A stretch of 41,969 bases of DNA from Thermococcus sp. (GTDB taxonomy: Archaea > Methanobacteriota_B > Thermococci > Thermococcales > Thermococcaceae), in the NCBI RefSeq assembly GCF_015523185.1, contig NZ_WAKV01000077.1, positions 1 through 41,969 on the forward strand. The letters are read 5' to 3'. Below, piece by piece: positions 1 through 41,969 of the stretch. The notes beneath the pieces were generated by a model. The model ran no database searches. It worked only from the letters and a program-made list of their open reading frames with translations, and was not told the DNA's origin. Each line of letters starts with the position of its first letter. Position 1 is the first letter of the stretch. Made by a program: the position numbers and the translations under genes.

Positions 1-33
1 ATTCGAACCTCTGAGTTTTGTTAGACCCACCAA

Positions 34-44
34 AGATTTATTAA
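34..44 (+). promoter_or_regulatory. TATA box of the feo operon
   Basis: An A/T-rich element (GATTTATTAAG) lies where an archaeal TATA box would place the transcript start near position 65, about 29 bases before the preferred feoA start. It is the only good TATA-like stretch upstream of feoA in this window. Assignment is by position and composition only. Confidence 0.5.
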
Positions 45-68
45 GGGCCTCGAGAATGCCCTATGGAA

Positions 69-82
69 TTAGGAAAACCTAA
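69..82. promoter_or_regulatory. Inverted repeat resembling a DtxR-family iron box
   Basis: The sequence TTAGG-AAAA-CCTAA is a perfect 5-bp inverted repeat lying over or just after the expected transcript start of feoAB and before the feoA ribosome binding site. DtxR/IdeR/MDR1-type iron repressors bind TTAGG...CCTAA-like sites and repress iron uptake genes. The position is ideal for blocking RNA polymerase, so I infer iron-dependent repression. No regulator gene is in the window. Confidence 0.55.
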
Positions 83-93
83 CGGTGATGAAC

Positions 94-321
94 ATGATTG
101 TGCCTTTAATCTCACTCCGTCCGGGCGAGAGGGGAATTGTTGTTGACCTGCGAGGTGGCCCAAACTTCAGGAGCAAACTCTATGCCATGGGCATGGCACC
201 CGGCGCCATCGTCAGGGTCCTTGAGAACTATCCCAGGGGCCCGGTCATAGTTGAGGCTGGCGGGACGAGGCTCGCCCTCGGGAAGGGAATGGCAACAAGA
301 GTCTTTGTAAGAAAGCTCTGA
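94..321 (+). CDS. feoA: Ferrous iron transport protein A (FeoA)
   Basis: A 75-residue SH3-like FeoA domain protein, the small cytosolic partner of the FeoB iron permease. Visible family features are LRPGERGIV near the N-terminus, the LYAMGMAPGA segment and the ALGKGMATRVFV end. The start at 94 is preferred because GGTGAT lies 4 bases before it; GTG at 85 and ATG at 88 are in-frame alternatives but would overlap that site. feoB follows after 10 bases, so the two are cotranscribed and probably translationally coupled. A DtxR-like inverted repeat precedes the gene. Confidence 0.9.
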   Translation: MIVPLISLRPGERGIVVDLRGGPNFRSKLYAMGMAPGAIVRVLENYPRGPVIVEAGGTRLALGKGMATRVFVRKL

Positions 322-331
322 GGTGACGGAC

Positions 332-2320
332 ATGGCAATGAAGGTCGTTGCCCTTGCCGGAAACCCCAACGTCGGCAAAACAACCATATTCAACGCCCTA
401 ACGGGGATGAGACAGCACGTGGGCAACTGGCCAGGCGTTACAGTTGAAAAGAAGGAGGGCGTCTTTGAACATAAGGGCGAGAGGTTTCTGGTCGTTGATT
501 TGCCCGGCACTTACTCTCTCACAGCTCACTCTGTTGATGAGCTTGTCGCAAGGAACTTTCTCCTCAACGGCAACCCGGACGTTGTGGTCAACGTCGTTGA
601 TGCCACCTCACTCCTGAGAAACCTCTACCTCACGATGGAAATCTTTGAGATGGGGCTCAAGAACGTAATCATAGCCCTCAACAAGCTCGACCTTGCTGAG
701 AAGAAGGGAATACGGATAGACCCAGTAAAGATGTCAAAGGCTCTGGGTGTTCCTGTCGTCCCGCTGAGCGCCAAGGAAGGAACCGGTATTGAGGAGCTCA
801 AGGATAAAATCTGGGAGATGGCTAGGGGAAAGATAAAAACCAACCCCGTTCTTCCCCGCTACGACCCGGAAGTAGAGAGGGAAATAGAGCACATCTCGAA
901 GTGTCTTTCCAACACGAAGCTCGCCTCAAGGTACCCACTCCGCTGGCTGGCTATTAAGCTCCTCCAGCGCGACGATGATGTTATGAAGCTCGTTTTAAGA
1001 CACCTCGGCGAGGATAAGCTGAAGGAGATAATGACCCATATCAGCGAAGCTGAGGAACGCTACGGAAGGGCCATGGACCTGATTATAGCCGGCCAGAAGT
1101 ACGAGTTCATAGACGGCCTGACCCACGAGTTCATGAGCTATGGCAAACCGCAGGAAACCCTTACAGACCAGCTCGACAGAATCCTTGTGCATCCCGTCTA
1201 CGGCTTCATCGCGATGGCCTTCGTCTTCTACCTGGTCTTCAAGTTCGTCTTCGCCTTTGGAATGCCTCTGCAGGGAATTCTTAACGAGGCCTTTACCAAA
1301 TTTGGCGAGTGGATTACACCTCATATCGCCAACAAAGCACTCAGGGGGTTAATCGTTGATGGAGTTATAGGTGGCGTCGGTTCTGTCTTGAGCTTTTTCC
1401 CACTGGTGTTCTTCCTTTTCCTCGCGCTCTCGTTCCTCGAGGATTTGGGCTATATGGCGAGGGTCGCCGTGCTCATGGAGGGAATCCTCAGGAAGTTCGG
1501 TCTGCCAGGGAAAGCGATAATACCCCTAATCCTCGGCCTCGGATGTAACGTTCCGGCGGTGATGGCCTCAAGAACCCTCGACAACGAGAAGGACAGACTG
1601 GTCGCGATGTTCGTCAACCCATTCATCCCCTGTTCCGCGCGTTTGAGTGTCATCAGCTTCCTTGTTGGAACTTTCTTTGGGGGAAATGCTCTCGTTGCCG
1701 TCGCCATTTACGTCCTGGCCTTCGCTGTTGCCCTGCTCTCGGCGAAGCTTGTAAGCCGGTTTGTTTCTGGCGAGGAGAGTCCCTTCGTGATTGAGCTCCC
1801 CGAGTTCCTCCTCCCGAGCTGGAAGAGTTTGCTCCTCCACTCCTGGGAGAGGAGCAAGGAGTTCGTCCAGAAGGCAGGAACTATTATACTAGCCGGTTCC
1901 ATAGCAATTTGGTACCTCAGCAACTACCCGTTCTCCATCGGAACCGGAAAAAGCTACGCCGAGAGACTCGGCCATCTGGTCGCCCCATATCTGCATCTCA
2001 TGGGCCTCGACTGGAAGGCGGGTGTGAGCCTAATCTTCGGAATAATCGCCAAAGAAAACGTTATCTCAACATACAGCATACTTTATGGCGGTTTGAGCGG
2101 GGAAGCACTCAGAAAGGCTATGATGAATTCAATGAGCCCACTACAGGGCTTCGTTCTGGCAGTTGTCACGACACTTTACATACCGTGCATATCGACTATA
2201 GCAACGATAAGGGCCGAGAGCAACTGGAAGTGGGCGCTCGCGGTGACTATCTACATGATAGCCGTTGCATCGCTCATTGGAATTCTCCTCTGGCACCTTG
2301 GAAGTGCACTGAGGTTGTGA
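332..2320 (+). CDS. feoB: Ferrous iron transport protein B (FeoB)
   Basis: A 662-residue Fe(II) permease of the cytoplasmic membrane. The N-terminal GTPase domain shows the P-loop GNPNVGKTT (residues 10-18), the G3 motif DLPGTYSL and G4 NKLD. It is followed by a helical linker and a C-terminal membrane domain with many hydrophobic segments and the two Gate-like regions, including the conserved GLGCNVPA and NPFIPCSARL cysteine motifs. The start at 332 is chosen because GAGGTGA sits 5 bases upstream; a GTG at 323 is less likely. The stop is followed after two bases by a FeoC-like gene. Length is typical for archaeal FeoB. Confidence 0.96.
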   Translation: MAMKVVALAGNPNVGKTTIFNALTGMRQHVGNWPGVTVEKKEGVFEHKGERFLVVDLPGTYSLTAHSVDELVARNFLLNGNPDVVVNVVDATSLLRNLYLTMEIFEMGLKNVIIALNKLDLAEKKGIRIDPVKMSKALGVPVVPLSAKEGTGIEELKDKIWEMARGKIKTNPVLPRYDPEVEREIEHISKCLSNTKLASRYPLRWLAIKLLQRDDDVMKLVLRHLGEDKLKEIMTHISEAEERYGRAMDLIIAGQKYEFIDGLTHEFMSYGKPQETLTDQLDRILVHPVYGFIAMAFVFYLVFKFVFAFGMPLQGILNEAFTKFGEWITPHIANKALRGLIVDGVIGGVGSVLSFFPLVFFLFLALSFLEDLGYMARVAVLMEGILRKFGLPGKAIIPLILGLGCNVPAVMASRTLDNEKDRLVAMFVNPFIPCSARLSVISFLVGTFFGGNALVAVAIYVLAFAVALLSAKLVSRFVSGEESPFVIELPEFLLPSWKSLLLHSWERSKEFVQKAGTIILAGSIAIWYLSNYPFSIGTGKSYAERLGHLVAPYLHLMGLDWKAGVSLIFGIIAKENVISTYSILYGGLSGEALRKAMMNSMSPLQGFVLAVVTTLYIPCISTIATIRAESNWKWALAVTIYMIAVASLIGILLWHLGSALRL

Positions 2321-2322
2321 AG

Positions 2323-2586
2323 ATGGGAAAGATAGAGGAAGTCCTAAGACTTATCGGCGAGGGTAAGCGCTTTCCCGAGGAGATTGCAAGGGAACTGGGG
2401 ACGACGAAGGAAGAAGTCGAGGGCATACTAGAACTCCTGAAGGCCCTTGGATACATAGAGGAAGTCGAGAAGGGGCCGTCCTGTGAGGCCTGCCCTCTAA
2501 AGAAAATCTGCCACGGTAAGTGCATCGTCCCAGAGGTCAAAGTATTAAAACCAAAGTTTGGGCTGGACAGAAATGAGCAATCATGA
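2323..2586 (+). CDS. FeoC-like winged-helix protein with four-cysteine cluster
   Basis: An 87-residue protein starting two bases after feoB. Residues 1-50 form a small winged-helix-like domain (EEVLRLIGEGKRFPEEIARELG). This is followed by a cysteine motif CEAC-x5-C-x3-C (residues about 55-68), which could hold an Fe-S cluster or a zinc ion. FeoC proteins in bacteria have the same plan and bind or stabilise FeoB. Here the role as an iron- or redox-sensing accessory of FeoB is inferred from domain layout and operon position. The basic tail after the cysteines is not assigned. Confidence 0.75.
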   Translation: MGKIEEVLRLIGEGKRFPEEIARELGTTKEEVEGILELLKALGYIEEVEKGPSCEACPLKKICHGKCIVPEVKVLKPKFGLDRNEQS

Positions 2587-2772
2587 ATGCTTCTTTTCAT
2601 TCCTTTCCCAGACAGATTCATGAAGCAGGAGGGGTCGAGTTCTTTTTATAACAACGCGAAGATGGGACTTTTGCTGGCTAAGACAGGGAATTCCGGATAT
2701 TAAGTACGCCATTAGTTCGGGTAGTCACCGGCGGTTAAACGTTTCACTTTCAGTAATATATTTTATGGCCGT

Positions 2773-2783
2773 AAAATATATAA
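2773..2783 (+). promoter_or_regulatory. TATA box of the nucleotidyltransferase gene
   Basis: AAAATATATAA is a strong archaeal TATA box. It predicts a transcript start near 2805, leaving a leader of about 12 bases that contains the GGTG site before the ATG at 2817. The remaining upstream gap from 2587 to 2772 holds no recognisable gene or structure. Confidence 0.7.
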
Positions 2784-2816
2784 GAACCCCCGTAGTAGGC
2801 TTAAACGGTGAGTACC

Positions 2817-4058
2817 ATGAAAGCAGTAATTCTAGCGGGAGGATTTGGGACAAGGTTAAGGCCACTCTCATCAACGAGGCCAAAGCCTATGATTCCAGTC
2901 CTCGGAAAGCCCAACCTCCAGTACATCCTAGAGGCCCTAGAAAAAGTCCCAGAGATAGACGAGGTCATTCTCTCCGTTCACTATATGAGGGGTGAGATAA
3001 GAGAGTTCATAGACGAAAAGATGTCCGACTATCCAAAGGACATCAGGTTCGTCAACGACCCCATGCCCCTCGAGACGGGAGGAGCACTTAAGAACGTCGA
3101 GGACTATGTCAGCGATGACTTTCTCGTTATCTACGGAGATGTCTTCACAAACTTTGGCTACAGGGAGCTAATAAAGGCTCACGAGGAGAATGAAGGATTG
3201 ATAACCGTTGCAGTAACAAAGGTCTACGACCCAGAGCGTTTTGGAGTTATCGAAGTCGAGGAGAACGGAAAGGTTCTCCACTTTGAGGAGAAGCCTAAGA
3301 GGCCGAAAAGTAACCTCGTCGATGCTGGAATATACATGGTGAACAAAAAGGTTCTAGGGGAGATTCCGAAGGGCAAGGAGGTCTACTTCGAGCGCGAGAT
3401 TCTTCCAAAGTTCGTCGAGCGCGGTGAGGTCTTTGCATACAGAATGCCAAAGGGAACGTACTGGGTTGACCTAGGAACTCCCGAGGACTTCTTCTACGCC
3501 CACCAAATAGCACTTGACGAAATGGCTAGGGAGAACGGCTACTTCCACATAGCTGAGAGCGCTGAAGTTCCTGAAGACGTGGAAATCCAAGGGCCGGTTT
3601 ACATTGACAAGGGTGTTAAGATTGGCCGGGGCGTTAAGATAAAGGCCTACTCTTACATAGGGCCAAACACGGTAGTAGAAGACAGGGCCTACATCAAGCG
3701 CTCAGTCCTCATCGGGAGCGACATAATCAGGGAGAGGGCCGAGTTAAAGGACACGATACTCGGCGAGGGAGTTGTGGTCGGCAGAGATGTCATTATAAAG
3801 GAGAACGCCGTTATAGGTGACTACGCCAAAATCTACGACGGACTCGTGATATACGGTGCAAAGGTTCTGCCTTGGAAGAAGATTGAGGAATACGAGGCCT
3901 ACATCAAGATTAAGCTCGACCCGACGAAGGTCAGGCCGGGACAGTACCCAGACCGCTGTCCGCTTGGCCTTCCGGAGTGTATCTACAAGAAGTTCAAGGC
4001 AATAGCCGGTGAAAAACCGCCGTGTGACGAGTGCATCGAAAACCAGTGGCTCTTCTGA
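2817..4058 (+). CDS. Sugar-phosphate nucleotidyltransferase with left-handed beta-helix domain
   Basis: A 413-residue cytosolic enzyme that should join a nucleoside triphosphate to a sugar 1-phosphate to give an NDP-sugar (for example GDP-mannose or a glucose/GlcNAc derivative) and pyrophosphate. The N-terminal signature LAGGFGTRLRPL...KPMIPV spans residues 6-28, and the metal-binding GDVF is present. From about residue 240 hexapeptide repeats (GPVYIDKGVKIGRGVKI and similar) form a left-handed beta-helix. The last 35 residues carry an unusual four-cysteine set (C381, C388, C403, C406) that could bind metal. The start has GGTG 6 bases upstream. The exact sugar and nucleotide cannot be read from the sequence. 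Confidence 0.88.
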   Translation: MKAVILAGGFGTRLRPLSSTRPKPMIPVLGKPNLQYILEALEKVPEIDEVILSVHYMRGEIREFIDEKMSDYPKDIRFVNDPMPLETGGALKNVEDYVSDDFLVIYGDVFTNFGYRELIKAHEENEGLITVAVTKVYDPERFGVIEVEENGKVLHFEEKPKRPKSNLVDAGIYMVNKKVLGEIPKGKEVYFEREILPKFVERGEVFAYRMPKGTYWVDLGTPEDFFYAHQIALDEMARENGYFHIAESAEVPEDVEIQGPVYIDKGVKIGRGVKIKAYSYIGPNTVVEDRAYIKRSVLIGSDIIRERAELKDTILGEGVVVGRDVIIKENAVIGDYAKIYDGLVIYGAKVLPWKKIEEYEAYIKIKLDPTKVRPGQYPDRCPLGLPECIYKKFKAIAGEKPPCDECIENQWLF

Positions 4059-4684
4059 GTCTTTCGCTTCCTTACTTTTTCCGGCTCGTGACCCAAAGGA
4101 AACAGGGGCAACACCGTTTTAATTTTCCTGAAGTCTTATTGCGACTTGATTTCACTTCCCCAAGCTCGATAAAGGATGCTATGTTTCAATTCTTTCTTAT
4201 AATCCTTTCCCCAAAGTGGCTTTAAGACTCCCACCAAAAGCCCCGAACTCGAACAATAACAGCCAATCCAAAGCCCGCATATTCAATGCACAAAACCATA
4301 CAAAAGACTTCCAGAAGCAGGAACAAGCTTTAAACCGAGTTCTCCCTGATTATAAACCGGCTTGCGGAAAAGGATAGTTTTCCACAGGATTTCAAAACAT
4401 TGGGTTGTTTTGTGGGCTATTCTAATATTTTAAAAAATTTTCGTTTTATTCTACCAGAAAGTTATAAATTTTACACCACCCAAAATGCATTCAAGCCCAT
4501 CTCCAAGTTTTTTGGAGTTTAACTTTTTTGTTGTCCCGTTTCACTGGGGCCCTCTAGCGTGGTGGCATCCCCATAAGTTTTATATCAAACCATGCATATT
4601 TTCTCTCCAACTTAATAACTCACCGTAATGTTTAAAACCCGCAGGCCTTATAAGCGCAGGGAACAACGGCATTCGGTGGTTGAA
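4059..4684. other. Long intergenic region without an intact gene
   Basis: These 626 bases are clearly A/T-richer than the flanking genes and contain no credible reading frame on either strand. They hold a two-repeat CRISPR-like relic (separate entry), several poly-T and TTTAAAA stretches, and the upstream region of the methionyl-tRNA synthetase gene. TATA-like sequences occur at about 4576-4584 and 4629-4636; the latter would give a transcript start near 4657. A frame opening at 4628 extends the synthetase by 19 residues, but that stretch looks like leader DNA. Confidence 0.6.
4116..4212. CRISPR. Degenerate CRISPR relic: two repeat-like units around a 37-base spacer
   Basis: Positions 4116-4145 (30 bases) end in AAGTCTTATTGCGAC, and positions 4183-4212 begin with GTTTCAATTCTTT. 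From memory, Thermococcales CRISPR repeats are about 30 bases, begin GTTTCAATTCT and end GAGTCTTATTGCAAC. The first unit matches that pattern at about 24 of 30 positions; the second matches well only in its first third. They are 37 bases apart, the usual spacer length for this group. No further units occur in register on either side and no cas genes are in the window. I read this as a decayed mini-array. Confidence 0.45.
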
Positions 4685-6877
4685 ATGGTGCGCTACATGG
4701 TTACTTCCGCTCTTCCCTACGCAAACGGACCGATTCACGCGGGGCACCTTGCTGGAGCTTACCTCCCAGCGGACATCTTCGTGCGCTATCTCAGGCTGAA
4801 GGGCGAGGAAGTGCTGTACATATGTGGAACTGATGAGCACGGAACCCCAATAACGTTCCGAGCGCTGAAAGAGGGGAGAAGTCCAAGGGAAATCGTTGAC
4901 GAGTTCCACGAGCACATCAAGACGACATTTGAAAGGGCAAAGATAAGCTTTGATTTCTTTGGAAGGACTGAACTACCAGTCCACTACAGGCTTAGCCAGG
5001 AGTTCTTTTTAAAGGCACTTGAAAACGGCCACCTCATAAAGAAGGTGACCAAACAGGCCTACTGTGAGCATGACAAGATGTTTTTGCCCGATAGGTATGT
5101 CATCGGAACCTGCCCCTACTGTGGTGCCGAAAACCAGCGTGGCGACCAGTGTGAGGTCTGTGGAAGGCCCTTAACGCCCGAAATCCTCATAAATCCACGC
5201 TGTAACATCTGCGGAAACCCGATAACCTTCAAGGACTCGGCCCACTATTACATCAAAATGAAGGACTTCGAGGAGAGGTTGAGGAAGTGGGTCGAGGGCC
5301 AGCACTGGAAGCCCAACGTCAAGAACACAGTCCTTGGATGGATTAACGAGGGGCTTGAGGAGAGGGCAATAACCAGGGACTTGGACTGGGGGATTCCCGT
5401 TCCGCTTGATGATGAGGACGTCAAGGGGAAGGTCCTTTACGTCTGGTTTGAAGCGCCTATAGGTTACATCTCCATAACAATCGAGGCCCTTAAGAGGGCC
5501 GGAAAAGACGATGAATGGAAGAAGTTCTGGCTTAACCTAGATGGTGAGACGAAGGTTGTACATTTCATCGGCAAGGACAACATACCCTTCCACGCGATAT
5601 TCTGGCCGGCCTTCCTGATGGCCTACGGCAAATATAGAGACGGGGAAGTTGAGGCGGAGTGGCTCCTTCCCTACGACATTCCAGCGAACGAATACCTCAA
5701 CCTGGAAGGCAAGAAGTTCTCAACGAGCAGGAACTGGGCTATATGGGTTCATGAGTTTCTCAATGTGTGGCCAGCTGATTACCTCCGCTACTACCTAACT
5801 GCCATAATGCCCGAAACGAGGGACAGTGACTTCTCCTTTGAGGACTTCAAGATAAAAATTAATGAGGAACTCGTGAACAACCTCGGGAACTTCGTGCACA
5901 GGGCTATGACGTTCGTGAACAGGTATTTCGACGGCGTCGTTCCCGAGAGGGGTGAGCTGAACGAGCTGGATAAGCAGGCCTTTGAGGAAATCGAGAAGGC
6001 CTTCAAGGAAGCCGGAGAGCTCATAATGAGCTATCGCTTCAAGGACGCTCTAAAGAGGGTCATGGAGCTGGCCATTTTCGGAAACCGCTACTTCGACCAC
6101 CAGAGGCCGTGGAAGACCGCCAAGACAGACCGCGAGAGAACGGCCACAACGGTTAACGTCTCCCTTCAGATAGTCAAGGCCCTTGGAATCCTCATTGAAC
6201 CGTTCCTGCCCGATGCGAGCGAGAAGATATGGCACCTCCTCAACCTTGAGGAAAGGAGGAAATGGGAATTCACAGAGGTTCCAGCTGGCCATCGTGTCAG
6301 GAAAGCCTTTCCAATGTTCAGAAAGGTAACCGACGACGAGATAATCTACTTCATCCTGAACTACATAGCCCGTGGCAACCCCGAGAGCGCCAAACTGCTC
6401 CTCGAGAAGTACTACAGGCGCGATGATGTGGTGACGGTCGCATACGAGCGCTTCAAGAACGAAGAGGAGGCGAGGGCAATACTTAAGAGCATTTACGGTG
6501 AGGAAATCGAGGAATCAGGAAAGAAAAATAAGGAAAAGGAGGCGAAGAAAATGGGCTATGTAAGCTTTGATGACTTCGCGAAGCTCGACCTTCGCGTTGG
6601 AAAAATAATCGAGGTCAAGGACCACCCGAACGCCGACAGGCTCTACGTGGTCAAGGTTGACATCGGAGACGAGGTAAGAACCCTGGTTGCCGGATTGAAG
6701 AAGTACTATAAGCCGGAGGAGCTCCTCAACAAGACGGTTGTTATAATAGCAAATCTCGAGCCGAAGAAGCTCCGCGGTGTGGAAAGCCAGGGAATGCTCC
6801 TCGCGGCTGACGATGGGAAAAACGTTGCCCTGCTAATGCCCGACAAGGAGGTTAAGCTGGGGGCAAGAATCAGGTAA
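4685..6877 (+). CDS. metG: Methionyl-tRNA synthetase with C-terminal tRNA-binding domain
   Basis: A 730-residue class I aminoacyl-tRNA synthetase that charges tRNA-Met. HAGH (residues 18-21) is the HIGH signature and KFSTS (344-348) the KMSKS signature. Zinc-knuckle pairs CPYC, CEVC and CNIC lie near residues 140-180. The last hundred or so residues (FDDFAKLDLRVGKIIEV to LLAADDG) form an EMAP/Trbp111-like OB-fold that binds tRNA, joined by a lysine-rich linker. The start at 4685 follows a GGTGG site and gives the standard N-terminus. The 3' end overlaps the convergent membrane winged-helix gene by 8 bases. Confidence 0.96.
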   Translation: MVRYMVTSALPYANGPIHAGHLAGAYLPADIFVRYLRLKGEEVLYICGTDEHGTPITFRALKEGRSPREIVDEFHEHIKTTFERAKISFDFFGRTELPVHYRLSQEFFLKALENGHLIKKVTKQAYCEHDKMFLPDRYVIGTCPYCGAENQRGDQCEVCGRPLTPEILINPRCNICGNPITFKDSAHYYIKMKDFEERLRKWVEGQHWKPNVKNTVLGWINEGLEERAITRDLDWGIPVPLDDEDVKGKVLYVWFEAPIGYISITIEALKRAGKDDEWKKFWLNLDGETKVVHFIGKDNIPFHAIFWPAFLMAYGKYRDGEVEAEWLLPYDIPANEYLNLEGKKFSTSRNWAIWVHEFLNVWPADYLRYYLTAIMPETRDSDFSFEDFKIKINEELVNNLGNFVHRAMTFVNRYFDGVVPERGELNELDKQAFEEIEKAFKEAGELIMSYRFKDALKRVMELAIFGNRYFDHQRPWKTAKTDRERTATTVNVSLQIVKALGILIEPFLPDASEKIWHLLNLEERRKWEFTEVPAGHRVRKAFPMFRKVTDDEIIYFILNYIARGNPESAKLLLEKYYRRDDVVTVAYERFKNEEEARAILKSIYGEEIEESGKKNKEKEAKKMGYVSFDDFAKLDLRVGKIIEVKDHPNADRLYVVKVDIGDEVRTLVAGLKKYYKPEELLNKTVVIIANLEPKKLRGVESQGMLLAADDGKNVALLMPDKEVKLGARIR

Positions 6878-7868
6878 AGATTAGCTCAACCCAGTTCTCC
6901 TTTCCCCTTTTATAGACCCTCACGAGTCCCTTCTCTTCGAGGCGTTTGAACATCCTCCAGGCGGTCGTTTTTGGAATCCCCAGAGCCCTCCTAACGTCCG
7001 CCTGTCTCGCCTTTCCACCGTGGTCGTAGACGTAGAGAAGTGCGTTTATTTCATCGTCTGTAAGTCCAAGGTTCTCAAGCTTTGCAAGCAACTCCTCCCT
7101 TGATACTGGAAGGTTTGTTTTCTGGCTTTTACTCCTTTTCTTGAACAGGAAAGCGCCAACGGAAATCCCTACAACTGCCAGGACTCCAAAGAGGGGGGCA
7201 TAGTTTTTCCCACTTGCGGGCTGTGAAGTGTTCGAGATGGTAACGGGGGTTTTGGAAGGAGTTTGGGGAGTCGAGGTCAAAGTCGGTGCCGTTGTGCTAT
7301 TCGTTTGAGTACTTGGGGTAGTCTTGGTCTGAGAGGGGCTTGGCAACTGGGATGTAGATGAAGTTGAGGTCTTTTCTGGGGTTGTAGTAGGAGGTGGGAG
7401 TATGTAGGAGACGCTCTGATTTCCGGGGGGCATAGTTATGGAGTCAGAAGTTATCGTCAGCGGGACGGCACTCAGAGCGACCACTATCGCCCCAGGTGGG
7501 AGCTTTACAGTTACGGGATAGGGAAAGTTGTAGCTTAAATTCCAGATTTCGCCAGTCTTCGTCGTGAGCGATGCCGTGAAGTAGGTTACGTTGAACTGTG
7601 TAGTTGAGTTGAGGAGATAGACGGTTAATGCACTCCCGTTCTTCTCAAAGAGGAGGGGCTTATCATTCTGGTCAAAGACAGACAGCCCTGTAACGTTTGA
7701 ACTTAAAAGTGGCACGTTTACGACCACCGAATAATTCGGCGGGACAATAACCTCGGTTACCTTAACATATCCGTCAGGGTACACACTAACCGCAACCTTC
7801 TCAATGTTCTGTGCCATTACCAAGGGTAGAGTGATGAGTAGGAGTATCACCACAGGAAATTTTTTCAC
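6870..7868 (-). CDS. Membrane-anchored winged-helix regulator with extracellular beta domain (copy A)
   Basis: A 332-residue protein with an N-terminal signal peptide (residues 1-19), a predicted extracellular beta-rich domain to about residue 160, a long Ser/Thr/Pro-rich stalk (about 160-225), one transmembrane helix (about 226-246) ending in basic residues, and a cytoplasmic winged-helix DNA-binding domain (about 255-332, with GIPKTTAWRMFKRLEEKGLV). This topology suggests a one-component sensor that binds DNA at the membrane. The ligand is unknown. It lies 16 bases downstream of a secreted helical protein and has a paralogue at 8918-9757. DNA patches identical to that paralogue suggest recent gene conversion. 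Confidence 0.8.
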   Translation of the reverse strand: MKKFPVVILLLITLPLVMAQNIEKVAVSVYPDGYVKVTEVIVPPNYSVVVNVPLLSSNVTGLSVFDQNDKPLLFEKNGSALTVYLLNSTTQFNVTYFTASLTTKTGEIWNLSYNFPYPVTVKLPPGAIVVALSAVPLTITSDSITMPPGNQSVSYILPPPTTTPEKTSTSSTSQLPSPSQTKTTPSTQTNSTTAPTLTSTPQTPSKTPVTISNTSQPASGKNYAPLFGVLAVVGISVGAFLFKKRSKSQKTNLPVSREELLAKLENLGLTDDEINALLYVYDHGGKARQADVRRALGIPKTTAWRMFKRLEEKGLVRVYKRGKENWVELIFT

Positions 7869-7884
7869 GAATCTCCCTCCCGGG

Positions 7885-8781
7885 TTATCTCTTTTCTCCC
7901 GGCTCTTTTTCAGGAGGTTTTTTGGATGTTGTGTTCGAGGAACTTTCTATGGAGCTTCCCGGGAACGAGGGATGTCCGGGAATTGTGTGGGTGATTTCTC
8001 TGAGCTTTCCTTTCCTTTCCATTTCTCTTAATACCCTTGGAACTTCTTTCAAAAGCTTCAGGATTTCATCGGAATTTCCACTTTTTAGAGCTCGGTCCAA
8101 CTCTGCCCTTAGGAGGAGGAGTTCTGTGGAGTTCGTTTTTTCTATTAATCGGTCGAGTCTTCGAAGTTGTATCTCACCGAAGAACTCTGCCTTTGTTCTC
8201 ACGGTATTCTGGACGACGTTATTCAGGACATTTTCCAATTTTTCACGGGAGGTATGGAGGAGGGCAATTCTATGGGCTAAATCCTCTGTGTCGTTCTCTC
8301 CAAGGGCAGTCCTTACCGCGTTGTAAGCAAAAAGCGTCTGGTTGTAAGCCAGCTCGAGCTCCTTCAGATTTTCTCCTGTAATGTCTCCTGACTCGATTAG
8401 TCTTTTTGCGTATTCGAGGGCACTCTGAGCTATTGAAAGCTCGACTCTGGCGTTTGAAAGCAGGCTCCCAGTGTATTCTTTTTGCTGAGGCTGTTGGCAT
8501 TTGGCCAGCGCAGAGTAGTAAAGCTCCATGGCCTTTAGGGTTTCCTTTATGCTTTCGTTGTAGCTTCCCGCCTTGTAGAGCTCCCAGGCCTTCATCCTAA
8601 CCGCATCGGCATCGGTGGAATTGCACCCTATCTCTTTGGTGTAGTTTGCCAGCCTGTCAAGTGTTAAAAGCAGGCCTCTGGCCTTGGTAGACGCTGAAAT
8701 ACTCCCGGGACTAACCCCATCGGAGTGGGGTATTAACGAAAGGAGGAGCATACCTGCAATCACGAGTGAAATCTCTCTCAC
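7885..8781 (-). CDS. Secreted or membrane-tethered helical protein (copy A)
   Basis: A 298-residue protein with an N-terminal hydrophobic signal sequence (about residues 1-22) followed by almost entirely alpha-helical, charged sequence with N-glycosylation-type NxS/T sites and a hydrophilic Pro/Ser/Lys-rich tail. The repeated pattern LYKAGSYNESIKETLKAMELYYSAL resembles a TPR-like helical hairpin. The GTG start at 8781 is supported by GGTGAT 5 bases upstream. It is the first gene of a two-gene unit with the membrane winged-helix protein and is a diverged relative of the gene at 9782-10921. Function is unknown; a sensor or ligand-binding partner is an inference from pairing. Confidence 0.7.
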   Translation of the reverse strand: MREISLVIAGMLLLSLIPHSDGVSPGSISASTKARGLLLTLDRLANYTKEIGCNSTDADAVRMKAWELYKAGSYNESIKETLKAMELYYSALAKCQQPQQKEYTGSLLSNARVELSIAQSALEYAKRLIESGDITGENLKELELAYNQTLFAYNAVRTALGENDTEDLAHRIALLHTSREKLENVLNNVVQNTVRTKAEFFGEIQLRRLDRLIEKTNSTELLLLRAELDRALKSGNSDEILKLLKEVPRVLREMERKGKLREITHTIPGHPSFPGSSIESSSNTTSKKPPEKEPGEKR

Positions 8782-8810
8782 AGCTTATCACCGTTGTATT
8801 TTACAACTTC

Positions 8811-8821
8811 ACATATACATT
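8811..8821 (-). promoter_or_regulatory. TATA box of the copy A cassette
   Basis: On the minus strand the sequence reads ATGTATATGTG about 35 bases before the GTG start at 8781, predicting a short leader. The palindrome GAAACGTTTC (8847-8856) lies 25 bases further upstream and is a candidate operator. The rest of the 136-base gap shows no gene. Confidence 0.5.
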
Positions 8822-8846
8822 AGGGAAGCGGTGGAACAAAACTCTC

Positions 8847-8856
8847 GAAACGTTTC
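8847..8856. promoter_or_regulatory. GAAACGTTTC palindrome upstream of copy A cassette
   Basis: A perfect 10-base palindrome, with a further GAAAC half-element about 11 bases away. A longer palindrome with the same half-site (GAAAC...GTTTC) precedes the copy B cassette, so both may be targets of the encoded winged-helix proteins. This is an inference from shared half-sites; the spacing differs by four bases. Confidence 0.3.
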
Positions 8857-8917
8857 TCCAAGTTTCTTTCAATTTCTACTTACTTTGGTGTTGAGAGAAG
8901 ATAATATAACGTTTTCC

Positions 8918-9757
8918 CTAACCCCTTAACTCAACCCAGTTCTCTTTCCTTCCCCTGATGATTTTCACGAGTCCCTTCTCTTCGAGGCGTTTGAACATCC
9001 TCCAGGCGGTCGTTTTTGGAATCCCCAGCGCGTCTCGTATTTCCGCCTGACTCGCCCTGCCTCCGTGTTCAACCAGGTATTTCAGCGCGAGCTTTTCTTC
9101 CTCCTTTAGCCCGTCGCTTTTGAGAACCTCTCTGAGGAAACGGGAGCCCTCAAAAGTGCCTCCGTTGTCGGACCGGTTTTTACCCCTCCACCAGGTGATG
9201 ATTCCTCCAGCTCCAAGAACGACCCCTCCAAGGCCCAATACAAGTTTAAGTGGACTTTCTTGTCTGTTTTGAACCTGGGGAGGGTTCTCGATGATGTAGG
9301 AGACGCTCTGATTTCCGGGGGGCATAGTTATGGACGTTCCACTTATCCTGAGTGGGATGTCACTTAAATCAACAATCATGGAATTTTCTGGGAGGACAAC
9401 CTCAAATGGAACCCCGGAGGAAAAGTTCAGCGTCCAGACGATTCCATTCTTCGAAGTTAAGTCGGGTGTATAGTAGGAAACCCTGACGAGCTCCGTGCTT
9501 CCGGGATATATTAACAGCGTTCCGTTAATTGTCTGGAAATCAATGGGGTTTCCCTCTGAGTCTTCAACAATAACGTCCTGGGCGTGCTCCGGAATAGAAA
9601 CTATGATTGGAACCGTGCGATTATCGGGTATAATCGAGAGCTCCACTTTAACGTAACCGTCCTCGTAAACGATTAGTTTAACCGTCTCTTGGGCGAGAAC
9701 GGGGGAAGCAAAGAGGAACACGATGAAAACCACTGCCATGCATTGGAGCCGTTTCAT
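8918..9757 (-). CDS. Membrane-anchored winged-helix regulator with extracellular beta domain (copy B)
   Basis: A 279-residue paralogue of the 6870-7868 protein with the same order: signal peptide (1-22), extracellular beta-rich domain with YEDGYVKVEL and the shared MPPGNQSVSYI segment, one transmembrane helix (about 172-192), then a winged-helix domain carrying the same GIPKTTAWRMFKRLEEKGLV core. It lacks the long Ser/Thr/Pro stalk of copy A. The ATG at 9757 follows a GGAGGTGGAGG site. It sits 24 bases after the helical protein gene at 9782-10921, so the pair is cotranscribed. I infer a transmembrane one-component transcription factor; signal and targets are unknown. Confidence 0.8.
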   Translation of the reverse strand: MKRLQCMAVVFIVFLFASPVLAQETVKLIVYEDGYVKVELSIIPDNRTVPIIVSIPEHAQDVIVEDSEGNPIDFQTINGTLLIYPGSTELVRVSYYTPDLTSKNGIVWTLNFSSGVPFEVVLPENSMIVDLSDIPLRISGTSITMPPGNQSVSYIIENPPQVQNRQESPLKLVLGLGGVVLGAGGIITWWRGKNRSDNGGTFEGSRFLREVLKSDGLKEEEKLALKYLVEHGGRASQAEIRDALGIPKTTAWRMFKRLEEKGLVKIIRGRKENWVELRG

Positions 9758-9781
9758 TCCTCCACCTCCAAAATGAAAGGG

Positions 9782-10921
9782 TTAGGAGTGAGCCTTTATG
9801 AAGGCCTCCACCTCTTTGAGGAGGGTAAGCACACTATCAAAGTGTTCTTTGGCCTTCTCTGGGTGTCCTGTGCGAAGCAGACGAATTCCAAGTTTGTACT
9901 CGTTCATGGCCGCTTTTAGTTGAACCTCCGCCTTCGAAACATCCACACCTTCTCGCTTGAGTTTCATTAACTCCCTGCCGTCTTGGATAAGCTTCCCGTG
10001 GAGTTCCCTGAGCGCTTCAACGTTGTTGCTCCACCAGGAGTGGCCTCTCACCTTAACTTTTTCCCTCCCCAAGACTCTCTGGAAGTTCCTGATAACGTTC
10101 CTCTTCTCGATTATTAAGTTGAGTGCCTCGTCCCACCTGCCCTCGTCTGCGAGGGCCCTGACACGGGTGTAGAGCTCAAGGAACGCGCTGTACGTCTGGT
10201 TCAGCTTGGGGTTCGGGTTTTCACTCAGGGTTCTGTTGGCGAGCTCAATTGCCCGTTTGCCCCTCTCAAGGAAGCGCTCCACGATTTTCTCAGAGTTCTG
10301 GTGGAGCATCTCGGTTCTAAGCTCCCTAAGGGCCTCGTCGAGCCGGGCCTTCTTTTCGAGAGCAACCTTGTAGTCCTCCCTGGCCTTCGTCAGGTTCCCA
10401 GAGCGAATGTCCTCCATCACAAGCTTGAACGCATCGAGGGTTTCGTTGTAGAGCCTGCTTGCGCTGGTAACGTTTAGACCCCGCTCCTCCGCAACGGAGA
10501 TAAGCCTACCTGCGTAGCGGAGGTAAGCCCTCGCTCTCTCCACCTGAGCCCTGAGATGGATGTTTGGACCAATCGCAGGAGTCTTGACATCCATCTCGGA
10601 GAGGACGAGCTTGTAGTAGTGCATTGCCATGAGCGCATCAATCATCGAGGCATTGTAGTTACCCTCTTTGAACTCGCTGAGGGCTTTACTGTAGTGCTCC
10701 TCTGCCAGCTGGTAATATGTCGAGTCCGTCATGTTCTCAGGAACCCCGGTCTCTACGACCTCGGCCAGCTTTTTGAGGTTGTTTATGAGCTTCTCGGCTA
10801 CGGCCTTCTCCTGCGGAATCTCGTCTGTGGTCGAACTCGAACCGCTCGCGAGGGCAAAGGGCACGATGCTTCCGAAGAGCAGGGCCACCAATACTACCAC
10901 GGCCCACTGCTTCACGGCCAT
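9782..10921 (-). CDS. Secreted or membrane-tethered helical protein (copy B)
   Basis: A 379-residue protein with an N-terminal signal segment (WAVVVLVALLFGSIVPFALA) followed by an all-helical body rich in Glu, Lys, Arg and Leu, with motifs such as HYSKALSEFKEGNYNASMIDALMAMHYYKL that match the corresponding part of copy A. The ATG at 10921 is preferred over the GTG at 10928-10930 because a GGGTGG site lies 5 bases before it. It heads a two-gene transcript with the copy B winged-helix protein. No enzymatic motif is visible. It probably acts outside the cell membrane; partnership with the regulator is inferred from the conserved pairing. Confidence 0.7.
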   Translation of the reverse strand: MAVKQWAVVVLVALLFGSIVPFALASGSSSTTDEIPQEKAVAEKLINNLKKLAEVVETGVPENMTDSTYYQLAEEHYSKALSEFKEGNYNASMIDALMAMHYYKLVLSEMDVKTPAIGPNIHLRAQVERARAYLRYAGRLISVAEERGLNVTSASRLYNETLDAFKLVMEDIRSGNLTKAREDYKVALEKKARLDEALRELRTEMLHQNSEKIVERFLERGKRAIELANRTLSENPNPKLNQTYSAFLELYTRVRALADEGRWDEALNLIIEKRNVIRNFQRVLGREKVKVRGHSWWSNNVEALRELHGKLIQDGRELMKLKREGVDVSKAEVQLKAAMNEYKLGIRLLRTGHPEKAKEHFDSVLTLLKEVEAFIKAHS

Positions 10922-10946
10922 CACCGCCACCCACTACTCCCCAGGA

Positions 10947-10956
10947 CTATTTTAGG
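10947..10956 (-). promoter_or_regulatory. TATA box of the copy B cassette
   Basis: On the minus strand CCTAAAATAG is centred about 30 bases before the ATG at 10921, giving a leader of only a few bases. A perfect 16-base palindrome lies 8 bases further upstream. Confidence 0.5.
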
Positions 10957-10963
10957 GTCGTGG

Positions 10964-10979
10964 TGAAACGCGCGTTTCA
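10964..10979. promoter_or_regulatory. Perfect 16-base palindrome TGAAACGCGCGTTTCA
   Basis: This exact palindrome lies just upstream of the TATA box of the copy B cassette and overlaps the stop codon of the preceding 90-residue protein gene. Position immediately upstream of TATA/BRE fits an activator or autoregulatory site. The half-site recurs before copy A. Binding protein unknown. Confidence 0.45.
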
Positions 10980-11249
10980 AATCGTTCCTTTCTCCTCAAG
11001 CTCCTTTGCAAGGAGTGCGACGGTCAGAATACCCTCCAAAATGCTCCCAAAGTTTGGAGTCTCACCAAACTGGGCGAAAAGGGTTCCATAGTTGGGATGC
11101 CAAGCATCGACCTGCTTCCTGTCTCTGGCAGTTATAATATAAACCACCCACCCCCTTTCCTCTAGCCAGTCAACGAGCTTCCAGGCATCGGCCATGTTTT
11201 CAACTTCGAAACCAAACTTCTCCCGAACTTTCCCGATGAGTTCCTCCAT
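10977..11249 (-). CDS. Small conserved-looking protein of unknown function
   Basis: A 90-residue soluble protein. The predicted fold alternates helix and strand (WLEERGWVVYIITARDRKQVDAW), but I recognise no family. It begins 4 bases after the stop of the TSUP permease at 11254-12006, so it is very likely cotranscribed and may act with it. No cysteines or obvious metal ligands are present. The ATG is preceded by a GGTGATTCC-type site. Confidence 0.65.
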   Translation of the reverse strand: MEELIGKVREKFGFEVENMADAWKLVDWLEERGWVVYIITARDRKQVDAWHPNYGTLFAQFGETPNFGSILEGILTVALLAKELEEKGTI

Positions 11250-11253
11250 GGAA

Positions 11254-12006
11254 TCACCTCAACCCGCTGATTATCATTCTGATTGCCAGCAAAAGCATGA
11301 CCACAGCAAAGGCAGTCTTTAGGTTCCTTGCCTTAATCCTTTCGGCGAGTCTCGCACCTATCTGTGCCCCCACAATCAGTCCCGGCACGAGGAGGAGAAG
11401 CCAGTGAATGTCCACGTTGCCGAGGTAATAGTGCTTGAGTGCACTGCTCGTTGAAGTGAACACTATCGCAAAGCTTGACGTGGCCACCGCATAGTGCATC
11501 GGCATTCCAAGCCAGACAAGGAACGGAACGTTTATGATTCCTCCCCCAACTCCAAGGAGGCCACTCGCTATCCCTGAGAAGAATCCGCCAATTGGAACAA
11601 GCCTGTAGTCTATTTTAATCTCACTGGGCCTGGTCTCATTCAGTTCAACGGTTTCCTTTCGGTAAGTCCGGTAAGCTACGAAGAGGAGCGTTACGCCGAA
11701 AATGACCTTCAGCTCTCTCGGGGTAACGTACGTCGTCATGACTGCGCCCAGGTATGCCCCAACTATGGCAGGAATCGAGAGCAGAACGCCTGTTTTGTAG
11801 TGTATAAGCCCCCTTCTTGAGTAAGCTATAGTGGAGCTCAGTGCCGTGAACACGACCGCCGCACTTGAGGTTCCAACGGCCCGATGAATCCCCACGCCCA
11901 CAATGTTTAAAACCGGAACTAACACGAAGCCTCCGCCGAGACCGAAGAGGGCAGAGACTATTCCAACCGTGACCCCAACGGCAAAGTAAAGGGCGTAGTT
12001 ATTCAT
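11254..12006 (-). CDS. TauE/SafE (TSUP) family permease, copy 1
   Basis: A 250-residue membrane protein with about eight hydrophobic segments in two repeats, each opening with a Gly-rich motif (LFGLGGGFVLVP and LLGVGGGIINVPF) typical of TSUP transporters, which export or import sulfite, sulfonates and other organic anions. The start at 12006 is chosen because it aligns exactly with the paralogue at 12577-13341 and because a TATA-like TTTTATAAAAA lies about 27 bases upstream, implying a leaderless or very short-leader transcript. Upstream in-frame codons back to 12090 would place the TATA box inside the gene. Substrate is not deducible. Confidence 0.88.
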   Translation of the reverse strand: MNNYALYFAVGVTVGIVSALFGLGGGFVLVPVLNIVGVGIHRAVGTSSAAVVFTALSSTIAYSRRGLIHYKTGVLLSIPAIVGAYLGAVMTTYVTPRELKVIFGVTLLFVAYRTYRKETVELNETRPSEIKIDYRLVPIGGFFSGIASGLLGVGGGIINVPFLVWLGMPMHYAVATSSFAIVFTSTSSALKHYYLGNVDIHWLLLLVPGLIVGAQIGARLAERIKARNLKTAFAVVMLLLAIRMIISGLR

Positions 12007-12019
12007 GGTAGATAGTTTC

Positions 12020-12034
12020 TCCCCGTTTTTATAA
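12020..12034 (-). promoter_or_regulatory. TATA box of TSUP copy 1 (leaderless start)
   Basis: Read on the minus strand, GTTTTATAAAAACGG is centred about 25-27 bases from the ATG at 12006, so the transcript should start at or within a few bases of the start codon. There is no GGTG site before that ATG, consistent with a leaderless message. Confidence 0.5.
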
Positions 12035-12073
12035 AACTGACGAAAGCCTTTTACTGAATAAGAAACCAGATTC

Positions 12074-12610
12074 ATGGAAGCAAAGGCCATATCCTACTGG
12101 TTCATCTTCAGTCTAGGGTTTACACTTACACAGCCGGGAGCTGTAGCCTTTGCACACTGGGACGCTCCCTACGCTTTTACAAAGACCTTTCAGTGTGGCT
12201 GAGCTGTTCAGGGGTGTTTCTCGTTCTTGTAACCCTTTATGGCCTAATTCAGTGAAAAGGGGAAGCTGGACCAGGTTCACCCCATTGGGGTGGGAGTTTT
12301 GGCAACGCTCACACTCTTCCTCGGCTACTGGGCTGAGGGTTTTATGGGGAGCATATAGGATACGGAAGTTCCAATGCCGTGATGTTCCTAATCGGCAGTT
12401 TTATGGGACTTTTTCTGGCTTAATGCTACTCCCCCATGATGATTCCCTATCCCTTTGTTAGCGGGTTAAGGGGGCTTTATCGGACCTACAATAGACCCCT
12501 TTTAACGGCGTGGGTTATTTCACTAGCTATCTCACTGGTTCTCAGTGAGCTCTGCCTAAAAGCCAGAAGAAAAGAGCTAAAGAATGGCAAAGCCAAGGCC
12601 CTTGAGAATC
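12074..12610 (+). pseudogene. Decayed multi-pass membrane protein gene
   Basis: On the plus strand, membrane-protein-like sequence continues across several frames: MEAKAISYWFIFSLGFTLTQ from 12074, then FYKDLSVWLSCSGVFLVL in another frame, KGKLDQVHPIGVGVLATL after an in-frame TGA, YGSSNAVMFLIGSFMG after a TAG, and MIPYPFVSGLRGLYRTYN with a final hydrophobic helix and basic tail. At least three frame changes and two stops are needed to join them. The family is not recognised. The gene lies between two TSUP permease genes on the opposite strand, and its tail overlaps the 3' end of TSUP copy 2. It is dead as written. Confidence 0.65.
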
Positions 12611-13341
12611 ATCCTCAGGGCTAAAAGGGCCATAACAACGGCGAAGGCCTTTTTTAGGGAAGATGCCCTCATTCTCTTCGCTATTTTCGCCCCAAGCTGT
12701 GCGCCGATTATCAACCCGGGAACAAGGAGAACGAGCCACTGAACTTCCACATTGCCCATCGCGTAGTGCTTTAACGCTCCAGCGGTGGCCGTGAATACTA
12801 TTGCAAAGCTTGACGTGGCCACCGCGTAGTGAATGGGCAGTCCAAGGTACGTAAGGAGAGGCACGTTGATTATACCCCCACCTATTCCGAGTAGCCCACT
12901 CGCTATTCCAGCGAAAAAGCCCCCCACCGGAATAAGCCTGTAGTTCACCTTAACGTCTTTGAGTTTAACCTCGCCCGGTTCTGCCGTCTTCTTGCGGTAT
13001 ATTCTCACCGCAACGAGAATTAATGTAAGGCCAAAAATCACCTTCAGCTGAGAGGCACTTATAAAACTCGTGAGCCAAGCACCAATGTATGCTCCGGGGA
13101 TGGCCGTTGAAGCCAGCAGAAGGCCAGCATTGTAGTGTATCCTCCTCTGCCTGTGGTACGCTATGGCCGAGCTGAGAGAAGTGAAGACAACGGCCGCGCT
13201 GGAGGTTCCGACTGCATGATGCATCTCAACGCCGAGGAAGTTCAGGGTTGGCACTATCAGAAAGCCTCCCCCCAGACCGAAGAGCGCCGCGAGGATTCCG
13301 ATGAAGAGGCCAATGGCGAGGTAGCCAAAGTATCTCAGCAT
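12577..13341 (-). CDS. TauE/SafE (TSUP) family permease, copy 2
   Basis: A 254-residue paralogue of the permease at 11254-12006, alignable over its whole length (LFGLGGGFLIVPTLNFLGVEMHHAVGTSSAAVVFT and LLGIGGGIINVPLLTYLG). The ATG follows a GGTGATT site. It begins 4 bases after the unknown gene at 13346-13804, which itself follows a 2-hydroxyacid dehydrogenase, so the three form one operon. Context suggests transport of a small organic anion related to the dehydrogenase substrate, but TSUP substrates vary widely and this is inference. Confidence 0.88.
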   Translation of the reverse strand: MLRYFGYLAIGLFIGILAALFGLGGGFLIVPTLNFLGVEMHHAVGTSSAAVVFTSLSSAIAYHRQRRIHYNAGLLLASTAIPGAYIGAWLTSFISASQLKVIFGLTLILVAVRIYRKKTAEPGEVKLKDVKVNYRLIPVGGFFAGIASGLLGIGGGIINVPLLTYLGLPIHYAVATSSFAIVFTATAGALKHYAMGNVEVQWLVLLVPGLIIGAQLGAKIAKRMRASSLKKAFAVVMALLALRMILKGLGFAIL

Positions 13342-13345
13342 TGAA

Positions 13346-13804
13346 TCACCATTCGAAGGCTACTGCTTCAATCAGCTTTATCAGGGCTTCACTATCTATC
13401 CCCTTGAAGCCTTTCGGAAGGCCGAGTCCCTTCTCCTCGCTCCGCTGGTAGTTTATTCCGTTCCTTTCGGCTATCTCAACTACTCTTTCAGGAGTCTTGC
13501 CCACGACCGGACCTTTGCCGGGCTCTCCGTTGAGAATTCTGAGCTCGATTATCTCCCCATTGAACTCCGGAACGACTCCAAAGGCGAAGATGTTCCGCCC
13601 CGGAACGTCGTGGTCGGTTAAATCGGCTATCGCCTTAACTGAAACCTCGACGAGTGGCCACTCCCCGGGGTTCTCAACTACGAAGGCGAGCCTGTCGGTG
13701 AACTCGCCCTCGTCGTCGCCGAACTCGAATACCAGACCACCGCTTTCTTCAAAAACCTCGCCGTAAGGCTCGAGGAGTTCCTTGAGTTTTTCCTTCCAGT
13801 CCAT
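13346..13804 (-). CDS. Acidic protein of unknown function in permease operon
   Basis: A 152-residue soluble, strongly acidic protein (runs such as FEFGDDEGEF). I do not recognise a family. The start at 13804 is preferred over GTG at 13813 because GGTGAT overlaps the latter and precedes the ATG by 4 bases. It sits between the dehydrogenase gene (10-base gap) and TSUP copy 2 (4-base gap), so it probably shares their task. No cysteine or catalytic signature is visible. Confidence 0.7.
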   Translation of the reverse strand: MDWKEKLKELLEPYGEVFEESGGLVFEFGDDEGEFTDRLAFVVENPGEWPLVEVSVKAIADLTDHDVPGRNIFAFGVVPEFNGEIIELRILNGEPGKGPVVGKTPERVVEIAERNGINYQRSEEKGLGLPKGFKGIDSEALIKLIEAVAFEW

Positions 13805-13814
13805 GGTAATCACC

Positions 13815-14816
13815 TTAAAGCATCTTGATCTCTTCCGGTGGGCGGATTTTGAGGACTTCCCTGTTGACCAGAGTATCGGGAACCTCTCCCCGGAGAACTG
13901 AGAGGAGGTTCTTTACCGCCTGAAAGCCCATATCCTCCATGGCCTCCTTTGAGAGGCCTGCGTAGTGGGGAGTTAGAACGGTCTCCCACTCGTATTCGAA
14001 AAGCTCGTGCTCCTGAACGGGCTCTTTCTCGAAGACATCGGTGGCGTAGCCCTTGAGTTTGCCCTCCTCGATGGCCTTGGTGACGGCGTTCTCATCGACG
14101 AGGGTTCCCCTACCAATGTTCACGAGGTATTTGCCTTCGAGGAGCTTCAGCCTCTCCTCGTTGATTACGTGGTAAGTTTCTGGTGTAGCCGGCAGTGCTA
14201 AAATAATGATATCGCTCTCCCTTAAGACGTCATCCAGTGGCATGTAAACGGCTCCGACTTCTCTCTCAATATCATGCTTCCTCGAACGCGACCAGTAAAG
14301 TATCTCCGTTCCCATCGCCTTCATTCTCTTCGCGATGGCCTTCCCTATCGCACCCATGCCAAGGATTCCTACCTTTTTGCCGTAGACCGTCTCTATCTCC
14401 TTGAAACCGCTCCAGACGGTTTTGTGGGAGTCCCACTTCCCGGAGCGAATGAACTTATCCGCGTAGGCTATCTTCCTCAGGAGGGCTATCGTTAAGCCGA
14501 CCGCGAACTCAGCTACCGCTTCGCTGAGCCATCCAGAAACCTTGGTAACGTAAATTCCCCTCTCCGTTGCTTTCTTCACGTCAACGTGGTCGTAGCCGGC
14601 TGAGTGACAACTTATGACCTTGAGCCTCTCGGCCTTTTCTATAACCTCCCCGGGAACGGGGTTCAGTGGGGAAACGATTAGTCCGTCGTATTTTCCTATC
14701 ATCTCTTTGAGCTCATCGACGCTCGGGTAGAGGACAACATCAACGTCAGCGTATTTCTTGAGCTCCTCAAGCGGTTTGCTCTTCATCTTGAAAAGAACGG
14801 CAACCCTTGGTCTCAT
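13815..14816 (-). CDS. D-isomer-specific 2-hydroxyacid dehydrogenase
   Basis: A 333-residue cytosolic NAD(P)-dependent oxidoreductase interconverting a 2-keto acid and a D-2-hydroxy acid. The Rossmann motif GMGAIG is at residues 153-158. The catalytic triad is visible as Arg236 (NIGRGTLV), Glu265 (FEKEP) and His284 (TPHYAG). It could be a glyoxylate/hydroxypyruvate reductase or a D-lactate-type enzyme; the sequence alone does not decide. The ATG is preceded by AAGGTGATGTT, and TCTTATTA at about 14852-14860 is a plausible TATA box. First gene of an operon with an unknown protein and a TSUP permease. Confidence 0.92.
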   Translation of the reverse strand: MRPRVAVLFKMKSKPLEELKKYADVDVVLYPSVDELKEMIGKYDGLIVSPLNPVPGEVIEKAERLKVISCHSAGYDHVDVKKATERGIYVTKVSGWLSEAVAEFAVGLTIALLRKIAYADKFIRSGKWDSHKTVWSGFKEIETVYGKKVGILGMGAIGKAIAKRMKAMGTEILYWSRSRKHDIEREVGAVYMPLDDVLRESDIIILALPATPETYHVINEERLKLLEGKYLVNIGRGTLVDENAVTKAIEEGKLKGYATDVFEKEPVQEHELFEYEWETVLTPHYAGLSKEAMEDMGFQAVKNLLSVLRGEVPDTLVNREVLKIRPPEEIKML

Positions 14817-14895
14817 AACATCACCTTGAGACTTCTATCGAAACGACCCTAATAAGATTTCCGGAGTCTTAAGATTTGATAACAGTCCAAGAAAG

Positions 14896-14904
14896 CTTAA
14901 AAAC
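14896..14904 (+). promoter_or_regulatory. TATA box of proS
   Basis: GCTTAAAAA lies so that transcription should start near 14922, giving a leader of about a dozen bases that contains the AGGTGGT ribosome binding site. The divergent region 14817-14934 also carries the promoter of the 2-hydroxyacid dehydrogenase operon on the other strand. Confidence 0.6.
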
Positions 14905-14934
14905 TCCTTCCTGTTCTCTCTTTAGGTGGTGCTC

Positions 14935-16383
14935 ATGGGGAAGGTAAAGCGCGAAAAGTGGAGCAACGAGTTCAGCGAGTGGTATAACGAACTCCTTGAG
15001 ACGGCTGGAATAATCGACAAGCGGTATCCTGTCAAGGGTATGAACGTCTGGCTCCCCTACGGTCTTAAGATTATGCGCAATATAGAGGCATTCATAAGGG
15101 CCGAAATGGAGAGAACAGGCCACGATGAGGTTCTCTTCCCGGCTCTAATCCCCGAAACGGAGTTCCAGAAGGAGGCCGAGCACATAAAGGGATTTGAAGA
15201 CGAAGTCTATTGGGTCACACATGCAGGTTTGGACCCCTTGGATGTGAGGCTCATCCTTCGTCCCACGAGCGAGACCGCTATGTACTCCATGTTCTCCCTC
15301 TGGATTCGCTCCCACGCTGACCTGCCCTTCAAGGTCTATCAGATAGTGAACGTCTACCGCTACGAGACCAAACACACCAGGCCCCTCATCAGGGTCAGGG
15401 AAATCAGCCGCTTTTTCGAGGCCCACACCGCTCACGCTGACTTTGAAGACGCGGAGAGGCAGATTAAGGAGGACCTCGAGATATTCGACCGGCTCGCTAG
15501 GTTCCTCGCCCTGCCCTACATCATCTCCAAACGCCCGGAGTGGGACAAGTTCCCCGGTGCCTACTACTCCCTCGGGGCGGAGATAATGATGCCCGACGGC
15601 AGAACCCTTCAGATAGGTACGATGCACAACTATAAACAAAACTTCGCCAAGGCCTACGACATAAAATACGAGACTGAAAGCGGAGAGCATGAGTACGTCC
15701 ACCAGACGACTTTCGGAATGAGTGAGAGGCTTTTAGCGGCGGTTATAGCTGTCCACGGCGACGACAACGGGATGGTTCTCCCACCTACAATTGCCCCTAT
15801 TCAGGTCGTAATCGTGCCCATCCCGAAGAAAGATGCCAACGTTGATGTCTTCGCGTACGCGAGGGAAATTGCCGAGGAGCTTAGAAAAGCCGGCTTCAGG
15901 GTTCACGTTGACGAGCGTGATATAAGACCGGGCAGGAAGTACTACGACTGGGAGCTGAAGGGAGTTCCCCTTAGAATCGAGGTCGGCCCGAGGGACGTTG
16001 AAGGGAGGAAGGCAGTTATAGCGAGGCGCGACACAATGGAGAAGTTCACCGTCGAGCGCGACAATATTGTTGAAGACGTCAGGAAGACCCTAGATGAGAT
16101 TCACGAGAACCTCTACAACAGGGCAAAGAAATTCCTTGAGGGCCACATCAAGCGCGTTGATATGATAGAAGAAGCTAAAGAGGTCTTTGAGGACAGGCGC
16201 GGAATAGTCGAGATTCCGTGGTGTGGCGAGGAGGAGTGTGGCCTTAAAATGGAAGAAGAGCTCGATGCAAAGATGCTCGGTGTTCCCTACCCACTTGAGA
16301 CCGCTAGGGCTCCCGAGGGGAAGAAGTGCCCGGTCTGTGGCAGGGAGGCGAAGTTCATAGCGAGGTTCGCGAGAACCTACTGA
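14935..16383 (+). CDS. proS: Prolyl-tRNA synthetase (archaeal/eukaryotic type)
   Basis: A 482-residue class II aminoacyl-tRNA synthetase charging tRNA-Pro. Visible features include the motif 2 region (RPTSETAMY... [20 protein letters not shown]), the anticodon-binding domain ([27 protein letters not shown]...HVDERD), a C-terminal cysteine-containing zinc-type domain (CGEEECG ... CPVCG) and the invariant C-terminal tyrosine (FARTY). The start at 14935 follows AGGTGGT; in-frame GTG codons at 14926 and 14929 form that site. Downstream poly-T at 16386-16405 looks like a terminator. Confidence 0.97.
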
Positions 16384-16385
16384 AC

Positions 16386-16405
16386 TCTTTTTTCCCTCTA
16401 TTTCC
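16386..16405 (+). terminator. T-rich terminator after proS
   Basis: The stretch CTTTTTTCCCTCTATTTCC directly after the proS stop is a T-rich tract without a hairpin, as expected for intrinsic archaeal termination. The next gene, on the same strand, begins at 16449. Confidence 0.45.
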
Positions 16406-16448
16406 AAAGTAAATTACCCGGAAGTAAATCACGGTGGGGAGAGGTAAC

Positions 16449-18071
16449 ATGATACTCGGAGTCCACGACGGCCACGACGCTGGAGCGGTTCTGATAGACG
16501 GAGAGAGAATTTTTGCCGTTAACGAGGAGCGCTTGAACAGAATCAAGAAATACCGCGGTTTTCCGAGGCTGAGCATAAAAAAGGTTCTTGAGATGGCCAG
16601 CGCCAGTCCTGAGGACGTCGATGTTATAGCCGTTGCGGGGATTTTCAGGAGACAGAAGCGCCTCCTTGAGCTTGAGGAAAACCTGGGGGCAATCTTTGGT
16701 GGGGACTTCAAGAGGAAGGTCTTATTCGTCGAGCACCACCTCGCTCATTCCGCGTCAGCTTACTATACATCAGGCTGGCGCGAGGCACTGGCGGTTAGCA
16801 TAGACGCGGCGGGAGATGGACTGAGTTCCTCGATTTACATAGCGAGAGACGGTGAGATGGTTAGGATTGCCCAGAGCACTTACCTTGATTCTCTCGGCGA
16901 TTTCTATGCCTCTGTTACAGAACTGCTCGGCTTCAGGCCAATGCGACACGAGGGCAAGGTTATGAGTTTGGCCGCATACGGAAGGCCTACATACGACTTA
17001 AGCGCGATAATCGAGCTGAATGGACTGAGCTTTGACAACCACCTTAAGGTTATCGGCGTCGAAGCTACTAAAAAACTTGCCGAGTTCTTTGGCTATCCCC
17101 TTGAGAGCGCAAAGAGAATAGCCGATGAGATGAAGCGCGGAAACCTGAATGGGAAGCTCCAGAGAAAGGCGATAGAAATAGCGGCCAGTACTCAGGCTCA
17201 CCTTGAAAAGCTGATTGAAGAGCTCGGTCTGAAACTCGAGGACAAAGGAGTTCCGGTGGCGTACGCAGGGGGAGTCGCCCAGAACGTCAAGGCGAACGCA
17301 GTTCTTAGAAAAATCGTCGGCGACGACAACCTCTGGGTCTTTCCGGCTATGGACGACGCTGGCTTGGCTTTTGGGGCGGCGGTTTTTGTGAAGGCCCAGA
17401 TGGAGAGGCTTGAGGGTAGGTGGAGACCATTCAAGCTTGAGCACGTCTACCTCGGGCCGGCTTACAGTAGGGGGGAAGTGGAGGACTTTCTCGAGGAGAA
17501 TGGCCTCAAATACGAGGAGGTGAGCGACGTTCCGTCGTTTGTTGCAGACGTCTTGGTGGAAGGGAAACTTGTTGGCCTCTTCCAGGGAGCTATGGAATTC
17601 GGACCCAGAGCCTTAGGAAACCGCTCGATTTTAGCCGACCCGGGAGATGAGGGCGTCAAGGAAAGGCTCAACGTTGCCCTGAAGAGAGACGTCTTCCAGC
17701 CCTTCGCGCCCTCTCTCCTATGGGAGAAAGCAGGAGAATACCTCGAAGACTTAAACGGGACTCCCAACGAGTTCATGACTATGAGCTACGTCGCGAGCGA
17801 GGACTTTAGAAAGGAAGCACCTGCAGTTGTGCACGTTGACGGCACGACCCGGCCCCAGGCGGTAAGGGAGGACGTCAACCCCGTGTATTATCGCATAATT
17901 AAGGAGTTCCATAAAAAGACAGGGATTGGGGCGGTGCTGAACACGAGCTTCAACATGCACGGCGAACCAATAGTCTGCTCGCCAGAAGATGCCCTAAGGA
18001 CGTTCAGAAAAGCCGGACTGGACGTTCTGGTAGTCGAGGGCTTTGCGGTGTGGGAAAAGAAGAGAACCTAA
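16449..18071 (+). CDS. NodU/CmcH-family carbamoyltransferase
   Basis: A 540-residue protein predicted to transfer a carbamoyl group from carbamoyl phosphate to an alcohol or amine, via carbamoyl adenylate in studied relatives. The N-terminal Kae1-like ATPase fold shows VHDGHDAGAVL and the metal-binding HHLAH (residues 96-100). SIDAAGDGLSSSIY, AYAGGVAQNVKAN and the C-terminal FQGAMEFGPRALGNRSILADP region with NTSFNMHGEPIV are hallmarks of the family. The ATG follows GAGAGGTAAC. The natural acceptor in Thermococcales is unknown to me. The stop overlaps the end of the convergent racemase pseudogene. Confidence 0.9.
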   Translation: MILGVHDGHDAGAVLIDGERIFAVNEERLNRIKKYRGFPRLSIKKVLEMASASPEDVDVIAVAGIFRRQKRLLELEENLGAIFGGDFKRKVLFVEHHLAHSASAYYTSGWREALAVSIDAAGDGLSSSIYIARDGEMVRIAQSTYLDSLGDFYASVTELLGFRPMRHEGKVMSLAAYGRPTYDLSAIIELNGLSFDNHLKVIGVEATKKLAEFFGYPLESAKRIADEMKRGNLNGKLQRKAIEIAASTQAHLEKLIEELGLKLEDKGVPVAYAGGVAQNVKANAVLRKIVGDDNLWVFPAMDDAGLAFGAAVFVKAQMERLEGRWRPFKLEHVYLGPAYSRGEVEDFLEENGLKYEEVSDVPSFVADVLVEGKLVGLFQGAMEFGPRALGNRSILADPGDEGVKERLNVALKRDVFQPFAPSLLWEKAGEYLEDLNGTPNEFMTMSYVASEDFRKEAPAVVHVDGTTRPQAVREDVNPVYYRIIKEFHKKTGIGAVLNTSFNMHGEPIVCSPEDALRTFRKAGLDVLVVEGFAVWEKKRT

Positions 18072-18740
18072 AACTCACTCGCAACCTCTATGAGCTTCCT
18101 CATGTGAATCTCAACGGTGTCAACGACTTGGGCATTAACATCGCCCGGCTTGACAACCAGTGGCAACTCCGTACAGCCAAGGATAACGCCCTCAACTCCT
18201 TCCTCTATGTATTTGTTGATTAGGTTGAGCACCAGGCCTCGCTCCTGAAGTTCTCGGACATCAGTTCCTCCTCGATGTCGAGCTCGTCCATCTTGTCCTC
18301 GCCCGGCGTAACGACATCAAATCCTGCTTTTCTGAGTGCGTTCTTGTAGAAGTCCGCCGTCATCGTTGTTTTTGTTCCGAGAAGGAGAACCTTCCTAACG
18401 CCCCTTCCTTTCATCTTCTCGATGAGTGCATCTATTATACCCACCATCGGGACATTCACGGCCTTTTTCACGTCGGGAAAGACGATGTGAGGATGTTTGC
18501 AGTTAACGCTATAACCTCGGTCCCAGCCCGTTCAGGGGCCTTTGCCGCGTTAATGTGTATCTCCTTCCTCACCTCCCAGCCGTTCGGGTTGTGTATGAAC
18601 TCCTTGAAGTTTATGGAGTAGATTCTCAGCTCGGGATAAACGTAGGGCTCGAATTTTCCCTGCTTATTTCGAGGTATTTCTTGTAGTAGTAAAGCGTTGA
18701 TTCCGGGCTCGTTCCGCCGACGAGACCTAGTTTTCTTCAT
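18068..18740 (-). pseudogene. Aspartate/glutamate racemase family pseudogene
   Basis: Conceptual translation on the minus strand recovers nearly a whole racemase if frames are changed: MKKTR, then VGGTSPESTLYYYKKYLEIS, then KFEPYVYPELRIYSINFKEF, then HPHIVFPDVKKAVNVPMV (frame change near 18480), and finally VLNLINKYIEEGVEGVI with LGCTELPLVVKPGD in yet another frame from about 18237 to 18068. The second catalytic-cysteine motif GCTELP survives, while the first (normally CNTPH) is damaged. At least four frame shifts are required, so it is inactive as written. An intact, different member of the family is at 31012-31716. Confidence 0.8.
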
Positions 18741-18748
18741 AGTAACCA

Positions 18749-19075
18749 CTATGTGGATAGAAGAGCGGGAATATGAACCATTTGATTAAAAAAACGAAAG
18801 ATTAAACCGGGCACGAGTTGATAAAGACAATAAAAGTCCCCCGAAGTTCGAATTTCTCTGTCTTCGCCCACGCGCGGAGCTGGAGGTTTATTGAGAATTA
18901 TTGGCAACACTGAGATGCCAACGGCACCGAGGGCCACGAAACTTCGTCCGTCCGAGGCTCCTCTTGAAAGCTCCCAAAAGAACCCTTGAAACTGTGCCAT
19001 GAGGATTATCAAAGCTGAGACAAGCTGAAAGAGTGTTACTCCTACGTATGGCAACGGTTCGTTAAAACCCACCAT
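18749..19075 (-). CDS. Small hypothetical membrane protein, possibly a fragment
   Basis: A 108-residue reading frame with two hydrophobic stretches (VGVTLFQLVSALIILMAQF and FVALGAVGISVLPIILN) separated by a hydrophilic loop, then an unremarkable tail. I recognise no family. No ribosome binding site is clear before the ATG. It ends beside a racemase pseudogene, so it may also be a remnant of a longer membrane protein; the tail after about residue 70 does not look conserved. Confidence 0.3.
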   Translation of the reverse strand: MVGFNEPLPYVGVTLFQLVSALIILMAQFQGFFWELSRGASDGRSFVALGAVGISVLPIILNKPPAPRVGEDREIRTSGDFYCLYQLVPGLIFRFFNQMVHIPALLST

Positions 19076-19112
19076 TTAGCACAACCTTGGAGGATAAAGT
19101 TGGGAAGAGACC

Positions 19113-20321
19113 TTAAAAGGCTATCCTCTCTATTTCGTCCCAGAGCCTTTCGGCCAGCTCCCTCTTGTTCATCTTTGGCAGTCTCTTAACACCTTCCCTA
19201 GACACGAGCAGAACCTCGTTTTCTTCGCTTCCAAATGCCCTGAGCGTGTTTGCGACAACCAAATCGCTTCCGGCGCGGGCAATCTGTTTCCTTGCCTCTT
19301 CAACGAGCTTCTCCTTACCCGTCTCTGCCTTGAAGCCAACCAGAAACACATCGGGCTGGAGCTCCTTAACGCGGTCTATTATCTTTGGCGTCGGTTCAAG
19401 CTCAAGCGTTAGAGTTTTTCCGCTCTTTATCTTTGTCTCCGCCCTGTTCTTGACCCTGAAGTCGCTGACGGCCGCGGCCAAGACGACGACGTCGTATTTT
19501 TTGGCCTTCAGCTCGTTCTCTATTGCTTCCAGCATTTCCTCTACTGTCTCTACTTCAATCTGGTTCTCGACAAAACTTGGAACGCTTCCCCTCGTTCTGA
19601 TGAGCGTCACCTCAGCACCGCGAAAATCCGCTTCCTCCGCTATGGCAACACCCATCTTCCCACTGCTCGCGTTGGTTATGTAGCGGATGGGGTCTATGTA
19701 CTCCCTTGTCGCGCCTGCTGTAACCAAAACGCGCTTACCCTCAAGTGTCTTGGGATGGAGCTTTTTGATGACGCGGTAGACTATCTCGTCTATTGAAGCC
19801 ACCTTAGCCTTGCCCTCCTCGAAGCGGGGCCCTATGAATTCAACGCCGAGCTTTTTGAGCTTCTCGATGTTCTCAAGCACTATCGGGTGCTCGTACATCG
19901 TTGAGTGCATTGCTGGGGCTATCATTACAGGCGTGTGGGCGAAGGCGGTAGTTACGACGGTCGTAACGGGGGTATCGTCTATCCCATTGGCTATCTTTCC
20001 GATGGTGTTGGCCGTCGCTGGGCAGACGAGAATCAGGTCGGCCTTGTTCTCGTGTTCCCCGGCGAGTTCAACGTGCTCAATGAAGCCTGTTATTTCAGTC
20101 ACGACAGGATTACCTGTGGCGAACTCCATGGCGTAGGGGTGAATTATCTTTTGGGCGTTCTCGCTCATGACCGCGTGAACTTCCGCTCCATGTCTTATGA
20201 GCTCCCTTGCGAGCTTCACGCATTCAACCGCCGCTATGCTACCAGGAATTGCTAGAATGATTTTCTTGCCGACGAGCTTTCTGCTCTTGGTGGCGTAAAT
20301 CAGCCTTACGTGATGGAGCAT
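19113..20321 (-). CDS. coaBC: Bifunctional phosphopantothenoylcysteine decarboxylase / phosphopantothenate-cysteine ligase
   Basis: A 402-residue cytosolic coenzyme A biosynthesis enzyme. The N-terminal half is the FMN-dependent CoaC decarboxylase (AIPGSIAAVECVKLARELIRHGAEV; PAMHSTMYEHP corresponds to the family PxMNxxMW motif, with His for Asn). The C-terminal half is the CoaB ligase (VTAGATREYIDPIRYITN, SSGKMG, and AAAVSDFRVKN). The start at 20321 follows a GGTGG site; the GTG at 20330 overlaps that site. Together the halves convert phosphopantothenate plus cysteine to phosphopantetheine. Length is normal. Confidence 0.96.
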   Translation of the reverse strand: MLHHVRLIYATKSRKLVGKKIILAIPGSIAAVECVKLARELIRHGAEVHAVMSENAQKIIHPYAMEFATGNPVVTEITGFIEHVELAGEHENKADLILVCPATANTIGKIANGIDDTPVTTVVTTAFAHTPVMIAPAMHSTMYEHPIVLENIEKLKKLGVEFIGPRFEEGKAKVASIDEIVYRVIKKLHPKTLEGKRVLVTAGATREYIDPIRYITNASSGKMGVAIAEEADFRGAEVTLIRTRGSVPSFVENQIEVETVEEMLEAIENELKAKKYDVVVLAAAVSDFRVKNRAETKIKSGKTLTLELEPTPKIIDRVKELQPDVFLVGFKAETGKEKLVEEARKQIARAGSDLVVANTLRAFGSEENEVLLVSREGVKRLPKMNKRELAERLWDEIERIAF

Positions 20322-20369
20322 GGGAACCACCGGGGAGGGTTCGAGGGGGTGGTTAAGAAGGTAATGCCT

Positions 20370-20888
20370 TTAGACTAAAACCAGTTCTTTGTCGGACTTG
20401 CTGGGCAGGTTGGTTCTTAGCTGTATGAAGAGCCCTCCGTCAACAATTGAGCTCCTGACCTTCTCCGTTTCGAGAAGGTTGACCTTTCCGATTGTCAGCT
20501 TGAGGACGGCATCAACGAGCTCCTGGGGGGCGCCTGCTGAGGTGCCGACGATGATTGTGTCTGGGTAGAACTTGCTGACGTTGTAGAGGAGCAGTATAAC
20601 GACCGGGTAGGAACCCTCGGAAACGTCCACTCTAAGGAGAAATGCCTCGTGGATGAGCCGGCTTGCTTCTCCCTCATCTACAATCGTAACTTCAACCGGG
20701 ACATCGACCGTGGAGGCCAGCCTGAGGAGGAAGGTTTGAAGGGCGTTCTTTGAGACTGTGGTTCGAACGATAACGCTCTCTGTGTCCTCGCGGTAGTAGA
20801 CCCACTGGAGCTTGGAGTCCTCCTTAAGTATAACGTCCATAACACTGTTGAGCCCCTTGAGTGGAATCTCGAACTCCAGTGACATCAT
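20370..20888 (-). CDS. Conserved-looking protein of unknown function
   Basis: A 172-residue soluble protein rich in alternating beta strands and helices (VIVRTTVSKNALQTFLLRLAS, YPVVILLLYNVSKFYPDTIIVG). No signal peptide, cysteine pair or catalytic motif is visible and I do not recognise the family. ATG codons at 20888 and 20885 are both possible; GAGGGG lies 7 bases before the first. It lies 48 bases upstream of coaBC on the same strand and may be cotranscribed with it. Confidence 0.7.
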   Translation of the reverse strand: MMSLEFEIPLKGLNSVMDVILKEDSKLQWVYYREDTESVIVRTTVSKNALQTFLLRLASTVDVPVEVTIVDEGEASRLIHEAFLLRVDVSEGSYPVVILLLYNVSKFYPDTIIVGTSAGAPQELVDAVLKLTIGKVNLLETEKVRSSIVDGGLFIQLRTNLPSKSDKELVLV

Positions 20889-20974
20889 GGTTGTTCCCCT
20901 CTTAATATTAGTGTAACTTTAATTTGTGTCTGCGTCGATTCTACCCTTTATTAAGTTATTGGAAAGCCTACTAA

Positions 20975-21732
<758 letters not shown>

Positions 21733-21746
21733 CTTACCACCCCTGT

Positions 21747-21794
21747 CCCCGCTGGTTTATGTTATGAAAGAACTGTATCCAGCACTTGGAGGGG
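21747..21794 (-). promoter_or_regulatory. Stem-forming leader before crcB
   Basis: On the minus strand GGGG/CCCC (21791-21794 with 21747-21750) and CCAGC/GCTGG (21779-21783 with 21751-21755) can pair, giving a 9-bp interrupted stem in the roughly 75-base leader between the putative TATA box and crcB. It does not match the crcB fluoride aptamer. It may be an mRNA structure, processing site or chance pairing. Confidence 0.3.
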
Positions 21795-21812
21795 CTAACT
21801 AATTAGACCTAT

Positions 21813-22247
21813 TTAAAATTTTTTGGTTTTGTCCCCAAAAGCATAGGACATGTAATAGTGTATTAACTCTTCGGCCTTTGAAAAGTCCCTCTCTTTCAAG
21901 CCAAGCATTTTTCTCAACCTTTTGTTCTCGGCTATCAACCCCGAGAGAGTTATCGCAAGGTTTTGATTGTCCGCGGCAGAGTAATAAGCCCTGAACTTTA
22001 GAGGTGACCACTTTCCCTCGAGCTCGTAGAGTTGTTCTTCAAGTTTTTCAATATCTTTTTCAAGCTGGGATATCTCCTCCTCGCTGATGGACTTATCCAA
22101 ATACCCATTGAGGAGTATTATCCTGAGTGCCTCCTCAACCCGGAAACCGTTTCTTTTACATACTTCCTCTATTTTTTTCCATATATCATCCGGGACGTTA
22201 AACGTTACTTTTCTCCACTTTCCCCTTCCACGCACCACTATCTTCAT
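21813..22247 (-). CDS. Ribbon-helix-helix-like plus coiled-coil protein
   Basis: A 144-residue protein. The N-terminal 50 residues (KWRKVTFNVPDDIWKKIEEVCKRNGFRVEEALRIILLNGYL) have the strand-helix-helix pattern of ribbon-helix-helix DNA-binding domains. Residues about 55-80 (EEEISQLEKDIEKLEEQLYELE) form a coiled coil, followed by a helical segment. It overlaps the preceding coiled-coil gene by 4 bases (ATGA), which indicates translational coupling. It is the last gene of the riboswitch-led block before crcB. A regulator or scaffold role is inferred. Its stop codon overlaps the putative crcB TATA box. Confidence 0.7.
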   Translation of the reverse strand: MKIVVRGRGKWRKVTFNVPDDIWKKIEEVCKRNGFRVEEALRIILLNGYLDKSISEEEISQLEKDIEKLEEQLYELEGKWSPLKFRAYYSAADNQNLAITLSGLIAENKRLRKMLGLKERDFSKAEELIHYYMSYAFGDKTKKF

Positions 22248-22549
22248 TTTTTCCCACCTATCTGCTTTCTCAGTGTTTCGTTTTCCCGGCTCAGCTCACT
22301 TCTAAGTCTAATCATGTACTCCCTGTCCCGTTTTGCCCTCTCCTCAAACTCAAGGAGTTCCCTGTAATGAACTTCCATCTCTTTGAGCTTTTTTGAGAGT
22401 TTTTCCTTTTGCTCAAGAAGAATCTCGTATTTAAGAGCTTTTAAAGTTCTTTCAAGTCCTTCAACATCTCTCAGTCTCTTCTCTATTTCCTTTCTGTTTT
22501 TTCTGATTCTTTCGAGCTCTTCGCCACTCACCTCAATTTCAATAACCAT
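22244..22549 (-). CDS. Short coiled-coil protein
   Basis: A 101-residue, highly charged helical protein (SGEELERIRKNRKEIEKRLRD and onwards) that is essentially one long coiled coil. The start at 22549 is preferred because GAGGAGGG lies about 8 bases upstream; it then overlaps the end of the preceding gene by 22 bases. Its stop overlaps the next start by 4 bases. No family is recognised. Shared heptad character with the next gene suggests the two proteins may interact. Confidence 0.65.
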   Translation of the reverse strand: MVIEIEVSGEELERIRKNRKEIEKRLRDVEGLERTLKALKYEILLEQKEKLSKKLKEMEVHYRELLEFEERAKRDREYMIRLRSELSRENETLRKQIGGKK

Positions 22550-23196
22550 CTCTTTTCCCTCCTCTTTTCTCTGCATTCCGGTCCAATTTCCCTACCTGCA
22601 AAGAACTCGATAGTCTCAGTAAGAGCTCGTTTCTCTTTCTCATTGGGTTTTCTCTCTGACCTGTAGTCAAAGCTCTGGACAAAACTCTCAAGCCTCTTGA
22701 AGAGCCCTTCAAGTTTCCTCCTTTGGATTCGTGCTAATTTCTCCTTAAGTTTTTCATCATTAATCCTGCTTAATAAATCTTCATAGTGCCTTCTGCATAA
22801 TATGGAGGGAGAATTTTCGTATAAGTCAATAAAAGAGGAAAATCTCTCGGAAAAAGATTCAAGAAGAATCTCCTCTTTTTCTGATGAGAGTTTGCATAGG
22901 AGACACTCCTCTGTAGCTTGACCACCCCTGAGGTACCACATCAGGACGTCCTTGTAGATTACCGAGATACCGTGTGGACCGAGGAGGGGATTTGAAAGGG
23001 CAAGCCGCAGTGTCTTCCATGCGTGCCGTGGGCATAGTCCTAGGCTCTTTTGAAAGGCTTTTCTGACCTCGGGGTCGTTGGGATGTTCGTAGAGTATTGT
23101 TTCAATCTCTTCCTTTTCGAACTTTTCAATTAACCTGCAGACAGGACAGCCTTCCTCCTCCAGTGAGTGTTTAATCTCGATTTCAATTATGTCCAT
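22528..23196 (-). CDS. DUF6062-like protein with two Cys-Cys-Cys-His sites
   Basis: A 222-residue helical protein containing two similar units: C17-x2-C20 ... C55-x2-H58 (GCPVC, LCPRHAW) and C98-x2-C101 ... C134-x2-H137 (CLLC, LCRRHY). Each set could bind zinc or an Fe-S cluster. The pattern resembles the DUF6062 group, whose function I do not know. The tail is strongly charged and helical. The start at 23196 follows GTGAGGGAC; a GTG at 23205 would overlap the preceding stop. It is the second gene behind the fluoride riboswitch. Confidence 0.7.
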   Translation of the reverse strand: MDIIEIEIKHSLEEEGCPVCRLIEKFEKEEIETILYEHPNDPEVRKAFQKSLGLCPRHAWKTLRLALSNPLLGPHGISVIYKDVLMWYLRGGQATEECLLCKLSSEKEEILLESFSERFSSFIDLYENSPSILCRRHYEDLLSRINDEKLKEKLARIQRRKLEGLFKRLESFVQSFDYRSERKPNEKEKRALTETIEFFAGREIGPECREKRREKRWLLKLR

Positions 23197-23201
23197 GTCC
23201 C

Positions 23202-24071
23202 TCACGGAAGGTATTTTCTCATTGAATCAACCACTGCTAGGGCCCTATAGGTGTTTTGGAAGTTTGAAATACCCAGCTCAAGGCTCCTTCTAAAGCCCCC
23301 GTTGGGGTTCTGAATCTGCCTGATAAACCATACGTGCCTTCTGGGGCATGTTGGTGTCTCGTTTTGAAGTTCTAAACCTCTAGTTGCGTAAAACGTTGGC
23401 TCGAGGTAAGGTGGAAGGCTGTAGGGAACCTCAGTGAACCCACCCCAGTCGCTACAGAGCTCACAGTTCCTAAAGTGTGGGCTCTTAGGTGGCCTGTAGC
23501 CGAGAGTATAAAGAGTAAACAGAGCTTGATACGTCATTGTGGTCGTTGGTTGCTTTACACCATAGCCGTTGCCGTTGCGGAACTTCATGACAAAGGCCCT
23601 TATGGCGTCCTTTTCCTCGGAATCAAATTTCACTCCTATTTTCTCAAAAGCCTTTGTAACCCAGTACGTGGCCTCGAGTGGTGTCGCCGTTCCAAACTCC
23701 TCACTTCCACCGAGACCGACGGCGAACTTGCCTTCCGCTGGGTTGTATTTGGTGAATACTATATCGCTCTTCTCCCTCGCAAGGTCTTTGGCACCGAGGA
23801 TGGCGAGGCCTTCGAGGGCCATTGCTATTGCCACTACAGCAGTCTGGGGCTGTATGGACTTAGACAGGAATTCTATTGTTTTCTCCGGTTCTGGAAACTC
23901 AAGTCCAAGAAGGTCATAGATTTTGACAGCGTAGTAAGTATCGTTCACGTTGGTATCTTCAAGAACACTGACGAAGCAGTAACCACCATCCTCATGACGT
24001 CTTTCTTCTACGTAACGGATGGCCTTATTAACGTCAACGTATCTACCAATTTCATACAGCTTCGAGCCCAT
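23202..24071 (-). CDS. Prenyltransferase/terpenoid-cyclase-like alpha-alpha toroid protein
   Basis: A 289-residue protein with repeated helix pairs each following a Gly-rich turn: HEDGGYCF...NDTYYAVKIYDLLG, NGNGYGVKQP...TYQALFTLYTLG, DWGGFTEVP...EPTFYATRGLEL and NPNGGFRRS...NTYRALAVVDSM. This is the pattern of protein prenyltransferase beta subunits and squalene-cyclase toroids. The classical zinc ligands of prenyltransferases are not evident, but CELC (203-206) and CPRRH (242-246) could bind metal. The start follows GGGAGGTGAG within a possible hairpin, and the mRNA begins with a fluoride riboswitch. It heads a tightly packed operon. Enzymatic activity is unproven. Confidence 0.8.
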   Translation of the reverse strand: MGSKLYEIGRYVDVNKAIRYVEERRHEDGGYCFVSVLEDTNVNDTYYAVKIYDLLGLEFPEPEKTIEFLSKSIQPQTAVVAIAMALEGLAILGAKDLAREKSDIVFTKYNPAEGKFAVGLGGSEEFGTATPLEATYWVTKAFEKIGVKFDSEEKDAIRAFVMKFRNGNGYGVKQPTTTMTYQALFTLYTLGYRPPKSPHFRNCELCSDWGGFTEVPYSLPPYLEPTFYATRGLELQNETPTCPRRHVWFIRQIQNPNGGFRRSLELGISNFQNTYRALAVVDSMRKYLP

Positions 24072-24076
24072 TCTCT

Positions 24077-24098
24077 CACCTCCCGTAGAGAACAGGCG
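24077..24098 (-). promoter_or_regulatory. Possible hairpin enclosing the ribosome binding site of the toroid gene
   Basis: Just upstream of the ATG at 24071, TTCTCT and AGAGAA can pair with the loop ACGGGAGGTG holding the ribosome binding site. It lies immediately 3' of the fluoride aptamer pseudoknot and may be its expression platform acting on translation. Pairing is seen in sequence; the switching role is inferred. Exact ends are approximate. Confidence 0.4.
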
Positions 24099-24153
24099 TC
24101 ATCAGCCCTTTCGGGCAGTTCGGACTCGAAGCCCAGGGCGGACGCCATCGCCC
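24093..24153 (-). ncRNA. Fluoride riboswitch (crcB motif)
   Basis: Read on the minus strand the leader begins GGGCGATG and closes a hairpin with CGCCC. The loop element GGCGTC (24141-24146) is exactly complementary to GACGCC (24095-24100), forming the expected pseudoknot. A second hairpin CTGCCC-GAAA-GGGC is followed by TGATG, the conserved 3' signature. The order matches the known fluoride aptamer, with an added short hairpin (GGGCT-TCG-AGTCC) between the two stems. A TATA box is centred 25 bases upstream, so the RNA should start at the first G of the aptamer. It controls the toroid-gene operon that leads into crcB. Confidence 0.88.
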
Positions 24154-24172
24154 TATATTCACTTGGAGTGGT

Positions 24173-24182
24173 GCTTTAAAAG
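24173..24182 (-). promoter_or_regulatory. TATA box of the fluoride-riboswitch operon
   Basis: CTTTTAAAGC on the minus strand is centred about 25 bases before position 24153, which is the first base of the aptamer. This spacing supports both the promoter and the riboswitch call. Confidence 0.65.
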
Positions 24183-24207
24183 TTTCGTGGTTCAACGCTC
24201 TAAGAAC

Positions 24208-24218
24208 CCTTATAAATC
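24208..24218 (+). promoter_or_regulatory. TATA box of the archaemetzincin gene
   Basis: CCTTATAAATC lies about 36 bases before the ATG at 24250, predicting a short leader that contains GAGGGT. It is back to back with the promoter of the riboswitch operon in a 178-base divergent region. Confidence 0.55.
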
Positions 24219-24249
24219 CAGTCCACACTAACCCGAGCGAGGGTCGGCA

Positions 24250-24957
24250 ATGGAGTTCATAGGTTTCACCTATGTCACAAACTTCTTGGGGAAAACACTG
24301 AGGGATGCCATGTTTGAAGTTATCGATAGTGCTAATAGACTCTTTGAAGACTGGAGATTACCAATCAGGTTTCTATACCTCGATAAGCTCACACTTGAAC
24401 CGGGATATCTGATAAACGTCAGAACCTCCGAGGGTGGGGTAAAACTTTATCCCTTGGAGGTTGTTATTGACTTTCTTGATTACCGTCTCAAGGTTGAGAT
24501 GGAAAAGAAGAACGGTTTAACAATGGATAAAATTCTCGGTCTAGTCAGCTTTCCGCTTGCTTCTAGAAACAGATACTTCGACATATACGAGAGTTTCCTT
24601 GGCTTCCAAACAGAAAGAGTTGGCAGAAGGATAATGGTGCTCTCCATGAGACCCTTTGAATCAGATGTCCTGAGAATGACGCTAAGAACCCTTGAGAGCC
24701 CCAATGTTGACGATGAAGTTAAAAGTTTAGCCCCCAAAATCCTCCATAGGGAACTTGAAACATTTAAAGCTCGTCTCCTAAAGGGCATTCTCCACGAAGT
24801 TGGCCATGCCTTCGGCCTTGAGCACTGCTCAAACGCCTGCGTTATGAACCCCCCTGCAACGATTGAAGAGTGGGATTTGAGACCAGCGAACTTCTGCAGA
24901 CCATGTATGGAAAAACTGAAAGAAAACCTCAAGACTTCCCGTTTTATTCCCCGATGA
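24250..24957 (+). CDS. amzA: Archaemetzincin-family zinc metalloprotease
   Basis: A 235-residue metalloprotease of the archaemetzincin (peptidase M54) type. The zinc site HEVGHAFGLEH spans residues 182-192 and is followed by C193, C197, M199 and the C216-x2-C219 pair, the cysteine arrangement that binds a second structural zinc in this family. The protein has no signal peptide, so it is probably cytosolic; natural substrates are not known. The N-terminal part is longer and more divergent than the short archaeal members I recall. It is transcribed away from the fluoride-riboswitch operon and overlaps the convergent bcp gene by 14 bases. Confidence 0.87.
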   Translation: MEFIGFTYVTNFLGKTLRDAMFEVIDSANRLFEDWRLPIRFLYLDKLTLEPGYLINVRTSEGGVKLYPLEVVIDFLDYRLKVEMEKKNGLTMDKILGLVSFPLASRNRYFDIYESFLGFQTERVGRRIMVLSMRPFESDVLRMTLRTLESPNVDDEVKSLAPKILHRELETFKARLLKGILHEVGHAFGLEHCSNACVMNPPATIEEWDLRPANFCRPCMEKLKENLKTSRFIPR

Positions 24958-25402
24958 GCTCCTTGGCAACCTTTAGAACCCTCTCGGCGTGCCCCTTCGC
25001 CCTAACGTTGCGCTTTTCCCACACGATTTTACCATCGGGGTTTACGATGAAGGTGCTCCTAATTACACCCTCGTACTCCCTTCCATAGCGCTTCTTCTTG
25101 CCCCACGCACCGAGGGCTTTTATAAGCTCCACCCCAGGGTCACTTAGAAGTTTGACCTTAAGGCCATGTTTCTCCTTGAAACGCCTGTGGCTTTCGACGG
25201 AGTCCTTGGAAACGCCGATTACCTGAAAACCGAGTTTCTCAAATTCAGGCAAGAGCTCTGTGAACTCCTTCGCCTCTGTCGTACAGCCGGGTGTGTTGTC
25301 CTTTGGGTAGACGTAGAGAACCGTCCACTTGCCCTTCAACATATCTCCAACCCGAACTTTCTCACCGTTTTCATCGAAGACCTCAATATCCAAGTACGTC
25401 AT
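24944..25402 (-). CDS. bcp: Bcp-type peroxiredoxin, single-cysteine form
   Basis: A 152-residue thiol peroxidase reducing hydrogen or organic peroxides. The motif YPKDNTPGCTTEAKEF carries the peroxidatic Cys40. That is the only cysteine in the protein, so the resolving cysteine found five residues later in many Bcp proteins is absent and regeneration must use another thiol. The start at 25402 follows GGTGATT; a TATA-like TTTATTAATTAG is centred about 34 bases upstream. Confidence 0.93.
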   Translation of the reverse strand: MTYLDIEVFDENGEKVRVGDMLKGKWTVLYVYPKDNTPGCTTEAKEFTELLPEFEKLGFQVIGVSKDSVESHRRFKEKHGLKVKLLSDPGVELIKALGAWGKKKRYGREYEGVIRSTFIVNPDGKIVWEKRNVRAKGHAERVLKVAKELIGE

Positions 25403-25497
25403 GACAATCACCGAAGCGTTTAGGAAGCCCTAATTAATAAACCTTCCTCAGGAAACGTTTTTTAGAGACATAACATAGTTTTTTCTTAGGTGGTACC

Positions 25498-26934
25498 ATG
25501 AGACTTCCGGGGCAGAAAACTAAGATTATAGCAACGCTCGGTCCGGCATCTTTAAACGAAAAAACTATTTCAGCGATGGTTCGTTCTGGAATGAGTGTTG
25601 CGAGGCTGAATTTTGCGCATGGTAGCCTCAAACAACACGAGAAGGCAGTAAAGCTCGTTAGGAAAGTCTCTGAGAAGCTCGACAGGCCCGTTGCAATACT
25701 TGGCGATTTACCCGGCGTCAAGATTCGCGTTGGGGAAATCGAAGGAGGTTCAGTAAACCTGAGGCGCTGGCAGACGATAACGCTGACGACGAGGGACGTT
25801 ATTGGAAACGAGGCGGTAATTCCGGTCGAGTTCAAGGACTTCCCGAAGCTGGTCTCAAAGGGCGACGTAATTTACCTCAGCGATGGCTTCATAGCGCTTC
25901 GCGTTGAAGAAGTCCGCGGTCAGGACGTTATATGTAAGGTTCTCGTTGGTGGAACCCTCTTCTCCCACAAGGGGATAAACGTTCCAAAGGCAAGGCTTGC
26001 AATCGAGGCCGTGACTGAGAAGGACTTGGAGTTCGTGGAGTTTGCCCTTGAGGTTGGTATTGACGCCGTTGGCATAAGCTTCGTTGGTTCGGCCTACGAT
26101 GTCCTCAAGGTGAGACGCTTCGTTGATTCTCATCACGGGCATCTTTTCCTGATTGCAAAAATAGAGCGTCCCGATGCGGTTAGGAACTTTGACGAAATCT
26201 TGAATGCTTCTGATGGGGTAATGATTGCTAGAGGAGACTTGGGCGTCGAAATGCCGATAGAAAAGCTCCCTATTCTCCAGAAGAAGCTTATAAGAAGAGC
26301 TAACTGTGCTGGAAAGCCCGTAATTACAGCTACCCAGATGCTCGAAAGCATGACTCACGAGAAACTTCCCACTAGGGCCGAGGTCACTGACGTGGCGAAT
26401 GCAATCCTCGACGGAACAGATGCGGTCATGCTTTCGGAAGAAACTGCCGTCGGGAAGTATCCCGTTGATGCCGTTAAGATGATGGCCAAAATAGCAAAGA
26501 CAACGGAGACCTACAGGGACAGCCTGTGGACTAGCAGGACGGTTGAGTGGAAGATGAACGAGTGGAAGGGACGGAGGCCTACGAAGGGAACAATCAAAGA
26601 CGCGATAGCGAGGAGCATCATAGAGGCCCTGAACTCGATTGACATCAAGTACATTCTCACCCCTACGAGAACAGGCCAGACTGCCAGATTAATAGCAAGG
26701 TTCAAGCCAAGGCAGTGGGTTCTGGCTTTTGTCACAAATGAGTGGGTTGCAAATACCCTCATGTTCTCTTACGGAGTCTATCCATTCAAAGTCGAAGAAC
26801 CGAGCGAGGAGGAGATAATACGCATCATCACCGGGCTGGGACTGGTAAACGAGGGGGACACAGTTCTCCTGACCAAGGGAACACCCATTGGAAGAACGGC
26901 TGGAACGAACACCATTAGGATTTTCAACGTCTGA
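25498..26934 (+). CDS. pyk: Pyruvate kinase
   Basis: A 478-residue cytosolic enzyme converting phosphoenolpyruvate and ADP to pyruvate and ATP, the last step of the glycolytic pathway. Signatures are TKIIATLGPAS near the N-terminus, the lysine-containing FLIAKIERPDAVRNFDEIL, MIARGDLGVEMP and ITATQMLESM with TRAEVTDVANAILDGTDAVMLS. The C-terminal domain resembles the allosteric domain and ends TAGTNTIRIFNV. The ATG follows AGGTGGTACC. A TTTTTTAGAG element near 25457-25467 may be the TATA box. Confidence 0.97.
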   Translation: MRLPGQKTKIIATLGPASLNEKTISAMVRSGMSVARLNFAHGSLKQHEKAVKLVRKVSEKLDRPVAILGDLPGVKIRVGEIEGGSVNLRRWQTITLTTRDVIGNEAVIPVEFKDFPKLVSKGDVIYLSDGFIALRVEEVRGQDVICKVLVGGTLFSHKGINVPKARLAIEAVTEKDLEFVEFALEVGIDAVGISFVGSAYDVLKVRRFVDSHHGHLFLIAKIERPDAVRNFDEILNASDGVMIARGDLGVEMPIEKLPILQKKLIRRANCAGKPVITATQMLESMTHEKLPTRAEVTDVANAILDGTDAVMLSEETAVGKYPVDAVKMMAKIAKTTETYRDSLWTSRTVEWKMNEWKGRRPTKGTIKDAIARSIIEALNSIDIKYILTPTRTGQTARLIARFKPRQWVLAFVTNEWVANTLMFSYGVYPFKVEEPSEEEIIRIITGLGLVNEGDTVLLTKGTPIGRTAGTNTIRIFNV

Positions 26935-26942
26935 TTTCTTTT

Positions 26943-27740
26943 TCAATACTTTAGCCTCGGGTTGTACTCAAGGAGCATTAGCCCGTTCTTGAAAATTCTG
27001 ATAGTTCCGCTCTCAGAAAGGCTTATGGCCATCGCTTTTGTCAGCTTGGTTATCCCAGCGGCCGCTATGTGCCTACTTCCTAAACCGGGGGGAAGCATTA
27101 GGTCTATGACCTTTGGTTCGACTTCAAGGTATCTACCGGCGGAAACTATCCTCCCATCCTCCCTTATGAGAAAAGCCCCGTCCAGCTGGGCGAACTCCTT
27201 GATTATCTCCTTGCTGTCCCTGTCGAGAACGTTAATCTTGTGGCCTTTGAAGGGGTTTGGAATCAGCTGGTGAGAGTGCTTTAAAACCCTCCTCGTGTCG
27301 CCGATAACGAATATCGTTCCGACGGGCGTTCCCTCCCTGCCTTCAACGCTGAGCTCAATAGCTATTTCAAGCATCCTTTGAAGAACGTTCTGGTTCTGGG
27401 CAAAGAAACTCTTCATGGCTGAGATACCTTTTTTGACGGTTCTAATTCCAATTGAATCCTCGGTAACGTAGACAAAGGAATCTCCCTCTTTCAGAATGTT
27501 GTGTTCGAGGAGAAACGCTGAAATCAGGTTCAGGATGTTGTTGAGGTCAAGGTTCTGAGGAATCGAGACCTTCTTAATTTTCTCGTCATCGACATCAAAG
27601 GAGGAGCCAACTATGACAATAGGCAAATCTGTCTTTGGAAGTTCTTTCTCTTTTACATCTTCCATTATGACAAGGGCCTTGGCGTTTAGTTTCTTGGCAA
27701 TGTCCATAGCACTCCCAATGAGAACGGGATGTATCTTCAT
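26943..27740 (-). CDS. dacZ: Diadenylate cyclase DacZ
   Basis: A 265-residue archaeal c-di-AMP synthase. The C-terminal DAC domain shows DGAFLIREDGRIVSAGRYLEV (DGA at residues 187-189) and GLGSRHIAAAGITKLTKAMA (RH at 223-224), the two motifs binding the ATP pair. The N-terminal half is the archaeal-specific domain. It probably sets the c-di-AMP level that governs ion balance in euryarchaea. The ATG follows GAGGT. The divergent ubiX-like gene shares the 66-base upstream region. The stop lies 8 bases from the convergent pyk stop. Confidence 0.9.
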   Translation of the reverse strand: MKIHPVLIGSAMDIAKKLNAKALVIMEDVKEKELPKTDLPIVIVGSSFDVDDEKIKKVSIPQNLDLNNILNLISAFLLEHNILKEGDSFVYVTEDSIGIRTVKKGISAMKSFFAQNQNVLQRMLEIAIELSVEGREGTPVGTIFVIGDTRRVLKHSHQLIPNPFKGHKINVLDRDSKEIIKEFAQLDGAFLIREDGRIVSAGRYLEVEPKVIDLMLPPGLGSRHIAAAGITKLTKAMAISLSESGTIRIFKNGLMLLEYNPRLKY

Positions 27741-27767
27741 TGTACCTCAACGTTTTTCCTCTGGAAA

Positions 27768-27778
27768 GGTATAAAAAG
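27768..27778. promoter_or_regulatory. Single TATA element between dacZ and the UbiX-like gene
   Basis: GGTATAAAAAG on the plus strand is centred about 34 bases before the ubiX-like start; its complement CTTTTTATACC is centred about 33 bases before the dacZ start. No second TATA-like stretch is evident in the 66-base gap, so the two genes may share one element in opposite orientations. Confidence 0.5.
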
Positions 27779-27806
27779 ATAGCGGGGAAAATAGTGCGGT
27801 GGTAAC

Positions 27807-28358
27807 ATGAGGATTGTGATTGCAATAACCGGCGCCAGCGGTGCCGTTTACGGTGTGAGGCTCCTTAAAGTTCTTCGCGAGCTCGGGCATGAGGTAATTT
27901 TTCTCGCGACAGAGACGGGGATAAAGGTCGCCCGCCACGAACTTGGCATTGAGCTCAAGCCGGATTATTCGGAGGACAACCTTTTCGCTCCAACAGCTTC
28001 CGGCTCATATCCCTTTGATGCAATGGTGGTAGCCCCCTGCTCGATGAAGACGCTTTCTTCAATAGCAAACGGCTACGCAGACAACCTGATTACCAGAACG
28101 GCAGATGTGGCGTTGAAGGAGAGAAGAAAGCTAGTGCTCCTAATTAGAGAGACCCCCCTGAACCTAATTCACATCGAGAACATGCTACGAGTTACTAGGG
28201 CAGGTGCAATTGTAATGCCCGCTTCCCCTGGATTTTACACAAGGCCAAAAACTGTGGATGATATAATAAACTTTATAATCGGCAAAATCTTAGACATTTT
28301 GGAAATAGATAACAATATTTATCAGCGCTGGGGGATTCCCCATGGTACAGTTAGATGA
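27807..28358 (+). CDS. ubiX: UbiX/Pad1-family flavin prenyltransferase
   Basis: A 183-residue flavoprotein that prenylates FMN to make the cofactor used by UbiD-type decarboxylases. Typical segments are [60 protein letters not shown], and [19 protein letters not shown]. The ATG follows GGTGGTAAC. Its 3' end overlaps the following Lrp-type regulator by 17 bases, so the genes are cotranscribed. In archaea the partner UbiD-like enzyme may serve aromatic or mevalonate-pathway decarboxylation; no ubiD is in the window. Confidence 0.93.
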
Positions 28359-28824
28359 CTTGGATAGGGCCATACTCAGGCTCCTCAAAGAGGATGCCCG
28401 TCTTACCATTTCTGAGATAGCGGAAAGGTTAAATCGGCCTGAATCAACGATACACTTCAGAATCAAGAAACTCCTCGAGAAGGGAGTAATCGAGAGATAC
28501 ACAATTATCCTAGGTAATTCCCTTCGTCCCAGAGCCGTCGCTCTGATTTACATTCAGGCTGAGACCCCAATCATCGAGGATTTCCTTGAGAAATACATCA
28601 GCTACATAACCAAAACACTCTCGATTCTCCCGAACGTCCTTGCGGTTGCTAGGAGCGGTAAGGACAGTGTTATAGCTCTCGTAGGCGAGGAGAACGAGGA
28701 CAAGCTCAACAGGTTCATTGACGAGACGATAAGGGTACTTCCAACCCTAAAGCGCGTGGACGTGATTCCAATCAGCGATTTTGTCAAGGGTGAAGACCTC
28801 GTTGGTTTCCTTGTGGGGGTCTGA
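28342..28824 (+). CDS. Lrp/AsnC-family transcriptional regulator
   Basis: A 160-residue protein with an N-terminal winged-helix domain ([40 protein letters not shown], residues 5-44) and a C-terminal alpha-beta ligand/oligomerisation domain. The first residues match the Lrp/AsnC family well; the C-terminal part is more divergent. It overlaps the end of the UbiX-like gene and is followed one base after its stop by the CYTH-domain gene. Target genes and effector are unknown. Confidence 0.88.
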
Positions 28825-28825
28825 G

Positions 28826-29338
28826 ATGGAGGTTGAGGTAAAGTTCAGGGTTGACTTCGAGAAAACCAAACTAAAACTCGAGTCCCTTGGGGCTTTTTTC
28901 GTTGGAGAAGAGCTCCAAGAGGATGTTTATTTCTCACTTCCACTCCCAAAGCTCCTTCGCGTCAGGAAAATCGAAAACCTCGAGAAGTCCTTTTTAACGT
29001 ACAAAGAAATCAAGGACCCCGGCAGGAACGAGGAGTTCGACGAGCTTGAGGTCGAGGTTTCTGACTTCCACACGACCGTTGAAATCCTCAGAAGGCTTGG
29101 CTATATGGAAGACGTCACCGTTAGGAAACGCCGTCTGGTTTACAGGCTTGACGGCGTTACCTTTGAGCTCAACGACGTTGAAGGCCTCGGCGGTTTTCTG
29201 GACATAGAGGTTATTTCCGAGGACGTTGGAGAAGCGAAAAGGAAAATCTGGGAAGTCGCGAAAAGGCTTGGACTGAGCGAAGAAGACGTTGAGCCGAGGC
29301 TCTACCAAGAGTTAATCCGGGAAAAAGAAAGAAAGTAA
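28826..29338 (+). CDS. CYTH-domain protein (class IV adenylate cyclase/triphosphatase type)
   Basis: A 170-residue protein with the diagnostic N-terminal MEVEVKFRV (ExExK) and further conserved charged positions (FLTYKEIKDPGRNEEFDELEVEV, VRKRRLVYRLDGVTFELNDVEGLGGFLDIEVI) of the CYTH triphosphate-tunnel fold. Archaeal members may hydrolyse inorganic or organic triphosphates; adenylate cyclase activity is also described for the broader class. The start at 28826 comes directly after the regulator's stop codon and gives the canonical N-terminus. Substrate is undetermined. Confidence 0.88.
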   Translation: MEVEVKFRVDFEKTKLKLESLGAFFVGEELQEDVYFSLPLPKLLRVRKIENLEKSFLTYKEIKDPGRNEEFDELEVEVSDFHTTVEILRRLGYMEDVTVRKRRLVYRLDGVTFELNDVEGLGGFLDIEVISEDVGEAKRKIWEVAKRLGLSEEDVEPRLYQELIREKERK

Positions 29339-29344
29339 TCAACG

Positions 29345-30538
29345 TTACTTGGCCGTGGCAACTATCTTGACTATGTCGTTGAACTGGAGTTCGTAATCTT
29401 CCCCAACGCGCCTCTTCGTTTTGGCGTTCACCGCGTAGAGGAACGTCTTTCCAAGGTCCGTGTGGACTTTGTAGGCCAAATCCCTCGGCGTTGAGCCCTT
29501 TGGGAGGAGGTAGACGTGGGGCAAAACGTTCCCGAACTGGTCGGTCAGTTTGTTCTCGTCCTGGACAGGATAAACCGGAATCAGGTTGAGCAACTCAAAC
29601 ACGGCCCTGTTTATGCCCTCCTGAACGCCCGTTGAACCGAACCTGTTGAGGACCTTCTCCCTGATAAGCTCCAGGGCTTTTTCCTGCCTGGGGTTCATCT
29701 TCTTGAGAACCCTGAAGTCAGAACTTCCGGGTATGTAGTCTATGAATCCAGCTTTTGCGGCCTTTCTTAAGGTGAGCTCCGCGGCGGCACTCGTCGGGAC
29801 GACTATGTAGCCTCGCTTTTCACCTTCTCTTATGAGCCTCTTGATTTCTTTATCGCTCGCTGCGTCGGCCTTGTTTGCTGCGATTATTATGGGCTTGTTA
29901 ATTTTGCGCAACTCGCGAACAAAGGCCATTAAATCCTCGTCGCTCCACTTGGTGGGGTCACTTGAAAGCCCAACCCTATGTATGGCCTCCCAGACGTCTT
30001 CCTCGCCCACGCCTATTCCCGATAAGTGGTCTGCTATCGCCTGCTCCAGTTTCATGTGCTGGAGTTTAATCCTCTTTGCGAACTTTTCCCAGCCCTTCCT
30101 GAGTATTCCGAATATCCAGTAGTCTATCTCCATTTCGAGGAACTCAATGTCCTCCACCGGGTCGTGGTAGTCAGTCGGCTGGCCCTCTGCATCCGTCTTT
30201 CCTGTGGCGTCTATGACGTGGATTAGTGCCGAGGCCATTCGCAAATCATCGAGAAACTTGTTACCTAAACCTCTCCCCTCGTGCGCCCCCGGGACGAGAC
30301 CGGCAACGTCAATTATCTTGATGGGAATCAGGGCCTTTCCGTTCCTGTACTCGTAGTTCTGGGGGTTTGGCTTACAGCCGAGTTCTTTACAGGGGTGCTC
30401 CGTTATGGCGTAGGTAACGCCGACGTTCGCATCTATCGTCGTGAAAGGATAGTTCGCTATGTCAACGTCAACGAGAGTTGCCGCTGAGAAGAAAGTTGAC
30501 TTTCCAACGTTTGGCTTTCCAACGACGCCTATCTCCAT
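29345..30538 (-). CDS. YchF-related Obg-family GTPase with TGS domain
   Basis: A 397-residue P-loop GTPase of the archaeal YchF/OLA1-related group, expected to act on ribosomes or translation. The G1 motif GKPNVGKS is at residues 7-14, G3 [17 protein letters not shown] follows, and NKAD is the G4 motif. The C-terminal TGS-like domain ([41 protein letters not shown]) is intact. The start at 30538 follows GGTGGGAGAG; the much longer upstream frame is antisense to the neighbouring gene. The NifX-like gene diverges 67 bases away. Confidence 0.93.
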
Positions 30539-30605
30539 CTCTCCCACCGGGCTAAGTTTGTGGAAGGGTTTTAAGGACTTTTGGATTAGTATCTTTGGTG
30601 GTACC

Positions 30606-30968
30606 ATGAGAGTTGCTGTACCTTCAGATGAAGGCTTCGACGGAAACGCCGTTCCATTTGAAAAGGCTAAGAGCTTTGCCATTGCTGAAGTTGGTCCCGA
30701 TGGCATCAAGGAGATAAAGGTTTTGAAGCCCGAGGAAAATATAGGAGATGAACTCAAGAAAGAAGGAGTCGAGCTTGTTCTGGCCCCCGAAGTTTCAAAA
30801 GAGATAACACTGAGGCTCGCGCGGATGGGAATAACAGTTCTAACAGGATTCAGTGGAAAAGTAAAGGATGTAATGATGACGGCACTTAAAAGCACAGTAA
30901 GGGACTCCCTTAAAGCCGGCCTTACAATGGCCAAAATTGGAAAGAAGATGATAGACCGGAGGTTTTAG
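30606..30968 (+). CDS. NifX/NifB-type iron-molybdenum cofactor domain protein
   Basis: A 120-residue protein with the fold signature of the dinitrogenase iron-molybdenum cofactor domain: MRVAVPSDEGFDGNAVPFEKAKSFAIAEV at the N-terminus and GVELVLAPEVSKEITLRLARMGITVLTG in the second half. In non-diazotrophic archaea such proteins are thought to handle metal-sulfur clusters. This one lacks cysteines and has a basic helical tail. The ATG follows GGTGGTACC, and GGTTTTAAGG (30566-30575) is a plausible TATA box. It diverges from the GTPase gene. Confidence 0.78.
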   Translation: MRVAVPSDEGFDGNAVPFEKAKSFAIAEVGPDGIKEIKVLKPEENIGDELKKEGVELVLAPEVSKEITLRLARMGITVLTGFSGKVKDVMMTALKSTVRDSLKAGLTMAKIGKKMIDRRF

Positions 30969-31011
30969 CGTTCATCGAAAGAGATTTCACAGAGTTCACT
31001 CGGGGATGTTA

Positions 31012-31716
31012 TCAAGCTCTAAGCTCTTCCAGTCCGAGGGCAAGCCTAACGGATTTCTCAGCTATAACATCCATCGGGTCTATCAGAGGGACGCTCAGGT
31101 CCTCTGGCTTTAGGGCGACACTCACCTCAGTACAGCCGGCTATTATCCCCTCAGCCTTCTTTTCGAGCTTCTTGGCAACGCTGAGAATCAACTTCCTGCC
31201 CAATTCGAGGTTCCCGGCCTTGACGCCCTCATAAATGCCCTTCATGACGAGTTTCTGGTCATCTTCATTTGGGACAATTGCCTCAATCCCCCTCTTTTCA
31301 AGCGCCCTGTGGTAAACGCGCCCCTTTATCGTTCCTTCCGTTGCCAGCAGTCCGACTTTCCTTAGACCCATCTCCTTTATTCTCTCGGCCGTCTCCTCGA
31401 CCATACTAACAAGGGGAATCCTAATTGCCCGCTGTATGTCCTCTGCAAAGTAATGTGCCGTGTTGCAGGGCATTATTATAAAGTCTGCACCGCATTCTTC
31501 GAGTTTTCTGGCTGTGTTTATGAGTTCTGGCCTCGGGTCCTCTCCATGCCCAAGTATAAAGGCCGTCCTGTCGGGTATTTTTGGGTTGTTATAGATGATT
31601 ATCCTCGGGTGATCTTGGTCCCTCTTGGCCGGTGTTTTTTCAACGATTCTCCGGAATAGCTCCGCCGTTGCGAGAGGTCCCATACCACCGAGGATTCCTA
31701 TAATTTTTTCACCCAT
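31012..31716 (-). CDS. Aspartate/glutamate racemase family protein
   Basis: A 234-residue cofactor-independent amino acid racemase. [18 protein letters not shown] opens the protein. The two catalytic cysteines are Cys84 (MPCNTAHYF) and Cys195 ([10 protein letters not shown]). The family interconverts L- and D-aspartate (or glutamate). The start at 31716 follows GGTGATAAC, and CTTAAAAAG at about 31747-31756 on the minus strand is a fitting TATA box. It is divergent from the oleate hydratase gene. A second, broken member of the family is at 18068-18740. Confidence 0.92.
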
Positions 31717-31779
31717 GTTATCACCCGGATTAAGTTTAGACAAAAACTTTTTAAGTTTCATAACCATGACGAATATTAT

Positions 31780-31798
31780 CATGTCTATATAAGACATG
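31780..31798. promoter_or_regulatory. Perfect inverted repeat enclosing the oleate hydratase TATA box
   Basis: CATGTCT-ATATA-AGACATG has two exact 7-base arms with the TATA box (TCTATATAAG) in the middle, about 24 bases before the ATG at 31813. A protein bound here would compete with TBP, so repression of the hydratase, perhaps relieved by fatty acids, is the natural inference. The regulator is not in the window. Confidence 0.6.
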
Positions 31799-31812
31799 TC
31801 TGGGTGAGGAAT

Positions 31813-33483
31813 ATGCTGAACTACAAGCGCGTAACCCCAAGGAGAATCCCCGATATAAATGAAAGAAAAGCCTACATGGTTGGAGGAGGAATAGCATCAT
31901 TAGCGGCGGCGGTTTTCCTTATAAGGGACGCCAGAATGCCTGGAAAAAACATCTACATAATCGAAAAAACTCCGGTCAACGGTGGCTGTCTTGATGGTTC
32001 TGGAGACCCTGAAAAGGGTTATTTACTCAGGGGTGGCAGGATGTTTGAAGAGCACTATGAGGCAACATGGGATTTACTCGGAAGTATTCCCTCTCTCGAC
32101 GACCCCGAGAAAACAATCCTAGATGAAGTCGTGGAGTTCAACAGGGAGTACGTTGGTTCGTCAAAATGTCGTCTCGTTGGGACCCCAGGTAAAAAGGTCG
32201 ATTTCAGCAAATACGGTTTGACTCTCAGGCACCTGAATGAGCTTAATGAACTTATATTAACCCCTGAGGAAAAACTTAGCGGTGTAACAATAGAGCAGTG
32301 GTTCTCCAAGGACTTCTTTGAGACGAACTTCTGGTACTTCTGGGCGACTATGTTTGCGTTCCAGCCCTGGCACAGCGTTGCGGAAATGAGACGTTACATG
32401 CTCCGCTTCATGCATAAGGTTCCCGGCCTGAACAGAATAGAGGGCATCCTCAGAACTCCTTACAACCAGTACGACTCAATAATACTTCCAATACAAAAAT
32501 GGCTTGAGGAAAGAGGTGTTAATTTCATAATGGGGACAAGAGTGGTTGATGTTGAGATAGAGGAGAAAAACGGAAAGAAATACGTTACAAAGCTCTACAC
32601 CAAAGGACAACACGAGGGTTCAATTGAGGTCGGAGAAAAGGATTTAGTATTCATAACCCTTGGTTCGATGGTTGACAACTCAACTTACGGCGACCTTGAC
32701 CATCCGCCCGTTCTCAACAGGGGTGAGGGCGACAGCTGGAAGCTATGGAAAAAACTCGTCGAAAAAGACCCTTCTCTGGGAAATCCAGACGTTTTCGCAG
32801 GCGACATAGACAGAACAAAGTGGGAATCCTTTACAATAACCTTCAGGGGAAACACCTTCATTAAAATGCTTGAGGAATTTACTGGTAACAGGACAGGAAC
32901 AGGTGGACTGGTTACCTTCAAGGACTCCTCCTGGCTGATGTCTATTGTAGCATTTAGACAACCTCACTTTAGAAACCAGCCCAAAGACGTTACTGTCATC
33001 TGGGGATACGGTCTTTTCGTTGATAGGGAAGGAGACTACATTAAAAAACCCATGAGTCAGGCGACTGGGAGGGAAATATTCCTCGAACTGCTTTATCACC
33101 TTGGATGGCTCGACAAAAAGGACGAGCTCATGGAGACAGTCATAAACGTCCGCACGGCCATGATGCCCTACATTACGGCCCACTTCATGCCAAGGAGACC
33201 AGGGGACAGGCCTCCCGTTATTCCGGAGAACTACGCCAACTTGGCCCTAATGGGGCAGTATGTTGAGATACCCGGAGAGTGTGTCTTCACGGTCGAGTAC
33301 TCCGTCAAATCCGCCATGATTGGTGTTTATGGCCTCTTGGACTTGGGCAGAGAGGTTCCACCGGCGTACACACCGTATCAAGAGGTTCCTGTGCTACTAA
33401 AAGCCGTTGAGACACTCGTTGATGAAGATAAAAAAGAACTGTTGAAGTACACGATGGGCCTCTACTTGGCTGGGAAGCTCTGA
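31813..33483 (+). CDS. ohyA: Oleate hydratase (myosin-cross-reactive antigen family)
   Basis: A 556-residue FAD enzyme that adds water to the cis-9 double bond of free oleic or related unsaturated fatty acids. The nucleotide-binding motif [17 protein letters not shown] begins at residue 24. Family hallmarks are [54 protein letters not shown] and [25 protein letters not shown]. No signal peptide; relatives are cytosolic or membrane-associated. The start at 31813 follows GGTGAGG. Length is slightly under the bacterial norm. Thermococcales make isoprenoid ether lipids, so the substrate must come from outside, and the gene is probably of bacterial origin. Confidence 0.93.
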
Positions 33484-33508
33484 CGTTTTATTTTTCTTAT
33501 TCTTTTAG
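33484..33508 (+). terminator. T-rich tract after oleate hydratase
   Basis: CGTTTTATTTTTCTTATTCTTTTAG follows the stop codon directly and would terminate transcription intrinsically. It overlaps the last codons of the convergent cupin gene. Confidence 0.45.
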
Positions 33509-33841
33509 CCATACGGAGTCGTCGCCGTGGTAGTTCAGCTTCACCACGAAGAGCCTGAACGGCTCATCCAGCTCGTTGATTACCCAGTGGACGGTTTTTG
33601 GCTTTACCAGAAAGATGTCGCCGGGTTTCGCGAGGTATTCCGTCTCGCCTATTCCGAGCCTCGCCTCTCCAGACATTATATAGAACAGCTCGTACTGGTG
33701 CTCGTGATAGTGCTTCTTGACCGTCTGTCCCGGCTTGACCTCGACTATCTGGGCGTAAGTGTCTTCCGGCAGCTCGCCCTCGAAGAGTGGGAGCTTCCTG
33801 TAAGTCCCCCTGTCTATGAGGTTTTTGATTTTGGCTTTCAT
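33497..33841 (-). CDS. Small cupin-domain protein
   Basis: A 114-residue single-domain cupin. The metal-binding pattern appears as KHYHEHQYELFYIMSGEARL and, in the second motif, GDIFLVKPKTVHWVIN. Such proteins bind a divalent metal and a sugar or small acid; specificity is unknown. The ATG at 33841 has no GGTG site, but CTTTTTATCC lies about 28 bases upstream, indicating a leaderless transcript. The frame is open upstream for 65 more residues of hydrophobic sequence (from 34036); I treat that as a separate remnant. Confidence 0.85.
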   Translation of the reverse strand: MKAKIKNLIDRGTYRKLPLFEGELPEDTYAQIVEVKPGQTVKKHYHEHQYELFYIMSGEARLGIGETEYLAKPGDIFLVKPKTVHWVINELDEPFRLFVVKLNYHGDDSVWLKE

Positions 33842-34131
33842 AGGTGGGGATTTGAGGCGGTAGGATAAAAAGGTTGCTAATGGCTCTGTCTGAGCTAGGG
33901 AACGTCCAAGGAGGCCACGAAGAGACAGGAAGAGAATTATTGTCCAGGGCCTGATGTTCCAGACGAAGGTTATCAGAGCCGGTCCAAGGAGGATGGATAC
34001 AGCAACTGCCATCAGGCCAGTTCTGGGGGCGCTCATTCGTTTTATAAGTACAGAAGATAAAGATAAGGAGAGATGCCGAGGACTACAAAGAACCCTATCC
34101 ACGGGTTCACTGTGGCGGATATTTGTGACAC
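33842..34131 (-). pseudogene. Possible broken small membrane protein gene
   Basis: On the minus strand a GTG at 34131 opens a frame reading SQISATVNPWIGFFVVLGISPYLYLLYL that stops at 34042. Directly after, in another frame, MSAPRTGLMAVAVSILLGPALITFVWNIRPWTIILFLS continues from 34036. Both halves look like genuine membrane helices and together would make a protein of about 90 residues with three helices. The frame break may be real decay or a sequence error. The second frame runs on into the cupin without a stop. No family is recognised. Confidence 0.4.
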
Positions 34132-34505
34132 TCGGTTTCATATTTAGCTTCCACAGCATTTTCATTCTGTTTTTCCTTCTCTTGTCGCACAAACGCAAGA
34201 AAGGCCGTTGTGAGGGCTCCGCCGACCCCCGCCAGTAGGAAGCTCTCCCACGCCGGGAACGCCATTGCTCTTGCAAAAGCCGCCATGATGAACTCCCAGA
34301 GCGTTCCAAGAAGCACCCCCGTGATAATAGAGTGTCCGGAGTTCTTTGCAAACTGAATCAGAGCAACTGGAACCCCATAAATCAGTACTGCCACAGTAGA
34401 GGCCACTGCCGCTGCAACTTGGAGGGGGTAGATGTCTTTTAGGTGAATAAAATAGCCCGCGAAGAGGAACAGCAAAACAAGTGAGTGGAATTTTGAAGCC
34501 TTCAT
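34107..34505 (-). CDS. Small hypothetical membrane protein
   Basis: A 132-residue protein with four hydrophobic segments (LVLLFLFAGYFIHL, VAAAVASTVAVLIYGVPVALI, GHSIITGVLLGTLWEFIMAAF, FLLAGVGGALTTAFLAFV) and a hydrophilic, acidic C-terminal tail. The ATG has AAAGGAGG 8 bases upstream. No family is recognised. It lies downstream of the Cys-rich membrane-anchored gene and overlaps the start of the following remnant, suggesting a small operon of membrane proteins. Confidence 0.7.
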   Translation of the reverse strand: MKASKFHSLVLLFLFAGYFIHLKDIYPLQVAAAVASTVAVLIYGVPVALIQFAKNSGHSIITGVLLGTLWEFIMAAFARAMAFPAWESFLLAGVGGALTTAFLAFVRQEKEKQNENAVEAKYETECHKYPPQ

Positions 34506-34518
34506 CTCTCTGCCTCCT

Positions 34519-34868
34519 TTAGGGGCCTGGTGTTATAGGAACACATCTCGTGCCGGTCTCTAAACAATGGTCAACACAAAGTGGACATGCAGCTGCTACA
34601 CACCCTATACAGACAGCCCTAGATTAACGTGAGAGTAGTCAACGTCCCAGAGTTTTGCCAGCTTCCAGAAGTCCCTGCTCGTTGCCAGCTTGAAGAACAC
34701 GTGAACTTTTGACCAGTTTTCCTGAACCCTGCTTACAGGCTTCACAACTGCAAACGGGTTCACGCAGCCCTTAACTTCCAGGTACTTAGGGTAGCTTACC
34801 ACGTAGGCACCGTACGCCCCGATGAGGAGCAAGACCACGAGTATGGCCAGTAACGCACGCCTCCTCAT
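34519..34868 (-). CDS. Membrane-anchored protein with Cys-rich tail, interrupted by an apparent frameshift
   Basis: The open frame from the ATG at 34868 gives 87 residues (to a TAG at 34605): an N-terminal hydrophobic anchor RALLAILVVLLLIGAYGAYVV and a soluble part. Shifting frame near 34605-34615 continues with CIGC, CPLC and two further cysteines over about 32 residues, ending at a TAA (34519-34521) that abuts the AAAGGAGG site of the next gene. I take the longer form as ancestral. The span is 350 bases, which is not a multiple of three. The ATG follows GGGGGG; TTATATAC at 34908-34916 is a likely TATA box. Function unknown. Confidence 0.5.
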
Positions 34869-35078
34869 CGACCCCCCAGTGGGTTTTGCTTATGTTATCT
34901 CCGTTCATAGTATATAACACTTTCGCTTGAAAGATGAAGAGATTGATCGGTTTTAACCTCTTAACTACTGAAGTATGTAACACCTGGGTTTTCTCATTTC
35001 GATCCACATCGAAGCCCTCAAAAGACTTTTATAGGTCGCTTTCGAGTCGTCAGCGAACATGCGTAAACGGTGGTGGCC

Positions 35079-36446
35079 ATGGAGGCACTTGAAAGGGCCC
35101 TTAAATGGGCTGAGGAAAACCTGAAGGCTGAATACATAGAGCTCCGATATGAAGACCTTAAGAAGACAACGCTCGGCCTCAAGGACGGCGTCTTCACGAG
35201 CTTTACCGGCAAACTCCACAGGGGAGTCGCGATAAGGGTTTTGGCGAATGGTGCCTGGGGCTTCGCCTCGACGAGCGACCTTTCAAATCTTGAGAAAAAG
35301 ATTGAGGAAGCCTACAAACTGGCCAGAGCGGCCGCTGAGACCAAGAAGGAGAGGATAGAGCTGGCGGAGATAAAACCAGTCGAGGACTTCGTGAAGAGCA
35401 AGATGCGCGTTAAACCTCGCGATGTGGACATCGAGGAGAAGGTTGCCCACCTCAGGGAGCTTGAGAAACTCCTGAAAGAGGACAAGGCCGTTAAGAGCGT
35501 CCAGATACGCTACGAGGATGGAGGTGGCAGAAAGCTCCTACTGACCAACGAGGGGACGAGAATAGAGTGGGACTACAACTACCTCTACCAGGGGACCTAC
35601 GTCACGGGAAAGGCCGATGGAAAGTTAGCTATGGCGAGGGACAGCATTGGAGCGGTTGACCACGGATGGGAGCTTATGACCGAGATAGAGCCGAACGAGA
35701 AAGTCAAGGAGCGCCTTCTCAGAAAGATGCACAGCCAGCTGAAGGGCGTTGCCCCAAAGCGCGGTGAGTGGCCGATTGTTGCGGGCCCGATAGTCGTTGG
35801 AATCATCGCCCACGAGGCACTCGGCCACCTCGCCGAGGCGGACTTGACGATAAACTCGCCCTTCAAGGACCTCATAGGAAAGCAGATAGCCCCCGAATAC
35901 GTAACCATGAGCGAGCGCATCGTTGAGGGAGGCTTTGGAAACGACAAGTATGACGACGAGGGTGTTCCCGTTAAGGACATCCACATAATCGAGAATGGAA
36001 TCCTTAAGGAGATAATGCTCAACCGCGAGTACGCCCACAAGTGGGGCATGGAACCCAACGGTCACGCTAGAGCCGAGAGCTACCGCTACCCGCCGATAAT
36101 CAGGATGCGCAATACTGTCTTCGAGCCCGGCGACCACTCCTTTGAGGAGCTCATCGAGGACATCAAGTTCGGCTACTACGTCGTCGACTTCAGGGGTGGG
36201 CAGGCCCAACTCAACTCAGCCTTTCAGGTCGGAATCCAGGAGGGTTATGTGATTAGAAACGGCGAGATAGCCGAGCCGATAAGGGACACCTCGATTACCG
36301 GTGTTGCCATCGAGGCCCTCAAGAAGATTTCGGCAGTTGGAAATGACTTCGGTCTTGAGGTCGGCTTCTGCGGAAAAGGACAGATTGCATTTGTAAGCTC
36401 CGGTGGTCCGCACATGAAGTTCGACGGAGGAATCCTTATTGGGTGA
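35079..36446 (+). CDS. tldD: TldD-family metalloprotease
   Basis: A 455-residue zinc protease subunit that acts as a heterodimer with TldE/PmbA, degrading unfolded or modified peptides in the cytosol. The catalytic HEALGH (HExxxH, residues 245-250) is present, followed by AEADLTINSPFKDLIGKQIAP. The C-terminal region carries FRGGQAQLNSAFQVGIQEGY and the expected GFCGKGQ. The start at 35079 follows GGTGGT. The partner gene begins 10 bases after the stop. Confidence 0.95.
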   Translation: MEALERALKWAEENLKAEYIELRYEDLKKTTLGLKDGVFTSFTGKLHRGVAIRVLANGAWGFASTSDLSNLEKKIEEAYKLARAAAETKKERIELAEIKPVEDFVKSKMRVKPRDVDIEEKVAHLRELEKLLKEDKAVKSVQIRYEDGGGRKLLLTNEGTRIEWDYNYLYQGTYVTGKADGKLAMARDSIGAVDHGWELMTEIEPNEKVKERLLRKMHSQLKGVAPKRGEWPIVAGPIVVGIIAHEALGHLAEADLTINSPFKDLIGKQIAPEYVTMSERIVEGGFGNDKYDDEGVPVKDIHIIENGILKEIMLNREYAHKWGMEPNGHARAESYRYPPIIRMRNTVFEPGDHSFEELIEDIKFGYYVVDFRGGQAQLNSAFQVGIQEGYVIRNGEIAEPIRDTSITGVAIEALKKISAVGNDFGLEVGFCGKGQIAFVSSGGPHMKFDGGILIG

Positions 36447-36456
36447 GGTGATTGCC

Positions 36457-37782
36457 ATGGAGAACCTCCTTCGTCACGCCGAGAAATTTTTTGATGAGGT
36501 CGAGATTGCCGTTTACCGCTCAAGGGAAGTTTCTGTAAACGTTGAGCTCAACGAGATTTCGATGGCATCAACAAGAAGCGGTGCTGTAACGATAATCCGC
36601 GGAATAAAGGACAAGCGCCTCGGTTTGGCCATAGTGGACAGCGATGAGCCCCAGAGGGTTAGGGAGGCCATAGAACAGGCTTCCAAGATGGCCGAGCTCA
36701 ACAGCAGGGACGAGAAGTGGGTTTCCCTTCCCGAACCCGGCAAGTATAGAGAAAAGCCAGAGCCCAACTACGAGCTTAAGGAGGCCTCTCCTGACATACT
36801 CGTCGAGAAGCTCGTTAAGGCGATTGCCCTCGCCCGCGAGAAGGACAAGAACGCTGTGGTAGCTGGAGGGGCAGGTGGAGTTTCCTGGGAGGAGAGGAGA
36901 ATACTAAACTCCCATGGTGTAGACGTTTTCCAGGAGGGAGGGGCATCTTACATGTACGTAGAACTCGTTGGACGGAAGGAAGGCGTGGTAACGCCCGGAA
37001 TCTTTGACTTTGACGCAAGGAGGGATTTAAACCTCGACGTCGAGGGAATCGTCGAGAGAGCCATTCAAAAGGTCAAGTGGGCCTACAGCGTCAAGGCTAG
37101 CAGAAACGAGGAAGTGCCCGTAATCCTCGGTCCCTGGGCGATAGCGGGCCTCTTCAGCTACGCTCTCCTTCCGGCCTTCAGCGGTGAGCGCTTAGTTAAG
37201 GAAACCACACCCCTTGTCGGAAAGGTCGGGGAGAAGATAGCGAGTGACGTTTTGACAATCTACGACGACCCGTTTCACCCTCTCTCCCTAGAGCCGGTTA
37301 TAGCAGACGGCGAAGGCGTTCCGACGAGGAAGAACGTCCTCATCGAGAACGGAACCTTCAGGAGCTTCGTATGGGACAACTACTGGGCGAAGGTTTACGG
37401 GACTGAGAGCACGGGAAACGGGAAGAGAGATTTGAGGAGTGGAGGCATAAACATCGGCTTCCACAACGTCGTCATGGAGAACGGGAAGCGCTCGCTGGAG
37501 GATTTAATAGGCGAAATCGAGCGCGGTTACCTCGTTGACGGCTTCCAGGGGGCACATTCGAGCAATCCGGACAACGGAAACTTTGCCGTGACCGCTAATC
37601 CTGCCTTCCTTATAGAAAACGGAGAAGTCGTTGGTTCCAGCGTTTTCCTCATCGCAGGAAACGTTTACGAGCTTCTCAAACAAGCGAGCGAAGTTACAAA
37701 GGAGCAGACAGTAATGCCCTTCATGAACACCATGACGACGCCCTACATAAAGTTCGAGAACGTGAAGATAGTGGGGAAGTGA
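36457..37782 (+). CDS. tldE: TldE/PmbA-family protease partner
   Basis: A 441-residue paralogue of TldD that lacks the HExxxH zinc motif (the equivalent region reads GPWAIAGLFSYALLPAFSGERL) and forms the non-catalytic half of the TldD/E heterodimer. It shows VVAGGAGGVSWEERRILNSHGVDV and the C-terminal FQGAHSSNPDNGNFAVTANPAFLIENGE. The ATG follows GAGGTGATT. Transcription appears to end in the T-rich tract at 37783-37804. Confidence 0.95.
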   Translation: MENLLRHAEKFFDEVEIAVYRSREVSVNVELNEISMASTRSGAVTIIRGIKDKRLGLAIVDSDEPQRVREAIEQASKMAELNSRDEKWVSLPEPGKYREKPEPNYELKEASPDILVEKLVKAIALAREKDKNAVVAGGAGGVSWEERRILNSHGVDVFQEGGASYMYVELVGRKEGVVTPGIFDFDARRDLNLDVEGIVERAIQKVKWAYSVKASRNEEVPVILGPWAIAGLFSYALLPAFSGERLVKETTPLVGKVGEKIASDVLTIYDDPFHPLSLEPVIADGEGVPTRKNVLIENGTFRSFVWDNYWAKVYGTESTGNGKRDLRSGGINIGFHNVVMENGKRSLEDLIGEIERGYLVDGFQGAHSSNPDNGNFAVTANPAFLIENGEVVGSSVFLIAGNVYELLKQASEVTKEQTVMPFMNTMTTPYIKFENVKIVGK

Positions 37783-37804
37783 TTTTTCCTTTTTCCCTGT
37801 TTTC
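37783..37804 (+). terminator. T-rich terminator after tldE
   Basis: TTTTTCCTTTTTCCCTGTTTTC begins right at the tldE stop and is a strong archaeal-type T-rich termination signal. Confidence 0.55.
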
Positions 37805-37830
37805 TCAACCGAACATCCCCTTTAAAGAGG

Positions 37831-37852
37831 AATGTTTTATGCAGAAAACATT
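37831..37852. repeat. 8-base perfect inverted repeat between convergent genes
   Basis: AATGTTTT and AAAACATT flank the 6 bases ATGCAG. An overlapping alternative pairing uses the upstream AACAT near 37812. It lies just beyond the 3' end of the minus-strand trm5 gene and may help to end or protect that transcript. Confidence 0.5.
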
Positions 37853-37859
37853 TCTGGAA

Positions 37860-38852
37860 TCACCCCACTCTAAAGTCGATGGCAATGTTGAACTGCCTCG
37901 GCGCGTAGGGGCGCACCTTCCTCTGGTCGAGGAACTCGACTGAAAGGCCCAGCTCTTTCGCCACTGCCATTATTTTCGCTTCATGCTCCGAAAACAGGTT
38001 CTCCTCCGGGCCAAAGCCGTAGTAGTGGATTACTCCGCCCGGTTTGACGCTCAGCAGGGCTTCTCTCAAAAAGTGGTCAGCGAACTTGGGGAGGTTCATT
38101 ATAACGCGGTCTGCCTTTATCTTTCCTGCAACCTTCCTCACGTCGCCCAAAATGGGAATCACGTTGTTTGTTTTGTTGAGGCGAACGTTCTCCTCGAGGT
38201 AGCGAACGGCCCAGGGGTTTAAGTCAACGGCGAAGACGAGCCCGGCTTTCTTCGCAAGGAGAATAGAGTAGGGACCAACACCCGCGAACATATCGAAAAC
38301 TACCTCTCCGGGCCGGGTTTTTCTGAAAATCCTCATCCTCTCGGTGGCGAGCCTTGGGGAGAAGTAAACCTTGGCCACGTCGAGCTTCAGCCTTATCCCG
38401 TTCTCGCGGTGGACTGTCTCTGTCCTTTTCTTGCCCGCAAGGTGGATGAGCTCCCTCACGCGGTATTCCCCTTCGACCTTGCTCCCCTTGGCGAATACTG
38501 CCCTTATGTGTCTGTGAACTTTCAGGATGGCTTCTCCGATGGCCCTTCCATAGGGCATCAGCTCTTCAGGGAGTTCGATTATAGTGATGTCGCCAATGAT
38601 GTCGAAGGAACTCGGGAGGAGCGGTTTGACTTCTTCGGGAACATCAACAACCTCGCGGTAGCTGTGAGGCCTCTTCTCCAGCCTTTCAAACTCTGCCTCA
38701 ATGAGCTCAAAACCATCAACAGGCTCTGTAACCGGGAAGAGGACAAACTCTCCCTTCCGTTTTATGGAGTACCCTTTTGCTAGGACACCGAGTTCGAGGA
38801 GCCTTCTTCTGGTCTTTTCGGCCTCTTTCTTGTGGACTTTTACGGCGAGCAT
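37860..38852 (-). CDS. trm5: tRNA (guanine-37-N1)-methyltransferase Trm5
   Basis: A 330-residue SAM-dependent enzyme making m1G37 next to the anticodon. SAM motif [14 protein letters not shown], the acidic [15 protein letters not shown] and the catalytic NLPK are visible in the C-terminal Rossmann domain. The N-terminal region includes the D2 domain ([18 protein letters not shown]) and the shorter D1 expected of archaeal Trm5b. No GGTG site lies before the ATG, while TTTTTAAGTAAA is about 30 bases upstream, fitting a leaderless message. Confidence 0.93.
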
Positions 38853-38890
38853 CTCCAGACGTTAGGTTGAGGTTTTTACTTAAAAAGTTT

Positions 38891-39982
38891 TCAACTAACA
38901 AACCATAGCTTTAAAGCAAGTTTGAAAACCAAGTCGATTCTTGTCCCAATTACGTATGGATACCGGGGAATTGTCTGGATTATTGGACTGAACAATATCG
39001 AAAAAATCCCCCCTACTAATATAGATAACCAAAACTTTTTAGACGATTGAATTTTTTGGGCACCATATATTGAGACAACAACTAAAAGAGGTCCCAAAAG
39101 CCATTGGTAATGATCTCCTATTGATAACATTGCCCAATAATTGCTCAAAGCTAGTTCTAAAAATGGAATTAAAATTAACACTAACCTTTCCCCTGCAAGA
39201 ATGGGGAGAAACCCTGTGGTAGTAAACATTGCTAGTATCAAAAATCCAACAAATTTCCATAAAATTTCCCCATTGTATCTTGAAGAGAATCTAAAAACCG
39301 AAAAATGGGGAATTACAACAAACACACTCAAGGCAATCCATAAAATGCCGATAAGGGAATACAAAATTGCCCATCTAAGCTTCTTTGAGCCCTTGTTAGT
39401 AGTTACCATCATAAGTCCAAGTGATAATGGAAACAAACCTGCATCTTCTCTCGCAAGGAGAACTATGAGAGACGAGAAAAATGCCTTTTTGTAGTCCCCT
39501 TTTTCGAGATAATACATGGTCAAAGTAATGAACGGAACTGCAAGCGATACAGCGTGAAAATCAAAACGAATAATACCCAGAATAAAGGGACTAAACATAT
39601 ACAGAAGCATTATAGAAAATGCTTTTCGCTCATCTCTCAATAGTTCTTCTGCTAACTTAAAGATAGGTATAGCCCCCACAGTAATGGCTAAAGTCTGGGT
39701 TATTACTAGAAGATCAATAGAAGGCCAGAATTTGTAGAATAGCAAAAGGAAAAAGAGAATCGGAGAATTGTGTATACCAAAATGGCTAGTTTTTTCAATT
39801 GAGTTATAGAAAAATCCTGTTCCCCTCAAGACTGAAGAGAAACTTTCATTAAAAATAAGTAAATCCGTGGGCTTTATCTGATACAGTAACATTATGTGTG
39901 CCCTAAAAATAGCATACATACTCATTACAACGAAATATACAACCAAAACTACAGGAACAAACTTATGTTCTACTTTGCTCAT
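38891..39982 (-). CDS. DUF2079-type multi-pass membrane protein
   Basis: A 363-residue membrane protein with about nine hydrophobic segments. LLIFNESFSSVLRGTGFFYNS...HFGIHNSPILFFLLLFY and LLAREDAGLFPLSLG are typical of DUF2079, a group related to GT-C glycosyltransferases, so a lipid-linked sugar transfer role is possible. It ends soon after the last hydrophobic segment (LALKLWFVS), shorter than many family members, which may mean truncation. Base composition is strikingly A/T-rich compared with neighbours, and it sits next to tRNA-Glu, both signs of lateral acquisition. The ATG follows GGGAGGG. Confidence 0.78.
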   Translation of the reverse strand: MSKVEHKFVPVVLVVYFVVMSMYAIFRAHIMLLYQIKPTDLLIFNESFSSVLRGTGFFYNSIEKTSHFGIHNSPILFFLLLFYKFWPSIDLLVITQTLAITVGAIPIFKLAEELLRDERKAFSIMLLYMFSPFILGIIRFDFHAVSLAVPFITLTMYYLEKGDYKKAFFSSLIVLLAREDAGLFPLSLGLMMVTTNKGSKKLRWAILYSLIGILWIALSVFVVIPHFSVFRFSSRYNGEILWKFVGFLILAMFTTTGFLPILAGERLVLILIPFLELALSNYWAMLSIGDHYQWLLGPLLVVVSIYGAQKIQSSKKFWLSILVGGIFSILFSPIIQTIPRYPYVIGTRIDLVFKLALKLWFVS

Positions 39983-40038
39983 GTTCCCTCCCTTGTAACA
40001 GACTTAATGGAATCAATATTAGAACGAACTTAGAATTA

Positions 40039-40116
40039 TGGTGCCCCGGCCGGGATTTGAACCCGGGGCGCGGGCTCGAAAGGCCCGCATGTTTGACCGG
40101 GCTACACCACCGGGGC
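40039..40116 (-). tRNA. tRNA-Glu (UUC)
   Basis: On the minus strand a full cloverleaf can be drawn: acceptor GCCCCGG/CCGGGGC, a D arm, an anticodon stem CGGGC/GCCCG enclosing loop CTTTCGA with anticodon TTC, and a T arm with GGTTCAAATCC. Discriminator base A is followed by an encoded CCA (40039-40041). No intron is present. AGATTTTTAAAG centred about 28 bases upstream (near 40144) is its TATA box. Confidence 0.95.
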
Positions 40117-40137
40117 TCGATATTAGGGAAGGAGGAG

Positions 40138-40178
40138 GCTTTAAAAATCTTTCGTCTCTCTGAGCAAACTTTTTAACT
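40138..40178. promoter_or_regulatory. Divergent promoters of tRNA-Glu and the Trm10-like gene
   Basis: Two TATA-like elements face opposite ways in the 82-base gap: AGATTTTTAAAGCC (40138-40150, minus strand, for the tRNA) and ACTTTTTAACT (40168-40178, plus strand), about 26 bases before the ATG at 40199. Both distances are near the ideal archaeal spacing. Confidence 0.6.
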
Positions 40179-40198
40179 ACTCTCCCAAGGGTCAACCG

Positions 40199-41314
40199 AT
40201 GGCCATGAAAACCCTTGCAGATGTCTTCAGGGAGGCACTTAGGGAGAGGGGTATAGATAGCATTGGGACACTCTCGAAGAGGTTCCGGAAATCAAAGAAC
40301 AAGCTCCAGGACATGGCAATAGAAATAGTCCACGGAAAGGGCGCGGTTTTTCGAATCCCAGAAAAGACCGCGGTTGCTTGGGATTTGAACGGAAACAGGG
40401 TTGAAGGTTCACACTACGCCTACGCTCCCCTCTGCATGAAGGACAGGTTTGAGATGGTTCTTTCACCAGAGGAACTTCGCTCAAAACTCCCAGGCTGGCC
40501 ATACTTCATAGTTGACCTCCAGCTCTGGCACAGACATACTCAAAAGGAAAAGAGCAAAATCTGCCTTCAGATTAACCAGTGCTACGGCTTGCTAAGGGAC
40601 TACTTCACCGGAAAAGAGCTCGCAGTTACGTGGGCCAACGAGGAGTTCAAGAGAATGTTCAACGGCCCGCTGGGGAGGATAACTGTTCACGAGGGTCCGA
40701 CAGCCGAGTTTCTACGGAGGAAAGGCGTAGATGAAGTCGTGCTCCTTGACCCTTGGGCGGATGAGGTTTTGAGCGAGAGAGACTTCGACGTTAGGGCGTT
40801 CGTAATAGGCGGAATAGTGGACACTGGGGGAGAGAAAAAGCTGACCCCCAAGATTGGAGAAGAGCTGGAGAGGGCAGGAATAAGGGTTCGCCGGAGGAAA
40901 ATCGTTCTCAAAGGCGACGTCATCGGTGTCCCGGACAGGATAAACAGAGTTCTTGGAATAATTCTGAAAATGATTGTAGAAGGCAAGCCGATGGACCTAG
41001 CCGTCTACGAGATGCAGGAGCCTTTACACGCGCGCTGGCGTTTAAGAAAAGAACTGCCAAAAAAGGCAATCCGCTATAGGGTTGATGGAAAGGACTTCCG
41101 GGTCGTCGAGAAGGAGCTCTTCGATGAATACTCTCAGTGGCTCAAAATCCGCTGGGAGGACTTCGTGAAGGTGCTTAGAGAGCTCGACCTCGTAGCCCTA
41201 GAGAGGAGGAAGATACATCGCCTAAACAAGCTCTCAAACCCAAGAATAATCAGGGGAAAGCTTTACAGGGTTATTCTCCTTAAAAAAGCGGCGATGCTCT
41301 GCTACAATTGTTGA
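40199..41314 (+). CDS. Trm10-like SPOUT tRNA methyltransferase (position 9)
   Basis: A 371-residue protein. The C-terminal two thirds resemble archaeal Trm10 SPOUT methyltransferases, which methylate N1 of G9 and/or A9 in tRNA with SAM: LLDPWADEVLSERDFDVRAFVIGGIVDTGGEKKLTPKI and VIGVPDRINRVLGIILKM. The N-terminal 100 or so residues form the extra domain seen in Thermococcales members. ATG at 40199 (leaderless) and 40205 (6-base leader) are both possible. The gene is divergent from tRNA-Glu, a potential substrate-class neighbour. Confidence 0.75.
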   Translation: MAMKTLADVFREALRERGIDSIGTLSKRFRKSKNKLQDMAIEIVHGKGAVFRIPEKTAVAWDLNGNRVEGSHYAYAPLCMKDRFEMVLSPEELRSKLPGWPYFIVDLQLWHRHTQKEKSKICLQINQCYGLLRDYFTGKELAVTWANEEFKRMFNGPLGRITVHEGPTAEFLRRKGVDEVVLLDPWADEVLSERDFDVRAFVIGGIVDTGGEKKLTPKIGEELERAGIRVRRRKIVLKGDVIGVPDRINRVLGIILKMIVEGKPMDLAVYEMQEPLHARWRLRKELPKKAIRYRVDGKDFRVVEKELFDEYSQWLKIRWEDFVKVLRELDLVALERRKIHRLNKLSNPRIIRGKLYRVILLKKAAMLCYNC

Positions 41315-41369
41315 TGAATGAACCACAGGACATTTAAACTCTCCCCGCGATACGGATGTGGGGATTGCC

Positions 41370-41750
41370 ATGGGAGTCAGTGCTTTGATACTCTTTAAGA
41401 ACTACAACATAGGCACTCAGCAGGTCATGGGGGGTTCGCCCTGTGAGGTCATACCAAGGATTTACTCCAAGTTTAGACGGGCCCACTGCCCCGAGCAAGC
41501 TATACTGAACATAATCAGGGAAAACGGAAACGTCGTATTCGGCGAGGGCGACAACAAGATGTTCACGGGCTATGATTTTGTTTACAAGGTATGGTACACG
41601 GGAAAGACCCTCTTTATAGAAGATGAAGACGTTCTCGAAGACGACATGATTCAGGAGGTTCTCGACAAGCTGAAAGAAGAGTTTGGAGACATTGAGATAG
41701 AAGTCATCAAAGAAAAGGATGCGACGCTTTTTGAGATACTACTTAAATGA
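41370..41750 (+). CDS. Small protein of unknown function
   Basis: A 126-residue soluble protein with an N-terminal region containing two cysteines (SPCEVIPR and RAHCPEQAIL) and a strongly acidic C-terminal half (DEDVLEDDMIQEVLDKLKEEFGDIEIEV). No family is recognised. The start at 41370 follows GGGGATT. It stands alone between the Trm10-like gene and a convergent membrane protein gene. Confidence 0.7.
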   Translation: MGVSALILFKNYNIGTQQVMGGSPCEVIPRIYSKFRRAHCPEQAILNIIRENGNVVFGEGDNKMFTGYDFVYKVWYTGKTLFIEDEDVLEDDMIQEVLDKLKEEFGDIEIEVIKEKDATLFEILLK

Positions 41751-41772
41751 CTTTTTTAAATTTTAAAAAATG
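41751..41772. terminator. Bidirectional T/A-rich termination region
   Basis: CTTTTTTAAATTTTAAAAAATG between two convergent stop codons offers T-runs on both strands and would end both transcripts. Confidence 0.45.
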
Positions 41773-41775
41773 AAA

Positions 41776-41969
41776 TTAAAGATAATACAGCAGGTAAACG
41801 AGCGCCACACCTAGTGCAAGCAGGATGTAGGCAACGTAGACGCTGTCCGAACCCCTCATTATTCCGTGCCTGAACCATTCTGAGAAATTCAGGTAGGCCT
41901 TTGAGAGCCTGTTGTAGACAAGGTTTATCCTCTCGCGCCAGTAAAGGCGCCCATTCTCCTCTCTCGTCC
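41776..41969 (-). CDS. C-terminal part of a membrane protein, possibly a proton antiporter-like hydrogenase/NADH dehydrogenase subunit
   Basis: The last 63 residues of a minus-strand protein whose start lies beyond the window. The fragment has an amphipathic segment (RERINLVYNRLSKAYLNFSEWF) and ends in one hydrophobic helix (SVYVAYILLALGVALVYLLYYL). This arrangement is reminiscent of the C-termini of Mrp/NuoL-type subunits in Thermococcales membrane complexes, but the piece is too short for a firm call. Confidence 0.55.
   Translation of the reverse strand, partial: TREENGRLYWRERINLVYNRLSKAYLNFSEWFRHGIMRGSDSVYVAYILLALGVALVYLLYYL

Follow-up and report, generated by a model that had tools for sequence, protein, structure and literature searches.

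Within a 41,969-nucleotide stretch of Thermococcus sp. DNA (the window), a fluoride riboswitch lies directly before the gene of an alpha/alpha-toroid protein, and we consider it fairly likely that it controls the translation of this Thermococcaceae-specific protein, probably turning the gene on by freeing a start codon that would otherwise be paired in the RNA. The riboswitch is bound to the toroid gene: the two occur together where the fluoride channel gene crcB has moved or was undetected, and both are lost where crcB stays. We infer the direction of switching, the translational level of control and the role of the toroid protein in fluoride tolerance alike.

An Rfam scan of the whole window recovered a single riboswitch, a full-length match (1-64/64) to the fluoride family RF01734 that scored 50.4 bits against a gathering score of 34. 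The aptamer announced in an earlier note on this DNA was thereby borne out (the covariance model being the check named there), as were its 6-bp pseudoknot (GGCGUC/GACGCC, formed between the P1 loop and the 3' tail), the TGATG signature and both hairpins. Judged by its sequence, the aptamer is a member of this family, with which it has the architecture and pseudoknot of the bacterial representatives in common, and it would be expected to bind fluoride. The elements of the leader are as follows:

24086..24161, minus strand: fluoride riboswitch aptamer (RF01734, E 3.4e-11)
24141..24146, minus strand: 5' strand of the pseudoknot, GGCGTC, recognised by sequence and covarying with the 3' strand in genus g3
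24095..24100, minus strand: 3' strand of the pseudoknot, GACGCC, whose own GCC can pair alternatively with the GGC of codon 2 of the gene behind
24173..24188, minus strand: BRE/TATA promoter of the riboswitch transcript (ACGAAACTTTTAAAGC), recognised by sequence, with the same spacing kept in most loci

In genus g3, to which P. abyssi and P. horikoshii belong, the pseudoknot is altered on both strands (GGCGCC/GGCGCC), which amounts to a compensatory change. The BRE/TATA element is situated about 24 nt 5' of the first aptamer base, in keeping with the earlier proposal that the transcript starts on that base; the T. kodakarensis primary transcriptome gives a length of 86 nt for the orthologous 'crcB RNA', which agrees with a start at the first aptamer base (PMC4247193). 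An archaemetzincin gene (PF07998, 24250-24957, plus strand) diverges from the riboswitch promoter and adjoins the switch in many relatives as well.

Six genes follow the riboswitch, in the order toroid, DUF6062, two coiled-coil ORFs, crcB and DUF190:

23202..24071, minus strand: gene 1, alpha/alpha-toroid protein (PF00432), orthologue of TK0513 by synteny
22528..23205, minus strand: gene 2, DUF6062 protein with two invariant CxxC/CxxH pairs, its true start probably the ATG at 23196
22244..22576, minus strand: gene 3, coiled-coil ORF
21813..22247, minus strand: gene 4, ORF with a ribbon-helix-helix-like N-terminus and a long coiled coil
21361..21732, minus strand: crcB (Fluc) fluoride channel (TIGR00494, 97.7 bits, cut-off 80.45)
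20975..21355, minus strand: DUF190 (PF02641, 132 bits)

The first gene is therefore not crcB, just as the earlier note had it. The order that it gave for the next three genes also stands, although gene 2 is not without family, being a DUF6062 member; the AlphaFold model of gene 4 reproduces the ribbon-helix-helix-like N-terminus and the long coiled coil with moderate confidence (pLDDT 79.7). Further along the window (18220-18750), a racemase-like coding sequence is split over two frames (18468-18749 and 18220-18471), probably by a frameshift or as a pseudogene.

The toroid gene encodes 289 aa with a PF00432 match above cut-off, and its AlphaFold2 model is a confident alpha/alpha toroid (pLDDT 90.7). 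Its nearest folds by Foldseek (E down to 1.9e-6, TM-score about 0.6-0.7) are squalene-hopene cyclases and the beta subunits of RabGGTase and FTase, which are alike in fold; the window protein is shorter and has neither zinc ligands nor DXDD. Two enzymatic assignments were thus rejected: for a Zn-dependent prenyltransferase beta subunit, the Asp/Cys/His ligands are replaced by E224/T226/Q272, invariant in the alignment (positions matched by hand), and for a class II terpene cyclase, the DXDD motif occurs in 0/76 toroid sequences. About one third of the residues are invariant in the aligned set, which suggests a ligand site. A PDB sequence search with the toroid gave marginal matches only, and a scan of GTDB contigs and a search of the phylum returned weak toroid matches and no close relatives outside Thermococcaceae, so that guilt by association does not reach beyond this family.

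The aptamer was found in 88 of the 94 Thermococcaceae genomes (in some as two copies), and the DNA around 91 copies was read, yielding 76 of a long kind and 15 of a short kind. Most long-kind copies carry an insert in J12, and the toroid gene is directly behind the switch in 76/76 of those examined (orthologous loci that represent a single inheritance, not 76 events), while crcB is directly behind in none. One toroid gene is broken by stops (G076), leaving 75 intact loci; within the fetched stretches these also hold crcB (64), gene 4 (59) and DUF6062 (48). The toroid gene is hence the constant partner and the three small genes (48-59 of 75 loci) are variable passengers. The earlier suggestion that the riboswitch tags four genes as candidates for a fluoride response is accordingly strong for the toroid and weak for the other three, which are missing from many loci.

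Departures from the common arrangement show which genes stay with the switch. In genus g3 (Pyrococcus), crcB is far from the switch, and in the two loci read (G004 and G006, presumably P. abyssi and P. horikoshii) it has its own TATA and is without a riboswitch; G020 shows the same picture. G054 (99% complete) holds switch and toroid, and a search of that genome for crcB did not find it. In G080 the switch is gone together with most of the toroid gene, and crcB is still next door. In G012, which we take to be P. yayanosii, the toroid gene is intact with its conserved codons, the riboswitch is gone and crcB was not found; the persistence of the gene after the riboswitch deletion suggests that the protein may also act outside fluoride control. 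The leader of this locus (L124, just upstream of position 1663) appears to have lost the switch between two GATGGCGCC repeats.

These arrangements bear on whether the exporter could be the true target, with the switch serving as leader of a crcB-DUF190 operon by read-through and the toroid and other ORFs as inserted passengers. crcB-DUF190 lies 3' of the toroid in 64/75 loci, in some genomes after a gap of only 11-24 nt, and in such tightly packed relatives promoter-like elements before crcB are mostly absent, which makes co-transcription of toroid and crcB likely there. Nevertheless, no long-form copy examined adjoins crcB directly, crcB stands far off under its own TATA in Pyrococcus and G020, it is kept in G080 after switch and toroid were lost, and in T. 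kodakarensis a start site is mapped between TK0513 and TK0514 (crcB) (PMC4247193). In the window itself one further element, absent from the earlier note, lies immediately before the channel gene:

21811..21826, minus strand: promoter-like element before crcB (CCAAAAAATTTTAAAT), scoring at a level that 0.5% of coding windows attain (an approximate null, as it is drawn from coding windows)

The same promoter model found such an element before crcB in G024, presumably T. kodakarensis (p 0.017). We regard the read-through account as unlikely overall; as a rule for every locus it is rejected for Pyrococcus and G020, and it may hold for the tightly packed loci. We propose that crcB in Thermococcaceae is expressed mostly from its own promoter, so that the earlier description of crcB as last in the operon holds only in part, crcB often having a promoter-like element to itself.

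The case for translational control of the toroid gene starts from its first codons. Bacterial RF01734 examples often overlap terminators, whereas the long kind carries, in most copies, an 11-13 nt J12 insert (GCUUCGAGYCC) complementary to the start codon and the next three codons of the toroid gene (GGGCUCGAAGC); the gene start AUGGGCUCGAAGC is the complement of the insert GCUUCGAGCCC. In the window, the strands concerned are:

24122..24132, minus strand: J12 insert strand GCTTCGAGTCC, complement of the gene 1 start
24059..24069, minus strand: GGGCTCGAAGC, the last base of the ATG, codons 2-4 and the first base of codon 5, partner of the insert and invariant at codon level
24072..24084, minus strand: Shine-Dalgarno (SD) region GGGAGGTGAGAGA, within the predicted sequestering hairpin

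Codons 2-4 are the most codon-conserved of the gene (GGC 71/71, TCG 70/73, AAG 68/68), against a median top-codon share of 44-74% in comparison columns and 0.44 in fourfold columns. Perfect Watson-Crick runs of 10-12 occur in 53/75 loci (the 309 control starts, drawn from these loci, do not exceed 8), and 10 of the 11 insert/codon pairs form in 65/65 insert-bearing loci. All three variable positions retain a standard pair, including the window's own C-to-U; covariation is weak, since the changes in the pair table are one-sided only (GU). The codons are kept in all 65 loci with the insert vs 5/10 without it (Fisher p 1.5e-5, in a test that ignores relatedness): they diverge in the insert-less G065, G022 and G046, as well as in G059 and partly in G054, and are retained in G042, G050, G055, G056 and G066, where the insert has changed. 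These five loci may mean that the codons take part in a different pairing (the 3'-tail hairpin), or that they are leftovers of recent date.

The same five loci, with codons retained but no matching insert, and the near-palindromic nature of the insert itself would also suit a DNA-level operator or a translation-enhancing start, in which GGGCTCGAAGC and its inverted counterpart within the leader would not be partners in an RNA switch. We find this improbable, given that the insert/codon complementarity is exact in register and kept through GU-compatible changes, and that each of the three loci lacking the insert, like G059, has divergent codons.

The start might also be masked by a hairpin in which the aptamer 3' tail takes up the SD and AUG (654/675 pair cells form); in the predicted fold of the window this hairpin is the stronger of the two masks. 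The window RNA folds better than its shuffles (z -3.2). Over the family, the AUG has a mean predicted pairing of 0.38 at 75 C, which does not exceed that of controls (0.36), though values above 0.5 are more frequent (43/75 loci vs 36/177 controls). Taken together, the folding results back the masking model to a mixed degree.

We reason that, without fluoride, initiation would be blocked because the SD, AUG and codons 2-4 are paired to the J12 insert and/or the aptamer 3' tail; in many relatives the 5' strand of P2 would also pair, with the SD. With Mg and fluoride, the P2 helix and pseudoknot would form, the insert would fold back on itself as a hairpin, and the start would be freed; as both masks compete with P2 or the pseudoknot, fluoride binding should have this outcome. 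Close or overlapping downstream starts could carry the effect on to genes 2-4. Transcriptional attenuation, for which many bacterial examples with predicted terminators overlapping the aptamer offer a precedent (PMC2864571), appears very unlikely here: from the aptamer to the AUG, the window sequence contains neither a U-run nor anything like a terminator, and the predicted alternative pairings involve the SD and AUG themselves.

A bolder extension of the translational reading, which we hold to be doubtful, would make the toroid a fluoride-resistance factor independent of the exporter and the protein that fluoride sensing in Thermococcaceae primarily targets, its coding sequence doubling as a switch arm. 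Such a protein might, for example, alter or bind an isoprenoid or lipid and so lessen HF entry, or shield a fluoride-sensitive target.

A non-transporter first gene is not new: the 2014 primary transcriptome of T. kodakarensis placed a crcB RNA upstream of TK0513 and called the placement surprising (PMC4247193). That locus has the same riboswitch, the same first gene by synteny and crcB (TK0514) downstream with a mapped start, and differs in being without the three small genes of the window; the available part of the account gives no family-wide comparison, expression platform or toroid analysis (PMC4247193). The accessible literature did not yield the codon 2-4 pairing, the toroid rather than crcB as constant partner, or the natural losses. 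The claim regarding the platform may be partly anticipated by Speed et al. 2018 (AEM 84:e02306-17), who are said in two citing papers to have described the native T. kodakarensis fluoride riboswitch as a functional inducible system, 'presumably' translational. To our knowledge, natural riboswitches with demonstrated function in archaea are few. The base-pairing model, with invariant codons as switch arm and natural insert-less variants, makes an archaeal translational mechanism testable in the genetically tractable T. kodakarensis, and the lasting bond with the switch, even with the exporter moved or undetected, marks the toroid protein as a candidate for the fluoride response.

The genome of the window also carries a second, shorter fluoride riboswitch (contig C65:1130-1195, minus strand, locus L121; 42.4 bits), followed by a NuoH/HyfC-like gene. 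Behind the short kind (15 copies examined) comes a complex-I/hydrogenase-4-like membrane operon, and formate hydrogenlyase-type genes behind a fluoride RNA were already noted in 2010 (PMC2864571). The short kind seems to have an expression design different from that of the long kind, as a second GACGCC is found next to the start codon in 15/15 copies and a UUCCGGG leader strand matches CCCGGAA in the first codons in 14/15; our guess is that the operon might handle protons against HF acidification. In G044, the 49-kDa-like subunit (L093:9435-10637) has no CxxC pair by eye, so that its complex may be hydrogenase-related and not a true NiFe hydrogenase. Fragments related to window genes 3 and 4 lie just 5' of the short-kind riboswitch in L093, L094, L107, L121, L082, L083 and L118, and a further relative, with an internal stop, is present at C85:9918-10316.
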